DNA from: Dehalococcoidia bacterium | GTDB taxonomy: Bacteria > Chloroflexota > Dehalococcoidia > Bin125 | NCBI GenBank assembly: GCA_022822375.1 | Contig: JAJEBU010000112.1 | Coordinates: 1 to 42,946, forward strand | Length of the DNA stretch: 42,946 nucleotides | Direction of reading: 5' to 3' | Shown here: in pieces, positions 1 through 42,946 of the stretch | Layout of the letters: every line of letters begins with the position of its first letter | Position numbering within the stretch: the stretch's first letter is position 1 | Translations under genes and position numbers: made by a program | Notes under the pieces: model-generated | Told to the model about the DNA's origin: nothing | Seen by the model: the letters and a program-made list of their open reading frames with translations, nothing else | Database searches by the model: none

Positions 1-56
1 GCCGCCTCAAAGGCGTCAATGGGCTCAGCGTCAATGTCAATCTCGCGAATGGTCAT
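1..56 (-). CDS. Partial gene, 5' end only, coupled to the GIY-YIG gene
   Basis: The ATG at 56-54 overlaps the TGA stop of the upstream GIY-YIG gene as ATGA, and the frame stays open for 18 codons to the window edge. The visible N-terminus is MTIREIDIDAEPIDAFEA, acidic and not diagnostic of any family I recognise. The stop-start overlap implies translational coupling and a shared function with the GIY-YIG protein. GIY-YIG/DUF4357 proteins are often found beside restriction-modification genes, so an R-M or other defence subunit is possible, but nothing in these 18 residues shows it. Confidence 0.5.
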   Translation of the reverse strand, partial: MTIREIDIDAEPIDAFEA

Positions 57-943
57 TCTGCACCGCTTGAACCAGCTTCGATTGACCTGAGTGTTCTGCC
101 TCTCCCATCCTTCCACGCATCGTAGGGACTGGCTGTTCCGCCCACCACGAACGTGGCAGCGGAAACAGAACGGAAGAAATAGTCTGCCGTGAACTGCAGA
201 TGGTCGCGTCCACGAGTCAAAGTGCCTTGCTCGATTAGCGCTTCGCGCAGGTCCAGATATCCCTTGAACTCTGGGCGTCGCATGGCATTCGTGACGTCCG
301 ACCTTGCCGTCGATCCTTTCAACACAAGGAATCCATCGACCAGCATCCTTCCAGTCGCTGCGATGCCGACTTGCGGCATGGCAAGAGCCAGCTCGGCAGC
401 GCCGTGACCCGATTCATCTTCGTGTTCCTTTGTCTCGATCTGCTCAAAGGCTGAGAGCCCGGCCAAGGGAAGACACTGCAGAAGATCGTTGAGATAGTGA
501 AAGGTATCTGCTTGGTCCGGCTCAGAAATGGACGGTCTTGTCGGTTCTAATCGGTTCTTCAGATTGCTTCGATTCGCAGACTGCGCTCGTCCTACGAGCG
601 CCCACTCCAAGAAGCGCGCGTGTCCTTGGTTGAATGCATCGTCCTTCGTCGTAAACGCCGCAGCCTTTGTCCACCAATCCATTTCTTCGTTCTCGAAATG
701 CTCCTTGACACGGCGTGAGACGTTTTCCGACTGGCCCACATAGATAGTGGGGGTTGTTTGGTCATCGTCGTTCCACAGCACGTACACGCCAGTTCGACTG
801 AGTTCGGGCCGCTCACGCGCTTTGTCGAGTCGGGTGCGAGGAAAAATGAGGCCCACACCGGTCCAGTTCGTCTTCTCAACGACTCGAAGCCCTTGCGGCT
901 CCCCCTGCGGCATGAACACCCTCAAGGAAAACGGATTCGGCAT
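53..943 (-). CDS. GIY-YIG nuclease-like protein with C-terminal DUF4357-like domain
   Basis: This 296-aa protein has a GIY-YIG core. GVYVLW (about residues 52-57) and IYVG (67-70) are the two motif strands, followed by an Arg-rich helix VSRRVKEHF and the Glu of FLEWAL, the expected metal ligand. The C-terminal part (FVVGGTASPYDAWKDGRGR) resembles DUF4357. Family knowledge suggests a metal-dependent DNA endonuclease, but the substrate is unknown. I chose the ATG at 943 because AGGAG lies 8 nt upstream and a longer frame to 997 would overlap the divergent gene. A TAGTCT -10-like box lies at 969-964. The gene is visibly less GC-rich than its neighbours, which suggests horizontal acquisition. Confidence 0.8.
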   Translation of the reverse strand: MPNPFSLRVFMPQGEPQGLRVVEKTNWTGVGLIFPRTRLDKARERPELSRTGVYVLWNDDDQTTPTIYVGQSENVSRRVKEHFENEEMDWWTKAAAFTTKDDAFNQGHARFLEWALVGRAQSANRSNLKNRLEPTRPSISEPDQADTFHYLNDLLQCLPLAGLSAFEQIETKEHEDESGHGAAELALAMPQVGIAATGRMLVDGFLVLKGSTARSDVTNAMRRPEFKGYLDLREALIEQGTLTRGRDHLQFTADYFFRSVSAATFVVGGTASPYDAWKDGRGRTLRSIEAGSSGAE

Positions 944-963
944 ACCATGATCTCCTGTGACAC

Positions 964-969
964 AGACTA
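964..969 (-). promoter_or_regulatory. Putative -10 box (TAGTCT) of the GIY-YIG gene
   Basis: Read on the minus strand this is TAGTCT, 20 nt before the ATG at 943, with AGGAG between them. It matches the TANNNT pattern seen before many starts in this window. No convincing -35 box was seen. The 40-bp spacer also has to serve the divergent methyltransferase gene. Confidence 0.35.
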
Positions 970-983
970 ATCCCAGTTCCGAC

Positions 984-2003
984 ATGCTCGACTCCATCCC
1001 TGACCTCTCCCCGGACGATGAGGCCGCCTATGCGGCGGGGCTTGCGGTTCGCGCTGATGCTGCCGCCAGCGCTCCTGGCTGGATTGCCCGAACCGTTGAC
1101 GTTGCGCTCAACACCAACCATGGCTTCCCCCGCGGCGAGGCTCGGATTGCACTCCAGCTCGGACCCGCCGACGAAGTCGTGGCGGCGCTGCTGCCGGCGT
1201 TGCTCTCGCCCAACAAACGCATGCGCCGACGCTCGATGACGCTGCTGCCACGGCTCGATCCCGATGAGGTCTGCCGCCAGCTTGATCCTGTCCTGGAGAC
1301 AGGCGAGCGCAAATCCCGCCGCGCGGCCTGCGTCGCGTTGGCAGCCGTCGGCGAGCCCGCGGCGCCACTGTTGGAGCGTCTCTCGCGCGATCCCGACGGA
1401 GCGATCCGCGCCCGCGCTCGACGTGCGCTCGAGGCCATCGCCGCGCGTCCGCCCGACGACGCCGACCGTTCACTCTCCTCCGTCCGACCGTTCGGGCTGC
1501 CTCATCGCGACGCGCCGCCCCCGCGGCCGCCGTCCTTCGCCGTCGCCGCATTCAACTTTTCCTACGGCGTCAACCTCGGCACGCTGATCCGCAGCGCCGA
1601 AGCGGCCGGCGCCGAAGCCGTGTGGATCATCGGACGTGACTTCTACTATCGGCCGTCGACCAAAGGCACCGACTGGTGGCTGCCTGTCGAGACGATCGAA
1701 TCTCCGGCGGCCTGCCTGGAACGGGCCCAATGCGAGGGCTTCGAGATCGTCGCGCTCCAACAAGGCCCGTCAGCGCAGCCGGTCTGGGAGGCCAAGTGGC
1801 CGCAGCGTCCGCTGATTGTCGCGGGCAACGAGGGCGATGGACTGCCGCAACCATTCATCGATGCAGCCGCGCTGCAGCTCGAGCTCCCCTTGGACGGCCG
1901 CATCGACAGCCTCAACGTCGCCGTCGCCACGTCGGTCGCGATGTTCGCCTTCCGCGGCTGGCAAGCGCGGGCGGAACGTCACGAACGACAGACACAGCCG
2001 TGA
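984..2003 (+). CDS. SpoU/TrmH-family RNA 2'-O-methyltransferase with N-terminal HEAT-like repeats
   Basis: This 339-aa protein joins an alpha-helical HEAT/armadillo-like N-terminus (about residues 60-155, repeated Ala/Arg/Leu helices such as SRRAACVALAAVGEPAAPLL) to a complete SPOUT domain (about 185-330). SpoU motif 1 is NLGTLIRSAEAAGA, motif 2 is LIVAGNEGDGLP and motif 3 is IDSLNVAVATSVAM. Known members use S-adenosylmethionine to methylate the ribose 2'-OH of tRNA or rRNA through a knotted dimer. A HEAT domain here is unusual and could bind RNA or a partner protein. A GTG at 957 is in frame, but the ATG at 984 avoids overlap with the divergent gene. Its stop overlaps the next gene as GTGA, so the two are probably translated together. 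Confidence 0.85.
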   Translation: MLDSIPDLSPDDEAAYAAGLAVRADAAASAPGWIARTVDVALNTNHGFPRGEARIALQLGPADEVVAALLPALLSPNKRMRRRSMTLLPRLDPDEVCRQLDPVLETGERKSRRAACVALAAVGEPAAPLLERLSRDPDGAIRARARRALEAIAARPPDDADRSLSSVRPFGLPHRDAPPPRPPSFAVAAFNFSYGVNLGTLIRSAEAAGAEAVWIIGRDFYYRPSTKGTDWWLPVETIESPAACLERAQCEGFEIVALQQGPSAQPVWEAKWPQRPLIVAGNEGDGLPQPFIDAAALQLELPLDGRIDSLNVAVATSVAMFAFRGWQARAERHERQTQP

Positions 2004-2947
2004 TCAGGCGCAGATTCAGCCGTCGCCGCCTGCTGCGCGCCGCTGCGGTGGGCGCGGTCAGCGCGGCGCTTGGCCCACCGCTGACGCACTTGCCGGCGCC
2101 AACGTTCGCTCGGGAAACCGACGCCATCTCGCTCGTCGCCGGCTGGAACTCGGCGAGCTGGTGCGGTCCCGACATGCCAATCGGCGAAGCCACGGCGAGC
2201 CTGCCCGTGCGCGTCGCGCACTCATGGGACATCGCCAACCAATCGTGGCAATCGTTTGCGCCCGGCACACCGGTCGACACCATCGGTACGCTGCGCCACG
2301 GTCAGCCGCTCTGGATGGAACTGACGTCTGATGCTGAGTGGCGGCAGGCTCGAAGTTCAGGACCGCAGCCCGAAGCGTCGGAGCTGCCCGCGGGCTGGTC
2401 GTTCGTCGGATGGTCCGGACTGCACGAGCCAGTCTGGACGGCGCTGGGCGAAGATCCTTGGGGCGCCGTCGCGGAGGCGCAGCGCTGGAACTCCGAGTAT
2501 CAGCAGTGGGTCTCCTATGTGCCGGGCGAGTCGGCTCAGCAGCTGTTTGCCGTGCTGCATCCCGGCGACGCGATCTGGTTGCGGATGCGCGTCGAGGGCG
2601 CGCGCTGGAATCCCGCCGACGGGCTGGCGCCGGCCGACCGCACCGCGCGACTGGTACCCGGCGAGATCACCTACTACCACCCATCACTGGCCGGTGGACC
2701 GATGTTCTGCCCGCCGCATTCTGCCTACGACCCGCAGGACCTGACCATCGCCGCGGCGGTCACTTGGCCATGCGGTACCCGCTTGCGAGTCTGGCGGGAC
2801 CAGCGGCACGTCGACGTCATCGTGCAGGACACCGGGCTGCTCGGCCACAATCATGTCGACCTCTCAGAGGCGGCCTTCCAGCAGCTGGCAATCCTGCCTG
2901 AAGGTCGCGTACCCGTGTTGATCGAAGTGCTCGCCGGTCCCGAATGA
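2000..2947 (+). CDS. Tat-exported RlpA-like double-psi beta-barrel protein with Trp-rich repeats
   Basis: This 315-aa protein begins with a GTG that overlaps the previous stop (GTGA). Its N-terminus, MIRRRFSRRRLLRAAAVGAV, has the arginine-rich and hydrophobic layout of a twin-arginine signal. Two Trp-rich repeats of about 70 residues follow (about 47-108 and 132-196), each with a GW..W core and a late L.PGD.IWL-like or L.HGQPLWM-like strand. The C-terminus (about 222-311) resembles the RlpA/expansin DPBB fold: ITYYHPSLAGGPMFCPPHS, CGTRLRVW, VIVQDTG and HVDLSEAAF. RlpA proteins cleave glycan strands in the cell wall, but whether this one is catalytic is unknown. It probably acts outside the membrane, like the HtrA-type protease encoded next. 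Confidence 0.75.
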   Translation: MIRRRFSRRRLLRAAAVGAVSAALGPPLTHLPAPTFARETDAISLVAGWNSASWCGPDMPIGEATASLPVRVAHSWDIANQSWQSFAPGTPVDTIGTLRHGQPLWMELTSDAEWRQARSSGPQPEASELPAGWSFVGWSGLHEPVWTALGEDPWGAVAEAQRWNSEYQQWVSYVPGESAQQLFAVLHPGDAIWLRMRVEGARWNPADGLAPADRTARLVPGEITYYHPSLAGGPMFCPPHSAYDPQDLTIAAAVTWPCGTRLRVWRDQRHVDVIVQDTGLLGHNHVDLSEAAFQQLAILPEGRVPVLIEVLAGPE

Positions 2948-2985
2948 ACGGCACTCGGGGCATATCCTGAGCGGGAGGAGTGATC

Positions 2986-4101
2986 ATGTTCAACCGCCCC
3001 ACCGTCATTGCCGGTCTCGTCGGCGCCTTCGTCGGGGCGATTGTGGCGGCGGCGGTCATCTTGAGCCTCGCCGGGACGCCCACGCCGCGTGAGGACTCCA
3101 CGAACGCCGCGGCCAACATCAGCGCAACGGGCCCAGAGGCCGCCAATCTCGTTTCGCAGAGTCCGACACCGCAGATCATCGGCGAGCTCGACGCTGTGCT
3201 CGTCCGCAGCGCCGTTGATTGGACAGCTGTCTATGCGCTGGCCGCTCCATCGCTCGTGACGATCGTGGCCAACAACAGCGCAGGATCAGGTTTCTTCGTC
3301 TCTGACGACGGCCACGTAATCACCAACCTGCACGTGGTCGACGGCGCGTCCGAGATCGAGATACTGCACGCGAACGGCGACACGTACGACGCTGACATCC
3401 TCGCGCGCGATGCCGGCAATGATCTCGCGCTGCTGGAAGTCGAGATCGACCGTGAGGACGTCGTCGTCCCGACGTTTGCCAGCATGGATGACTTGCGCGT
3501 CGGTGAGCCGGTCGGCGCGTTGGGCGCTCCCTATGGGCTGCCGAACACCTTGACGGTCGGGATCATCTCGGCGCTCGACCGCACGCGGCCATCCACCAGC
3601 TCGTCTTACGAGCCGCTGCGCAATCTGATTCAGACCGACACCGCGCTCAACCCGGGGAACTCAGGCGGGATGCTTGTGGATGCGCAGGGACGCGTGATTG
3701 GCGTGCCGACGCAGATCGAGAGTCCTGATCGCGCATCCAGCGGGATCGGATTCGCGGTCAGCGCTGATGCGGTCCTGCAGGCGCTGCCTGCGATGCTGCG
3801 GGGCGACGATGTCGAGCGAACCTTCCTCGGCGTGCAACTGACGTCCGACGCAGACGGGCCGCGCGTCAGCGATGTCGCCTGCAGCTCCGCGGCCCACGCC
3901 GCCGGCGTCCGCGACGGCGATGTGATCGCGGCCATCGACGACCAGCCCACCGACGACGTCGACGACCTCGTACAACGGCTCCGCAACATTTCGCCCGGCG
4001 ATACGTACACGCTGACGGTCAGTCGATCCGGGCGGCTGCGGACGCTCAACGCCGTTGCACAGGCGTGGCCGTCGACCGCGCCCTTCTATGGTTGCGGCTA
4101 G
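2986..4101 (+). CDS. Membrane-anchored HtrA/Deg-type serine protease with one PDZ domain
   Basis: This 371-aa protein starts with a single transmembrane anchor (about residues 7-29), followed by a Ser/Thr/Pro linker and a trypsin-like domain. The catalytic triad is visible: His116 in TNLHVVDG, Asp146 in DAGNDLALL and Ser226 in NPGNSGGML. A single PDZ domain closes the protein (from FLGVQLTSD to about residue 360). Family members degrade or refold damaged envelope proteins. The ATG at 2986 sits 5 nt after GGGAGGAG; an in-frame GTG at 2980 lies inside that ribosome binding site and is rejected. TATCCT at 2963-2968 is a possible -10 box. It ends 10 bp before the convergent MFS gene with no clear terminator hairpin. 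Confidence 0.92.
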   Translation: MFNRPTVIAGLVGAFVGAIVAAAVILSLAGTPTPREDSTNAAANISATGPEAANLVSQSPTPQIIGELDAVLVRSAVDWTAVYALAAPSLVTIVANNSAGSGFFVSDDGHVITNLHVVDGASEIEILHANGDTYDADILARDAGNDLALLEVEIDREDVVVPTFASMDDLRVGEPVGALGAPYGLPNTLTVGIISALDRTRPSTSSSYEPLRNLIQTDTALNPGNSGGMLVDAQGRVIGVPTQIESPDRASSGIGFAVSADAVLQALPAMLRGDDVERTFLGVQLTSDADGPRVSDVACSSAAHAAGVRDGDVIAAIDDQPTDDVDDLVQRLRNISPGDTYTLTVSRSGRLRTLNAVAQAWPSTAPFYGCG

Positions 4102-4111
4102 CGGGTCGAGC

Positions 4112-5452
4112 TTAGCGATCGTCGAGCGGCCGGACCCAGTCCTCGGCTGACACGTCGGCGTACAATCGGCGCCGCCACAACCACCAGCGCACGCGCGGCA
4201 ACGAGATGGCGATCAGCGCCGCCGCGAACAGGCACACGCTCAGCGTCACCAGCCCGAATCGTGGACCGATTGAGTCAGCCAGTGCGCCGGCCAGGAGCGC
4301 ACCGATCAGACTGGTCCCGATGACCAGGTTCATCAGCGTCAGCGCCTGACCACGCAGCTGCTCGGGCGCGTGCGCGAGCAGCGCGAGGTTGGCCACCGAA
4401 ATCATGTTGTTGACGCAGGCGCTGCCGAAGAACACGCAAACGGCGACGACGGCAACGTGCGGCGCCTGCGAGAGCACCGCCAGCGCAATGCCGCCCAGCA
4501 CGACGATCCCGATCATCAACGCGTTCGGCGAGCGAATCTCGTTCGTCGAAGCAAGCATGACGGCGCCGATCGTCGCACCGACGCCGCCGATCGCGGTCAG
4601 GTAGCCGACCCACGAGCGGTGCTCGCCCAGTTCGTTGATCACGATCAGCGGCACCATCACACCTTCGTAGGGTTGGAGGAAGATCATCATCACGATGCCG
4701 ATGGCGATGACGAACAGCGGCCAGCGTGTGTCGACCGCCCAACGCGCCCCCGCGGTGAGCTGATTCAGTGCTGACCGTCCGTCCTGCCGCGCGTGATCGT
4801 ATGGCTCCTCGCGTGATTGAATGGTCGAGACGAGCAGAGCGGCGAGCACGCTGAGGACAGTCATCAATCCAAAGATCCAGGCAAAGTCGGCGAACTGCAG
4901 CAGCAGTCCCGCCGTCAACGCGCCGCCAATTCGCATCGAAGTCTGACCGGTCTGCGACAGCGCCGTGGATGATCTCAGGTGGCGCCGCTCGACGATCACC
5001 GGCAACATCGCACGGCGGGCTGGGTTGAAGAAGGCGATGCTCGTACCAGACAGGGCCGCCAGCGCGATCACGTGCCAACCCTCGGCCTGGTCGAGCAGCA
5101 GCAGGATGAACAGAGTCGCGGACGATGTGATGTTGGCGGCGAACGACCCGACGAGCGACCAGCGGTAGGGATATCGGTCGATCACCAGTCCGGCAATCGG
5201 CGCCAAGACCAGATTCGGACCAAGCCACGCCGCCAGGACCGCCCCGAGCAGGAATGCAGAGCCGGTCAACTCGACGATCAGCACTGGCCGCGCGACCATC
5301 TCCAGCCACAGCGCGGCGGAGCGCACAAACGTCGCTGACCAGAGGACGCGAAAGTCCCGATAGCGGAACGGTGCGAACGTCTCTGGATTCAAGATGCCGA
5401 AGAGGCGAGCCTGCGCGGCCGTTCCTTCGGGATCGGACGAGTTCCCACTCAT
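4112..5452 (-). CDS. MFS transporter (EntS/MFS_3-like), copy 2
   Basis: This 446-aa integral membrane protein has about 12 hydrophobic segments. Its N-terminal cytoplasmic stretch leads into FRYRDFRVLWSATFVRSAAL, and the loop VIDRYPYRWSLV is the MFS motif A region. It resembles the MFS_3 group of drug or siderophore exporters and is clearly paralogous to the gene just upstream, with matching segments such as ARPVLI.ELTGSA.LLGAVLAA. The ATG at 5452 follows GGAG; the longer frame to 5515 would overlap the upstream gene and is not needed. It is the last gene of a probable minus-strand set with the Crp/Fnr regulator, the RraA-family protein and the first MFS gene. The substrate cannot be read from the sequence. 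Confidence 0.88.
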   Translation of the reverse strand: MSGNSSDPEGTAAQARLFGILNPETFAPFRYRDFRVLWSATFVRSAALWLEMVARPVLIVELTGSAFLLGAVLAAWLGPNLVLAPIAGLVIDRYPYRWSLVGSFAANITSSATLFILLLLDQAEGWHVIALAALSGTSIAFFNPARRAMLPVIVERRHLRSSTALSQTGQTSMRIGGALTAGLLLQFADFAWIFGLMTVLSVLAALLVSTIQSREEPYDHARQDGRSALNQLTAGARWAVDTRWPLFVIAIGIVMMIFLQPYEGVMVPLIVINELGEHRSWVGYLTAIGGVGATIGAVMLASTNEIRSPNALMIGIVVLGGIALAVLSQAPHVAVVAVCVFFGSACVNNMISVANLALLAHAPEQLRGQALTLMNLVIGTSLIGALLAGALADSIGPRFGLVTLSVCLFAAALIAISLPRVRWWLWRRRLYADVSAEDWVRPLDDR

Positions 5453-5492
5453 GGAACTCCACTTCGCGTCGGTTGAGGTTGACCCTGACAGT

Positions 5493-6710
5493 CTACGAAT
5501 CGCCGGCGGACACACGGCTCGCGAGCGGCGTCGCGAACATCAGGGCGGCGGCCGCGACGAGGCAGAGTCCCATGGTCAGCAAGCCGGCGCGCGGTCCGAG
5601 CAGGTCAGCGAGGCCGCCCGTGACCAACGCACCGACCATAATCATGCCTCGCGCGATGTTCATCAGGCTGAGAGCTCGACCGGCCATGTCCTCACTGGTC
5701 TGGGCGAGCAAGGTGAGGTTCGCGAGCGACATGACATTGGTCGAGCAGGCAGCGGCGACGAAGACGCAGGCGGCGACGACGGCCAGATTCGGCGCACCCG
5801 ACAGCACCGCCAGCCCGACGCCGGCAGCGATCAACAGAGCGGCCATGAGGCGTCCTGGAGTCGGGATCGTGCGCAACCCCGCCAGCGCCAGCGAACCAGC
5901 CGCAGCACCCGCTCCGCCGATCGCGATCAGGTACCCGACCCACGAACTCTGTTCCCCGAGCTCGTCGATCACCATCAGCGGAATGAACACGCCCTGGTAC
6001 GGCACGAGGAAGATGAACATCACGATCGAGATGGCGAGGACCGCGAGCGGCCAGCGCGTCTCGAAGGCCCAACGCACGCCGGCGAGCGTCTGACGGCCCA
6101 GCGATCCCGCTTGTCGTCTGGCGCTGGTTGCCGCCTCGCCTCGCGTCTTGATCAACGCCGTGCAAATGACGGCTCCGACATAGATGCCGGTCATCGCACC
6201 GTAGATCCAGGTGAAGTCGGCAAACTCCAGCAGCAGGCCTGCAAGAAGCGCGCCGCCAATCCGCATCACCGTGTTGGCCGTTTGGGAGAGTGCCACGGCG
6301 GATCGGAGCGACGATTGCGGCACCATCGAGGGCAGGATCGCCTGCCTCGCCGGTTGGAAGAAGGCGATGTTCAAGCCAGAGGCTGCAGCCAAGGCAATGA
6401 CTTGCCACGCTTCGACCAGGTCGAGGATGAGCAAGACGAACAGCGCGCCCGATGCGGCCACGTTGCCCGCCTGCGACAACACCAAGACGGCCCTTCGCGG
6501 GTAGCGGTCAACGATCGCGCCGGCGAACAAGCCGAGCAGCAGGTTCGGCGCCATTCGTGCCGCCAGAACCGCCCCGAGCAGCAGAGCGGAACCGGTCAGC
6601 TCGGCAATCAGCACCGGCCGCGCGACCTGGTCCAACCAGAGCGCGCCGGAACGCAGAAAGATCGCGAGCCAGAGGACTCGGAAGTCGCGCGATGCGAACG
6701 GCGCGAACAT
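5493..6710 (-). CDS. MFS transporter (EntS/MFS_3-like), copy 1
   Basis: This 405-aa MFS protein has the same architecture as the downstream copy. It begins MFAPFASRDFRVLWLAIFL and carries IVDRYPRRAVLVL in the motif A loop. Tandem duplication is the simplest explanation. The start is uncertain: the frame remains open upstream to the stop codon of the RraA-family gene at 6803-6801, but I see no ATG, GTG or TTG there and no good ribosome binding site before 6710. The paralogue has about 26 more N-terminal residues, so an unusual start in 6711-6800 is possible. Export or uptake of a small organic molecule is the family role. Confidence 0.85.
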   Translation of the reverse strand: MFAPFASRDFRVLWLAIFLRSGALWLDQVARPVLIAELTGSALLLGAVLAARMAPNLLLGLFAGAIVDRYPRRAVLVLSQAGNVAASGALFVLLILDLVEAWQVIALAAASGLNIAFFQPARQAILPSMVPQSSLRSAVALSQTANTVMRIGGALLAGLLLEFADFTWIYGAMTGIYVGAVICTALIKTRGEAATSARRQAGSLGRQTLAGVRWAFETRWPLAVLAISIVMFIFLVPYQGVFIPLMVIDELGEQSSWVGYLIAIGGAGAAAGSLALAGLRTIPTPGRLMAALLIAAGVGLAVLSGAPNLAVVAACVFVAAACSTNVMSLANLTLLAQTSEDMAGRALSLMNIARGMIMVGALVTGGLADLLGPRAGLLTMGLCLVAAAALMFATPLASRVSAGDS

Positions 6711-6800
6711 GCCCGACTCGCGTCGCCTGCGCAGAGCAGGCTGTCGACTCTCGGCGTCATGCGCCGCGGACGGCCGATCAGACTCGTCGGAAATGGAGGG

Positions 6801-7508
6801 CTACTCCTTGTCGGCGTATGGCGCCCGACCCTGCATCACGTTCAGCAGCCCCTGTCGGCTGAAGTCGGCCGACTTGGCGTAGTTGATGATCACCCGCTCG
6901 CGATCCTCGACCGCCTGCGCGGCCGCCGCCACGTCTGGCGCGATGTCATGCGGAATCTCGCAAACGCCGTGCTTGTCGGCGTGCAATAGATCGCCCGGGT
7001 GAACCGTGACGCCGCCGACAGTCACCGGCTGGCCGATCTCCACAATGTGCACGTAGGCATGCGAGACCAGGATCTCTTTGGACATGAACTGGAATCCGAG
7101 CTCCTCGACTTCGTCGAGGTCTCGGACGCCGCCGTCGGTGACGAGCCCGATTGCGCCGAGCGCCTTGTGGATGTTGCCGTTGACCTCGCCCCAGAACGAT
7201 CCAATCGGCGGCTGATCGAGGTCCTGGATCACGATGATGCGCGGCTCGGGGATTGACTCGATGTGCGCCCACCAGTCTGGCGCGGCCTTGGTCTGCGGGT
7301 CGTCGCCAGGCGGAATTGAGGCGCGAATCTTACAGGTCGCCGCATAGCCGACGATTGGCTCCATGTCCGGGAACCGGCAGACGATATCGGGTGTCATGAA
7401 GCCGGTCGCGCGACTACGGACATCGAACGTCTCAATGGCGTTCGCGATGGCCGGCGAGGGCCAGGCCCGCAGCTCCGCCAGTTGTTGGTCGCTCAGGGTT
7501 CCGCTCAT
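6801..7508 (-). CDS. RraA-family protein (HMG/CHA aldolase-like)
   Basis: This 235-aa protein belongs to the RraA/class II HMG-CHA aldolase fold. Diagnostic stretches are GEVNGNIHKALGAIGLVTDG, with VRD following, and VHPGDLLHADKHGVCEIP, which supply the conserved Arg-Asp and metal-site Asp. Members include 4-hydroxy-4-methyl-2-oxoglutarate aldolases and oxaloacetate decarboxylases as well as RNase E inhibitors, and motifs alone do not separate them. The metabolic setting favours a 2-oxo-acid aldolase or decarboxylase. The ATG at 7508 is preceded by a strong AAGGGAGG; the upstream frame to 7586 only translates a short tandem repeat in the spacer. It follows the Crp/Fnr gene and precedes the two transporters. 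Confidence 0.85.
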   Translation of the reverse strand: MSGTLSDQQLAELRAWPSPAIANAIETFDVRSRATGFMTPDIVCRFPDMEPIVGYAATCKIRASIPPGDDPQTKAAPDWWAHIESIPEPRIIVIQDLDQPPIGSFWGEVNGNIHKALGAIGLVTDGGVRDLDEVEELGFQFMSKEILVSHAYVHIVEIGQPVTVGGVTVHPGDLLHADKHGVCEIPHDIAPDVAAAAQAVEDRERVIINYAKSADFSRQGLLNVMQGRAPYADKE

Positions 7509-7527
7509 CTTGCCTCCCTTGCCTGCC

Positions 7528-7563
7528 TTGTCTTTGCCCGCGTTGTCTTTGCCCGCGTTGTCT
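7528..7563. repeat. Short tandem repeat, 15-bp unit, about 2.4 copies
   Basis: The unit TTGTCTTTGCCCGCG occurs at 7528-7542 and 7543-7557, followed by TTGTCT. It fills most of the 61-bp spacer between the Crp/Fnr and RraA-family genes. Several other gene junctions in this window carry similar small tandem repeats. Confidence 0.8.
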
Positions 7564-7569
7564 GTTGGA

Positions 7570-8292
7570 TCACTGCGACAGCGCAAACTCGCGCGCCAGC
7601 GCCTCCTCGTCGAGGATCGTCACGCGTTGGCGGTTGACATCCACGATGTTGTCACGACGCCAGGTTTGCAGTTGCTTGTTCACGGCCACGCGCGAGGCAC
7701 CGATCATGTTCGCCAGCTCCTGCTGCGACACGCGCAGGCCGATGTCAATCCCCTCATCGGTCGGGACGCCGTGCTCTTCCGCGATGGTCAACAGCCGCCG
7801 CGCCAGGCGTCCTGGCACATCCAGCAGGTAGGCGTCCTGGATCGATTGATTCGTCGCACGAAGCCGCTTGACCAGCACCTCAATGATCGCCTGCTGCGCG
7901 GCGGGATGACGGCTGAGGACCGAGAGGAAGTCGCGGCGGCTCAGGCTGACCATCTCGGTGTGTTCGATGGTCGTGGCCGACGCCGAGCGCGGCACGCTGT
8001 CGAGCAACGACATCTCGCCCAGCAGGTCGTACCGGCGCAGCACGGCGAGCACGACCTCGCGACCGTCCAGGGCCGGGATGAACACTTTGACGGCGCCAGA
8101 CAGGATGATGTACAGCGACGCGCCTTCATCCCCCTCGTGGAAGATGTCGGTGTTCGCGCGGTACTCGACCGGCCGCAGTTTGGTGGCCAGCTCCTTCAGC
8201 ATCACTGGGGGCATGCCGCGGAACAGGGTCACGTTCAACAGCAGGTCGGCGCCCTGCGCGCCATCGGACGGAGATGTTCGTCTGGTAGTCAT
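7570..8292 (-). CDS. Crp/Fnr-family transcriptional regulator
   Basis: This 240-aa regulator has an N-terminal cyclic-nucleotide-binding-type beta-roll (about residues 20-140, including IFHEGDEGASLYIILSGAVK and YDLLGEMSLLD) and a C-terminal Crp-type winged helix (about 165-235, with VSQQELANMIGASRVAVNKQ as the recognition region). There is no cluster of cysteines like that of FNR, so oxygen sensing by an Fe-S cluster is unlikely. The effector may be a cyclic nucleotide or another ligand. The ATG at 8292 follows GGAG by 8 nt; an ORF continuing to 8592 overlaps the divergent gene and is rejected. It heads the run of RraA-family and MFS genes and diverges from the crotonase gene, so it may control both. 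Confidence 0.9.
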   Translation of the reverse strand: MTTRRTSPSDGAQGADLLLNVTLFRGMPPVMLKELATKLRPVEYRANTDIFHEGDEGASLYIILSGAVKVFIPALDGREVVLAVLRRYDLLGEMSLLDSVPRSASATTIEHTEMVSLSRRDFLSVLSRHPAAQQAIIEVLVKRLRATNQSIQDAYLLDVPGRLARRLLTIAEEHGVPTDEGIDIGLRVSQQELANMIGASRVAVNKQLQTWRRDNIVDVNRQRVTILDEEALAREFALSQ

Positions 8293-8381
8293 TACACACT
8301 CCAGTGGCAGTCTAAGCGCAATCGCCAAGACCGCAACGTCGACGGCGCGGACCTCGTACGCCGTCGGCTGCGCGCAACGAC

Positions 8382-8422
8382 ATGATAGAACGCTTGTACG
8401 CAATGATTCAACCGCGTAGCCT
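8382..8422. promoter_or_regulatory. Overlapping divergent promoters of the Crp/Fnr and crotonase genes
   Basis: On the plus strand TTGTAC (8394-8399), a 17-bp spacer and TAGCCT (8417-8422) precede the crotonase gene. On the minus strand TTGAAT (8411-8406), an 18-bp spacer and TATCAT (8387-8382) face the regulator gene. The two promoters interleave, so occupancy of one would hinder the other. A further TAGACT lies closer to the regulator start, 16 nt before its ATG. I found no clear CRP- or FNR-type palindrome here. Confidence 0.4.
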
Positions 8423-8445
8423 GAAGCCAACATTGGAGGTCTCGA

Positions 8446-9249
8446 ATGTCTGAGACGATCATCGTCGAACAAGTGGGCCGCGTCGCGCAGATCACGCTCA
8501 ATCGACCCGAAAAACTCAACGCCATTTCCCGCCAGCTGCAGCGTGAACTGATCGACGCGCTGGTCGAGGCGGAGCGCAACGATTCCGTCCACATCGCCGT
8601 GATCGCGGGCGCTGGGCGAGCCTTCAGCGCGGGTTATGACTTGACCGGCGGTTCAGGCGTCGCGGCGGAGCAAGCCTCGGCCATCTCGCGCGACCGCGAT
8701 GGCTTGGAGGAGTTGAACCGTAACTGGCTGCGCATCTGGGATCTGCGCCTGCCGGTGGTCGCGAAGGTGCACGGACACTGCCTCGCCGGTGGCACGCAGC
8801 TGGCGACGATCTGCGATGTCGCCTTTGCCGCAGAGGACGCCCGCGTCGGAGCGCCGCAGTTGCCGTTGGGCGCAGGATTCGTGGCGTCATTCTGGGCCTG
8901 GCAGGTCGGCGCGCGGCGCGCGAAGGAGTTCTTCTTCCCCGTCGGCAGCATGATCTCGGGCCGCGAGGCGGCTGAGATTGGACTCTTCAACCGCGCGCTG
9001 CCGGCGGATCAGCTCGACCAGTTCGTCGATGCTTATGTCAATCTCGCCGCCAAGACGCCCAAGGAAATCCTCGTCCTGCAGAAGAAGGCGATCAACCGCA
9101 CTCAAGAAGTCCAGGGCTTCCGCGAAGCGCTGATGGGCGGCGTCGAGATTGATGCGATCGCGCATTTCACGACCCCGGTGCTCGAGATGAACCGATCGCT
9201 GAAGGAGCGCGGGTTGCGAGCGACGCTCGATGACTTCCACAGCCAGTAA
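8446..9249 (+). CDS. Crotonase-fold (enoyl-CoA hydratase/isomerase family) enzyme
   Basis: This 267-aa protein has the family hallmarks: ITLNRPEKLNAI near the N-terminus and the two oxyanion-hole strands GAGRAFSAGYDL and VHGHCLAGGTQLA, which stabilise a CoA thioester enolate. At the position of the first catalytic Glu of classical hydratases (PE in FGQPE) this protein has Gln (VGAPQLPLG), and the second catalytic Glu region is also not conserved. A simple enoyl-CoA hydratase is therefore doubtful; isomerase, dehalogenase, hydrolase or C-C lyase activity is as likely. The start follows TTGGAGG by 8 nt. Its 3' end overlaps the next gene by 20 bp, and it sits beside four CoA-transferases. Confidence 0.85.
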   Translation: MSETIIVEQVGRVAQITLNRPEKLNAISRQLQRELIDALVEAERNDSVHIAVIAGAGRAFSAGYDLTGGSGVAAEQASAISRDRDGLEELNRNWLRIWDLRLPVVAKVHGHCLAGGTQLATICDVAFAAEDARVGAPQLPLGAGFVASFWAWQVGARRAKEFFFPVGSMISGREAAEIGLFNRALPADQLDQFVDAYVNLAAKTPKEILVLQKKAINRTQEVQGFREALMGGVEIDAIAHFTTPVLEMNRSLKERGLRATLDDFHSQ

Positions 9250-9712
9250 CGAGACGCCCAGCTCGTTGGCCGAGGCCCGGCTGCCGATCGATCACGCCGC
9301 TCGGCTCTTGGCCGTCGCCGATGGACTGTGCAGCATCGGCGAACTGCGCACCGGCGAGCGTGGCGGACAGTTCTCGATCTTCAACTTCCTCATCCGCTGC
9401 ACGCTGGACGACGAGTACCCCTCGCCCGATGATCGGCCGACGCATGCGCTGCTGATGCAAGCGGGCATCGTCCGACGGCACGGCTGGTACGCATACTTCT
9501 GGCTGCCCGATCACGAGTGCCCTCTGCGCATGGCAATTCCGGCCCCGATCAGCAAGTCGTGGCATTGGCACGACGATGTGGAGGAGATCAGCAAGCGGCT
9601 GGACGGTTCCGACGCGTGGACTCAGGCGGTGGGTGCGAGCGTTGAGGCCCACGTGCAGCGGTTTGCGTCGGCGCTGGAGACAGCAGAGATCGTCAGAGTA
9701 GCGACGGCGTAG
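9230..9712 (+). CDS. Hypothetical protein, 160 aa
   Basis: I do not recognise this family. The predicted protein is soluble, with a Trp/His-rich middle (WYAYFWLPDHE, SWHWHDDVEEISKRL) and an amphipathic C-terminus. There is no signal peptide or transmembrane segment. The ATG at 9230 lies inside the last codons of the crotonase gene, so translation is probably coupled, and codon use and GC content match its neighbours. Its 3' end overlaps the convergent CoA-transferase gene by 20 bp (9693-9712). The context suggests a role linked to the crotonase enzyme, but no function can be assigned. Confidence 0.65.
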   Translation: MTSTASNETPSSLAEARLPIDHAARLLAVADGLCSIGELRTGERGGQFSIFNFLIRCTLDDEYPSPDDRPTHALLMQAGIVRRHGWYAYFWLPDHECPLRMAIPAPISKSWHWHDDVEEISKRLDGSDAWTQAVGASVEAHVQRFASALETAEIVRVATA

Positions 9713-10991
9713 CGGGGAACTCGGAGGCCGGCGACGTATTGGCCGGCCGGTCGGCGATCACGCCTTCGGCGGCCAACGCATCCTGTTCCGTGCGCGACAG
9801 ACCCAGCAGACCGCCGAGAATTTCCTCGTTGTGCGCACCGAAATCGGGCGCCGGCGCGACAACGCACGGGCCGGCGCCGTCGGCGCGCCAGAGCCAGCCG
9901 TGCACTTGCCAGATGCCCACTTCGGGGTGCCGCAGCGGCTCATAGAAGCCGCGCGCCTTCAGATGCGGCTCGTGCATCATCTCGAGCATCTTCCAGACAG
10001 GCGACGACGGCACACGCTCGGCATGCAGGGCGGCGAAGATGTCGGTCTTCGAGTGCTCGCTCGTCCAGCTGCCGACGAGCTCATCGAGTTCGGCGCGATG
10101 CTCCCAGCGGAGGATCTGATCGGAGAAATCGTCGCGCTCGGCCCAATCGGGCGACCCCATGGCCCGCTTGAGCCCCGCCCACTCGGCGTCCGAGCGGACG
10201 CAGATGGCGATCCAATCGTCGCCGTCATCAGCGCCGGCGCAGCGGTAGACATTGTGCGGCGCCATCCAGTCGTGATCGGTGCCCATGTGTTCGGGCAGGC
10301 GGCGGTTCATCGACCAGTCCATGTAGAACTCGCCCAGCAAGGTCGACATCACCTCTCGCTGGGCGAGATCGATGTACTGTCCCTGACCGGTCCGCTGGCG
10401 GTGAATCAACGCCGTCGAGACTGCGGCCGAGGCGGCGATGCCGGCGATCGGGTCGCCGTATGAGATCCCGCTCTTGTACGGCACGCCGTCGTCGCCGTAG
10501 CCGCTCGTTGACGTCATCCCGCTCATCATCTCGATGATCGGTCCGTAGCCGACGGCATCCTTCTCGGGTCCCGTTTTGCCAAAGCCGGCCATGCCGACCA
10601 CGATGATGTCCTCGCGCTGCTCGCGCAGCCACTCATAGGTCAGACCCAGGTTGTCCATCACGTCGGTGCGGTAGTTCTCGATCACCACATCGCAGTGCGG
10701 CAGCAGCTGCGCGAAGACGGATCGTCCCGAGTCCGACGCGAGGTCGAGCGAGAGCGACCTCTTGTTGCGGCTGTACTCGTGGAAGTAGAAGTTGGTGTTC
10801 CACCAGCGCTCGCCGGGCGCGACGGGCGGCGGAATCAGCGTACGGATGTTGTCCCAGGCGCGGGGCGACTCGATCTTAATCACGTCGGCACCCAGGTCTG
10901 CGAGGATCTTGGCGGCGTATGGACCAGCCCAGATCATCGTCAGGTCTGCGACGCGCACGCCGCTCAGTGGACGGCCGGGGTCGAAGGTCAT
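9693..10991 (-). CDS. Class III (CaiB/BaiF) CoA-transferase, catalytic-type subunit
   Basis: This 432-aa protein is a class III CoA-transferase, a family that moves CoA between carboxylic acids through an aspartyl anhydride. The N-terminal Rossmann strand GVRVADLTMIWAGPYAAKIL and GADVIKIE are typical. The catalytic Asp is present as Asp180 in SYGDPIAG, aligned without gaps to the distal TGQGQYID motif and matching Asp169 of formyl-CoA transferase (ALGDS). It starts four bases before the end of the upstream minus-strand gene (ATGA overlap). That partner lacks the Asp, so the two are likely subunits of one heteromer. The donor and acceptor acids are unknown. Confidence 0.92.
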   Translation of the reverse strand: MTFDPGRPLSGVRVADLTMIWAGPYAAKILADLGADVIKIESPRAWDNIRTLIPPPVAPGERWWNTNFYFHEYSRNKRSLSLDLASDSGRSVFAQLLPHCDVVIENYRTDVMDNLGLTYEWLREQREDIIVVGMAGFGKTGPEKDAVGYGPIIEMMSGMTSTSGYGDDGVPYKSGISYGDPIAGIAASAAVSTALIHRQRTGQGQYIDLAQREVMSTLLGEFYMDWSMNRRLPEHMGTDHDWMAPHNVYRCAGADDGDDWIAICVRSDAEWAGLKRAMGSPDWAERDDFSDQILRWEHRAELDELVGSWTSEHSKTDIFAALHAERVPSSPVWKMLEMMHEPHLKARGFYEPLRHPEVGIWQVHGWLWRADGAGPCVVAPAPDFGAHNEEILGGLLGLSRTEQDALAAEGVIADRPANTSPASEFPATPSLL

Positions 10992-12202
10992 ATCGCGTCC
11001 AGTTCTCGCAGACGGACGAGGTCTTCGCGCTCGTAGCCGAGCTCACCGTGGATGACGTCCACGTTGTGCTGGCCGAGCTTCGGCGCGGCGCCCATCTTCC
11101 ACTCGTGCGCGCTGCTCAGCCAGAGGCGGCCTGGATAGGTCAGGCTGCCTGCCGCTGCATCGTCGCGATCGGCGAAGAAATCGCGGCTGCGCAGATGCTC
11201 AGAATTGGCCAGGTCCTCGAACGTGGCGACGAAACCGAAGGGCACGCGATTCGCAATGCCAAGCTCGAGCAGATCATCGCGGGTCTGCCCGATGAACCAG
11301 CCGTATAGGATCGCCATCAACTCGTCGTTGTTCGACAGGCGCTGGCCGGCGTCCGCGAATCGATCTTCCTGCAGCTCTGGCAAGCCCACGGCTTGCGCGA
11401 AGGGCGGATAGTTGCGCGGCAGCAGGCAGACGCCGCCATAGCCGTCCGCCAGTTCGTAGAGTCCCCAGGTGGCGTGCAGATTGTTGCCCGATCGCTGCGA
11501 TTCAATACCCAGCTGCGACGCCCGCGTGTGGTACGCCTCGGCCATGCCCGCGTATGTCTCCTGGACCGAGAGGTCGATGTACGACCCTTGTCCGTGCATG
11601 ATCGCCCCGAAGTACGCGCTCGACACGGCGGAGAAGGCGTTCAAGCCGGCTTGGTACGACGGCTGTGAGCCTCCGTTCTTCAGCGGCTGACGATCCGGAT
11701 GGCCCGTCAGCCACATCTGTCCGCTGGCGGCATAGAGGGTCAGTTCCGTCGCAGGCAGGTCGGCGTTCGGGCCGGTCTGGCCGAACGGGGTGATCGAGAT
11801 CATGACCAGCGACGAGTTGTCTGCCGACAGCGCGGCGTAATCCAGGTCGCGTTCGGCCAGATAGCCGGGCGGGAAGGACTCGATCACGATCTCGGCCGAT
11901 TGCGCCAGGTCGCGCAGAATCTCTCGGCCGTCGGAGGTGTCGAGATTGAGCGTGACGGAGCGCTTGTCGCCGTTGAGGTACAAGAACAGGCCTGAGGTCT
12001 CGTCGTCCGGCTGGTCGTTGGGCCAGGGTCCGAACGCACGCGAGGGATCACCGCTGGTTCGCTCGACCTTGATCACATCCGCGCCGAGCGCGGCCAGCCA
12101 GCGCCCCGCATAGGGTCCTGAAATGCCCTCGGCCAGCTCCAAGACACGCACGCCGTCGTATGGGCGTGACGCGTCGGGCGGGGAATGGTCTGTGCTGCTC
12201 AC
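10988..12202 (-). CDS. Class III (CaiB/BaiF) CoA-transferase, subunit lacking catalytic Asp
   Basis: This 404-aa class III CoA-transferase homologue has GVRVLELAEGISGPYAGRWL and GADVIKVE at the N-terminus and GQGSYIDLS in the middle. Ungapped alignment to its partner (25 residues from the shared Gly to the YID motif) places Ser182 (PSYQAG) where the catalytic Asp should be. In benzylsuccinate CoA-transferase, BbsE similarly lacks the residue that BbsF supplies, so a structural or substrate-binding role is likely. It starts with GTG at 12202. There is no Shine-Dalgarno sequence, but TAGACT lies 6 nt upstream, suggesting a leaderless mRNA. The stop overlaps the catalytic partner's start as ATGA. 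Confidence 0.9.
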   Translation of the reverse strand: MSSTDHSPPDASRPYDGVRVLELAEGISGPYAGRWLAALGADVIKVERTSGDPSRAFGPWPNDQPDDETSGLFLYLNGDKRSVTLNLDTSDGREILRDLAQSAEIVIESFPPGYLAERDLDYAALSADNSSLVMISITPFGQTGPNADLPATELTLYAASGQMWLTGHPDRQPLKNGGSQPSYQAGLNAFSAVSSAYFGAIMHGQGSYIDLSVQETYAGMAEAYHTRASQLGIESQRSGNNLHATWGLYELADGYGGVCLLPRNYPPFAQAVGLPELQEDRFADAGQRLSNNDELMAILYGWFIGQTRDDLLELGIANRVPFGFVATFEDLANSEHLRSRDFFADRDDAAAGSLTYPGRLWLSSAHEWKMGAAPKLGQHNVDVIHGELGYEREDLVRLRELDAI

Positions 12203-12249
12203 GCAGGCAGTCTATGAGCAGCCGCGACTGCGTTCTAGACTTGTGGTGC
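12203..12249. promoter_or_regulatory. Compact divergent promoter/operator of the two CoA-transferase pairs
   Basis: Only 47 bp separate two divergent start codons. On the minus strand TAGACT (12214-12209) lies 6 nt before the GTG at 12202. On the plus strand TAGACT (12236-12241) lies 8 nt before the ATG at 12250. Between them, GCAGCCGCGACTGC (12218-12231) is a palindrome with one mismatched pair, and its centre falls within a base of the midpoint of the two hexamers. A single dimeric regulator bound there could control both pairs. No Shine-Dalgarno sequence is seen on either side. Confidence 0.55.
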
Positions 12250-13500
12250 ATGTCCACGTCCACAGACCCGGCTGCCGACACCGATGCCGACATCCTGGGC
12301 CCACCGTTGCTGGAGGGCGTGCGCGTCGTCGAGCTCGCTGAAGAGATCGCTGGCCCGTTCGCGGCCAAGCTGCTCGCCGACGCCGGCGCGGACACGATCA
12401 AGATCGAACCGCCGGGCGGCGACGCTGCGCGCCGCGCAGCACCCTTTGCCGAACCGTCGCCGCACCGCGAGACATCCACCACCTGGCTTGCCTACAACAC
12501 ATCCAAGCGAAGCGTCGTGCTGGACCTCGAATCGGCCGCGGGGCGGCGCATCCTGCAGCGCCTGTTGGCGGACGCGGATGTGCTGGTCACCGATCGCACG
12601 CCGAGCCAGCTCGCGCCGCTCGATCTGCTGCCTGAGCACTTGCGCGAGCGATATCCGCATCTGATCATCGCCGCGGTCACGCCCTTCGGACTATTGGGCA
12701 GCGCGGCGGATTGGCCATCGACCGCGCTGACCCGCGCGCATGCGTCCGGCTCCGCGGCCGGCGTGCGACGCAATCTCGGCGCGGACAGCGGCGCGCCACT
12801 GATGGCCGGCGCTCACGTCCACGAAGCCGACGGCGGTACCGCTTTGGCGCTCGCGATCTGGGCCGCGTTGATTGCCCGTGAGCGGTTCGGACATGGACAG
12901 ATCGTCGATGTCGCATCGACCGACGCGATGATGAACATGGATCGCGTCGACATTTCCATCGCGCACAACGATGGCGGGCCGCCGGCCCGGCCGCCGTCGC
13001 GCGGCGGCAGCGCCTTCGGCGGACGTCTGGAGTGCGCCGACGGGCATCTGATCGCCGTCACGCCGCAGGCGCATCAGTGGGCCGGGCTGATCAAGGCGAT
13101 GGGCGAGCCCAGCTGGGCGTTCGACGACAACGGCAACCTGATCGACCGTCTCTCGCTGGGCGAGGAGGCGGGCATTGCCATCGAGCGGTGGGCCGCCGCG
13201 CGAACGCGTGACGAGGTCTTCCGCGCGTTGCAGTCTCACAGCGCGCCAGCCGGACCGGTGCTGCGACCGTCGGAGGTGCTGGACTCGGAACAAGAGCGGG
13301 TGCGCGAGTTCTTTGAGACGCTGGGGCACCCCGTCGCTCCAAGCGGGCGATACCCGCAGTTTGCCGCCCACTGGACAGCGGCATCGCGCGCCAAGCGGAG
13401 CGCCGCGCCGTTGCTCGGATCAGCATCGTCCGAGGCGGCGAGCCCACATCTCGCTCCCTGGACCCCCGTCCAGGCCAGACGAGCAGGAGTGACCGGATGA
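12250..13500 (+). CDS. Class III (CaiB/BaiF) CoA-transferase, subunit with Glu at the catalytic position
   Basis: This 416-aa homologue shares the LxEGVRVVELAEEIAGPFAAK N-terminal subtype with the minus-strand Asp-less subunit rather than with the Asp-bearing ones. Ungapped alignment puts Glu192 (HVHEADGG) at the catalytic Asp position, with Asp194 two residues later. Glu could in theory form an anhydride, but the subtype and gene order suggest a non-catalytic partner. The ATG at 12250 is preceded by TAGACT 8 nt upstream and no clear Shine-Dalgarno sequence; an in-frame ATG at 12214 would leave no room for a promoter. The stop overlaps the next start as ATGA, so the two are probably co-translated subunits. 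Confidence 0.88.
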   Translation: MSTSTDPAADTDADILGPPLLEGVRVVELAEEIAGPFAAKLLADAGADTIKIEPPGGDAARRAAPFAEPSPHRETSTTWLAYNTSKRSVVLDLESAAGRRILQRLLADADVLVTDRTPSQLAPLDLLPEHLRERYPHLIIAAVTPFGLLGSAADWPSTALTRAHASGSAAGVRRNLGADSGAPLMAGAHVHEADGGTALALAIWAALIARERFGHGQIVDVASTDAMMNMDRVDISIAHNDGGPPARPPSRGGSAFGGRLECADGHLIAVTPQAHQWAGLIKAMGEPSWAFDDNGNLIDRLSLGEEAGIAIERWAAARTRDEVFRALQSHSAPAGPVLRPSEVLDSEQERVREFFETLGHPVAPSGRYPQFAAHWTAASRAKRSAAPLLGSASSEAASPHLAPWTPVQARRAGVTG

Positions 13501-14825
13501 CCACGAACATCGGGACCAACGGTGCAAACGGCACGAATGGACACGGCGATGGTCTGCTGGCAGCCGCGCAGCGATCCGGGCCGTTGTCGGGCAAGCGAAT
13601 CATCGACTTCACCTGGGCCTGGGCCGGACCGTACGGGGCGATGCAGCTGGCCTTGCTCGGCGCGGAGCTGATCAAGGTGGAATCAGCCACGCGCATTGAT
13701 CACTCTCGCCAACGATCGCTCGCGATGGGATCGTTCGCGGGCGGTGTCAACCAGGCGCCGATGTTCAACGAGGTCAACATCAACAAGCACTCGATCCAGC
13801 TCAACCTCAAGACCGAAGGCGCCAAGCAGGTCATTCGAGACCTCGCACAGACCGCTGACGGCGCGATCGACAACTTCCGGCCGGGCACGCTGCAGAAGCT
13901 GGGCCTGGGCTACGAGGATCTGTCCCTGGTCAACCCGGACATCGTCATGATTTCCGCCTCAGCGCTGGGCGGGACGGGTCCCGAGCGGAACTACACGGGC
14001 TACGCGCCGACGTTTGCCGCGCTCAGCGGTCTGTCCTACCTCTCGGGCGAGCCCGAGGAACCGCCGGTGATGATGGGTGGCTCGATCGACCTGCGCGCCG
14101 GCACCGCCGCGGCATTGGCGATGCTCGCCGGCTTCCATTACCGCGAGCGCACAGGACGCGGACAGTTCATTGACGCCTCCTCCTCCGAGGCGATTGGCAT
14201 GCACATCGCCGAAGAGTTCCTCCACGTCGACATGCTCGGCCGCGACGGCGACCGACTCGGCAACGGTCATCGCGCCTACGCGCCGCACGATGTCTTCCGC
14301 TGCGCGTCCATGCGTGCGCCCAACGCCTACTCCGACGACCACAAGGGCGCACGTTCGGGCTGGATCGCCATCGCCTGCCGCTCGGATGCCGAGTGGGAGG
14401 CGCTCTGCTCGGCCAGCGGGCTCGACCATCTGCGATCCGACGCTCGATTCCGAACCGGTCTCAAACGCTGGAAGCACCGAGCCGAGCTGAAACCGATGAT
14501 TGAGGCGTGGACATCTGAGCAATCCGCCGTCGAGACGGCGGACATGCTGCGTACCGCAGGCGTCCCTGCGGCCGCCTCCGTCTGGGGTAGCGACATTCAC
14601 CATTCCGAGAACTTCCAGGCTCGCGGCGGCGCGGTGTCGGTGCGGCCGCCCGAAACGCATCTGCGCCAGGTACTGCCGCCGCCCTGGAAGCTGTCCGAGA
14701 CTCCAGCCGAGATCGTCTCGCCAGCGCCGCGCATGGGCGAGGACACGACCTACGTCCTGAGCCGCATGTTGGGCTATGACGAGGCGCGGATCGATGCTCT
14801 CGCGCGAGAGGGCGCGCTGGAATAA
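13497..14825 (+). CDS. Class III (CaiB/BaiF) CoA-transferase, catalytic-type subunit
   Basis: This 442-aa class III CoA-transferase begins with a low-complexity Asn/Gly/Thr tail, then RIIDFTWAWAGPYGAMQ and GAELIKVE. The catalytic Asp is Asp198 in GGSIDLRAG, in the same register as Asp180 of the minus-strand catalytic-type copy. Both share the WAGPY element, which marks them as the same subtype. AGGAG precedes the start, and the ATG overlaps the stop of the preceding Glu-bearing subunit. The pair mirrors the minus-strand pair, so an inverted duplication of a two-gene module followed by divergence is likely. It may accept a different acid from the minus-strand enzyme. Confidence 0.92.
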   Translation: MTTNIGTNGANGTNGHGDGLLAAAQRSGPLSGKRIIDFTWAWAGPYGAMQLALLGAELIKVESATRIDHSRQRSLAMGSFAGGVNQAPMFNEVNINKHSIQLNLKTEGAKQVIRDLAQTADGAIDNFRPGTLQKLGLGYEDLSLVNPDIVMISASALGGTGPERNYTGYAPTFAALSGLSYLSGEPEEPPVMMGGSIDLRAGTAAALAMLAGFHYRERTGRGQFIDASSSEAIGMHIAEEFLHVDMLGRDGDRLGNGHRAYAPHDVFRCASMRAPNAYSDDHKGARSGWIAIACRSDAEWEALCSASGLDHLRSDARFRTGLKRWKHRAELKPMIEAWTSEQSAVETADMLRTAGVPAAASVWGSDIHHSENFQARGGAVSVRPPETHLRQVLPPPWKLSETPAEIVSPAPRMGEDTTYVLSRMLGYDEARIDALAREGALE

Positions 14826-14873
14826 CCTACGATCCGAGACAGGGAACACACGGCGAGCGAGCGGAGGGGCACC

Positions 14874-15194
14874 ATGCAAGAGGGACTGCGGGCAGCGATC
14901 AAGCCGATGGCGCGCCTCGGCATCGTTGCGATCCTGGCGATCACCGCGATCGCCGCCATCCAACCGCTCACCTCGCCCGGCGGCGAGGTGCTGGCCGCGG
15001 ACGCAGTGCCGCTGCAGGCGGAACTGTCCGCGCCGCAGCAAGCCGAGCCCGATGAGGGCGGCACCGGCGTCAACAACTTCGACCGCGAGGAGTGGTATCA
15101 GTTCGCCATCCTGCTCGCGCCGTTCCTGGTCCTGGTCACCTTCATCCTGATCTTGATGTTCGGCTGGGACCGCTTCACCAGCGACGAGGACTAG
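14874..15194 (+). CDS. Small membrane protein, 106 aa
   Basis: I do not recognise this family. The protein has an N-terminal hydrophobic segment (about residues 14-30) that could be a signal anchor or signal peptide, an acidic Pro/Glu-rich loop of about 45 residues, and a second transmembrane helix (about 79-97) ending GWDRFTSDED. A good ribosome binding site (CGGAGGGG) precedes the ATG. TACGAT near 14828 may be a -10 box. It lies 48 bp after a CoA-transferase gene and 7 bp before the CinA-like gene, which implies one operon. It could be a small subunit or anchor for a membrane-bound complex such as the downstream GlcDEF oxidase; that is only inference. Confidence 0.7.
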   Translation: MQEGLRAAIKPMARLGIVAILAITAIAAIQPLTSPGGEVLAADAVPLQAELSAPQQAEPDEGGTGVNNFDREEWYQFAILLAPFLVLVTFILILMFGWDRFTSDED

Positions 15195-15201
15195 CGCCCA
15201 G

Positions 15202-15681
15202 ATGGCTGAACCGATTGCGCAGGAGTTGGTCGATACGCTCGTCGCGCGTTCGCTGACGCTGGCCACCGCCGAGACCGATACTGGCGGGCTGATCGGCCAC
15301 TGGATCACGAACATCCCGGGCTGCTCGAAGATCTGGACGGGCGGCGCGGCGCCGTATCACAACTACCCGAAGATCGACCTGCTCGGCGTCTCGCGCGATC
15401 TGCTCAGAGAGCATGGCGCGGTCTCTGAAGAGGCGGTCGTGGCCATGGCGCGCGGTGTCCGCGACGCACTCAATGCCGACATCGGTGTCGCAGAATCGGG
15501 CATCACTGGACCGACAGGCGGCTCTGAGACTCGGCCCGTTGGCACCGTCTGGATCGCGTGCGTAGGGCCCGGCGACCGCGTCGCAGCCGAGCGGCAGGTG
15601 TGGCAGTCCGACCGCGAGGGCAACAAGCGGCTCACCGCGCTGCGCTGCATCGAGCTCGTGCTCGATGCGTCCCGCGCCTGA
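15202..15681 (+). CDS. CinA C-terminal-domain (PncC-like) family protein with altered active-site motif
   Basis: This 159-aa protein has the CinA C-terminal/nicotinamide-nucleotide amidase fold: AETDTGGLIGHWIT, PYHNYPKIDLLGV, SGITGPTGG and PVGTVWIA are in the right order. Active members have ESCTGG, whose Ser is the nucleophile that deamidates nicotinamide mononucleotide. Here the motif is ETDTGG, with Thr in place of Ser and Asp in place of Cys. The downstream Tyr and Lys are kept, so the pocket may be intact but the chemistry altered or lost. It sits between the small membrane protein and an alpha/beta hydrolase, inside a catabolic cluster rather than beside recA or NAD genes. Confidence 0.8.
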   Translation: MAEPIAQELVDTLVARSLTLATAETDTGGLIGHWITNIPGCSKIWTGGAAPYHNYPKIDLLGVSRDLLREHGAVSEEAVVAMARGVRDALNADIGVAESGITGPTGGSETRPVGTVWIACVGPGDRVAAERQVWQSDREGNKRLTALRCIELVLDASRA

Positions 15682-15691
15682 CGCGCCTGAC
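15674..15691. repeat. Two tandem copies of a 9-bp unit at the CinA-like gene's stop
   Basis: GCGCCTGAC occurs twice in succession, starting inside the last codons of the CinA-like gene and running into the 30-bp spacer. It belongs to the group of small tandem duplications seen at several junctions in this window. Confidence 0.7.
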
Positions 15692-15711
15692 CTGCTGTCT
15701 GTCAACCGCCC

Positions 15712-16530
15712 GTGCCGTATCTGCATGCCAACGAGATCGACCTCTACTACGAAACGCATGGCGATCCGTCGGCGCCGGCGCTGATCCTGGCCCACGGCGC
15801 GGGCGGCAATCATCTCGTCTGGTGGCGCAACGTCCCGATTCTGCGCGAGCGTTACTTCACCGTGACGTTCGACCATCGCGCCTTCGGTCTCAGCCGTGAT
15901 GTGCCCGGCGGACCAGGCCGGCGCGCGTTCCCGCACGATCTGCACGCACTGCTCGATCACCTGAACATCGACAAGTTTGCGATGGTCGCTCATTCGATGG
16001 GCGGCCGCACGGCGACACCCTTCGCCATGATCTTCCCGGGCCGCATTGAGGCACTGATCCTCTCCGGAACACTCGCCGGCGCGGTTAACGATGAGGTACG
16101 CGAAATTCAGGCCGCGCATTACAAGACGGTGCAGGGCCAGACGCTGCGTCAGCGGTCGCTCGCGCCTGCGACCGAGCACCACGAGCCCGAGCTGACCTGG
16201 CTCTACCGTCGCATGAACGGCTGGAACCCCCCGCGTCCGTCAACGTTCCTCGCGCCGACGCCGGGTCTGGCCACCTGGCGAGGATCGTCCATGCCGTTGC
16301 TCCGACAGTTCGGCATGCCGATGCTCTACATCGTCGGAGAACACGACAAGATCGTCCCCTGGCAGGCGATGGAGGCATCGCATCGAGCCATGCACGGTTC
16401 CGAGTTCGTCCGAGTGCCCAACGCGGGACACTCGGTCTACTTTGAGCAGCCCGAGAAATTCAACGACGCCGTGCTCGACTTCCTGGAACGTCGGTGGACG
16501 GCCGGCCGCCCCACTATGATCGACACATGA
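15712..16530 (+). CDS. Alpha/beta hydrolase
   Basis: This 272-aa protein is a complete alpha/beta hydrolase. HGAGGN (28-33) forms the oxyanion hole, Ser95 in AHSMGGRT is the nucleophile, Asp212 in GEHDKIV is the acid and His240 in NAGHSVYFEQP is the base. Family members hydrolyse esters, lactones, C-C bonds in ring-cleavage products, or haloalkanes. The start is a GTG at 15712 with no strong ribosome binding site; the next in-frame ATG would remove the first strand. Its stop overlaps the glcD start as ATGA, so it is co-transcribed with the GlcDEF oxidase and may produce that enzyme's hydroxy-acid substrate. Confidence 0.88.
   Translation: MPYLHANEIDLYYETHGDPSAPALILAHGAGGNHLVWWRNVPILRERYFTVTFDHRAFGLSRDVPGGPGRRAFPHDLHALLDHLNIDKFAMVAHSMGGRTATPFAMIFPGRIEALILSGTLAGAVNDEVREIQAAHYKTVQGQTLRQRSLAPATEHHEPELTWLYRRMNGWNPPRPSTFLAPTPGLATWRGSSMPLLRQFGMPMLYIVGEHDKIVPWQAMEASHRAMHGSEFVRVPNAGHSVYFEQPEKFNDAVLDFLERRWTAGRPTMIDT
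16515..16526 (+). promoter_or_regulatory. TATGAT hexamer 6 nt before glcD
   Basis: TATGAT (16515-16520) ends 6 nt before the glcD ATG, the spacing expected of a leaderless transcript. It lies inside the 3' end of the hydrolase gene, whose stop overlaps the glcD start, so glcD could be expressed both by coupling and from its own internal promoter. No -35 box was identified. Confidence 0.35.
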
Positions 16531-17984
16531 AGACTCCGACGGCGCTGGTGCTGGAGCTGATTGAGGCCATTGGCGAAGATGCCGTGGTGTGGCATGACGA
16601 GGACCTGCTCGTCTACGAGTACGACGGCACGATCGATCGCGGCAATCCCGATGTGATCGCTCTGCCTGCGGACACCGATGACGTGTCCGCCCTGATTCGA
16701 ATTGCTAACAAGCACGGCGCGTCGGTCACGCCCCGCGGCGCGGGTACCGGCCTCAGCGGCGGAGCGCTCGCGGCCAAGGGCGGCGTGATCATCGGCATGA
16801 ACCGAATGCGGCGAATCCTCAGCGTCGATGCGGAGAACAAGACGGCGCTGGTGCAGCCCGGCGTCGTGAATCTCGACTTGGGTTTGGAGGCCGAACGGCA
16901 CGGCCTGGCCTACGCGCCCGATCCCAGCTCACAGCGCGCCTGCACGATCGGCGGCAACATCGCCGAGAATGCGGGCGGACCGCACACGCTCGCGTGGGGC
17001 ACGACGACCAACCATGTGCTGGCCGTTGAGCTCGTCACCGCCGATGGTGAGGTGCAGTGGATCGGCCACGACACTCGCGACGAGCCTGGCTATGACCTGG
17101 TCGGTTGCGTGGTCGGCTCAGAAGGCACGGTCGGGATCGTGACACAGGCGCTGGTCCGGCTCGTGCCGCGTCCGTCGGCGGTGCGCACCATGCTCGCTGT
17201 CTACGACAGCGTCCGCGATGCGTCCAATGCGGTCTCCGCGGTGGTGGCGTCTGGCATCGTTCCGGCGGCGCTGGAGATGATTGACAAGATGACCATCGCG
17301 GCGGTTGAACCTGTCCTCAACACCGGCTTCCCACTAGACGCCGAGGCCGTGCTACTCGTGGAGGTCGACGGACCCGAGTCGCAAGTCGAGGCTGAAGGCG
17401 CGCGCGTCGAGAGCATTCTGCGTCGATTCGAGCCCCGCGAGGTGCGTTCCGCGACCGATCATGAGGAGCGCGAGCACCTGTGGGCGGGCCGCAAGGGCGC
17501 GATCGGCGCGCTCGGCCAGATCATGCCCAACTACTACCTGCTCGACGGCGTCGTCCCGCGCACCAAGCTGCCCGATGTGCTCGATGCCGTCTACGAGATT
17601 GCCGAGCGCTACCGGTTGCCGGTCGCCAACATGTTCCACGCCGGCGACGGCAACCTGCATCCCTGCCTGCTCTTCGACGAGCGTGAACCGGGCGCGACCG
17701 CGCGCGTGCTGGACGCGGGCGGCGAGATCATGCGCGTCTGCGTCGACGCCGGCGGAGCAATCACGGGCGAGCACGGCGTGGGCCTGGAGAAGCGGGACTA
17801 CCTGCCCTGGATCTTCTCCGAGGCCGACATGGATGCGATGAAATCGCTGCGCGCCGCGTTTGGGCCGACGGAGAACTTCAACCCGTGCAAGATCTTCCCG
17901 GCCGGTCACGGTTGCGGCGAGGCCGGCCACCAGCACCACGCGCAGCAGCAGATCGCCAAGTTCGGCCCCAAAGCGTTCGTATGA
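16527..17984 (+). CDS. glcD: FAD-linked oxidase subunit GlcD
   Basis: This 485-aa flavoprotein has an N-terminal PCMH-type FAD-binding domain (PRGAGTGLSGGALAAKGG and CTIGGNIAENAGG are the pyrophosphate-binding loops) and a C-terminal FAD-oxidase domain ending with HAGDGNLHPCLL and TGEHGVGLEKRDYLP, whose His residues bind the 2-hydroxy acid. GlcD is the catalytic subunit that oxidises glycolate or (R)-lactate to the 2-oxo acid. It is followed by glcE and glcF, giving the complete three-subunit enzyme. The ATG at 16527 overlaps the hydrolase stop (ATGA), so the longer frame from 16494 is unnecessary. The substrate could be another 2-hydroxy acid. Confidence 0.92.
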   Translation: MKTPTALVLELIEAIGEDAVVWHDEDLLVYEYDGTIDRGNPDVIALPADTDDVSALIRIANKHGASVTPRGAGTGLSGGALAAKGGVIIGMNRMRRILSVDAENKTALVQPGVVNLDLGLEAERHGLAYAPDPSSQRACTIGGNIAENAGGPHTLAWGTTTNHVLAVELVTADGEVQWIGHDTRDEPGYDLVGCVVGSEGTVGIVTQALVRLVPRPSAVRTMLAVYDSVRDASNAVSAVVASGIVPAALEMIDKMTIAAVEPVLNTGFPLDAEAVLLVEVDGPESQVEAEGARVESILRRFEPREVRSATDHEEREHLWAGRKGAIGALGQIMPNYYLLDGVVPRTKLPDVLDAVYEIAERYRLPVANMFHAGDGNLHPCLLFDEREPGATARVLDAGGEIMRVCVDAGGAITGEHGVGLEKRDYLPWIFSEADMDAMKSLRAAFGPTENFNPCKIFPAGHGCGEAGHQHHAQQQIAKFGPKAFV

Positions 17985-19297
17985 GCGCATCCGACGCCGC
18001 ATCACCAGGCCAGCCGCCGCCCTTCGAGGGTCTCGACACGATCTCCGAACCAGTTCGACTGGCCCGCTACGCCGTCGACGATTCATTGCCGACCAGCGCC
18101 GTGCTCGCGACGGGCATCTCGGATGTCGAGCGGGCGATGGCCGACGCTTCGGCCGCTGGACTGGCGGTCATTCCCCACGGCGGACGCACCATGCAATGCC
18201 TCGGCATGCCGCCGCAGCGGTACGACACCGCGCTCGATCTCTCGCGCTTGAATCGCGTGGTGGACTATGAGCCTGAGGACTTCACCATCACGGTTCAGGC
18301 GGGCATGACGCTCTCCACGTTGCAGCAGCAGCTGGCGATCAACGGGCAGCTCTTGCCGCTCGACCATCCGCACTTCGAGCAAGCCACGCTGGGCGGTCTG
18401 GCCGCTGTCGGACGGGGCGGTCTGCGGCGCAACTCGTTCGGCGGTCCGCGCGACTGGCTGATCGGCATGCGCATGGTTCAGGCCGACGGCACGGCGATCA
18501 AGGCTGGCGGGAAGGTCGTCAAGAACGTCAGCGGCTATGACCTGGCCAAGCTCTTCTCGGGTTCGTTGGGCACGCTGGGCATCATCGTCGAGCTCACGTT
18601 CAAGCTCCGGCCGCAACCTGCCAGCGACCAGATCATCGCCATCGGCGCGCCCACGCTCGACGACGCACAGCGGGCGGCGCGAGCCGCCGCCAACGCCGCC
18701 CCGTTTCTCAACGGCTGCATCGCGCTCTCGGCCGATGCCGCGGCAGAAGCTCGCGCGCTCGGCGCCCGACTGCTGCAGGACGAGCCGACGATCGTGCTCC
18801 GCGCCAACGGCCTGGAGTCGGCAGCGACGGAAGTGCTGTCGCATGCGCTGTCCGCTATTCGTGAGGTCGGCGTGGACCGCCCGGAGCGCCGCACGAGCGA
18901 GATCGTCGAGACCTGGCAGGCGATCGCCGATCTCGAATTGCAGACCCCGAACGAGCACGTCCGCCTGCGGCTGGGTCTACCGCCCGCCAAACTCGTGCAG
19001 GCGCAGGTCTTGCTTGACGGGCATCTGAACAATCCGGCGCAGTGGATCATCGCTGCGGACTCAGGGCTGCTCTTCGTCTCGACACCGCGCGTAGACGCCG
19101 ACACGATTGCCCGGTTGCGGCGCGAGCTTGGTCCGCTGCGGGGACGGCTGACCATTGAGTCCGCGCCGCCGGAGCTGAAGTCGTCAGTCGACATCTGGGG
19201 GCCGGCGGGCGCCGGGGCGCGGTTGATGCACAACATCAAGGCGCAGTTCGACCCGCAAACCGCGCTCAATCCCGGCCGGTTTGTCGACGGCATTTAG
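17981..19297 (+). CDS. glcE: FAD-binding oxidase subunit GlcE
   Basis: This 438-aa protein has only the FAD-binding half of the GlcD family: IPHGGRTMQCLG, ATLGGLAAVGRGGLRRNSFG, KVVKNVSGYDLAKLFSGSLG and a degenerate C-terminus. That matches GlcE, the second flavin-type subunit of glycolate oxidase. The ATG at 17981 overlaps the glcD stop as ATGA, so a 1:1 translation ratio with GlcD is likely; the frame running upstream to 17885 is a shadow of glcD. glcF begins 9 bp after its stop. The C-terminal NPGRFVDGI is a typical family ending. Confidence 0.9.
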   Translation: MSASDAASPGQPPPFEGLDTISEPVRLARYAVDDSLPTSAVLATGISDVERAMADASAAGLAVIPHGGRTMQCLGMPPQRYDTALDLSRLNRVVDYEPEDFTITVQAGMTLSTLQQQLAINGQLLPLDHPHFEQATLGGLAAVGRGGLRRNSFGGPRDWLIGMRMVQADGTAIKAGGKVVKNVSGYDLAKLFSGSLGTLGIIVELTFKLRPQPASDQIIAIGAPTLDDAQRAARAAANAAPFLNGCIALSADAAAEARALGARLLQDEPTIVLRANGLESAATEVLSHALSAIREVGVDRPERRTSEIVETWQAIADLELQTPNEHVRLRLGLPPAKLVQAQVLLDGHLNNPAQWIIAADSGLLFVSTPRVDADTIARLRRELGPLRGRLTIESAPPELKSSVDIWGPAGAGARLMHNIKAQFDPQTALNPGRFVDGI

Positions 19298-19306
19298 GCT
19301 GGCACT
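19295..19306 (+). promoter_or_regulatory. TAGGCT hexamer 6 nt before glcF
   Basis: TAGGCT (19295-19300) is placed exactly 6 nt before the glcF ATG, as at other leaderless-looking starts. Its TAG is also the glcE stop codon, so the match may be coincidence. There is no Shine-Dalgarno sequence before glcF, which keeps the idea open. Confidence 0.25.
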
Positions 19307-20659
19307 ATGAGCATCGCGCCGCCTGACTTCGAATCCATCTGGCAGACCGCTGACCGTCCCGACGCCGGCGAGCTCGGGCTGTGCGTCCACTGCGGCTTCT
19401 GCCTGAACGCCTGCCCGACGTATCACGATCTGGGCGTCGAGACCGGCTCACCGCGCGGGCGAATCGCGCTGATGCGCGGACTCGACGACGGCCGGCTGGA
19501 GTGGTCGCCGCGCGTGCAGCAGCACTTTGACCAGTGTCTCCAGTGCCGCGCCTGCGAAACCGCCTGTCCGTCCAAGGTGCCATACGGCCGTCTGATGGAA
19601 GCGACGAGAGCCGAAGCCTTCGCGCAGGACCGCTGGCCGCGCCGCCAACGCATCATCTGGCGGGTGATCATGCGCGGGCTGTTTCCCTATCCGCGACGCA
19701 TGCGCCTGGCCGGCTACGGCTTGAAGCTCTACCAGACGAGCGGCCTGCAATCGCTGGTACGCCGCAGCGGATTGCTCAAGCGTCTGGCGCCAAAGCTGGC
19801 GGAGATCGATGCGCTCTCGCCCAACGCCGATCGCCCCTTCTACTCCAACGCCGAGGCAGCCAGGGTGTCACCGAAGCGAACGCCGCGCGCCCATGCGTCG
19901 CTGGTGACCGGCTGCATGATGCCGTTGGCATATCCCGACACGCACCGCGCGACGGTCAACGTCTTCGCCCGCAACGGAGTCGCGGTCGACGCGCCGTCCG
20001 CGCAGGTCTGCTGCGGTGCGCTCCACGCCCACGGCGGAGACGTCGAGGCGTCCCGAGATCTCGCGAGAGCAAACATCGACGCGTTTACGCCGCTCGGCTC
20101 AGAGCTGCCCGACGCCGTCCTGATCAATGCCGCCGGCTGTGGGTCGCACTTGAAGGAGTACGGGCATCTGCTTAGGAATGATGAGGAGTACGCGGATCGC
20201 GCCGCGGCATTTGCCTCGCGCGTCCGAGACGTGCATGAGTGGTTGGTGGAGATTGGCTTCGAACTACCCATGGGACGAATCGAGCGTCGCGTCACCTATC
20301 AGGACTCGTGCCACCTGTCGCACGCGCAGGGCATCCGCAAGGCGCCTCGAGAGGTCCTGACCAGCATTCCGGGACTTGAGCTCGCCGAGATGCGCACGCC
20401 CGACCGCTGCTGCGGCTCGGCCGGCATCTACTCGGTCGTCCAGAGCGAGATTTCCCAGCGAGTCCTCGCAGAGAAGATGTCGGACGTGCTCGGCACGGGC
20501 GCTGACCAAATCTGCACCGCAAATCCTGGCTGCATGCTGCAGCTGGACGCCGGCATTGCTCGGTTCGACGATGACCAACGCATGATCCCTCGCTCCATCC
20601 ATGCGATCGAACTGCTCGACGAGTCCTATCGTCTCGGCGATCAGGCGCAGACCCGCTGA
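19307..20659 (+). CDS. glcF: Iron-sulfur oxidase subunit GlcF
   Basis: This 450-aa protein has two complete [4Fe-4S] motifs, Cys26/29/32/36 (CVHCGFCLNACP) and Cys77/80/83/87 (CLQCRACETACP). Two CCG domains follow (VCCGALHAHGGD; DSCHLSHAQG with CCGSAGIY), the type that binds a non-cubane cluster in heterodisulfide-reductase-like subunits. GlcF carries electrons from the GlcDE flavins to the membrane quinone pool. The start at 19307 lies 9 bp after glcE without a visible Shine-Dalgarno sequence. The stop codon lies in an 8-bp tandem repeat. With glcD and glcE this completes a membrane-associated 2-hydroxy-acid dehydrogenase. Confidence 0.92.
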   Translation: MSIAPPDFESIWQTADRPDAGELGLCVHCGFCLNACPTYHDLGVETGSPRGRIALMRGLDDGRLEWSPRVQQHFDQCLQCRACETACPSKVPYGRLMEATRAEAFAQDRWPRRQRIIWRVIMRGLFPYPRRMRLAGYGLKLYQTSGLQSLVRRSGLLKRLAPKLAEIDALSPNADRPFYSNAEAARVSPKRTPRAHASLVTGCMMPLAYPDTHRATVNVFARNGVAVDAPSAQVCCGALHAHGGDVEASRDLARANIDAFTPLGSELPDAVLINAAGCGSHLKEYGHLLRNDEEYADRAAAFASRVRDVHEWLVEIGFELPMGRIERRVTYQDSCHLSHAQGIRKAPREVLTSIPGLELAEMRTPDRCCGSAGIYSVVQSEISQRVLAEKMSDVLGTGADQICTANPGCMLQLDAGIARFDDDQRMIPRSIHAIELLDESYRLGDQAQTR

Positions 20660-20676
20660 TCCGCTGATCCGCTGAT
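20653..20676. repeat. Three tandem copies of an 8-bp unit at the glcF stop
   Basis: CCGCTGAT occurs three times in a row. The first copy holds the glcF TGA stop codon, and the repeat ends just before the TAGCCT box of the next gene. A partial fourth copy (CCG) follows. Confidence 0.8.
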
Positions 20677-20680
20677 CCGT

Positions 20681-20733
20681 TAGCCTCGCTTCGGCCTCAG
20701 CCACGCAGCGAAGCATCTAGGAGGGAAGCGGCC
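20681..20733 (+). promoter_or_regulatory. Putative promoter and leader hairpin of the MBL-fold gene
   Basis: TAGCCT (20681-20686) is a possible -10 box. GCTTCG (20688-20693) and CGAAGC (20709-20714) form a perfect 6-bp inverted repeat with a 15-nt loop. AGGAGGGA then provides a strong ribosome binding site before the ATG at 20734. The hairpin could influence mRNA stability, but no known riboswitch is recognised. Confidence 0.3.
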
Positions 20734-21573
20734 ATGGGACAGTTTCATCAGATTCAAGTGGGCAGCGCCACGTTGATTGCGGTTCAGGACTCTTGGGCCG
20801 CCATGCCACCGACGATGTTCTTCAACAAGACTGAAGACTCGGACTGGGACAACTACCGCGACCTGTTGGACGACGACGGGCTGATCAACCTGAACATCGG
20901 CTCCTGGATCGTGATCTCAAACGGCACGACGATTCTGGTCGACTCAGGCATCGGCGGCAGACCGACGATGATGCCGCTGAAAGAACCAGCGATGCTGCCC
21001 AGCGTCATGGAGGAAGCAGGCATCGCACCCAGCGCCGTCGATGTCGTCGCCTTCTCCCACTTGCACTTCGACCACACCGGTTGGAACACCTGGGACAACG
21101 ACGGTACGCCCGTGCCGCAGTTCCCCAACGCTCGTCACATCATCCAACAGTCAGAGTGGGACTACTGGACGTCGACCGACGAGCTGAAGGAAGGCGCGGG
21201 CTACGACAACGTGCTCAGCCCGATCGTTGATGCGGGGCTGGTCGACTTTGTCGACGGCGACCACCCGCTGACGTCGGAGGTGTTGACCGTCCCGACACCA
21301 GGCCACACGCCCGGCCACGTGTCGTTCGCGGTTACGAGCGACGGCGAGAAGGCCTACGTTCTGGGCGACGCGGCGCATCACATGGTGCAGCTGACGGAAA
21401 CGGACTGGTGTCCCGGCGCCGACGTCGACAAAGTCGAATCGACCGCCAGCCGCCACAAGCTGTTCGACCAGATCGAGGCCGAGAACGCGCTGATCGCGTC
21501 AGGACACTTTCTGTTCCCAGGCTTGGGCAGGGCGGCCCGCAACAACGGCGTGCGCGTCTGGGCGCCCGAGTAG
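20734..21573 (+). CDS. Metallo-beta-lactamase-fold hydrolase
   Basis: This 279-aa protein has the MBL metal-binding motif SHLHFDHTGW (HxHxDH), a second His in TPGHTPGHVSFA and an Asp in LGDAAHH, so a binuclear zinc or iron site is expected. GSWIVISNGTTILVDSGIG is the usual preceding strand-turn. Family members include lactonases, arylsulfatases, glyoxalase II and phosphodiesterases; the sequence most resembles the quorum-quenching-lactonase/hydrolase branch, but the substrate cannot be set. A strong AGGAGGGA precedes the start. It ends the plus-strand cluster after glcF and may hydrolyse a lactone or thioester in the same pathway. Confidence 0.88.
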   Translation: MGQFHQIQVGSATLIAVQDSWAAMPPTMFFNKTEDSDWDNYRDLLDDDGLINLNIGSWIVISNGTTILVDSGIGGRPTMMPLKEPAMLPSVMEEAGIAPSAVDVVAFSHLHFDHTGWNTWDNDGTPVPQFPNARHIIQQSEWDYWTSTDELKEGAGYDNVLSPIVDAGLVDFVDGDHPLTSEVLTVPTPGHTPGHVSFAVTSDGEKAYVLGDAAHHMVQLTETDWCPGADVDKVESTASRHKLFDQIEAENALIASGHFLFPGLGRAARNNGVRVWAPE

Positions 21574-21588
21574 CCGCAGCAGCGACGG

Positions 21589-22563
21589 TTAGTCGCGCAA
21601 CTGGTCGGCGTACTGCGCGATGTCGATGTAGCGGTCGGCGACCTGTCGCAGATCGGCTGATGTGCTCTGGCCGAACGCCATTACCTCAACTCGCACGCCC
21701 CGCGCGCCCACGATCTCGACGAGGCGGCGGAAGTCGCCGTCGCCCGAGACGAGCACGATCACGTCCACACGGTCGGACATGGTGAGCACGTCGATGGCCA
21801 GCTCCACATCGAAGTTGGCCTTGACCGATCCGCCGCTGAAGCGCTTCAGCTGTTTGGTTGCGATGCGGTAGCCGTGGTCGAGGAACGGCACGACGAACCG
21901 CTCATTCTCGGTGCGCGCTGACGGATCATCCGAGATCGGCGAGTACGCAATCGCGCGGACGAGCGTGCGTCCGTGCGAGAGGAAGTCAGCGACCTTGCCC
22001 CAGTTGAGGCGCACGCCGGACGCTTCAGCGCCGTAGAGGATGTTGGGCACATCGACGAAGATCGCGAGCCGTGGCAGCACCTCGATCCGGGCCGGCACGG
22101 TGTCATCGCCGCTCTGTCCCAAGAGTGTCTGGGTCAGCAGCTGCTGGGAGGCGGCGAGCTGTTCCAGCGCCGCTCCCTGCTGCTCCAGCAGCGTCGTCTG
22201 ACGCTGCAGCAGGGCCAGCATTTGTTCGACGGGATCAGTTGGCAGTTGGGCCTCGGACTCCGGCTTGGCGCGGCGGGGGTTCGGGCGTCCCGAAGGTCTC
22301 GGTTCCCTGGGCTCCGGCGCCTGGCTGACCGCAGAGGCGTTGGCGGCGCCGTTGCCGCCTCCGCGATTGCGGCCTCGACCGCCTCGCGATCCGCGTCGGG
22401 TCGGCGCTTTGGGCGGCGGCTCGACGAGCGGAGTCGTGGACGGACTTGCGGGCCCACTCGACTGGCTGGGCCGCGACTCGGTGGTTTGTGTGGTCGAAGC
22501 GATGGATGGGGTGTCGGCAGCGGGTTCGCCCTTGGTGGCGGTCCGCCTCAGAAATCTGCTCAT
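21589..22563 (-). CDS. NYN-domain (PIN-like) putative ribonuclease with RGG-rich linker
   Basis: This 324-aa protein has a basic N-terminus, then a disordered Ser/Thr/Pro stretch with an RGG box (RRGSRGGRGRNRGGG), a Gln/Leu-rich heptad region (about residues 120-155, LLQRQTTLLEQQGAALEQL, likely coiled coil) and a C-terminal NYN/LabA-like domain. Acidic motifs typical of PIN-like nucleases are visible in LAIFVDVPNILYGA and VIVLVSGDGDFRRLVE. The likely role is RNA cleavage or RNA quality control. The ATG at 22563 follows a weak GGAA; upstream codons belong to the Mrp gene in another frame. Mrp ends 22 bp upstream, so the two form an operon. Confidence 0.85.
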   Translation of the reverse strand: MSRFLRRTATKGEPAADTPSIASTTQTTESRPSQSSGPASPSTTPLVEPPPKAPTRRGSRGGRGRNRGGGNGAANASAVSQAPEPREPRPSGRPNPRRAKPESEAQLPTDPVEQMLALLQRQTTLLEQQGAALEQLAASQQLLTQTLLGQSGDDTVPARIEVLPRLAIFVDVPNILYGAEASGVRLNWGKVADFLSHGRTLVRAIAYSPISDDPSARTENERFVVPFLDHGYRIATKQLKRFSGGSVKANFDVELAIDVLTMSDRVDVIVLVSGDGDFRRLVEIVGARGVRVEVMAFGQSTSADLRQVADRYIDIAQYADQLRD

Positions 22564-22585
22564 GCGTGGTGGTTCCGTTCTGGAA

Positions 22586-23665
22586 TCATAGGATGGGGAT
22601 CGTTGGCGCCTGCAGCAAGGCGGCGGCTGCCGCCTTGACCGCGACGCGGTTCGCAATCGCTGCGAACGCTTCGGCCGCGGGATGATCGGCATCGAAGGCG
22701 ACGATCGGCTGTCCGTCGTCGCCGCCGGCGCGCACCTCGGTCGCCAGGGGCACCTCGCCCAGGAAATCAATCTCGAGGTCGTCGGCGGCATCGCGTGCGC
22801 CGCCGTGTCCAAAGATTTCGACGCGCTGGCCGGTATCGGGCGTCACGAAATAGGACATGTTCTCGACGATGCCGAAGACCGGCACGTCGAGCTTTTCAAA
22901 CATGGTCACCGCCTTGCTGGCGTCTTCAAGTGCGACCTGCTGCGGCGTCGACACGACGACGGCGCCGGCGATTGGAGCCTCCTGCGCCATCGACATCGAG
23001 GCGTCGCTGGTGCCCGGCGGCAGGTCGATCAGTAGGTAGTCGATCTCGCCCCACTCGACATCGTGCAACAGCTGGCGGATTGCCGACCCGATCATCGGTC
23101 CGCGCCAGACCACCGGCGCGCCCGGCGGCAGCAAGAAGCCGAGCGAGATGACCTTCACGCCGTAGCGCTCGACCGGATGCAGTCCGCGCTCGCTCTGGGC
23201 CTGAAACCCGTTGGGCAGGCCAAACATGGTCGGCAAGTTGGGACCGGTCGCGTCCGCGTCGACGAGGCCGACCGCGGCGCCCGTCTTGCCGAGCGCGACG
23301 GCCAGGTTCGTGGCAATCGTGGACTTGCCCACGCCGCCCTTGTTTGAGGCCACGGCGATGATGTTCTTGACCCCGCCGATCGCGGCCTGCTGGCCCGTGC
23401 CCTGCCAGGCTGGCACGTCGACGCGGTGCTCGAACGCGACAGATGACGCGCCAGCGCGTTCCAACGCGGCGCAAACGAGGCTCTCGAGTTCTTCACGCGG
23501 ATGGTCGTGCAGCGGTAGCTGCAGGTGAACCGTGACGCTGCCGTTGTCGAATGCGGCACCGCCGAACATGCGCAACGAGATCAGATCACGTCCGAGCTGT
23601 GGATCGCGCACGGTTCTCAGCGCGTCGCGGACCGTCTCGACCGTTAGCTGGCCGTCGGCTGTCAT
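22586..23665 (-). CDS. mrp: Mrp/NBP35-family P-loop ATPase (Fe-S carrier type) without the CPxC motif
   Basis: This 359-aa protein has an N-terminal MIP18/DUF59 domain (about residues 8-80) and a Mrp ATPase domain: deviant Walker A ASNKGGVGKST (106-116), DADATGPNLPTMFG, and LIDLPPGTSDASM. Mrp/ApbC proteins carry Fe-S clusters through a C-terminal CPxC motif in ENMSYFVCPxC. Here that position reads ENMSYFVTPDTG, with no cysteine, so cluster binding of the known type looks impossible or relies on other residues. The ATG at 23665 follows AAAGGTGA; a start at 23725 would add an atypical basic tail. It is followed by the NYN gene. Confidence 0.88.
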   Translation of the reverse strand: MTADGQLTVETVRDALRTVRDPQLGRDLISLRMFGGAAFDNGSVTVHLQLPLHDHPREELESLVCAALERAGASSVAFEHRVDVPAWQGTGQQAAIGGVKNIIAVASNKGGVGKSTIATNLAVALGKTGAAVGLVDADATGPNLPTMFGLPNGFQAQSERGLHPVERYGVKVISLGFLLPPGAPVVWRGPMIGSAIRQLLHDVEWGEIDYLLIDLPPGTSDASMSMAQEAPIAGAVVVSTPQQVALEDASKAVTMFEKLDVPVFGIVENMSYFVTPDTGQRVEIFGHGGARDAADDLEIDFLGEVPLATEVRAGGDDGQPIVAFDADHPAAEAFAAIANRVAVKAAAAALLQAPTIPIL

Positions 23666-24156
23666 GCGATCACCTTTCCGGGAATCATCATCGTCGGACT
23701 TGCCGGTCAATCGTTTCCAGACCATGACAGACTCAGCGTTCCAGGCGTGCGCACACGCACGGCGTCGGTGTCGGGATGGAGTCGTTGGCGCAATGAGTCG
23801 GACGGGACCGTGTTGGTCGGCGTGCCCGAAGTCGATGAAGGCGAAACAATCGGAGCAATGTCAATCACATCGTCGCGGCACTGTTGGCCGCATCTGTCTG
23901 CATCCTACTCTACTTGCTCGGCGCGATGCCTCTGTGCTGCCTCTGTATTGCTGTTGCGAGGCCGTCGCGAGGCGATGATCCGTCAAGTTGTTACCGACGC
24001 GTTTAGCACTTTACAGCCGCGCTGGTAGCCAGAAGACGCTATGTCGCTGCGTGCATTGCCCGACGCCCGCCGTCTGCGTAGCGTCACGCTCACATGGGAT
24101 TGACAGGGAGCAGGCCGCGTCATCGGTCAGCCCGCTCAGCCCAGAAAGGGACCATC
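23666..24156. other. 491-bp spacer with no convincing gene
   Basis: This is the longest gap in the window. A plus-strand ORF at 23747-24028 (93 aa) has no recognisable motif, no good ribosome binding site and low-quality composition, so I do not call it. The region looks somewhat less GC-rich than its flanks and contains a direct repeat of GCCTCTGT near 23925-23945. It must hold the promoters for the divergent mrp gene and the 73-aa gene. A decayed gene or an unrecognised small RNA is possible, but nothing supports either. Confidence 0.5.
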
Positions 24157-24378
24157 ATGCCGTCCAAGACCCGTTCGAAGACCGAAGCGCCCGAGCACAT
24201 CCACCACTGGTTGATCGAGGCCCCCGACGGTCCGCTGTCGATGGGCGTCTGCACCTGCGGGGAAACCAAGGAGTTCCGGAACTCGTCCGAGGACTCGATC
24301 TGGGACCGCAGCGAGGGTCGCTCGCGCTGGAACGACATGGGCATCTCCAAGCGCCGCCCGGCCAAGAGCGAGAACTAA
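24157..24378 (+). CDS. Small conserved-looking protein with HxHH and CxC, 73 aa
   Basis: This short soluble protein has EHIHHWLIEAP near its start and GVCTCGETKEFRN in the middle, then a charged Trp-containing tail (SIWDRSEGRSRWNDMG). The His cluster and Cys-Thr-Cys pair could bind a metal ion, like a minimal zinc ribbon, though the usual two CxxC pairs are absent. AGAAAGGG lies 6 nt before the ATG, and codon use is typical of the window, which supports a real gene. The ORF can be extended to 24094, but that start lacks a ribosome binding site. It stands alone before pyrD; its function is unknown. Confidence 0.7.
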   Translation: MPSKTRSKTEAPEHIHHWLIEAPDGPLSMGVCTCGETKEFRNSSEDSIWDRSEGRSRWNDMGISKRRPAKSEN

Positions 24379-24456
24379 TCGCCCGACCCGCTTCCCCCGC
24401 CTCGACGCTCGGGGTCGTTTCTGCGACTCGACCGCTAGCCTGCGGGCGGTGATCTG

Positions 24457-25452
24457 ATGTCCACGTCCACTGGCAGCTCAGCTTCGACACGTGAGTTCGC
24501 ATCCGCGAGGAGCGTGGACCGCCGCGTCAATCTCGAGGTCGACCTCGCACCGGGCGCCAAGCGGGAACTGATCCTGCGCAACCCGATTATGACCGCGTCT
24601 GGGACGTCCAGCAATGGACTCGAGCTCGCGCGGCTCTTTGACGTCAACCGGCTTGGCGCGTTGCTCTCCAAAGGAGTCACGTTGCAGCCGCGACGCGGCA
24701 ATCCTACGCCGCGCATCGTTGAGACGCCCGCTGGCATGCTCAACAGCATCGGCTTTCAGAATGTCGGTGTGCGCAAGCTGCTTCGCGACGCGGCCACGGT
24801 CTGGGAAACGTGGAGCGTGCCGGTCGTCGTCAACATGCTCGGCGACACCGTGGATGAGTTTGCTCACCTGGCGCAGATCCTCGACGGCGCGCCCGGTGTC
24901 GCCGCGGTCGAGGTCAACATCTCTTGTCCCAACCTCGACGTGGGCGGTGTCGCCTTTGGGCGCGACCCAATCGCCGCGGGGCGAGTGATCGAGGCCGTCT
25001 CCACCGCTACGACGCTGCCGGTGATCGCCAAGCTCACACCTGATGTGACCGACATCAGCGTGGTCGCGCGAGCCTGTGAGGATGCCGGCGCCGACGCACT
25101 CTGTGTCGCCAACTCGTTCGTCGGCATGAGCATCGATGTCCACACCCGCCGACCGCGCACCAATCGACCGGTCGCGGGCTTGACGGGCCCCGCGATCAAG
25201 CCGCTGGCGCTGCGCCTGGTCTGGGAGTCGGCTCGCGCGGTCAGCATTCCAGTGATCGGCTGCGGCGGCATCTCGGACGGACGCGATGCTGTTGAGTTCC
25301 TGCTCGCCGGCGCGACCGCGGTGCAGGTCGGCACGGCGTCGTTCCGCGATCCGTATGCGTCCGTGCGGGTGCTGGAAGAGTTGCTCGACTATTGTCGCGA
25401 GCACGGAGTTGCCGACATCAACGAGCTCATCGGCGCGGTGCAGACCGATTGA
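24457..25452 (+). CDS. pyrD: Dihydroorotate dehydrogenase, class 1 type
   Basis: This 331-aa FMN enzyme oxidises dihydroorotate to orotate in pyrimidine synthesis. RNPIMTASGTSSNG, the FMN/substrate lysine in LLSKGVTLQPRRGNP, NSIGFQNVG, and EVNISCPN with Cys157 as the catalytic base are all present. The C-terminal GCGGISDGRDAVEFLLAGA binds phosphate. The Cys base marks class 1 (probably 1B, NAD-linked), but no pyrK gene lies alongside. A Ser/Thr-rich N-terminal tail of about 25 residues is extra. TAGCCT at 24436-24441 may be a -10 box. tRNA-Pro follows 39 bp downstream. Confidence 0.92.
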   Translation: MSTSTGSSASTREFASARSVDRRVNLEVDLAPGAKRELILRNPIMTASGTSSNGLELARLFDVNRLGALLSKGVTLQPRRGNPTPRIVETPAGMLNSIGFQNVGVRKLLRDAATVWETWSVPVVVNMLGDTVDEFAHLAQILDGAPGVAAVEVNISCPNLDVGGVAFGRDPIAAGRVIEAVSTATTLPVIAKLTPDVTDISVVARACEDAGADALCVANSFVGMSIDVHTRRPRTNRPVAGLTGPAIKPLALRLVWESARAVSIPVIGCGGISDGRDAVEFLLAGATAVQVGTASFRDPYASVRVLEELLDYCREHGVADINELIGAVQTD

Positions 25453-25491
25453 CGGTCGATGGTTCGCCACGCTCGGCGTACAGTGACGATA

Positions 25492-25568
25492 CGGGGTGTA
25501 GCTCAGCTTGGCAGAGCGCACGGTTTGGGGCCGTGAGGCCGGCGGTTCAAATCCGCCCACCCCGACCA
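25492..25568 (+). tRNA. tRNA-Pro(UGG): tRNA-Pro (anticodon TGG)
   Basis: A full cloverleaf can be drawn. Acceptor CGGGGTG pairs with CACCCCG, D stem GCTC pairs with GAGC, anticodon stem CACGG pairs with CCGTG around loop TTTGGGG (anticodon TGG), and T stem GGCGG pairs with CCGCC around TTCAAAT. The discriminator is A and the CCA end is encoded in the DNA (25566-25568). Confidence 0.97.
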
Positions 25569-25680
25569 CTGATCAAGCACGCAGATCGAATCTGGCAGCA
25601 TTGTCGGCTACGCTAAACCCGTCGCGCAGGCGCCGACGGTGTCTCGCTGACCGATTCACTCAGGCGAAGGGGTACTGCAC

Positions 25681-26169
25681 ATGGCCACTGACCGATTTCC
25701 CATCGAGGCCGGACACATCATGCTGTTCGCGCGCTCGATCGGCGACGCCAATCCGATCTATCACGACGCGGACGCCGCGGCCGACACTGAGCCAGGCCAC
25801 GTGATTCCGCCGCCGACGTTCGTCCAGGCGTCCGCACAGTTCACTGAGGGCTACAACCTCCGTCCGGTGATCGGCGAGCCGTGGTTCGGCTCCGGCAAGG
25901 AACCGACCGGCATCAAGCGCGAATCGTCGGGCGAAGGCGGCGGCGGCACGGGATTCCACGCCGAGCAGCACTACGAGTACCACGCGCCCGTCCAGGCAGG
26001 CGATGTCCTGCGCGCGGTCGACAAGCCGGGCAAATCATGGTCGCGCGAGGGTCGCCGCGGCGGCACGCTGCAGTTCAACGAGTCGATCACCGAGTACTAC
26101 AACCAGGACGACGTGCTCGTCGTCACGGCCCGTTCGGTCGGCGTGCAGACCTCGCGCGTCGTCGAGTAA
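25681..26169 (+). CDS. MaoC-like dehydratase, N-terminal-type (HadA-like) subunit
   Basis: This 162-aa hot-dog protein resembles the FAS1/MaoC N-terminal domain: ARSIGDANPIYHDADAA and VIPPPTFVQASAQF. In (R)-specific hydratases the catalytic pair is an Asp and a His five residues later. Here Asp22 is present but the His position is Tyr27, so this subunit is probably non-catalytic. The next gene supplies the intact motif, giving a HadA-HadB-like heterodimer that hydrates or dehydrates a 3-hydroxyacyl thioester. AGGCGAAGGGG precedes the start; TACGCT at 25608-25613 may be a -10 box. It lies 67 bp before its partner. Confidence 0.85.
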   Translation: MATDRFPIEAGHIMLFARSIGDANPIYHDADAAADTEPGHVIPPPTFVQASAQFTEGYNLRPVIGEPWFGSGKEPTGIKRESSGEGGGGTGFHAEQHYEYHAPVQAGDVLRAVDKPGKSWSREGRRGGTLQFNESITEYYNQDDVLVVTARSVGVQTSRVVE

Positions 26170-26236
26170 CTGCCACTCGAGTCCCCGTGCCCCGACACGG
26201 GGCCGCTTCATTCAACATCCAAGCAGGAGACCTGAA

Positions 26237-26659
26237 ATGCCGCTCAGCAAGTCAGAGATCAGCGTCGGCGACCAGCATTCCGAGCAAGTCGTCGAGAACC
26301 TGACCCGTACGCAGATCATCCAGTACGCCGGCGCGTCGGGCGACTACAACCCGCTGCACACCGACGAGATTTTCACGACGCAGATCGCCGGCTATCCGAC
26401 CGTCTTTGCTCACGGCATGCTCAGCATGGGCATGACTGGCAAGATGCTGACCAACCTGGTCGGCGACGGCCGCCTGACCAAGTACGGCGTGCGGTTCGTG
26501 GCACAGGTGTGGCCCGGCGACTCGCTCACCTCGACGGCGACCGTCGAGGCGATTCGCGAAGAGGACGGTGTCAGCCTCGTCGACCTTGCGGTATCGACGG
26601 TGAACCAGGACGGCGCCGAGGTCGTCAAAGGCAGCGCGACGGCCCGCATCGACGACTAA
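26237..26659 (+). CDS. MaoC-like (R)-hydratase, catalytic (HadB-like) subunit
   Basis: This 140-aa hot-dog protein carries the hydratase motif SGDYNPLHTDEIFT with Asp36 and His41 in the catalytic positions, then AGYPTVFAHGMLSMGM, the overhang and helix that close the acyl tunnel. It should be the active half of a two-gene (R)-3-hydroxyacyl-CoA or -ACP dehydratase with the upstream HadA-like protein. AGGAGA precedes the ATG at 26237; the frame upstream to 26003 is a shadow of the first gene. It may serve fatty-acid synthesis or breakdown of acyl-CoAs produced elsewhere. Confidence 0.9.
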   Translation: MPLSKSEISVGDQHSEQVVENLTRTQIIQYAGASGDYNPLHTDEIFTTQIAGYPTVFAHGMLSMGMTGKMLTNLVGDGRLTKYGVRFVAQVWPGDSLTSTATVEAIREEDGVSLVDLAVSTVNQDGAEVVKGSATARIDD

Positions 26660-26703
26660 CGGCGCTGACCGCGGCCGTTGTCTCGGCTCCCTCGATGTCA
26701 GGT

Positions 26704-26961
26704 TCAGCCTGAGCGATCTTGATCGTTCGTCGCGTTCTCGCCCGCGAGTTCGCTGATGTCCGGGATCAGCCGGTCGACGACGCCCATCATCAGCATGAAC
26801 GGGACGAATGCCAGCCCGGTGCCCAGCGCCCACCACCACTCGGCGGCGACGAGCGCCAGCACGCAGCCCGAAAACGTCAGGCCCATCCCCAAGATTGAGA
26901 CCACACGCAACACCACCGCGGACGGGGGAATGGGCGGAATCTGGGGCGGTTGCGCAGACAT
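26704..26961 (-). CDS. Small membrane protein, 85 aa
   Basis: The protein has a Pro-rich N-terminus (PPQIPPIPPSAV) and two predicted transmembrane helices (about residues 16-40 and 43-61), the second ending FMLMMGVVDRLIP, followed by an acidic cytoplasmic tail. I do not recognise the family. The start is an ATG at 26961 with only a weak GAGA upstream. It lies at the end of the minus-strand cyclophilin group, 35 bp from the 169-aa cyclophilin, and converges on the MaoC gene. Confidence 0.65.
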   Translation of the reverse strand: MSAQPPQIPPIPPSAVVLRVVSILGMGLTFSGCVLALVAAEWWWALGTGLAFVPFMLMMGVVDRLIPDISELAGENATNDQDRSG

Positions 26962-26996
26962 AGGTGTCTCGCTGGCTGGAGTGTCGTGGTCAGACG

Positions 26997-27506
26997 CTAG
27001 CTCTCGGTGATCGTGACCGACTTCATCGCCGGCCCGGGCTCGCGCGCCGCCTGAGGGTCGCGCTCGGGGAAGTTCAACACGACGTCCAGTCCAGAGGTGA
27101 CCCGGCCGAACGCCGTGTAACTCCCGTCCAGGAATAGTGCGTCCGCGTTGCAGATGAAGAACTGGCTACCGGCCGAGTTGGGGTCCTGAGCACGCGCCAT
27201 CGAGAGCACCCCGGCGACATGCTTGGTGTCGTTGAACTCAGCGGGTACGTTGTAGCCCGGTCCGCCCGTGCCAGTGCCGGTCGGGTCGCCGCCCTGAGCC
27301 ATGAAGCCGCCGATGATGCGGTGGAACGTGACGCCGTCGTAGAAGCCGTCGCGCGCCAGGAAGACGAAAGAGTTGACGTGTTCAGGCGCCAGCTCGGGCC
27401 ACAGCTCGAGCTCGATCGTCCCGCCGTCCGCCATTTCAATCGTTGCGCTGTACGAGGCGCCTTCGGTCAGCGCCATCTCCGGGCGCTTGCGGTACTGCTT
27501 GGCCAT
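26997..27506 (-). CDS. Cyclophilin-type peptidyl-prolyl isomerase, single domain
   Basis: This 169-aa cytoplasmic protein is a complete cyclophilin: FHRIIGGFMAQGGDPTGTG with the catalytic Arg, VLSMARAQDPNSAGSQFFI and YTAFGRVTSGLDVV. It catalyses cis-trans isomerisation of Xaa-Pro bonds. It lacks a signal peptide, unlike the membrane-anchored double cyclophilin upstream. The ATG at 27506 is preceded by GGAGGAA, and a GTG at 27524 would overlap that site. Its sequence is very close to the second domain of the upstream gene, so tandem duplication is likely. Confidence 0.93.
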   Translation of the reverse strand: MAKQYRKRPEMALTEGASYSATIEMADGGTIELELWPELAPEHVNSFVFLARDGFYDGVTFHRIIGGFMAQGGDPTGTGTGGPGYNVPAEFNDTKHVAGVLSMARAQDPNSAGSQFFICNADALFLDGSYTAFGRVTSGLDVVLNFPERDPQAAREPGPAMKSVTITES

Positions 27507-27545
27507 GTGTTCCTCCGCCGCCACGCGGCAGTGCTGACGTTCGCG

Positions 27546-28919
27546 CTACTCGCTGCGAACAATTTCGCTGATCGTGATCGTTGCAATCTCTGGCCCCAGC
27601 GGCTCGCTCGGGTCCGAGGGATCGCGCTCTGGGAACTCGTCCACCACTTCCATCCCGGAGGTCACCTCGCCGAACGCCGTGTACTGTCCGTCGAGGTGTG
27701 GAGCTGCGTCATAGACGATGAAGAACTGACTGCCCGCCGAATCGGGGTCGGCGGAACGCGCCATCGAGAGAATGCCGCGAACGTGCGGGGTGTCGTTGAA
27801 CTCAGCCTCGAGCGTATAACCCGGACCGCCGGCGCCAGTGCCAGTGGGGTCTCCGCCCTGCGCCATGAATCCGTGAATGATGCGGTGGAAGGTCAGCGCA
27901 TCGTAGAAGCCGTTGCGAGCAAGGAACACAAAGCTGTTCACATGCTGCGGTGCGAGATCCTCATACAGGTCAATCTCGATCACCCCACCGTCCGTCATCG
28001 TGATGGTGGCGCGGTAATCGACACCGTCCTCCAGCTCAAACGGGGGTGGCTCGTTCCATTCACGTGGTTGCTCGGGCTCCGAGCGTTCCGTGACCTCGCC
28101 TGCTGAATCATCGGCCGGCCCATGTTCAACGATCCGGATCTCAACGATCTTGGGACCTGCCGGCGGCGACGGTACCGCACCCGGATCCCTCGAACCAAAC
28201 GCATGCAGCGGCTGCAAATCTGACGTGACCAGGCCAAAGGCCGTGAGTCCTGCCACGCCGCTCGAGTCGGCCGAGAGCGTGATCACAAACTGTGATGCAG
28301 AGAGGCCATCGTCGTCGCGCCACATCGCCAGCGTTCCGTCGGCATCGACCGCCAAGCCTTCGGCGCTGTCCTCATCGGGAAGTTCGTAGCCGGCATCGGC
28401 AGCCCAATCCGCGGACGGATCGCCAGCTGTGGGGTCACCCGCTCGCACGCGCGCGCCGGGCAGTACTTCGTGGAAGGTGAGATCGTTGTAGAAGCCTTCG
28501 CGGGCGAGGAAAACGAAGTTGTTGACGTGTTGCGGCGCCTGCGACTCCAACAGGTCAACGCTGACCACAACGCCGTCTTCCAGCTCGATCTCCGCGCCAT
28601 AATCGACGCCCTCCACGAGCGCGAACGCAGGCGGCTGGCTCCACGTCGGCTTCCCGGCGATCGCGCCCGTTTCCACCTGCGACGACGAACGCCTCGACGG
28701 CGGTGGATCGACGGTCCGCGGTGTGTCGCCGCTGTCGAAGGCGACGACCGCCAGACTTGCAACGAGCGTGATGGCAAGCACCAACCCCAGGCCGGCAATG
28801 ACCGGGCGGGAGAAGAGTCTCGAACGGCGGGTGCCGCCCTGATCGAATCCCTGGACCTCGCGGCGGCGGCGCGCCAGGCGCTGCGGACGGGTGCGCGCGC
28901 TGCGTCCTCGTTCCGACAC
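27546..28919 (-). CDS. Membrane-anchored protein with two cyclophilin domains, the first degenerate
   Basis: This 457-aa protein has a basic cytoplasmic N-terminus, one transmembrane anchor (about residues 41-60), a Ser/Pro linker, then two cyclophilin-type domains. The second (about 295-450) is canonical, with FHRIIHGFMAQGGDPTGTG and DSAGSQFFIVYD. The first (about 95-265) is eroded: FHEVLPGARVRAGDPTAG replaces the catalytic FHRII...QGGDP, and SASQFVITLSA replaces AGSQFFI. The first domain is probably a binding module rather than an isomerase. A GTG start with AAGGAG 6 nt upstream was chosen. It probably folds exported proteins outside the membrane, like the HtrA protease encoded elsewhere in the window. 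Confidence 0.9.
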   Translation of the reverse strand: MSERGRSARTRPQRLARRRREVQGFDQGGTRRSRLFSRPVIAGLGLVLAITLVASLAVVAFDSGDTPRTVDPPPSRRSSSQVETGAIAGKPTWSQPPAFALVEGVDYGAEIELEDGVVVSVDLLESQAPQHVNNFVFLAREGFYNDLTFHEVLPGARVRAGDPTAGDPSADWAADAGYELPDEDSAEGLAVDADGTLAMWRDDDGLSASQFVITLSADSSGVAGLTAFGLVTSDLQPLHAFGSRDPGAVPSPPAGPKIVEIRIVEHGPADDSAGEVTERSEPEQPREWNEPPPFELEDGVDYRATITMTDGGVIEIDLYEDLAPQHVNSFVFLARNGFYDALTFHRIIHGFMAQGGDPTGTGAGGPGYTLEAEFNDTPHVRGILSMARSADPDSAGSQFFIVYDAAPHLDGQYTAFGEVTSGMEVVDEFPERDPSDPSEPLGPEIATITISEIVRSE

Positions 28920-28963
28920 CGGCTCTCCTTCACACTCGATCCACGCCCATCGACGCCAACGTC

Positions 28964-28970
28964 TAGGCTA
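28964..28970. promoter_or_regulatory. Shared -10 element TAGGCTA between divergent genes
   Basis: TAGGCTA reads TAGGCT on the plus strand and TAGCCT on the minus strand, so one site could act as the -10 box for both the ASCH-like gene (28997, plus) and the double cyclophilin (28919, minus). Known bidirectional promoters use such symmetric -10 sites. No -35 boxes were identified. Confidence 0.3.
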
Positions 28971-28996
28971 TCACCGCACACCTGAATCGCTCTGCC

Positions 28997-29623
28997 ATGC
29001 AGTTTCGCCGGTCAGACCTCGACGCCATCGCGAACGGCGACATCACCATCTCCTTCCGCCGCTGGAAGCGACGACAAGCAGCGCCAGGCAAGGTGCACCG
29101 TCTGGCCAGCGGCGCCATCGAGATCGTTGCCGTGGATCCAATCGCGGAGTCGGACATCACGCTCAGTGACGCTCGCGCCTCTGGTTGCGCATCGCCGCAG
29201 GAGGTGCTGGCTGCCGTTCAAGGCCATCTTCGCCGCGACCAGGATCCGAACGCGCAGCTGTACCGAGTCGAGTTCCGCTGGCTTGGCTCCGAACAACAAC
29301 CGAGAGAGCGCCTCGCAGCCAATAATCAGATCGACGACGCGGAGCTGGACGAGATTCTGACCAAGCTCCACAAGATGGACACTCGCGCCGCCAAGAACCC
29401 CTGGACGCAGCAGACGCTCGCCGCAATCCACGACAATCCCGGCCGCCGTGCCGGCGATCTGGCTGACGCGCAGCGTCGCGACACCGCTCAGTTCAAACGG
29501 GACGTACGCAAACTGAAGGCGCTCGGCCTCACCACCAGCCTGGAGATCGGCTACCGCCTGTCTCCTCGGGGCGAACGGGTCTTCGCCGTCCTGTCCGACC
29601 GCCGCCGAGACGTGCAGCCGTGA
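28997..29623 (+). CDS. ASCH-like protein with C-terminal winged-helix-like region
   Basis: This 208-aa protein begins with an ASCH-like beta-barrel (about residues 1-105): FRRSDLDAIANGDITISFRR, then GKVHRLASGAIEIVAVDPI and a VEFRWLG strand. ASCH domains bind RNA or modified nucleosides. The C-terminus (about 115-200) has Arg/Lys-rich helices and a wing-like YRLSPRGERVFAVL, suggesting a winged helix. I am moderately sure of the first assignment and less sure of the second. Its stop overlaps the methyltransferase start as GTGA, so the two proteins may act together. Confidence 0.65.
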   Translation: MQFRRSDLDAIANGDITISFRRWKRRQAAPGKVHRLASGAIEIVAVDPIAESDITLSDARASGCASPQEVLAAVQGHLRRDQDPNAQLYRVEFRWLGSEQQPRERLAANNQIDDAELDEILTKLHKMDTRAAKNPWTQQTLAAIHDNPGRRAGDLADAQRRDTAQFKRDVRKLKALGLTTSLEIGYRLSPRGERVFAVLSDRRRDVQP

Positions 29624-30450
29624 CATCATCCGGACCAGCCGAACGCTACCGCGAGATGGTTCAAGCGCGGACGGAACAGCAACTCCGCCTGGGCGCACCG
29701 TTCGATGAGTCGTACTGGAACCGCTACGCGCACACCTATCGCTTCGACCCGACTCGCACGCCGGAACCGCAGCTGGCTGCCGCGTTGGAGTATGTGTCTC
29801 CCGAAGATGAGATCGTCGAAATCGGCGGCGGCGCAGGACGAATCGGCCTGCCGCTGGCGCTTCGCGCACGGTCGCTGCGCAATGTCGAACCGTCGCCCGC
29901 GATGCGCGAGCAGTTTGCCATCTGCAAGGCTGAGCACGGCATCGACCATGCGTCGACGATTGCGTCCGCCTGGCCGCTGGACGACCTGATCGAGGCGGAC
30001 ATCACGCTGACCGTCGATGTCACGTACTTCATTGAGGACATCGAGCCGTTCATCCGAGCCATGCACGAGTCGGCGCGGCGGCGTGTGATGATCCTGACCT
30101 GGACGGTCCCGCCGCCAAACGTGAACAGCGCGCTGTTCGAGCTTGTGCATGGCGAGCTGCAGTGTCCGAGCCCGAGTTTCCGCGAACTGCTGCCGGTGAT
30201 CTGGCAGATGGGGGCCATTGCGGACGTGCGCGTGCTGCCGCAGCTCTTTGACTGGCCCGAGCAGTTGCCAACGACCGACGCCGCCGCCGTGGCATTTGCC
30301 TCGGAGGAGCTGGGCATACAGCAGGATGACCAGGCCGCCGGGCGAATTCGCGATGCCATCCCACAGTTGTTTGAGCGCGGCCAGTGGTACCGTCCGCTCT
30401 GGCGAACGCCGTCCCGGGGGATGCTGCTGACGTGGGACACTCGGGACTGA
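29620..30450 (+). CDS. SAM-dependent class I methyltransferase
   Basis: This 276-aa protein has SAM motif I EIVEIGGGAGRIGLPLA (about residues 64-80), a motif II-like acidic strand LRNVEPSPAM, and ADITLTVDVTYFIEDIEPFI as the motif IV/V region. The N-terminal YWNRYAHTYRFD resembles small-molecule methyltransferases. Substrate unknown. The GTG start overlaps the upstream ASCH-like gene (GTGA), implying coupling. tRNA-Arg lies on the opposite strand just downstream. Confidence 0.85.
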   Translation: MTSSGPAERYREMVQARTEQQLRLGAPFDESYWNRYAHTYRFDPTRTPEPQLAAALEYVSPEDEIVEIGGGAGRIGLPLALRARSLRNVEPSPAMREQFAICKAEHGIDHASTIASAWPLDDLIEADITLTVDVTYFIEDIEPFIRAMHESARRRVMILTWTVPPPNVNSALFELVHGELQCPSPSFRELLPVIWQMGAIADVRVLPQLFDWPEQLPTTDAAAVAFASEELGIQQDDQAAGRIRDAIPQLFERGQWYRPLWRTPSRGMLLTWDTRD

Positions 30451-30458
30451 CGCGCGAT

Positions 30459-30533
30459 TGGCGCCCCCGGTAGGATTCGAACCTACGCACCCGGCTCCGG
30501 AGGCCGGTGCTCTATCCCCTGAGCTACGGGGGC
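30459..30533 (-). tRNA. tRNA-Arg(CCG): tRNA-Arg (anticodon CCG)
   Basis: On the minus strand acceptor GCCCCCG pairs with CGGGGGC, D stem GCTC with GAGC, anticodon stem CCGGC with GCCGG around loop CTCCGGA (anticodon CCG, decodes CGG), and T stem GTAGG with CCTAC around TTCGAAT. CCA is encoded (30461-30459). It lies 9 bp after the methyltransferase gene's stop, on the other strand. Confidence 0.97.
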
Positions 30534-30600
30534 TGAGCGCCCACGATATCACTGGCGACTGACCGTTGAACGACGACTGATGATTTCGACAATGCACAGC

Positions 30601-32151
30601 TCAGCCAATGTTCGCTCGGCGGCGATACTGGACGGCCTCGGCGACGTGCTGGGCTGAGATCGTTTCGGCACCGGCGAGGTCAGCGATCGTGCGCGACACC
30701 TTCAGCACGCGGTGATAGCCGCGAGCCGACAAGCGGAGCCGATCGATCGCCTCCTGGATTAGCGTGCGAGCGCGATCGTCCAGCATGTCGGAGCAATGCG
30801 CGCCGACCTCACGCGCGGACAGCGAAGCGTTGGCGTTTGGGCCACCTGCGCCGTAGCGCTCGATCTGTTGATTGCGCGCCGCGACGACGCGGGCCCGGAC
30901 GGCGCTGGACGGTTCCGTGCTGGGCGCCACGGCACCGTCGGACTCCATCAGCTTCTGCACATCGACTCTCGGGACGTCGACGAAGAGGTCGATGCGGTCG
31001 AGGACCGGTCCTGAGATGCGGTGTTGGTAGCGGTACACGGCGCCGTCGGTGCAAGTGCAGTGTTGGTCGGATCCGAAGTTGCCGCAGGGGCATGGGTTCA
31101 TGGCCGCCACGAGGCAGATATCGGCCGGATAGGTGACCGTCCCGTGTGCGCGGGAGATGGTGATGCAGCGGTCCTCGAGCGGCTGGCGCATCGCCTCTAG
31201 CGCTCGGACGGAAAACTCGGGCAGCTCGTCAAGGAAGAGGACGCCTCGGTGCGCCATCGTCACCTCGCCTGGGCGCAGACGCTGTCCACCGCCGACCAGT
31301 CCTGCGTTGGAGATGGTGTGGTGCGGAGCGCGGAAGGGCCGCTCGCGGACCAATGCGGAGCCCTCGGTCTGACCGGCCACTGACGCGATCTTGGTGACTT
31401 CCAGTGCCTCCGCGCTCGACAGCGGCGGCAGAATACCGGGCAAGCAGGAGGCGAGCAGGGTCTTGCCTGCGCCTGGCGGCCCGCACATGAGCAGGTTATG
31501 TCCACCAGCGGCAGCAACCTCGAGCGCGCGCTTGACATGTTCCTGGCCGCGCACGTCCGAGAAGTTGTGCCCGTCGAAGGAGGAGCCCGGATCATCTACA
31601 ACGGCTGGCGTGGCTGGCCAAATGGCATCCGCGACCGGGCGCTCCTCAGTCGCGATCTCGATCCAATCGCGCAGTGAATCCACCGCGACGACTTCGATAC
31701 CGTCGATCAGCGACGCTTCTTCGGCGTCCACCTTGGGCACCACGATGCGGCGCACTTCGGCGTCTCTGGCGGCCGCGGTGACGCTGAGGACGCCGCGTAC
31801 GTGCCGCAGCTCGCCGTCCAGCGCCAGCTCGCCCAGGAAGAGCGTGTCCTCCACGGCCGATTCACAGATTTGCCCCGTCGCGACGAGCATGCCGACCGCG
31901 ATCGGCAGGTCGTAACCCGCGCCCTCCTTGCGAATGTGGGCCGGCGCGAGATTGACCGTGACTCGCTTGGTGGGGAAGCCCGCGCCGGCGTTGCGGATCG
32001 CGGAGCGGACGCGCTCTCGGGCCTCGTCGACCGCCGCGTCGGGCAGGCCGACGATGGTTGTCTTGGGCAGCCCGGACGAGATATCGACCTCGACACAGAT
32101 GGGTGCACCATCCAGACCGATGACCGCTCCGCCGTTGACTCGGGTGTGCAT
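30601..32151 (-). CDS. comM: YifB/ComM-family Mg-chelatase-like AAA+ ATPase
   Basis: This 516-aa protein has the YifB N-terminal domain (CVEVDISSGLPKTTIVGLPD, residues 17-36), a central AAA+ module with Walker A CGPPGAGKT and FLDELPEF as Walker B, the NPCPCG zinc-like loop, and the C-terminal Mg-chelatase-associated domain ending with RGYHRVLKVSRTIADLAG. ComM is a hexameric helicase that drives branch migration when transformed DNA is integrated; a wider recombination role is likely where no competence system is known. A LexA-like box lies just upstream (32185-32198). No competence genes are visible in the window. Confidence 0.93.
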   Translation of the reverse strand: MHTRVNGGAVIGLDGAPICVEVDISSGLPKTTIVGLPDAAVDEARERVRSAIRNAGAGFPTKRVTVNLAPAHIRKEGAGYDLPIAVGMLVATGQICESAVEDTLFLGELALDGELRHVRGVLSVTAAARDAEVRRIVVPKVDAEEASLIDGIEVVAVDSLRDWIEIATEERPVADAIWPATPAVVDDPGSSFDGHNFSDVRGQEHVKRALEVAAAGGHNLLMCGPPGAGKTLLASCLPGILPPLSSAEALEVTKIASVAGQTEGSALVRERPFRAPHHTISNAGLVGGGQRLRPGEVTMAHRGVLFLDELPEFSVRALEAMRQPLEDRCITISRAHGTVTYPADICLVAAMNPCPCGNFGSDQHCTCTDGAVYRYQHRISGPVLDRIDLFVDVPRVDVQKLMESDGAVAPSTEPSSAVRARVVAARNQQIERYGAGGPNANASLSAREVGAHCSDMLDDRARTLIQEAIDRLRLSARGYHRVLKVSRTIADLAGAETISAQHVAEAVQYRRRANIG

Positions 32152-32184
32152 GGCAAACCTCTCGCTATCTCAGAACGCCCGAAC

Positions 32185-32214
32185 GGAACTTCAGTTCGGC
32201 ACTCGCGCATACTA
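32185..32214 (-). promoter_or_regulatory. yifB/comM -10 box and LexA-like operator candidate
   Basis: On the minus strand TAGTAT (32214-32209) is a plausible -10 box. About 10 nt further downstream, CGAACTGAAGTTCC (32198-32185) matches the Gram-positive SOS consensus CGAAC-N4-GTTCG at all but the last base. Its position at about +4 to +17 would let a repressor block transcription. A wider inverted repeat, CCGAAC at 32179 and GTTCGG at 32194, overlaps it. The lexA gene is not in the window, so the local consensus is unknown. Confidence 0.4.
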
Positions 32215-32261
32215 GAACACTCTTTCGCAGTCGCGCAACCTCCGTCCACACGGCGCCCGTC

Positions 32262-32287
32262 TAGACTCTCCACATTGGAGGCGCGCC
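32262..32287 (+). promoter_or_regulatory. TAGACT -10 box and ribosome binding site of the aminotransferase gene
   Basis: TAGACT (32262-32267) followed by TTGGAGG and the ATG at 32288 gives a short leader with a Shine-Dalgarno site. The same hexamer drives the leaderless-looking CoA-transferase starts, so this organism appears to use one -10 type with and without leaders. Confidence 0.4.
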
Positions 32288-33421
32288 ATGTCAGACAGTC
32301 GTTACCCCGTCCTGGACAGCGGATTGGCGTTCTTCAACCATGCAGGCGTCTCGCCGTTGCCGGCAGATGTGGCGCAAGCCGTGCGCGATTATGCAGACCA
32401 GGCTGGCCGATCGGGCTACTTCGGGTCGACCTGGCAAGACGACATGGCAGACTTTCGCGCGGTCGCGGCCGAGCTGATCGGCGCGCGGAGCGCCACGGAG
32501 ATTGCGTTCGTGCCCAACACCGCGACGGGCGTCTCGGTCTCGGCCGGTTCACTGGGGCTGCAAGACGGCGATCGCATCCTGGTCACCGATGCCGAGTATC
32601 CGTCCAACCGCCACTTCTACAACTCGCTGCAACAGCGTGGCGTCGAGTTGGACGTCGTCACCCAGCACGACGACGGACGGATTCCGACCGAGGATCTCCT
32701 CTCAGCCGTCAACGAGCGGACGAAGCTGGTGGGACTGTCGCACGTGCAATGGGGCAGCGGCTTCCGCTCAAACCTTCGGCCGATTGCCGACGCGGTGCAC
32801 GCGGTCGGTGGGCTGTTGTCGGTGGACGCCATCCAGTCGGCGGGCGCGCTGCCGGTCAACGTGGTGGAGGACGACGTCGACATCCTCGCCTGCGGCGGCC
32901 ACAAGTGGCTGCTGGGTCCAACCGGATCGGGCCTGCTCTACATCCGCGAGGAGCTGATCGACGGTCTGATTCCACCCGTCCTGGGCGCGAACAGCATGGA
33001 GGACGGTCTCGCGGCCGGGAATGCTGAACTGAGGCTGGCGCCGACGGCAGCGCGGTTCGAACCAGGTGCGACGCCGACGGCGACGATGCTCGGGCTGCGG
33101 GCGTCGATCCGACACCTGCTGGGTGTGGGGATCGACAACGTCTGGGCGCAGTTGGAGTCGGTCACGGCGTATCTCTGCGACGCGCTGGCAGACGCCGGCT
33201 GCCGCGTCTACTCGCCGCGCGGCGAGTCCGAGCGGAGCGGCATCGTGATCTTCGACCCACCCGATGATCTGGCCGCTCGCGAGTCGGTGGACGATACTTG
33301 GGAACGGTTGCAGGATTCCGGAATCATCACGGCCGTACGGTTCGGCCGCCTGCGCGCTTCGCCGCATTTCTACACGCCAGAGTCGGACATCGAGCGTTTG
33401 GCGGCGGCGCTGAAGCCGTAA
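32288..33421 (+). CDS. Class V PLP-dependent aminotransferase / cysteine desulfurase-like protein
   Basis: This 377-aa fold-type I enzyme has FFNHAGVSPLP at the N-terminus, the cofactor Asp180 in LLSVDAIQSAG and the Schiff-base Lys206 in CGGHKWLLGPTGSG. That is the layout of the NifS/kynureninase/isopenicillin-epimerase group. The active-site Cys loop of true cysteine desulfurases is not evident, so sulfur transfer is doubtful; an aminotransferase or lyase role is more likely. A GGAGG precedes the start. It ends 16 bp from the convergent rel gene. Confidence 0.85.
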   Translation: MSDSRYPVLDSGLAFFNHAGVSPLPADVAQAVRDYADQAGRSGYFGSTWQDDMADFRAVAAELIGARSATEIAFVPNTATGVSVSAGSLGLQDGDRILVTDAEYPSNRHFYNSLQQRGVELDVVTQHDDGRIPTEDLLSAVNERTKLVGLSHVQWGSGFRSNLRPIADAVHAVGGLLSVDAIQSAGALPVNVVEDDVDILACGGHKWLLGPTGSGLLYIREELIDGLIPPVLGANSMEDGLAAGNAELRLAPTAARFEPGATPTATMLGLRASIRHLLGVGIDNVWAQLESVTAYLCDALADAGCRVYSPRGESERSGIVIFDPPDDLAARESVDDTWERLQDSGIITAVRFGRLRASPHFYTPESDIERLAAALKP

Positions 33422-33437
33422 GGACCTTCGGCGTTCG

Positions 33438-35639
33438 TTAGTGCTCGCGCTCGACGCCCATCACACCGTGCACGCCATCGAGCTTGGACATCACGCGCTG
33501 CAACTGCGCGAGCCCGCTGGCTTCGACGGTGAAGGTCAGCGTGACCGCGCCGTCAGTCGGCTCGCCGGTGACGAATGAGACCATGTTGACATTCTCGTCG
33601 GCGCAGACGCCGGCAACATCGCGCGCCAAGCCGACGCGGTCCCAGCCCACGATCTTGAGCCGCGCCTCGGTCGCCTTCTGAAACGGCGTCCAGCGAACGG
33701 GGACGATCCGCTCGACGTCAGTCACGGAGAGGATGTTGGGGCATTCGCTGCGGTGGACGGTCACGCCGCGTCCGCGGGTGATGAACCCGGTCACGGTATC
33801 GCCCTGTTGCGGCGTGCAACACGGCGCGAGACGGGTCAGCATGTTGCGTGCGCCGACGACCTGCACGGCATCGCCGGCCTCGCGCGATGGCGACGGCGCT
33901 GGTTCGGTCGCGGTCGCGGTTTCGACCTCATCGTCAGCCGATGCGACCTTCAGCGCGATGGCGTGGGCCGTGATGTCGCCGGCGCCGATCAACGCCAGCG
34001 CGTCTTCCATCGTCTTGGCACGGACCGCGTCCATCACTTCCTGCTCAACGTTGGGCAGTTTGAGGCTCAAGCGGCGTAGTTCGCGTTCGAGTTCGTCGCG
34101 GCCGCGCGCGATGTTCTCGGTGCGGGCCTGCCTGTTGAACCACTGGCGGATCTTGGTACGTGCGTGGTTCGTGGTGACAAATCCGAGCACCGGGTTCAAC
34201 CAGTCGCGGCTGGGTCCACGCGCCGTGCGACTGGTCACGATCTCGACGACATCGCCGTTCTGCAGAGGCGTGGTGAGACGCGACAGACGGCCGTTGACCT
34301 TTGCGCCCACGCATTGGTAGCCGACATCGGTGTGAATCCGGAAGGCGAAGTCGAGGGGCGTCGCGCCGGCGCTCAGAGCGAGGATCTCACCCTTTGGCGT
34401 GTGCACGAACACCTGATCGGGAAAGACATCTGAGCGCAGGGTCTCGATGAACTCCTCAGCACCGCCCTGCTCGCCCTGCCACTCGACGATCTGGCGTAGC
34501 CAGGTCATCCGTTCGCGGTCGTTGATCGCGTTGTGGCGGTTCTCCTTGTAGGCCCAGTGCGAGGCGACGCCGTACTCGGCTTCGCGGTCCATCTCATGCG
34601 TGCGGATCTGCACTTCTACCGCGTAGGAGTCTTGCCAATACGCGGTGGTGTGGAGCGATTGATATCCACTGGGACGCGGGCTGGCGATGTAGTCGTCGAA
34701 CTCGCCCGGCAGCGGACGCCACATCCCGTGCACGACGCCCAGGACCGAGTAACAATCGCTGGTGGTCTCAGTCAGCACGCGCAGGGCGAGCAGATCGTAG
34801 ATGTCGTCGAACGATTTGCCCTGCCGCTCGTACTTCTTGATCTTCTCGCGAATCGAGTAGAGGTGCTTGACGCGTCCGCTCACTTGCGCGCTGATCCCGG
34901 CCTGATCGATGGCGGCCTCGAGCTTGGCGCGAATGTCGCCCAGATAACCTTCGCGTTTCTCGCGGCGCGACGCGACCAGCTGCGAGATCTCTCGGTAGCC
35001 GTTGGGATCGAGGTACTTGAAGCAGAGGTCTTCCAACTGCGCACGAATCTGCCAGATACCCAGACGCGCCGCGAGCGGTGCGTAGATTTCCATCGTCTCG
35101 CGAGCAATCTCGATCTGTTTTTCGGGCTTCATCGCGTCGAGTGTGCGCATGTTGTGCAGCCGGTCAGCAAGTTTGACGATGACGACACGCACATCGTCGG
35201 CCATGGCGACGAACATGCGGCGCAGGTTCTCGGCTTGCACGCCACGGTCGATCGAGCCCTCGACGTTGGGCAGCTGCAGCGCGGCCAACTTTGTCGCACC
35301 CTCGACCAGTTTGGCGACGTCGACTCCGAACTCGGCCACCAGTTGGTCGCGAGTCACGCCGCAATCCTCCATGACGTCGTGCAACAGCGCCGCCTGGACG
35401 GCCGGCACGTCGAGCTGCAACTCGGCGCAGGTCACCGCCGCAGCCAGCGGATGCTCGATGTAGGGATGGCCGGAGCGTCGGAAGCTCCCCTCGTGCTGGA
35501 TGGCCGCGAACTCGTACGCGGCCAACACCAGATCCTGGTCTGCGGGCGCCAGATATTGATCCATCACATCGCACAACGCGTCCAGCGTTGGATGCGCCAA
35601 CATGTCGACAACCTCAACGCGGACGCCTTGCGTAGTCAT
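33438..35639 (-). CDS. rel: Bifunctional RelA/SpoT (p)ppGpp synthetase-hydrolase
   Basis: This 733-aa protein has every domain of a long RSH enzyme: HD hydrolase (HPYIEHPLAAA, LLHDVMEDCG), (p)ppGpp synthetase (GRVKHLYSIREKIKKY, RPSGYQSLHTTAYW), TGS (HTPKGEILALSAGATPLDFA), a zinc-finger-like region (LAPCCTPQQGD, HRSECPN) and a C-terminal ACT domain. The intact HDxxED supports hydrolase activity. It controls the stringent response. The ATG at 35639 has no Shine-Dalgarno sequence but TATGAT ends 6 nt upstream, so the mRNA may be leaderless; the ORF's TTG at 35654 lies inside that box. It diverges from hisS. Confidence 0.96.
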   Translation of the reverse strand: MTTQGVRVEVVDMLAHPTLDALCDVMDQYLAPADQDLVLAAYEFAAIQHEGSFRRSGHPYIEHPLAAAVTCAELQLDVPAVQAALLHDVMEDCGVTRDQLVAEFGVDVAKLVEGATKLAALQLPNVEGSIDRGVQAENLRRMFVAMADDVRVVIVKLADRLHNMRTLDAMKPEKQIEIARETMEIYAPLAARLGIWQIRAQLEDLCFKYLDPNGYREISQLVASRREKREGYLGDIRAKLEAAIDQAGISAQVSGRVKHLYSIREKIKKYERQGKSFDDIYDLLALRVLTETTSDCYSVLGVVHGMWRPLPGEFDDYIASPRPSGYQSLHTTAYWQDSYAVEVQIRTHEMDREAEYGVASHWAYKENRHNAINDRERMTWLRQIVEWQGEQGGAEEFIETLRSDVFPDQVFVHTPKGEILALSAGATPLDFAFRIHTDVGYQCVGAKVNGRLSRLTTPLQNGDVVEIVTSRTARGPSRDWLNPVLGFVTTNHARTKIRQWFNRQARTENIARGRDELERELRRLSLKLPNVEQEVMDAVRAKTMEDALALIGAGDITAHAIALKVASADDEVETATATEPAPSPSREAGDAVQVVGARNMLTRLAPCCTPQQGDTVTGFITRGRGVTVHRSECPNILSVTDVERIVPVRWTPFQKATEARLKIVGWDRVGLARDVAGVCADENVNMVSFVTGEPTDGAVTLTFTVEASGLAQLQRVMSKLDGVHGVMGVEREH

Positions 35640-35651
35640 GGATCGATCATA
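35640..35651 (-). promoter_or_regulatory. Leaderless-type -10 box of rel
   Basis: On the minus strand TATGAT (35651-35646) is followed by six bases and the ATG at 35639. A transcript starting at the A of the ATG would have no leader. No Shine-Dalgarno sequence is present. A -35 box is not clear. Confidence 0.5.
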
Positions 35652-35702
35652 CAAAGCGCAGCGGCGTCACTCCTGCGGCGACGGCCACGAAGCGGTCGTG
35701 GG

Positions 35703-35725
35703 TAAGATGAGGCGAGAGGTCCACC
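35703..35725 (+). promoter_or_regulatory. hisS -10 box TAAGAT and ribosome binding site
   Basis: TAAGAT (35703-35708) followed by GAGAGGT (about 35714-35720) and the ATG at 35726 gives a short leader of about 10-12 nt. The 86-bp spacer to rel therefore carries two divergent promoters. No T-box or other amino-acid-sensing leader fits in this space. Confidence 0.4.
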
Positions 35726-37024
35726 ATGAGCAACCCCGGCCCACAGAACTTTCAGACGCCGCGTGGCACCCGTGATCTGCTGCCGCAGGACTATGACGTG
35801 CATCAGCACGTCGTGCACCACGCGCGAGAGCAGGCGCGGCTGGCCGGTTTCGGATTCATCGAGCCGCCCACGTTCGAGGCGGCCGATCTATTCGCGCGCG
35901 GCGTCGGCGAGGGCACCGACATCGTCGAAAAGGAGATGTACATCTTCGACGATCGCGGCGGTGAACGCCTCGCGCTGCGGCCCGAAGGCACGGCCTCGAT
36001 CTGCCGCGCCTACCTGCAGCACGGCATGGCGAACCTCCAGCAGCCGGTCAAGCTGGCGTACCACTTGCCAATCTTCCGATACGAGCGTCCGCAGGCGGGG
36101 CGCTTCCGCCAGCACACTCAGTTCGGCGTCGAGGCGATCGGCGTCCGCGATGCCGCGCTGGACGCGGAGGTGATCGACCTGGGCTGGAGGATCGCGCAGA
36201 CGTTGGGACTGCAGGACCTGAAGATTCTGCTCAACAGCATCGGCGATCTCGAAGATCGCCAGGCGTATGTGCCGCTGTTGAAGGAGCACTTCGAACCGCA
36301 CCTGGACCGCATCGGCAGCGACGACCGCGGGCGCTGGGATCGCGCGCCGATGCGCCTGCTCGACAGCAAGGACCCACGTACGCAACCGTTTCAGGCGGAC
36401 GCGCCGCTGATCACCGATCACCTTCGGTCCGAATCGGCGGATTACTATGCCGCCGTCAAGGCGCACCTTGAATCGCTCGGTATCCCGTACGAAGAGCGTC
36501 CGTCACTGGTGCGCGGGCTGGACTACTACACGCACACCGTCTTTGAGATCGTGCCCACGACGGCCAGCGGATCGCAAACGACGGTCCTTGCTGGAGGACG
36601 CTACGACGGTCTGATCGAGCAGATCGGTGGGCCGCCGACGCCTGGCATCGGCTTCGGCATGGGCATCGAGCGGATGGCGGGACGTCTCCAGGAGGAGGGA
36701 CTCGCGCCCGAACGGTCGACTGGGCCTGACGTCCTCATCTGCGCCCTCGGTGAGGGCGCGGACACGGCCGCGACCGGCATGGCCGGGAACCTGCGGCGCA
36801 ACGGCGTCTCGGCCACGCTGGCCTTCGGTGGACGCTCGCTCAAGGCGCAGCTCCGCCACGCCAACCGCAGCGGCGCCCGTTATGCCGTGATCGTCGGTGC
36901 GCGCGACTTGGCGGAGGGTGTCGTGACTATTCGAGACTTGCAGACGTCTGAGCAAGAACAGATCGCCATCGCCGACGCCACGAGCGAGCTGAGCAGCCGT
37001 TCGTATACTCAGCGGCAGGACTGA
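35726..37024 (+). CDS. hisS: Histidyl-tRNA synthetase
   Basis: This 432-aa class II synthetase charges tRNA-His. RGTRDLLPQDYDV opens the catalytic core. LRPEGTASICRAYLQHGM and YERPQAGRFRQHTQFGVEAI are motif 2, VRGLDYYTHTVFEI and AGGRYDGLIEQIGG are the HisA and HisB signatures, and GIGFGMGIERM is motif 3. A HGTP anticodon-binding domain closes it. Length is normal for bacteria. It is the first of a translation cluster with prfA and prmC; prfA follows after 8 bp. Confidence 0.97.
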   Translation: MSNPGPQNFQTPRGTRDLLPQDYDVHQHVVHHAREQARLAGFGFIEPPTFEAADLFARGVGEGTDIVEKEMYIFDDRGGERLALRPEGTASICRAYLQHGMANLQQPVKLAYHLPIFRYERPQAGRFRQHTQFGVEAIGVRDAALDAEVIDLGWRIAQTLGLQDLKILLNSIGDLEDRQAYVPLLKEHFEPHLDRIGSDDRGRWDRAPMRLLDSKDPRTQPFQADAPLITDHLRSESADYYAAVKAHLESLGIPYEERPSLVRGLDYYTHTVFEIVPTTASGSQTTVLAGGRYDGLIEQIGGPPTPGIGFGMGIERMAGRLQEEGLAPERSTGPDVLICALGEGADTAATGMAGNLRRNGVSATLAFGGRSLKAQLRHANRSGARYAVIVGARDLAEGVVTIRDLQTSEQEQIAIADATSELSSRSYTQRQD

Positions 37025-37032
37025 GAGCGCAT

Positions 37033-38132
<1,100 letters not shown>

Positions 38133-38136
<4 letters not shown>

Positions 38137-38996
38137 ACGCGCCTGCGATCCTGCGCGATGTCTGGCTGGCCGCGGCGGCGGAGCTCGAGTCGGCGGAGAT
38201 CGACGACGCCCGCTTCGAGGCGGAAGTGCTGCTGCGGCACGCGACCGGTCTGACGCGGGCCCAGCTCTATGCGTCGCTGACCGACGAAATCGACCCTGCC
38301 GCACAACAGCGCTTTCAGACTGCGCTCGCTGAGCGCACGACTCGCAAGCCGCTTGCCTACATCACGGGAACGCGCGAGTTCTACCGGCTGGAGTTTCGGG
38401 TCACGCCTGATGTGCTGATTCCGCGGCCGGAATCGGAGCTGCTCGTCGATGCGGCGCTCGATCACATGCGTCAAGCGCGGATTCGCACGGCGCAGGTCGC
38501 TGACGTCGGCGCGGGATCGGGCGCAGTCGGGATCGCGCTGGCCAGGCATCGGCGCGGGGTGCAGCTGGTCTGCTCCGACGTCTCACGCGACGCGCTGCTG
38601 GTCGCGCGGGACAACGCGCAACGCATTCTGCGACGTCCGCGGGCGGAGTTCGTGCAAGGCGACCTGTTGACGCCGCTGCCCGGTCCGTTCCACTGCGTGG
38701 TGGCGAACCTGCCGTACATCCCTGAGGAGCGTATCGACGATCTCGAACCCGAGGTCTCAGAACACGAACCGCGCATCGCGCTGACGCCGGGCACCAGCGG
38801 CACAGAGCTGATCCTACGCCTGATTACGCAGCTCCCGTCGCGGCTGCATCCCAACGGCATCGCGGTGCTTGAGATCGATCCCGGCCAGGAAGGTGCGATC
38901 GCCGCAGCAGCGCAGCAGATGCTGCCCAACGCGGCGGTCGACATCCTCGACGACATTTCGCAACGCCCGCGCGCCATCCGAATCGTGGCCGGCTGA
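38133..38996 (+). CDS. prmC: PrmC, release factor glutamine methyltransferase
   Basis: This 287-aa SAM-dependent methyltransferase modifies the GGQ glutamine of RF1/RF2. The helical N-terminal domain has ARFEAEVLLRHATGLTRAQL and KPLAYITGTREFYRLEF. The SAM site is VADVGAGSGAVGIALA. The catalytic tetrapeptide, usually NPPY, is NLPY in VVANLPYIPEER, a variant that still keeps the Asn and Tyr. The GTG start overlaps the prfA stop (GTGA). This is the classical prfA-prmC pair. Confidence 0.95.
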
Positions 38997-38997
38997 G

Positions 38998-40188
38998 ATG
39001 GCGGACACAGCGGACACAATGGACGGCCTGCCGTCGCCTGCCGACGCGCCGGTGCAGGGCTATTGCGATCCACGCTTCGCAGCCGTCCGCGAGCAATTCC
39101 AGCAGAACTTCGTCGACCGATCAGAAACCGGCGCAGCGCTGGCTGTGACGCTCGACGGTGAGCTGGTCATCGATCTCTACGGCGGCTGGACCGATGCGGA
39201 GCACTCGACACCGTGGGAGTCGGACACGATCGTCTGCTGCTATTCGGTCGGCAAGGCGATCTGCGCAATCCTGTCCTGGCGCATGGCCGAGCGTGGCGAG
39301 CTGGAGATCGACCGTCCCGTCGCCAGCTATTGGCCGGAGTTCGCGCAGAATGGCAAAGCGGACATTCCCTTCCGCTGGCTGCTGACCCATCAGGCGGGAC
39401 TGGTCGCGATCCGGCGGCCGCTGCCTCGTGGCGCGATGCTGGATTGGGAGCTGATGACCTCGGCGCTGGCCGAGCAAGCACCATGGTGGCCGCCGGGCGA
39501 GGCGCACGGTTACCACTCCAACACGCAGGGGTTTCTGATCGGTGAGGTGGTCCGCCGTATCACCGGGCGATCCATTGGCCAGCATCTGCAGTCCGACCTG
39601 AGCGAACCGATCGGTCTCGATTTCCACTTCGGCACGAAGCCGGAGCACGACCTGCGCACGGCCGACATGTTGCCGATGCAGCAGCCGCCCGATTTCCGCC
39701 GTGCTCCGCCGAGCGCGTTGCAGACGCTCGGCGGGCGCAATCCACCGCACATCCAGAGCGGTCCTGGATCGCAGAACACGCGAGAGTACCGCGCGGCGGA
39801 GTTCCCCTCGACGACTGGGCACGGAGGCGCTCGCGGCCTGGCCAGGCTGTTTGGCGCCCTCGCGACCGACGGACTGCTCGACGGCGTACAGATTCTGGCG
39901 CCGCAGACGATTGACGCCATGTCGACCGAACAGGTCTACGGTGTGGACCGCATACTGGGACGTCCGACGCGGTTTGCTTCAGGATTTCAGCTGACAATGG
40001 CCGAGCGTCCGTTGGGGCCGAATCCGCGCACCTTCGGACACTTCGGTGGCGGCGGATCGCTGGCCTTCGCCGATCCTGATGCGCGGGTCGGCTGGGGTTA
40101 TGTGATGAATCAGGGTCGAGGCGGTTGGCAGCATCGGCACACGCGCCGCCTGCTCGACCTCTTCTACGACTCGCTGGGAACGAGCTAG
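38998..40188 (+). CDS. Serine beta-lactamase-fold esterase
   Basis: This 396-aa protein is of the class C beta-lactamase/EstB type. Ser83 and Lys86 form SxxK in CYSVGKAI, Tyr172 lies in HGYHSNTQGFLIGEVV and HFGGGGSLAFAD is the third motif. No signal peptide is visible, so a cytoplasmic esterase or peptidase acting on small esters is more likely than an antibiotic-resistance enzyme. The ATG at 38998 follows the prmC stop closely; the 9-bp tandem repeat that starts there means the true start could be the next ATG at 39019. The 3' end overlaps convergent guaB3 by 4 bp. Confidence 0.85.
   Translation: MADTADTMDGLPSPADAPVQGYCDPRFAAVREQFQQNFVDRSETGAALAVTLDGELVIDLYGGWTDAEHSTPWESDTIVCCYSVGKAICAILSWRMAERGELEIDRPVASYWPEFAQNGKADIPFRWLLTHQAGLVAIRRPLPRGAMLDWELMTSALAEQAPWWPPGEAHGYHSNTQGFLIGEVVRRITGRSIGQHLQSDLSEPIGLDFHFGTKPEHDLRTADMLPMQQPPDFRRAPPSALQTLGGRNPPHIQSGPGSQNTREYRAAEFPSTTGHGGARGLARLFGALATDGLLDGVQILAPQTIDAMSTEQVYGVDRILGRPTRFASGFQLTMAERPLGPNPRTFGHFGGGGSLAFADPDARVGWGYVMNQGRGGWQHRHTRRLLDLFYDSLGTS
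39001..39018. repeat. Two tandem copies of a 9-bp unit at the esterase start
   Basis: GCGGACACA occurs twice in a row directly after the possible ATG at 38998 and directly before a second ATG at 39019. It either encodes part of a MADTADTMDG tail or is another junction repeat lying upstream of the real start. Confidence 0.75.
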
Positions 40189-41402
40189 TCCCGCATCATC
40201 TGGTAGCGCTTGCCCTCGGTCTTGATGGCGGGCGCGATGACCATTTCGGTGCGCTGCAGATCGCGGATCGTCTCAGCGCCGACACTGCCCATGCATGTGC
40301 GCAGTGCGCCGATCAGGTTCTCTGTGCCATCTGTGCGCGAGGTGGGGCCGAAGAGCAATCGGTCGAGCGAGGTGTGCTGTCCGACGTGAACGCGGACACC
40401 GCGCGGCAGCTCGGCGTGCGGCGTGGCCATGCCCCAGTGGAATCCGCGGCCGGGCGCCTCGACGGTGCCGGCGAACGGCGAGCCGATCATGACCGCATCG
40501 GCGCCGGCGACGAGCGCCTTGCAGAAGTCGCCGCCGGTGCGGATGCCGCCGTCGGTGATGATCGGCACGTAGCGGCCGGTGCGTTCGAAGTAGGCGTCTC
40601 GCGCATAGGCGCACTCGATGGTCGCTGAGACCTGCGGTACCCCGATACCCAGCACCTCTCGTGACGTGCAGGCCGCACCAGGTCCGACACCGACGAGCAG
40701 TCCAGCGATTCCCTCGTCCATGAGCTCCAGCGAAGCGTCGAAGCCGACCGTGTTGCCGACCAGCGTGGGGATCTGCATCTCAGCGATCAGCTCCCGCAGA
40801 ATCAAGCCGCGCTGTGATCGCGAGAAGTGCCGGGCCGTCGTGACGGTGGACTGCACGACGAAGACGTCGGGCGCGGCCTCCTTGACCGCACGGGCGTAGC
40901 GTTTCGCGTTGGGCGGGGTGATCGACACGGCGGAGGTCGCCCCGCCGTCTTTGATCTCTTGCACACGCAAACCGATCAGTTCGTCGCGGATCGGCGTGGT
41001 GTAGGCGCGCTGCAGGATTTCGGTGGCCGTTTCAGTGTCGCTGGCGGCGACTTCTTCCAGGATCTCGGCTGGATCGTCGAAGCGGCATTGCAGTCCCTCG
41101 AGATTCAGCACGGCCATGCCGCCGCGCCGCCCCACGTCGATGGCGAAGTGAGGGTCGACCACCGCATCCATCGCCGCGGCGAGGATCGGGATCTCGAGGT
41201 GCTGACCGGCGAGCGTGGTCGAGACGTCGGTCAGCTCGGGATTGATGGTGACGACCCCTGGCACGATGGCAACGTCGTCGAATCCGTAGGCTTCCTGAAG
41301 CGTCTTGCGTCGCGGCGGCTGACTCGGCAGAGCGGAGTCGTAGGCGCCTTGCACCAGCTCTTGACCGGGGGTGAGTGGTTCGCGCTGCGTCAACGTGGTC
41401 AT
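40185..41402 (-). CDS. guaB3: GuaB3-family IMP dehydrogenase/GMP reductase-like protein
   Basis: This 405-aa TIM-barrel protein lacks the CBS domains of normal IMP dehydrogenase. [40 protein letters not shown] and [17 protein letters not shown] are characteristic of the GuaB3 subgroup. The catalytic Cys is in [15 protein letters not shown], and a mobile-flap region follows. Some GuaB3 proteins have been reported to act as GMP reductases, so the direction of the reaction is uncertain. The ATG at 41402 has GGGGGAG upstream. It is preceded by a long structured leader of about 240 nt (see the 41403-41747 entry). Confidence 0.88.
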
Positions 41403-41476
41403 CAGTCTCCCCCTGCTGTGTGGCGCCTCTATCGCGACATCGGTGAGCGAGCGGATTGAGGCAGTAGCTTCTTGGA

Positions 41477-41512
41477 CGCATGGCACGCATGGCACGCATG
41501 ACACGCATGGCG
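41477..41512. repeat. Four tandem copies of a 9-bp unit in the guaB3 leader
   Basis: CGCATGGCA repeats four times with one or two changes (41477-41485, 41486-41494, 41495-41503, 41504-41512), and a related CGCATGGCG occurs at about 41523. The unit is GCATGC-like and can pair with itself. It is too short and unspaced to be a CRISPR array. Confidence 0.8.
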
Positions 41513-41734
41513 CACCTGGCAACGCATGGCGAGGGCGCGATGGGCCGTTAAACGCACAAGCGCGGCACGAGGCCGCGCTTCGTCGTGTCGACACTGCTGG
41601 TCCGTGCAAACAAGCACGAGGCTGACCGCCCTCTCCTGTCCGCGATTGGGACATTCTAGAACAGCCTTCCGCGCGGTCGGCGTAAACGAGCGCACAACAG
41701 ACGGTGCGTCGTCCCGCTCATCCACCGGCCTGCT

Positions 41735-41747
41735 TAGAGTGTGAATC
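41735..41747 (+). promoter_or_regulatory. Leaderless-type -10 box of rsmI
   Basis: TAGAGT (41735-41740) ends 7 nt before the rsmI ATG at 41748. No Shine-Dalgarno sequence is present, so transcription and translation probably start at the same base. Confidence 0.45.
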
Positions 41748-42578
41748 ATGGCAGAGAAATCAGGCGCCCTCTTCGTGGTCGCCACGCCGATCGGCAATAT
41801 GGAGGACATCACGCTCAGAGCGCTGCGCGTGCTGGGCGAGGTCGACCTGGTGGCGGCCGAGCATGTGCCGGTCGCCAGGCAGCTGTTGCGCCACTACGAG
41901 ATCGACACCATCGTGGCGCCGTACCACGACCAGGGGTCAGATGCTCGGCGCTTGGTCGAGCGGATGCAGCGCGGCGAATCGATCGCGCTGGTCTCGGACG
42001 CTGGGACGCCCGGTGTCTCCGATCCGGGACGCCGGCTCGTTGCGGCCGCGGCCGCGTCGGAGATCAGCGTCATCCCCATTCCTGGGCCTGCTGCGTCGAT
42101 TGCACTCTGGTCCGTCAGCGGAGCGGAGTCGCCTCGGGTGCAGCTGTATGGATTCCTGCCGCGCAAGTCCGGCGAGCGGCAGCGTGCGCTCGCGGAGATC
42201 GCTGCGGCTGGGCATAGCTCGGTCGTCTTCGAATCGCCACGGCGCGTGCGCGCGACGTTGCAAGAGCTGACGCAGATGCTGCCGGACGCTGAGTTGGTCA
42301 TCGGTCGAGAACTGACCAAGCTGCACGAGCAGATCTGGCGGGGGACGCCCGCAGCGGCGGTTGAGGCCTTCGCCGAACCGCGCGGGGAGTTCACCATTCT
42401 GATCGTCCCAGCTGCCGGCCAGGCGGATGTCTGGTCGGATGCGCAGATTGCGGAGGCGCTCGCCGACGCTGCGGCGCAGGGCGCATCGCGATCCCAGGCG
42501 GCTCGTTATGTCTCTCAGCAGTCCGGCCGGCCGCGACGCGAGATCTACGCACTGTGGCCCTTTGCGTCCGAACGTTGA
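41748..42578 (+). CDS. rsmI: RsmI, 16S rRNA 2'-O-ribose C1402 methyltransferase
   Basis: This 276-aa tetrapyrrole-methylase-fold enzyme methylates C1402 of 16S rRNA at the ribosomal P site. VVATPIGNMEDITLRALRVL, ALVSDAGTPGVSDPG, IPIPGPAASIAL and FYGFLP-like LYGFLPRKSGER are in the correct order, and VFESPRRVRATL follows. The usual AEDTR motif is AEHVPVARQLL here, a notable change near the RNA-binding face. No ribosome binding site is seen; TAGAGT is 7 nt upstream. An imperfect 10-bp repeat separates it from metG. Confidence 0.94.
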   Translation: MAEKSGALFVVATPIGNMEDITLRALRVLGEVDLVAAEHVPVARQLLRHYEIDTIVAPYHDQGSDARRLVERMQRGESIALVSDAGTPGVSDPGRRLVAAAAASEISVIPIPGPAASIALWSVSGAESPRVQLYGFLPRKSGERQRALAEIAAAGHSSVVFESPRRVRATLQELTQMLPDAELVIGRELTKLHEQIWRGTPAAAVEAFAEPRGEFTILIVPAAGQADVWSDAQIAEALADAAAQGASRSQAARYVSQQSGRPRREIYALWPFASER

Positions 42579-42610
42579 CAGCCGAGGACAGCAGGTGACA
42601 GCGGGTGACA
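42571..42610. repeat. Imperfect 10-bp tandem repeat between rsmI and metG
   Basis: Four consecutive 10-bp blocks end in GACA (AACGTTGACA, GCCGAGGACA, GCAGGTGACA, GCGGGTGACA). The first block contains the rsmI stop codon. The repeat ends about 30 bp before the metG -10-like box. The last two units are nearly identical, which suggests a recent duplication. Confidence 0.7.
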
Positions 42611-42641
42611 GACGGGCAGTTCCCCAATGCAGGAAGGCGCG

Positions 42642-42653
42642 TACCCTACTGAC
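42642..42653 (+). promoter_or_regulatory. Leaderless-type -10 box of metG
   Basis: TACCCT (42642-42647) ends 6 nt before the metG ATG at 42654. The purine-rich AGGAAGG at 42631-42637 is too far upstream to act as a ribosome binding site for this start. Confidence 0.4.
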
Positions 42654-42946
42654 ATGAGCGACAACATCCTCGTCTGCGTGGCCTGGCCCTATGCCAACGG
42701 CCCAATCCATCATGGTCAGCTGGGCGGGGCGTACCTCCCGGCCGACATCTTTGCCCGCTATCACCGCATCCGCGGCAACCGCGTGGCGATGGTCTCGGGC
42801 TCCGACGCGCACGGTACGCCGATCACGGTCCGTGCCGACGACGAGGGCCGCACACCGGCCGAGGTCGTGGCGGAGTTTCATCAGTCGATCCTCGACTCGT
42901 GGGACGGCATGGGCATCTCGTTCGACACCTTCACGACCACCATGAC
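42654..42946 (+). CDS. metG: Methionyl-tRNA synthetase, 5' part
   Basis: The first 97 codons are visible before the window ends. VAWPYANGPIHHGQLGGAYL contains the class I HIGH-type signature, here HHGQ instead of HIGH or HLGH, and VSGSDAHGTPI is the methionyl-tRNA-synthetase second signature. The enzyme charges initiator and elongator tRNA-Met. The ATG at 42654 has a TACCCT box 6 nt upstream and no Shine-Dalgarno sequence. The zinc-binding insert and KMSKS loop lie outside the window. Confidence 0.93.
   Translation, partial: MSDNILVCVAWPYANGPIHHGQLGGAYLPADIFARYHRIRGNRVAMVSGSDAHGTPITVRADDEGRTPAEVVAEFHQSILDSWDGMGISFDTFTTTM

Follow-up and report, generated by a model that had tools for sequence, protein, structure and literature searches.

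Facing TAGACT boxes between divergent class III CoA-transferase operons: probable back-to-back leaderless promoters conserved across a Dehalococcoidia genus

Bacterial TA-led genes, which carry TANNNT some 12 bp ahead of the start codon (counted from the first T) and are devoid of a Shine-Dalgarno motif, have been read as having leaderless promoters, with only TAnnnT being retained in high-GC genomes; in the survey concerned, leaderless genes were reported in 4 of 12 Chloroflexi genomes, at an average of 4.7% (Zheng et al. 2011, PMC3160421). The bidirectional promoters of E. coli and Salmonella described by Warman, Grainger and colleagues have -10 elements that overlap reciprocally, with 7-25 bp separating their start sites (PMC10268837, PMC12825309), and for E. 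coli promoters whose start sites lie 10-23 bp apart, competition is described on strong activation and none at basal activity (PMC12825309). In the M. tuberculosis lysG/lysE region, a divergent gap of 108 bp is described in which -10/-35 motifs overlap and which also has a central inverted repeat and one leaderless start, one of the two genes being the regulator itself (PMC5648196).

The locus analysed here lies in a 42,946-nucleotide stretch of DNA (the window), which corresponds to contig C132 of a metagenome-assembled genome of 2.72 Mb (G000) assigned to Bin125. In the table of a study on the sponge Aplysina aerophoba, bin125 was placed in Chloroflexia (PMC5649159), and "members of Bin125" stand within Dehalococcoidia in a later reclassification (PMC10608941). 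Four genes of the window, all encoding class III CoA-transferases, form two divergent operons. The minus operon consists of a first gene (10988-12202, minus strand), whose best solved match is chain A of PDB entry 9fn0 (BbsEF-like), and a second gene (9693-10991, minus strand), which overlaps the first by 4 bp and matches chain B best. The plus operon repeats this layout, with a first gene (12250-13500, plus strand) whose match to chain A is only moderate (E 4.7e-30), and a second gene (13497-14825, plus strand), again with a 4-bp overlap and chain B as its best match. Both divergent first genes belong to the CoA_transf_3 family (PF02515). The entry 9fn0 is annotated as "Subunit of Benzylsuccinate CoA-transferase", and we take it to be BbsEF; judged by sequence match, each operon would thus resemble the two-subunit class III CoA-transferases of this putative type, with an adjacent pair made up of a chain A-like first gene and a chain B-like second gene. 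An Asp is present in the aligned glycine-rich loop of the second genes and absent from that of the first genes (10988-12202 and 12250-13500). It is presumably the catalytic Asp of class III CoA-transferases, which would be expected in one subunit only, and its absence from the first genes is as expected if one subunit per pair is catalytic. The second-first/first-second arrangement recurs without exception at the 10 named loci examined. Any duplication behind the four genes must be old, as the other three share only 28-32% identity with the minus-side first gene.

The two operons are separated by a 47-bp intergenic gap (12203-12249); in sampled sequence from three genomes of the genus, only 7 of 159 called divergent pairs, the window pair included, have gaps of 47 bp or less. 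The original prediction had described identical hexamers facing each other in this gap, 6 and 8 nt from the start codons, and this proved exact: TAGACT occurs at 12209-12214 on the minus strand, 6 nt before the GTG at 12202, and at 12236-12241 on the plus strand, 8 nt before the ATG at 12250. Counted from the first T of TANNNT, the boxes lie 12 nt (minus) and 14 nt (plus) before the start codons, and no Shine-Dalgarno motif was found between box and start in either divergent first gene, both being features of the TA-led genes (PMC3160421). The two boxes read outward and, 21 bp apart, delimit a 33-bp block (12209-12241). Directly upstream of the minus box lies TGAGC (12215-12219; GCTCA on the minus strand), and directly upstream of the plus box lies CGTTC (12231-12235, plus strand). 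Candidate -35 elements may be proposed as ATGAGC for the plus promoter (12214-12219, plus strand; 16-bp spacer), adjoining the minus box, and as TAGAAC for the minus promoter (12232-12237, minus strand; 17-bp spacer), overlapping the plus box; each matches TTGACA at 3 of 6 positions, and since no clear -35 consensus emerged from 121 leaderless promoters of the genus, these assignments stay weak. An in-frame ATG at 12160 opens a longer reading frame for the plus gene, which overlaps the minus gene and its promoter (12160-12249); automatic annotation may pick this codon, while the conserved plus-gene start is at 12250.

To define the genus-wide context of the boxes, genes were called by a simple script (codon statistics; starts ATG, GTG or TTG), so that individual starts may be wrong, in three samples: (i) 174,344 bases of G000, the window included, from contigs hit incidentally in a search (146 genes), (ii) 699,511 bases of one contig of genome G001 (581 genes), and (iii) 400,000 bases of one contig of genome G010 (338 genes). 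TANNNT was found 6, 7 and 8 nt before in-frame starts 12, 7 and 4 times in G000, against a background of about 1.4 per position at 16-40 nt, 39, 14 and 9 times in G001, and 24, 10 and 3 times in G010, while the reversed control motif TNNNAT was flat before starts, with no peak, in the same three samples. The boxes before starts are, therefore, more than chance matches. Overall, 127 of 1065 sampled genes (about 12%, chance matches included) carry a box at 6-8 nt, a share that differs from the 4.7% average reported for Chloroflexi (PMC3160421). The distance is 6 nt for 76 of these boxes, 7 nt for 33 and 8 nt for 18, distances of 7-8 nt, usual at the CoA-transferase locus, being less common in the genus than 6 nt, a point against reading the boxes there as leaderless -10 elements. 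TAGACT is the commonest version (13 of 127), and 6 of these 13 are those of the CoA-transferase locus in the three genomes. In G001, a Shine-Dalgarno-like motif was seen before 199 of 542 genes without a box (control window: 39 of 542) but before none of 39 box-led genes.

A search of 100 genomes returned matches to the plus-side protein in all 14 other genomes of the genus (g1), at 78-94% identity. Both boxes and their exact 21-bp spacing are shared by every one of the 15 genomes of the genus, and the search for the 33-bp block found it in none of 46 other genomes. The plus-side distance to the start codon is 8 nt in all 15 genomes; on the minus side it is 7 nt to an ATG in 13 and 6 nt to a GTG in 2, the window being among the latter. 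The original prediction of a compact divergent promoter leaving no room for leaders is borne out to this extent: its geometry is that of leaderless genes in the genus and recurs in 15 of 15 congeners. Within the block, 24 of 33 bases are invariant in the 15 genomes, which are related, so that such counts are not independent events; TGAGC and CGTTC are among the invariant bases. By comparison, 8 of 147 third codon positions are invariant over 150 codons of the plus gene in the same genomes, and the best 33-column coding window of this gene has 21 invariant columns.

Taken together, box positions, the genus-wide box statistics, the absence of Shine-Dalgarno motifs from box-led genes, conservation and fixed spacing argue that the TAGACT boxes are probably -10 elements belonging to a back-to-back pair of housekeeping promoters, each serving a leaderless class III CoA-transferase operon. 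The elements would be of the sigma-70 type with leaders of 0-2 nt: from its box, polymerase would initiate at about 12202 on the minus strand or about 12248-12250 on the plus strand, on the start codon or directly beside it, and translation would set in at this 5'-terminal codon with no Shine-Dalgarno motif involved. The footprint of the polymerase extends upstream of the start by some 55 bp. As the boxes lie 21 bp apart, each promoter would have its upstream contacts on the -10 element of the other and one polymerase footprint would cover both, so that the two operons should share, and compete for, a single 33-bp platform, and a dedicated regulator would not be needed. Taken alone, this step of competition and mutual exclusion is somewhat better favoured than not. 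The predicted arrangement is like the bidirectional promoters of E. coli and Salmonella in having two divergent starts with overlapping polymerase sites and competition between polymerases that would need no regulator, but differs in that about 46-48 bp separate the predicted starts and the -10 elements, 21 bp apart, do not overlap (PMC10268837, PMC12825309).

We recognised no published account of such an arrangement in Chloroflexota in searches of the open-licence PMC literature. It is a tentative suggestion, for which the odds are rather against, that the locus represents a regulator-free coupling within 33 bp, in which a single polymerase chooses between paralogous CoA-transferase operons and competition alone sets their ratio, preserved across a genus with near-saturated third codon positions; otherwise the locus is a neat and strongly conserved case of kinds already known and, as a finding on gene regulation, ordinary. 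For an uncultured genus of sponge-associated Chloroflexota, the leaderless signature is of help in locating promoters and start codons without recourse to RNA data, and the small, deeply conserved block offers a direct test bed for polymerase competition between divergent leaderless promoters.

Leaderless promoters of G001 and G010 were compared pairwise. Among 31 pairs, 26 served as controls, the excluded ones being 3 whose upstream stretch lies inside called genes and the 2 of the CoA-transferase locus. Over the 21 bp upstream of the box, the CoA-transferase locus has 18 of 21 positions identical, the highest of 28 intergenic leaderless pairs, and the other 26 pairs range from 5 to 16. The five bases adjoining the -10 element are the most conserved upstream positions of the controls (62-77%), and the invariant TGAGC and CGTTC occupy these same five positions. 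For a pair of typical promoters that overlap, about 12-13 identical positions of 21 would be expected, and in a simple simulation the probability of at least 18 was about 0.01. Some constraint on the central spacer thus seems to exceed what a double promoter would impose, and this part is left without explanation by the two-promoter reading.

This excess bears on the best-surviving alternative, a regulated switch in which a dimeric regulator would sit on a central operator, either the near-palindrome or the whole inverted repeat, and turn both operons on or off together. It had been predicted that a 14-bp near-palindrome lies within one base of the box midpoint, and one is present: GCAGCCGCGACTGC (12218-12231), with 6 of 7 pairs and its centre (12224.5) half a base from the midpoint (12225). 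Besides this central dyad and the slightly raised spacer conservation, a switch is favoured by the retention of the arms GCAG and CTGC in most of the genome rows, and has a precedent in the LysG-bound intergenic region of M. tuberculosis lysG/lysE (PMC5648196). The likeness to that region extends to a short divergent gap, a central inverted repeat and a leaderless start (predicted here), and may extend to an overlap of -10 and -35 motifs, for which the CoA-transferase gap offers weak -35 candidates matching at 3 of 6 positions; the differences are its gap of 108 bp and the regulator encoded by one of its genes, set against a CoA-transferase gap with an unconserved inverted repeat and no regulator gene (PMC5648196). 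Both members of the divergent pair are PF02515 CoA-transferases, neither being a regulator. The palindrome by itself is statistically weak, as a 14-bp palindrome of at least 6 pairs arises in 5.3% of shuffled 47-mers, and one centred near the midpoint in 1.4% of shuffled 21-bp spacers. Moreover, the 6 of 7 pairs are found in the window only, the same columns forming 3-5 of 7 pairs in the 14 congeners; the central bases are variable, a change in one outer arm has no counterpart in the opposite arm, and the invariant inner bases are asymmetric about the dyad of the boxes (TGAGC versus GAACG). Nor is the spacer motif in excess, with 386 matches at up to 3 mismatches in the 15 genomes (locus included) against 448 for the reversed control, although a regulator with a single site would escape such a count. 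On conservation and this motif search, a shared operator at the palindrome is unsupported. A regulated switch is, accordingly, unlikely; the palindrome part of the original prediction, which expected conservation in close relatives, is refuted, its facing boxes being strongly confirmed, and its proposal that one regulator at the palindrome was needed finds no support in view of the uncompensated arms and a motif without excess.

A still less probable alternative sees in the inverted TAGACT hexamers, instead of -10 elements, the half-sites of a transcription factor, the real promoters lying elsewhere. It would account for the exact inverted symmetry of the hexamers and for the near-confinement of exact facing pairs, at 10-36 bp, to the CoA-transferase locus within the genus: AGTCTA-N10..36-TAGACT occurs at one place in 12 of 13 searched genomes of the genus and at two places in the remaining one (G010); outside the genus, it was found at one place in one (G025) of 8 genomes. 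Against half-sites stands the place of TAGACT as the most frequent version of a TANNNT class which, throughout the genus, keeps a distance of 6-8 nt from starts and does not coexist with Shine-Dalgarno motifs, together with the lack of such a motif, and of room for one, at either start. Furthermore, single boxes stand alone in sister genera, TAGACT preceding the plus gene by 8 nt in G017 and the minus gene by 6 nt in G018 and G019; in G015, no such box was found before either CoA-transferase gene, which counts against the two-promoter reading. As for accidental matches in a compact gap, about 5% of shuffled gaps would by themselves contain such a palindrome, and chance holds for the palindrome core only, being already refuted for the boxes by the 24 invariant bases of 33 kept despite near-saturated third codon positions and by the fixed 21-bp spacer.

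With one or two places per genome of the genus, exact facing boxes were rejected as a recurrent genome-wide device. In a looser form (TANNNT on both sides, with open starts), facing boxes occur at 8 places in 1.27 Mb, three of them the CoA-transferase locus, the reversed motif giving none. Among the 159 called divergent pairs, 7 are boxed on both sides, with gaps of 19, 20, 47, 48, 48, 53 and 64 bp, three of these again representing the CoA-transferase locus. A second divergent leaderless pair, on contig C84 of G000 (21787-21850; 1787-1850 of locus L108), has facing TAGACT and TACTCT boxes, about 23-24 bp apart in most congeners and 40 bp apart in the genome of the window. Its boxes are kept in congeners, and its spacer varies in sequence and length; the strong spacer conservation of the CoA-transferase gap is thus not typical of divergent leaderless pairs.

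Several further box arrangements were observed. On contig C84 of G000, a 19-bp divergent gap (7635-7653 of locus L107) between genes that we take to be coaE-like and 3-methyladenine glycosylase-like contains a single box, TAGGCTA, that can be read in either direction and from which both flanking genes could be transcribed leaderless; on the coaE side, most congeners retain a box-like sequence, shared use being seen only in some. In the window, the stop codon TAG of the gene at 17981-19297 doubles as the TA of a -10 box, TAGGCT (19295-19300), for a leaderless gene at 19307, which is preceded at 6 nt by TAGGCT or TAAGCT in 15 of 15 congeners. Finally, a GTAAAC-ACCGAACA-like stretch, common to several congeners, lies upstream of a gene at 41748 of the window and at loci L181, L184, L186, L187, L188 and L190; its occurrence in some congeners without a leaderless box suggests an alternative promoter or operator.
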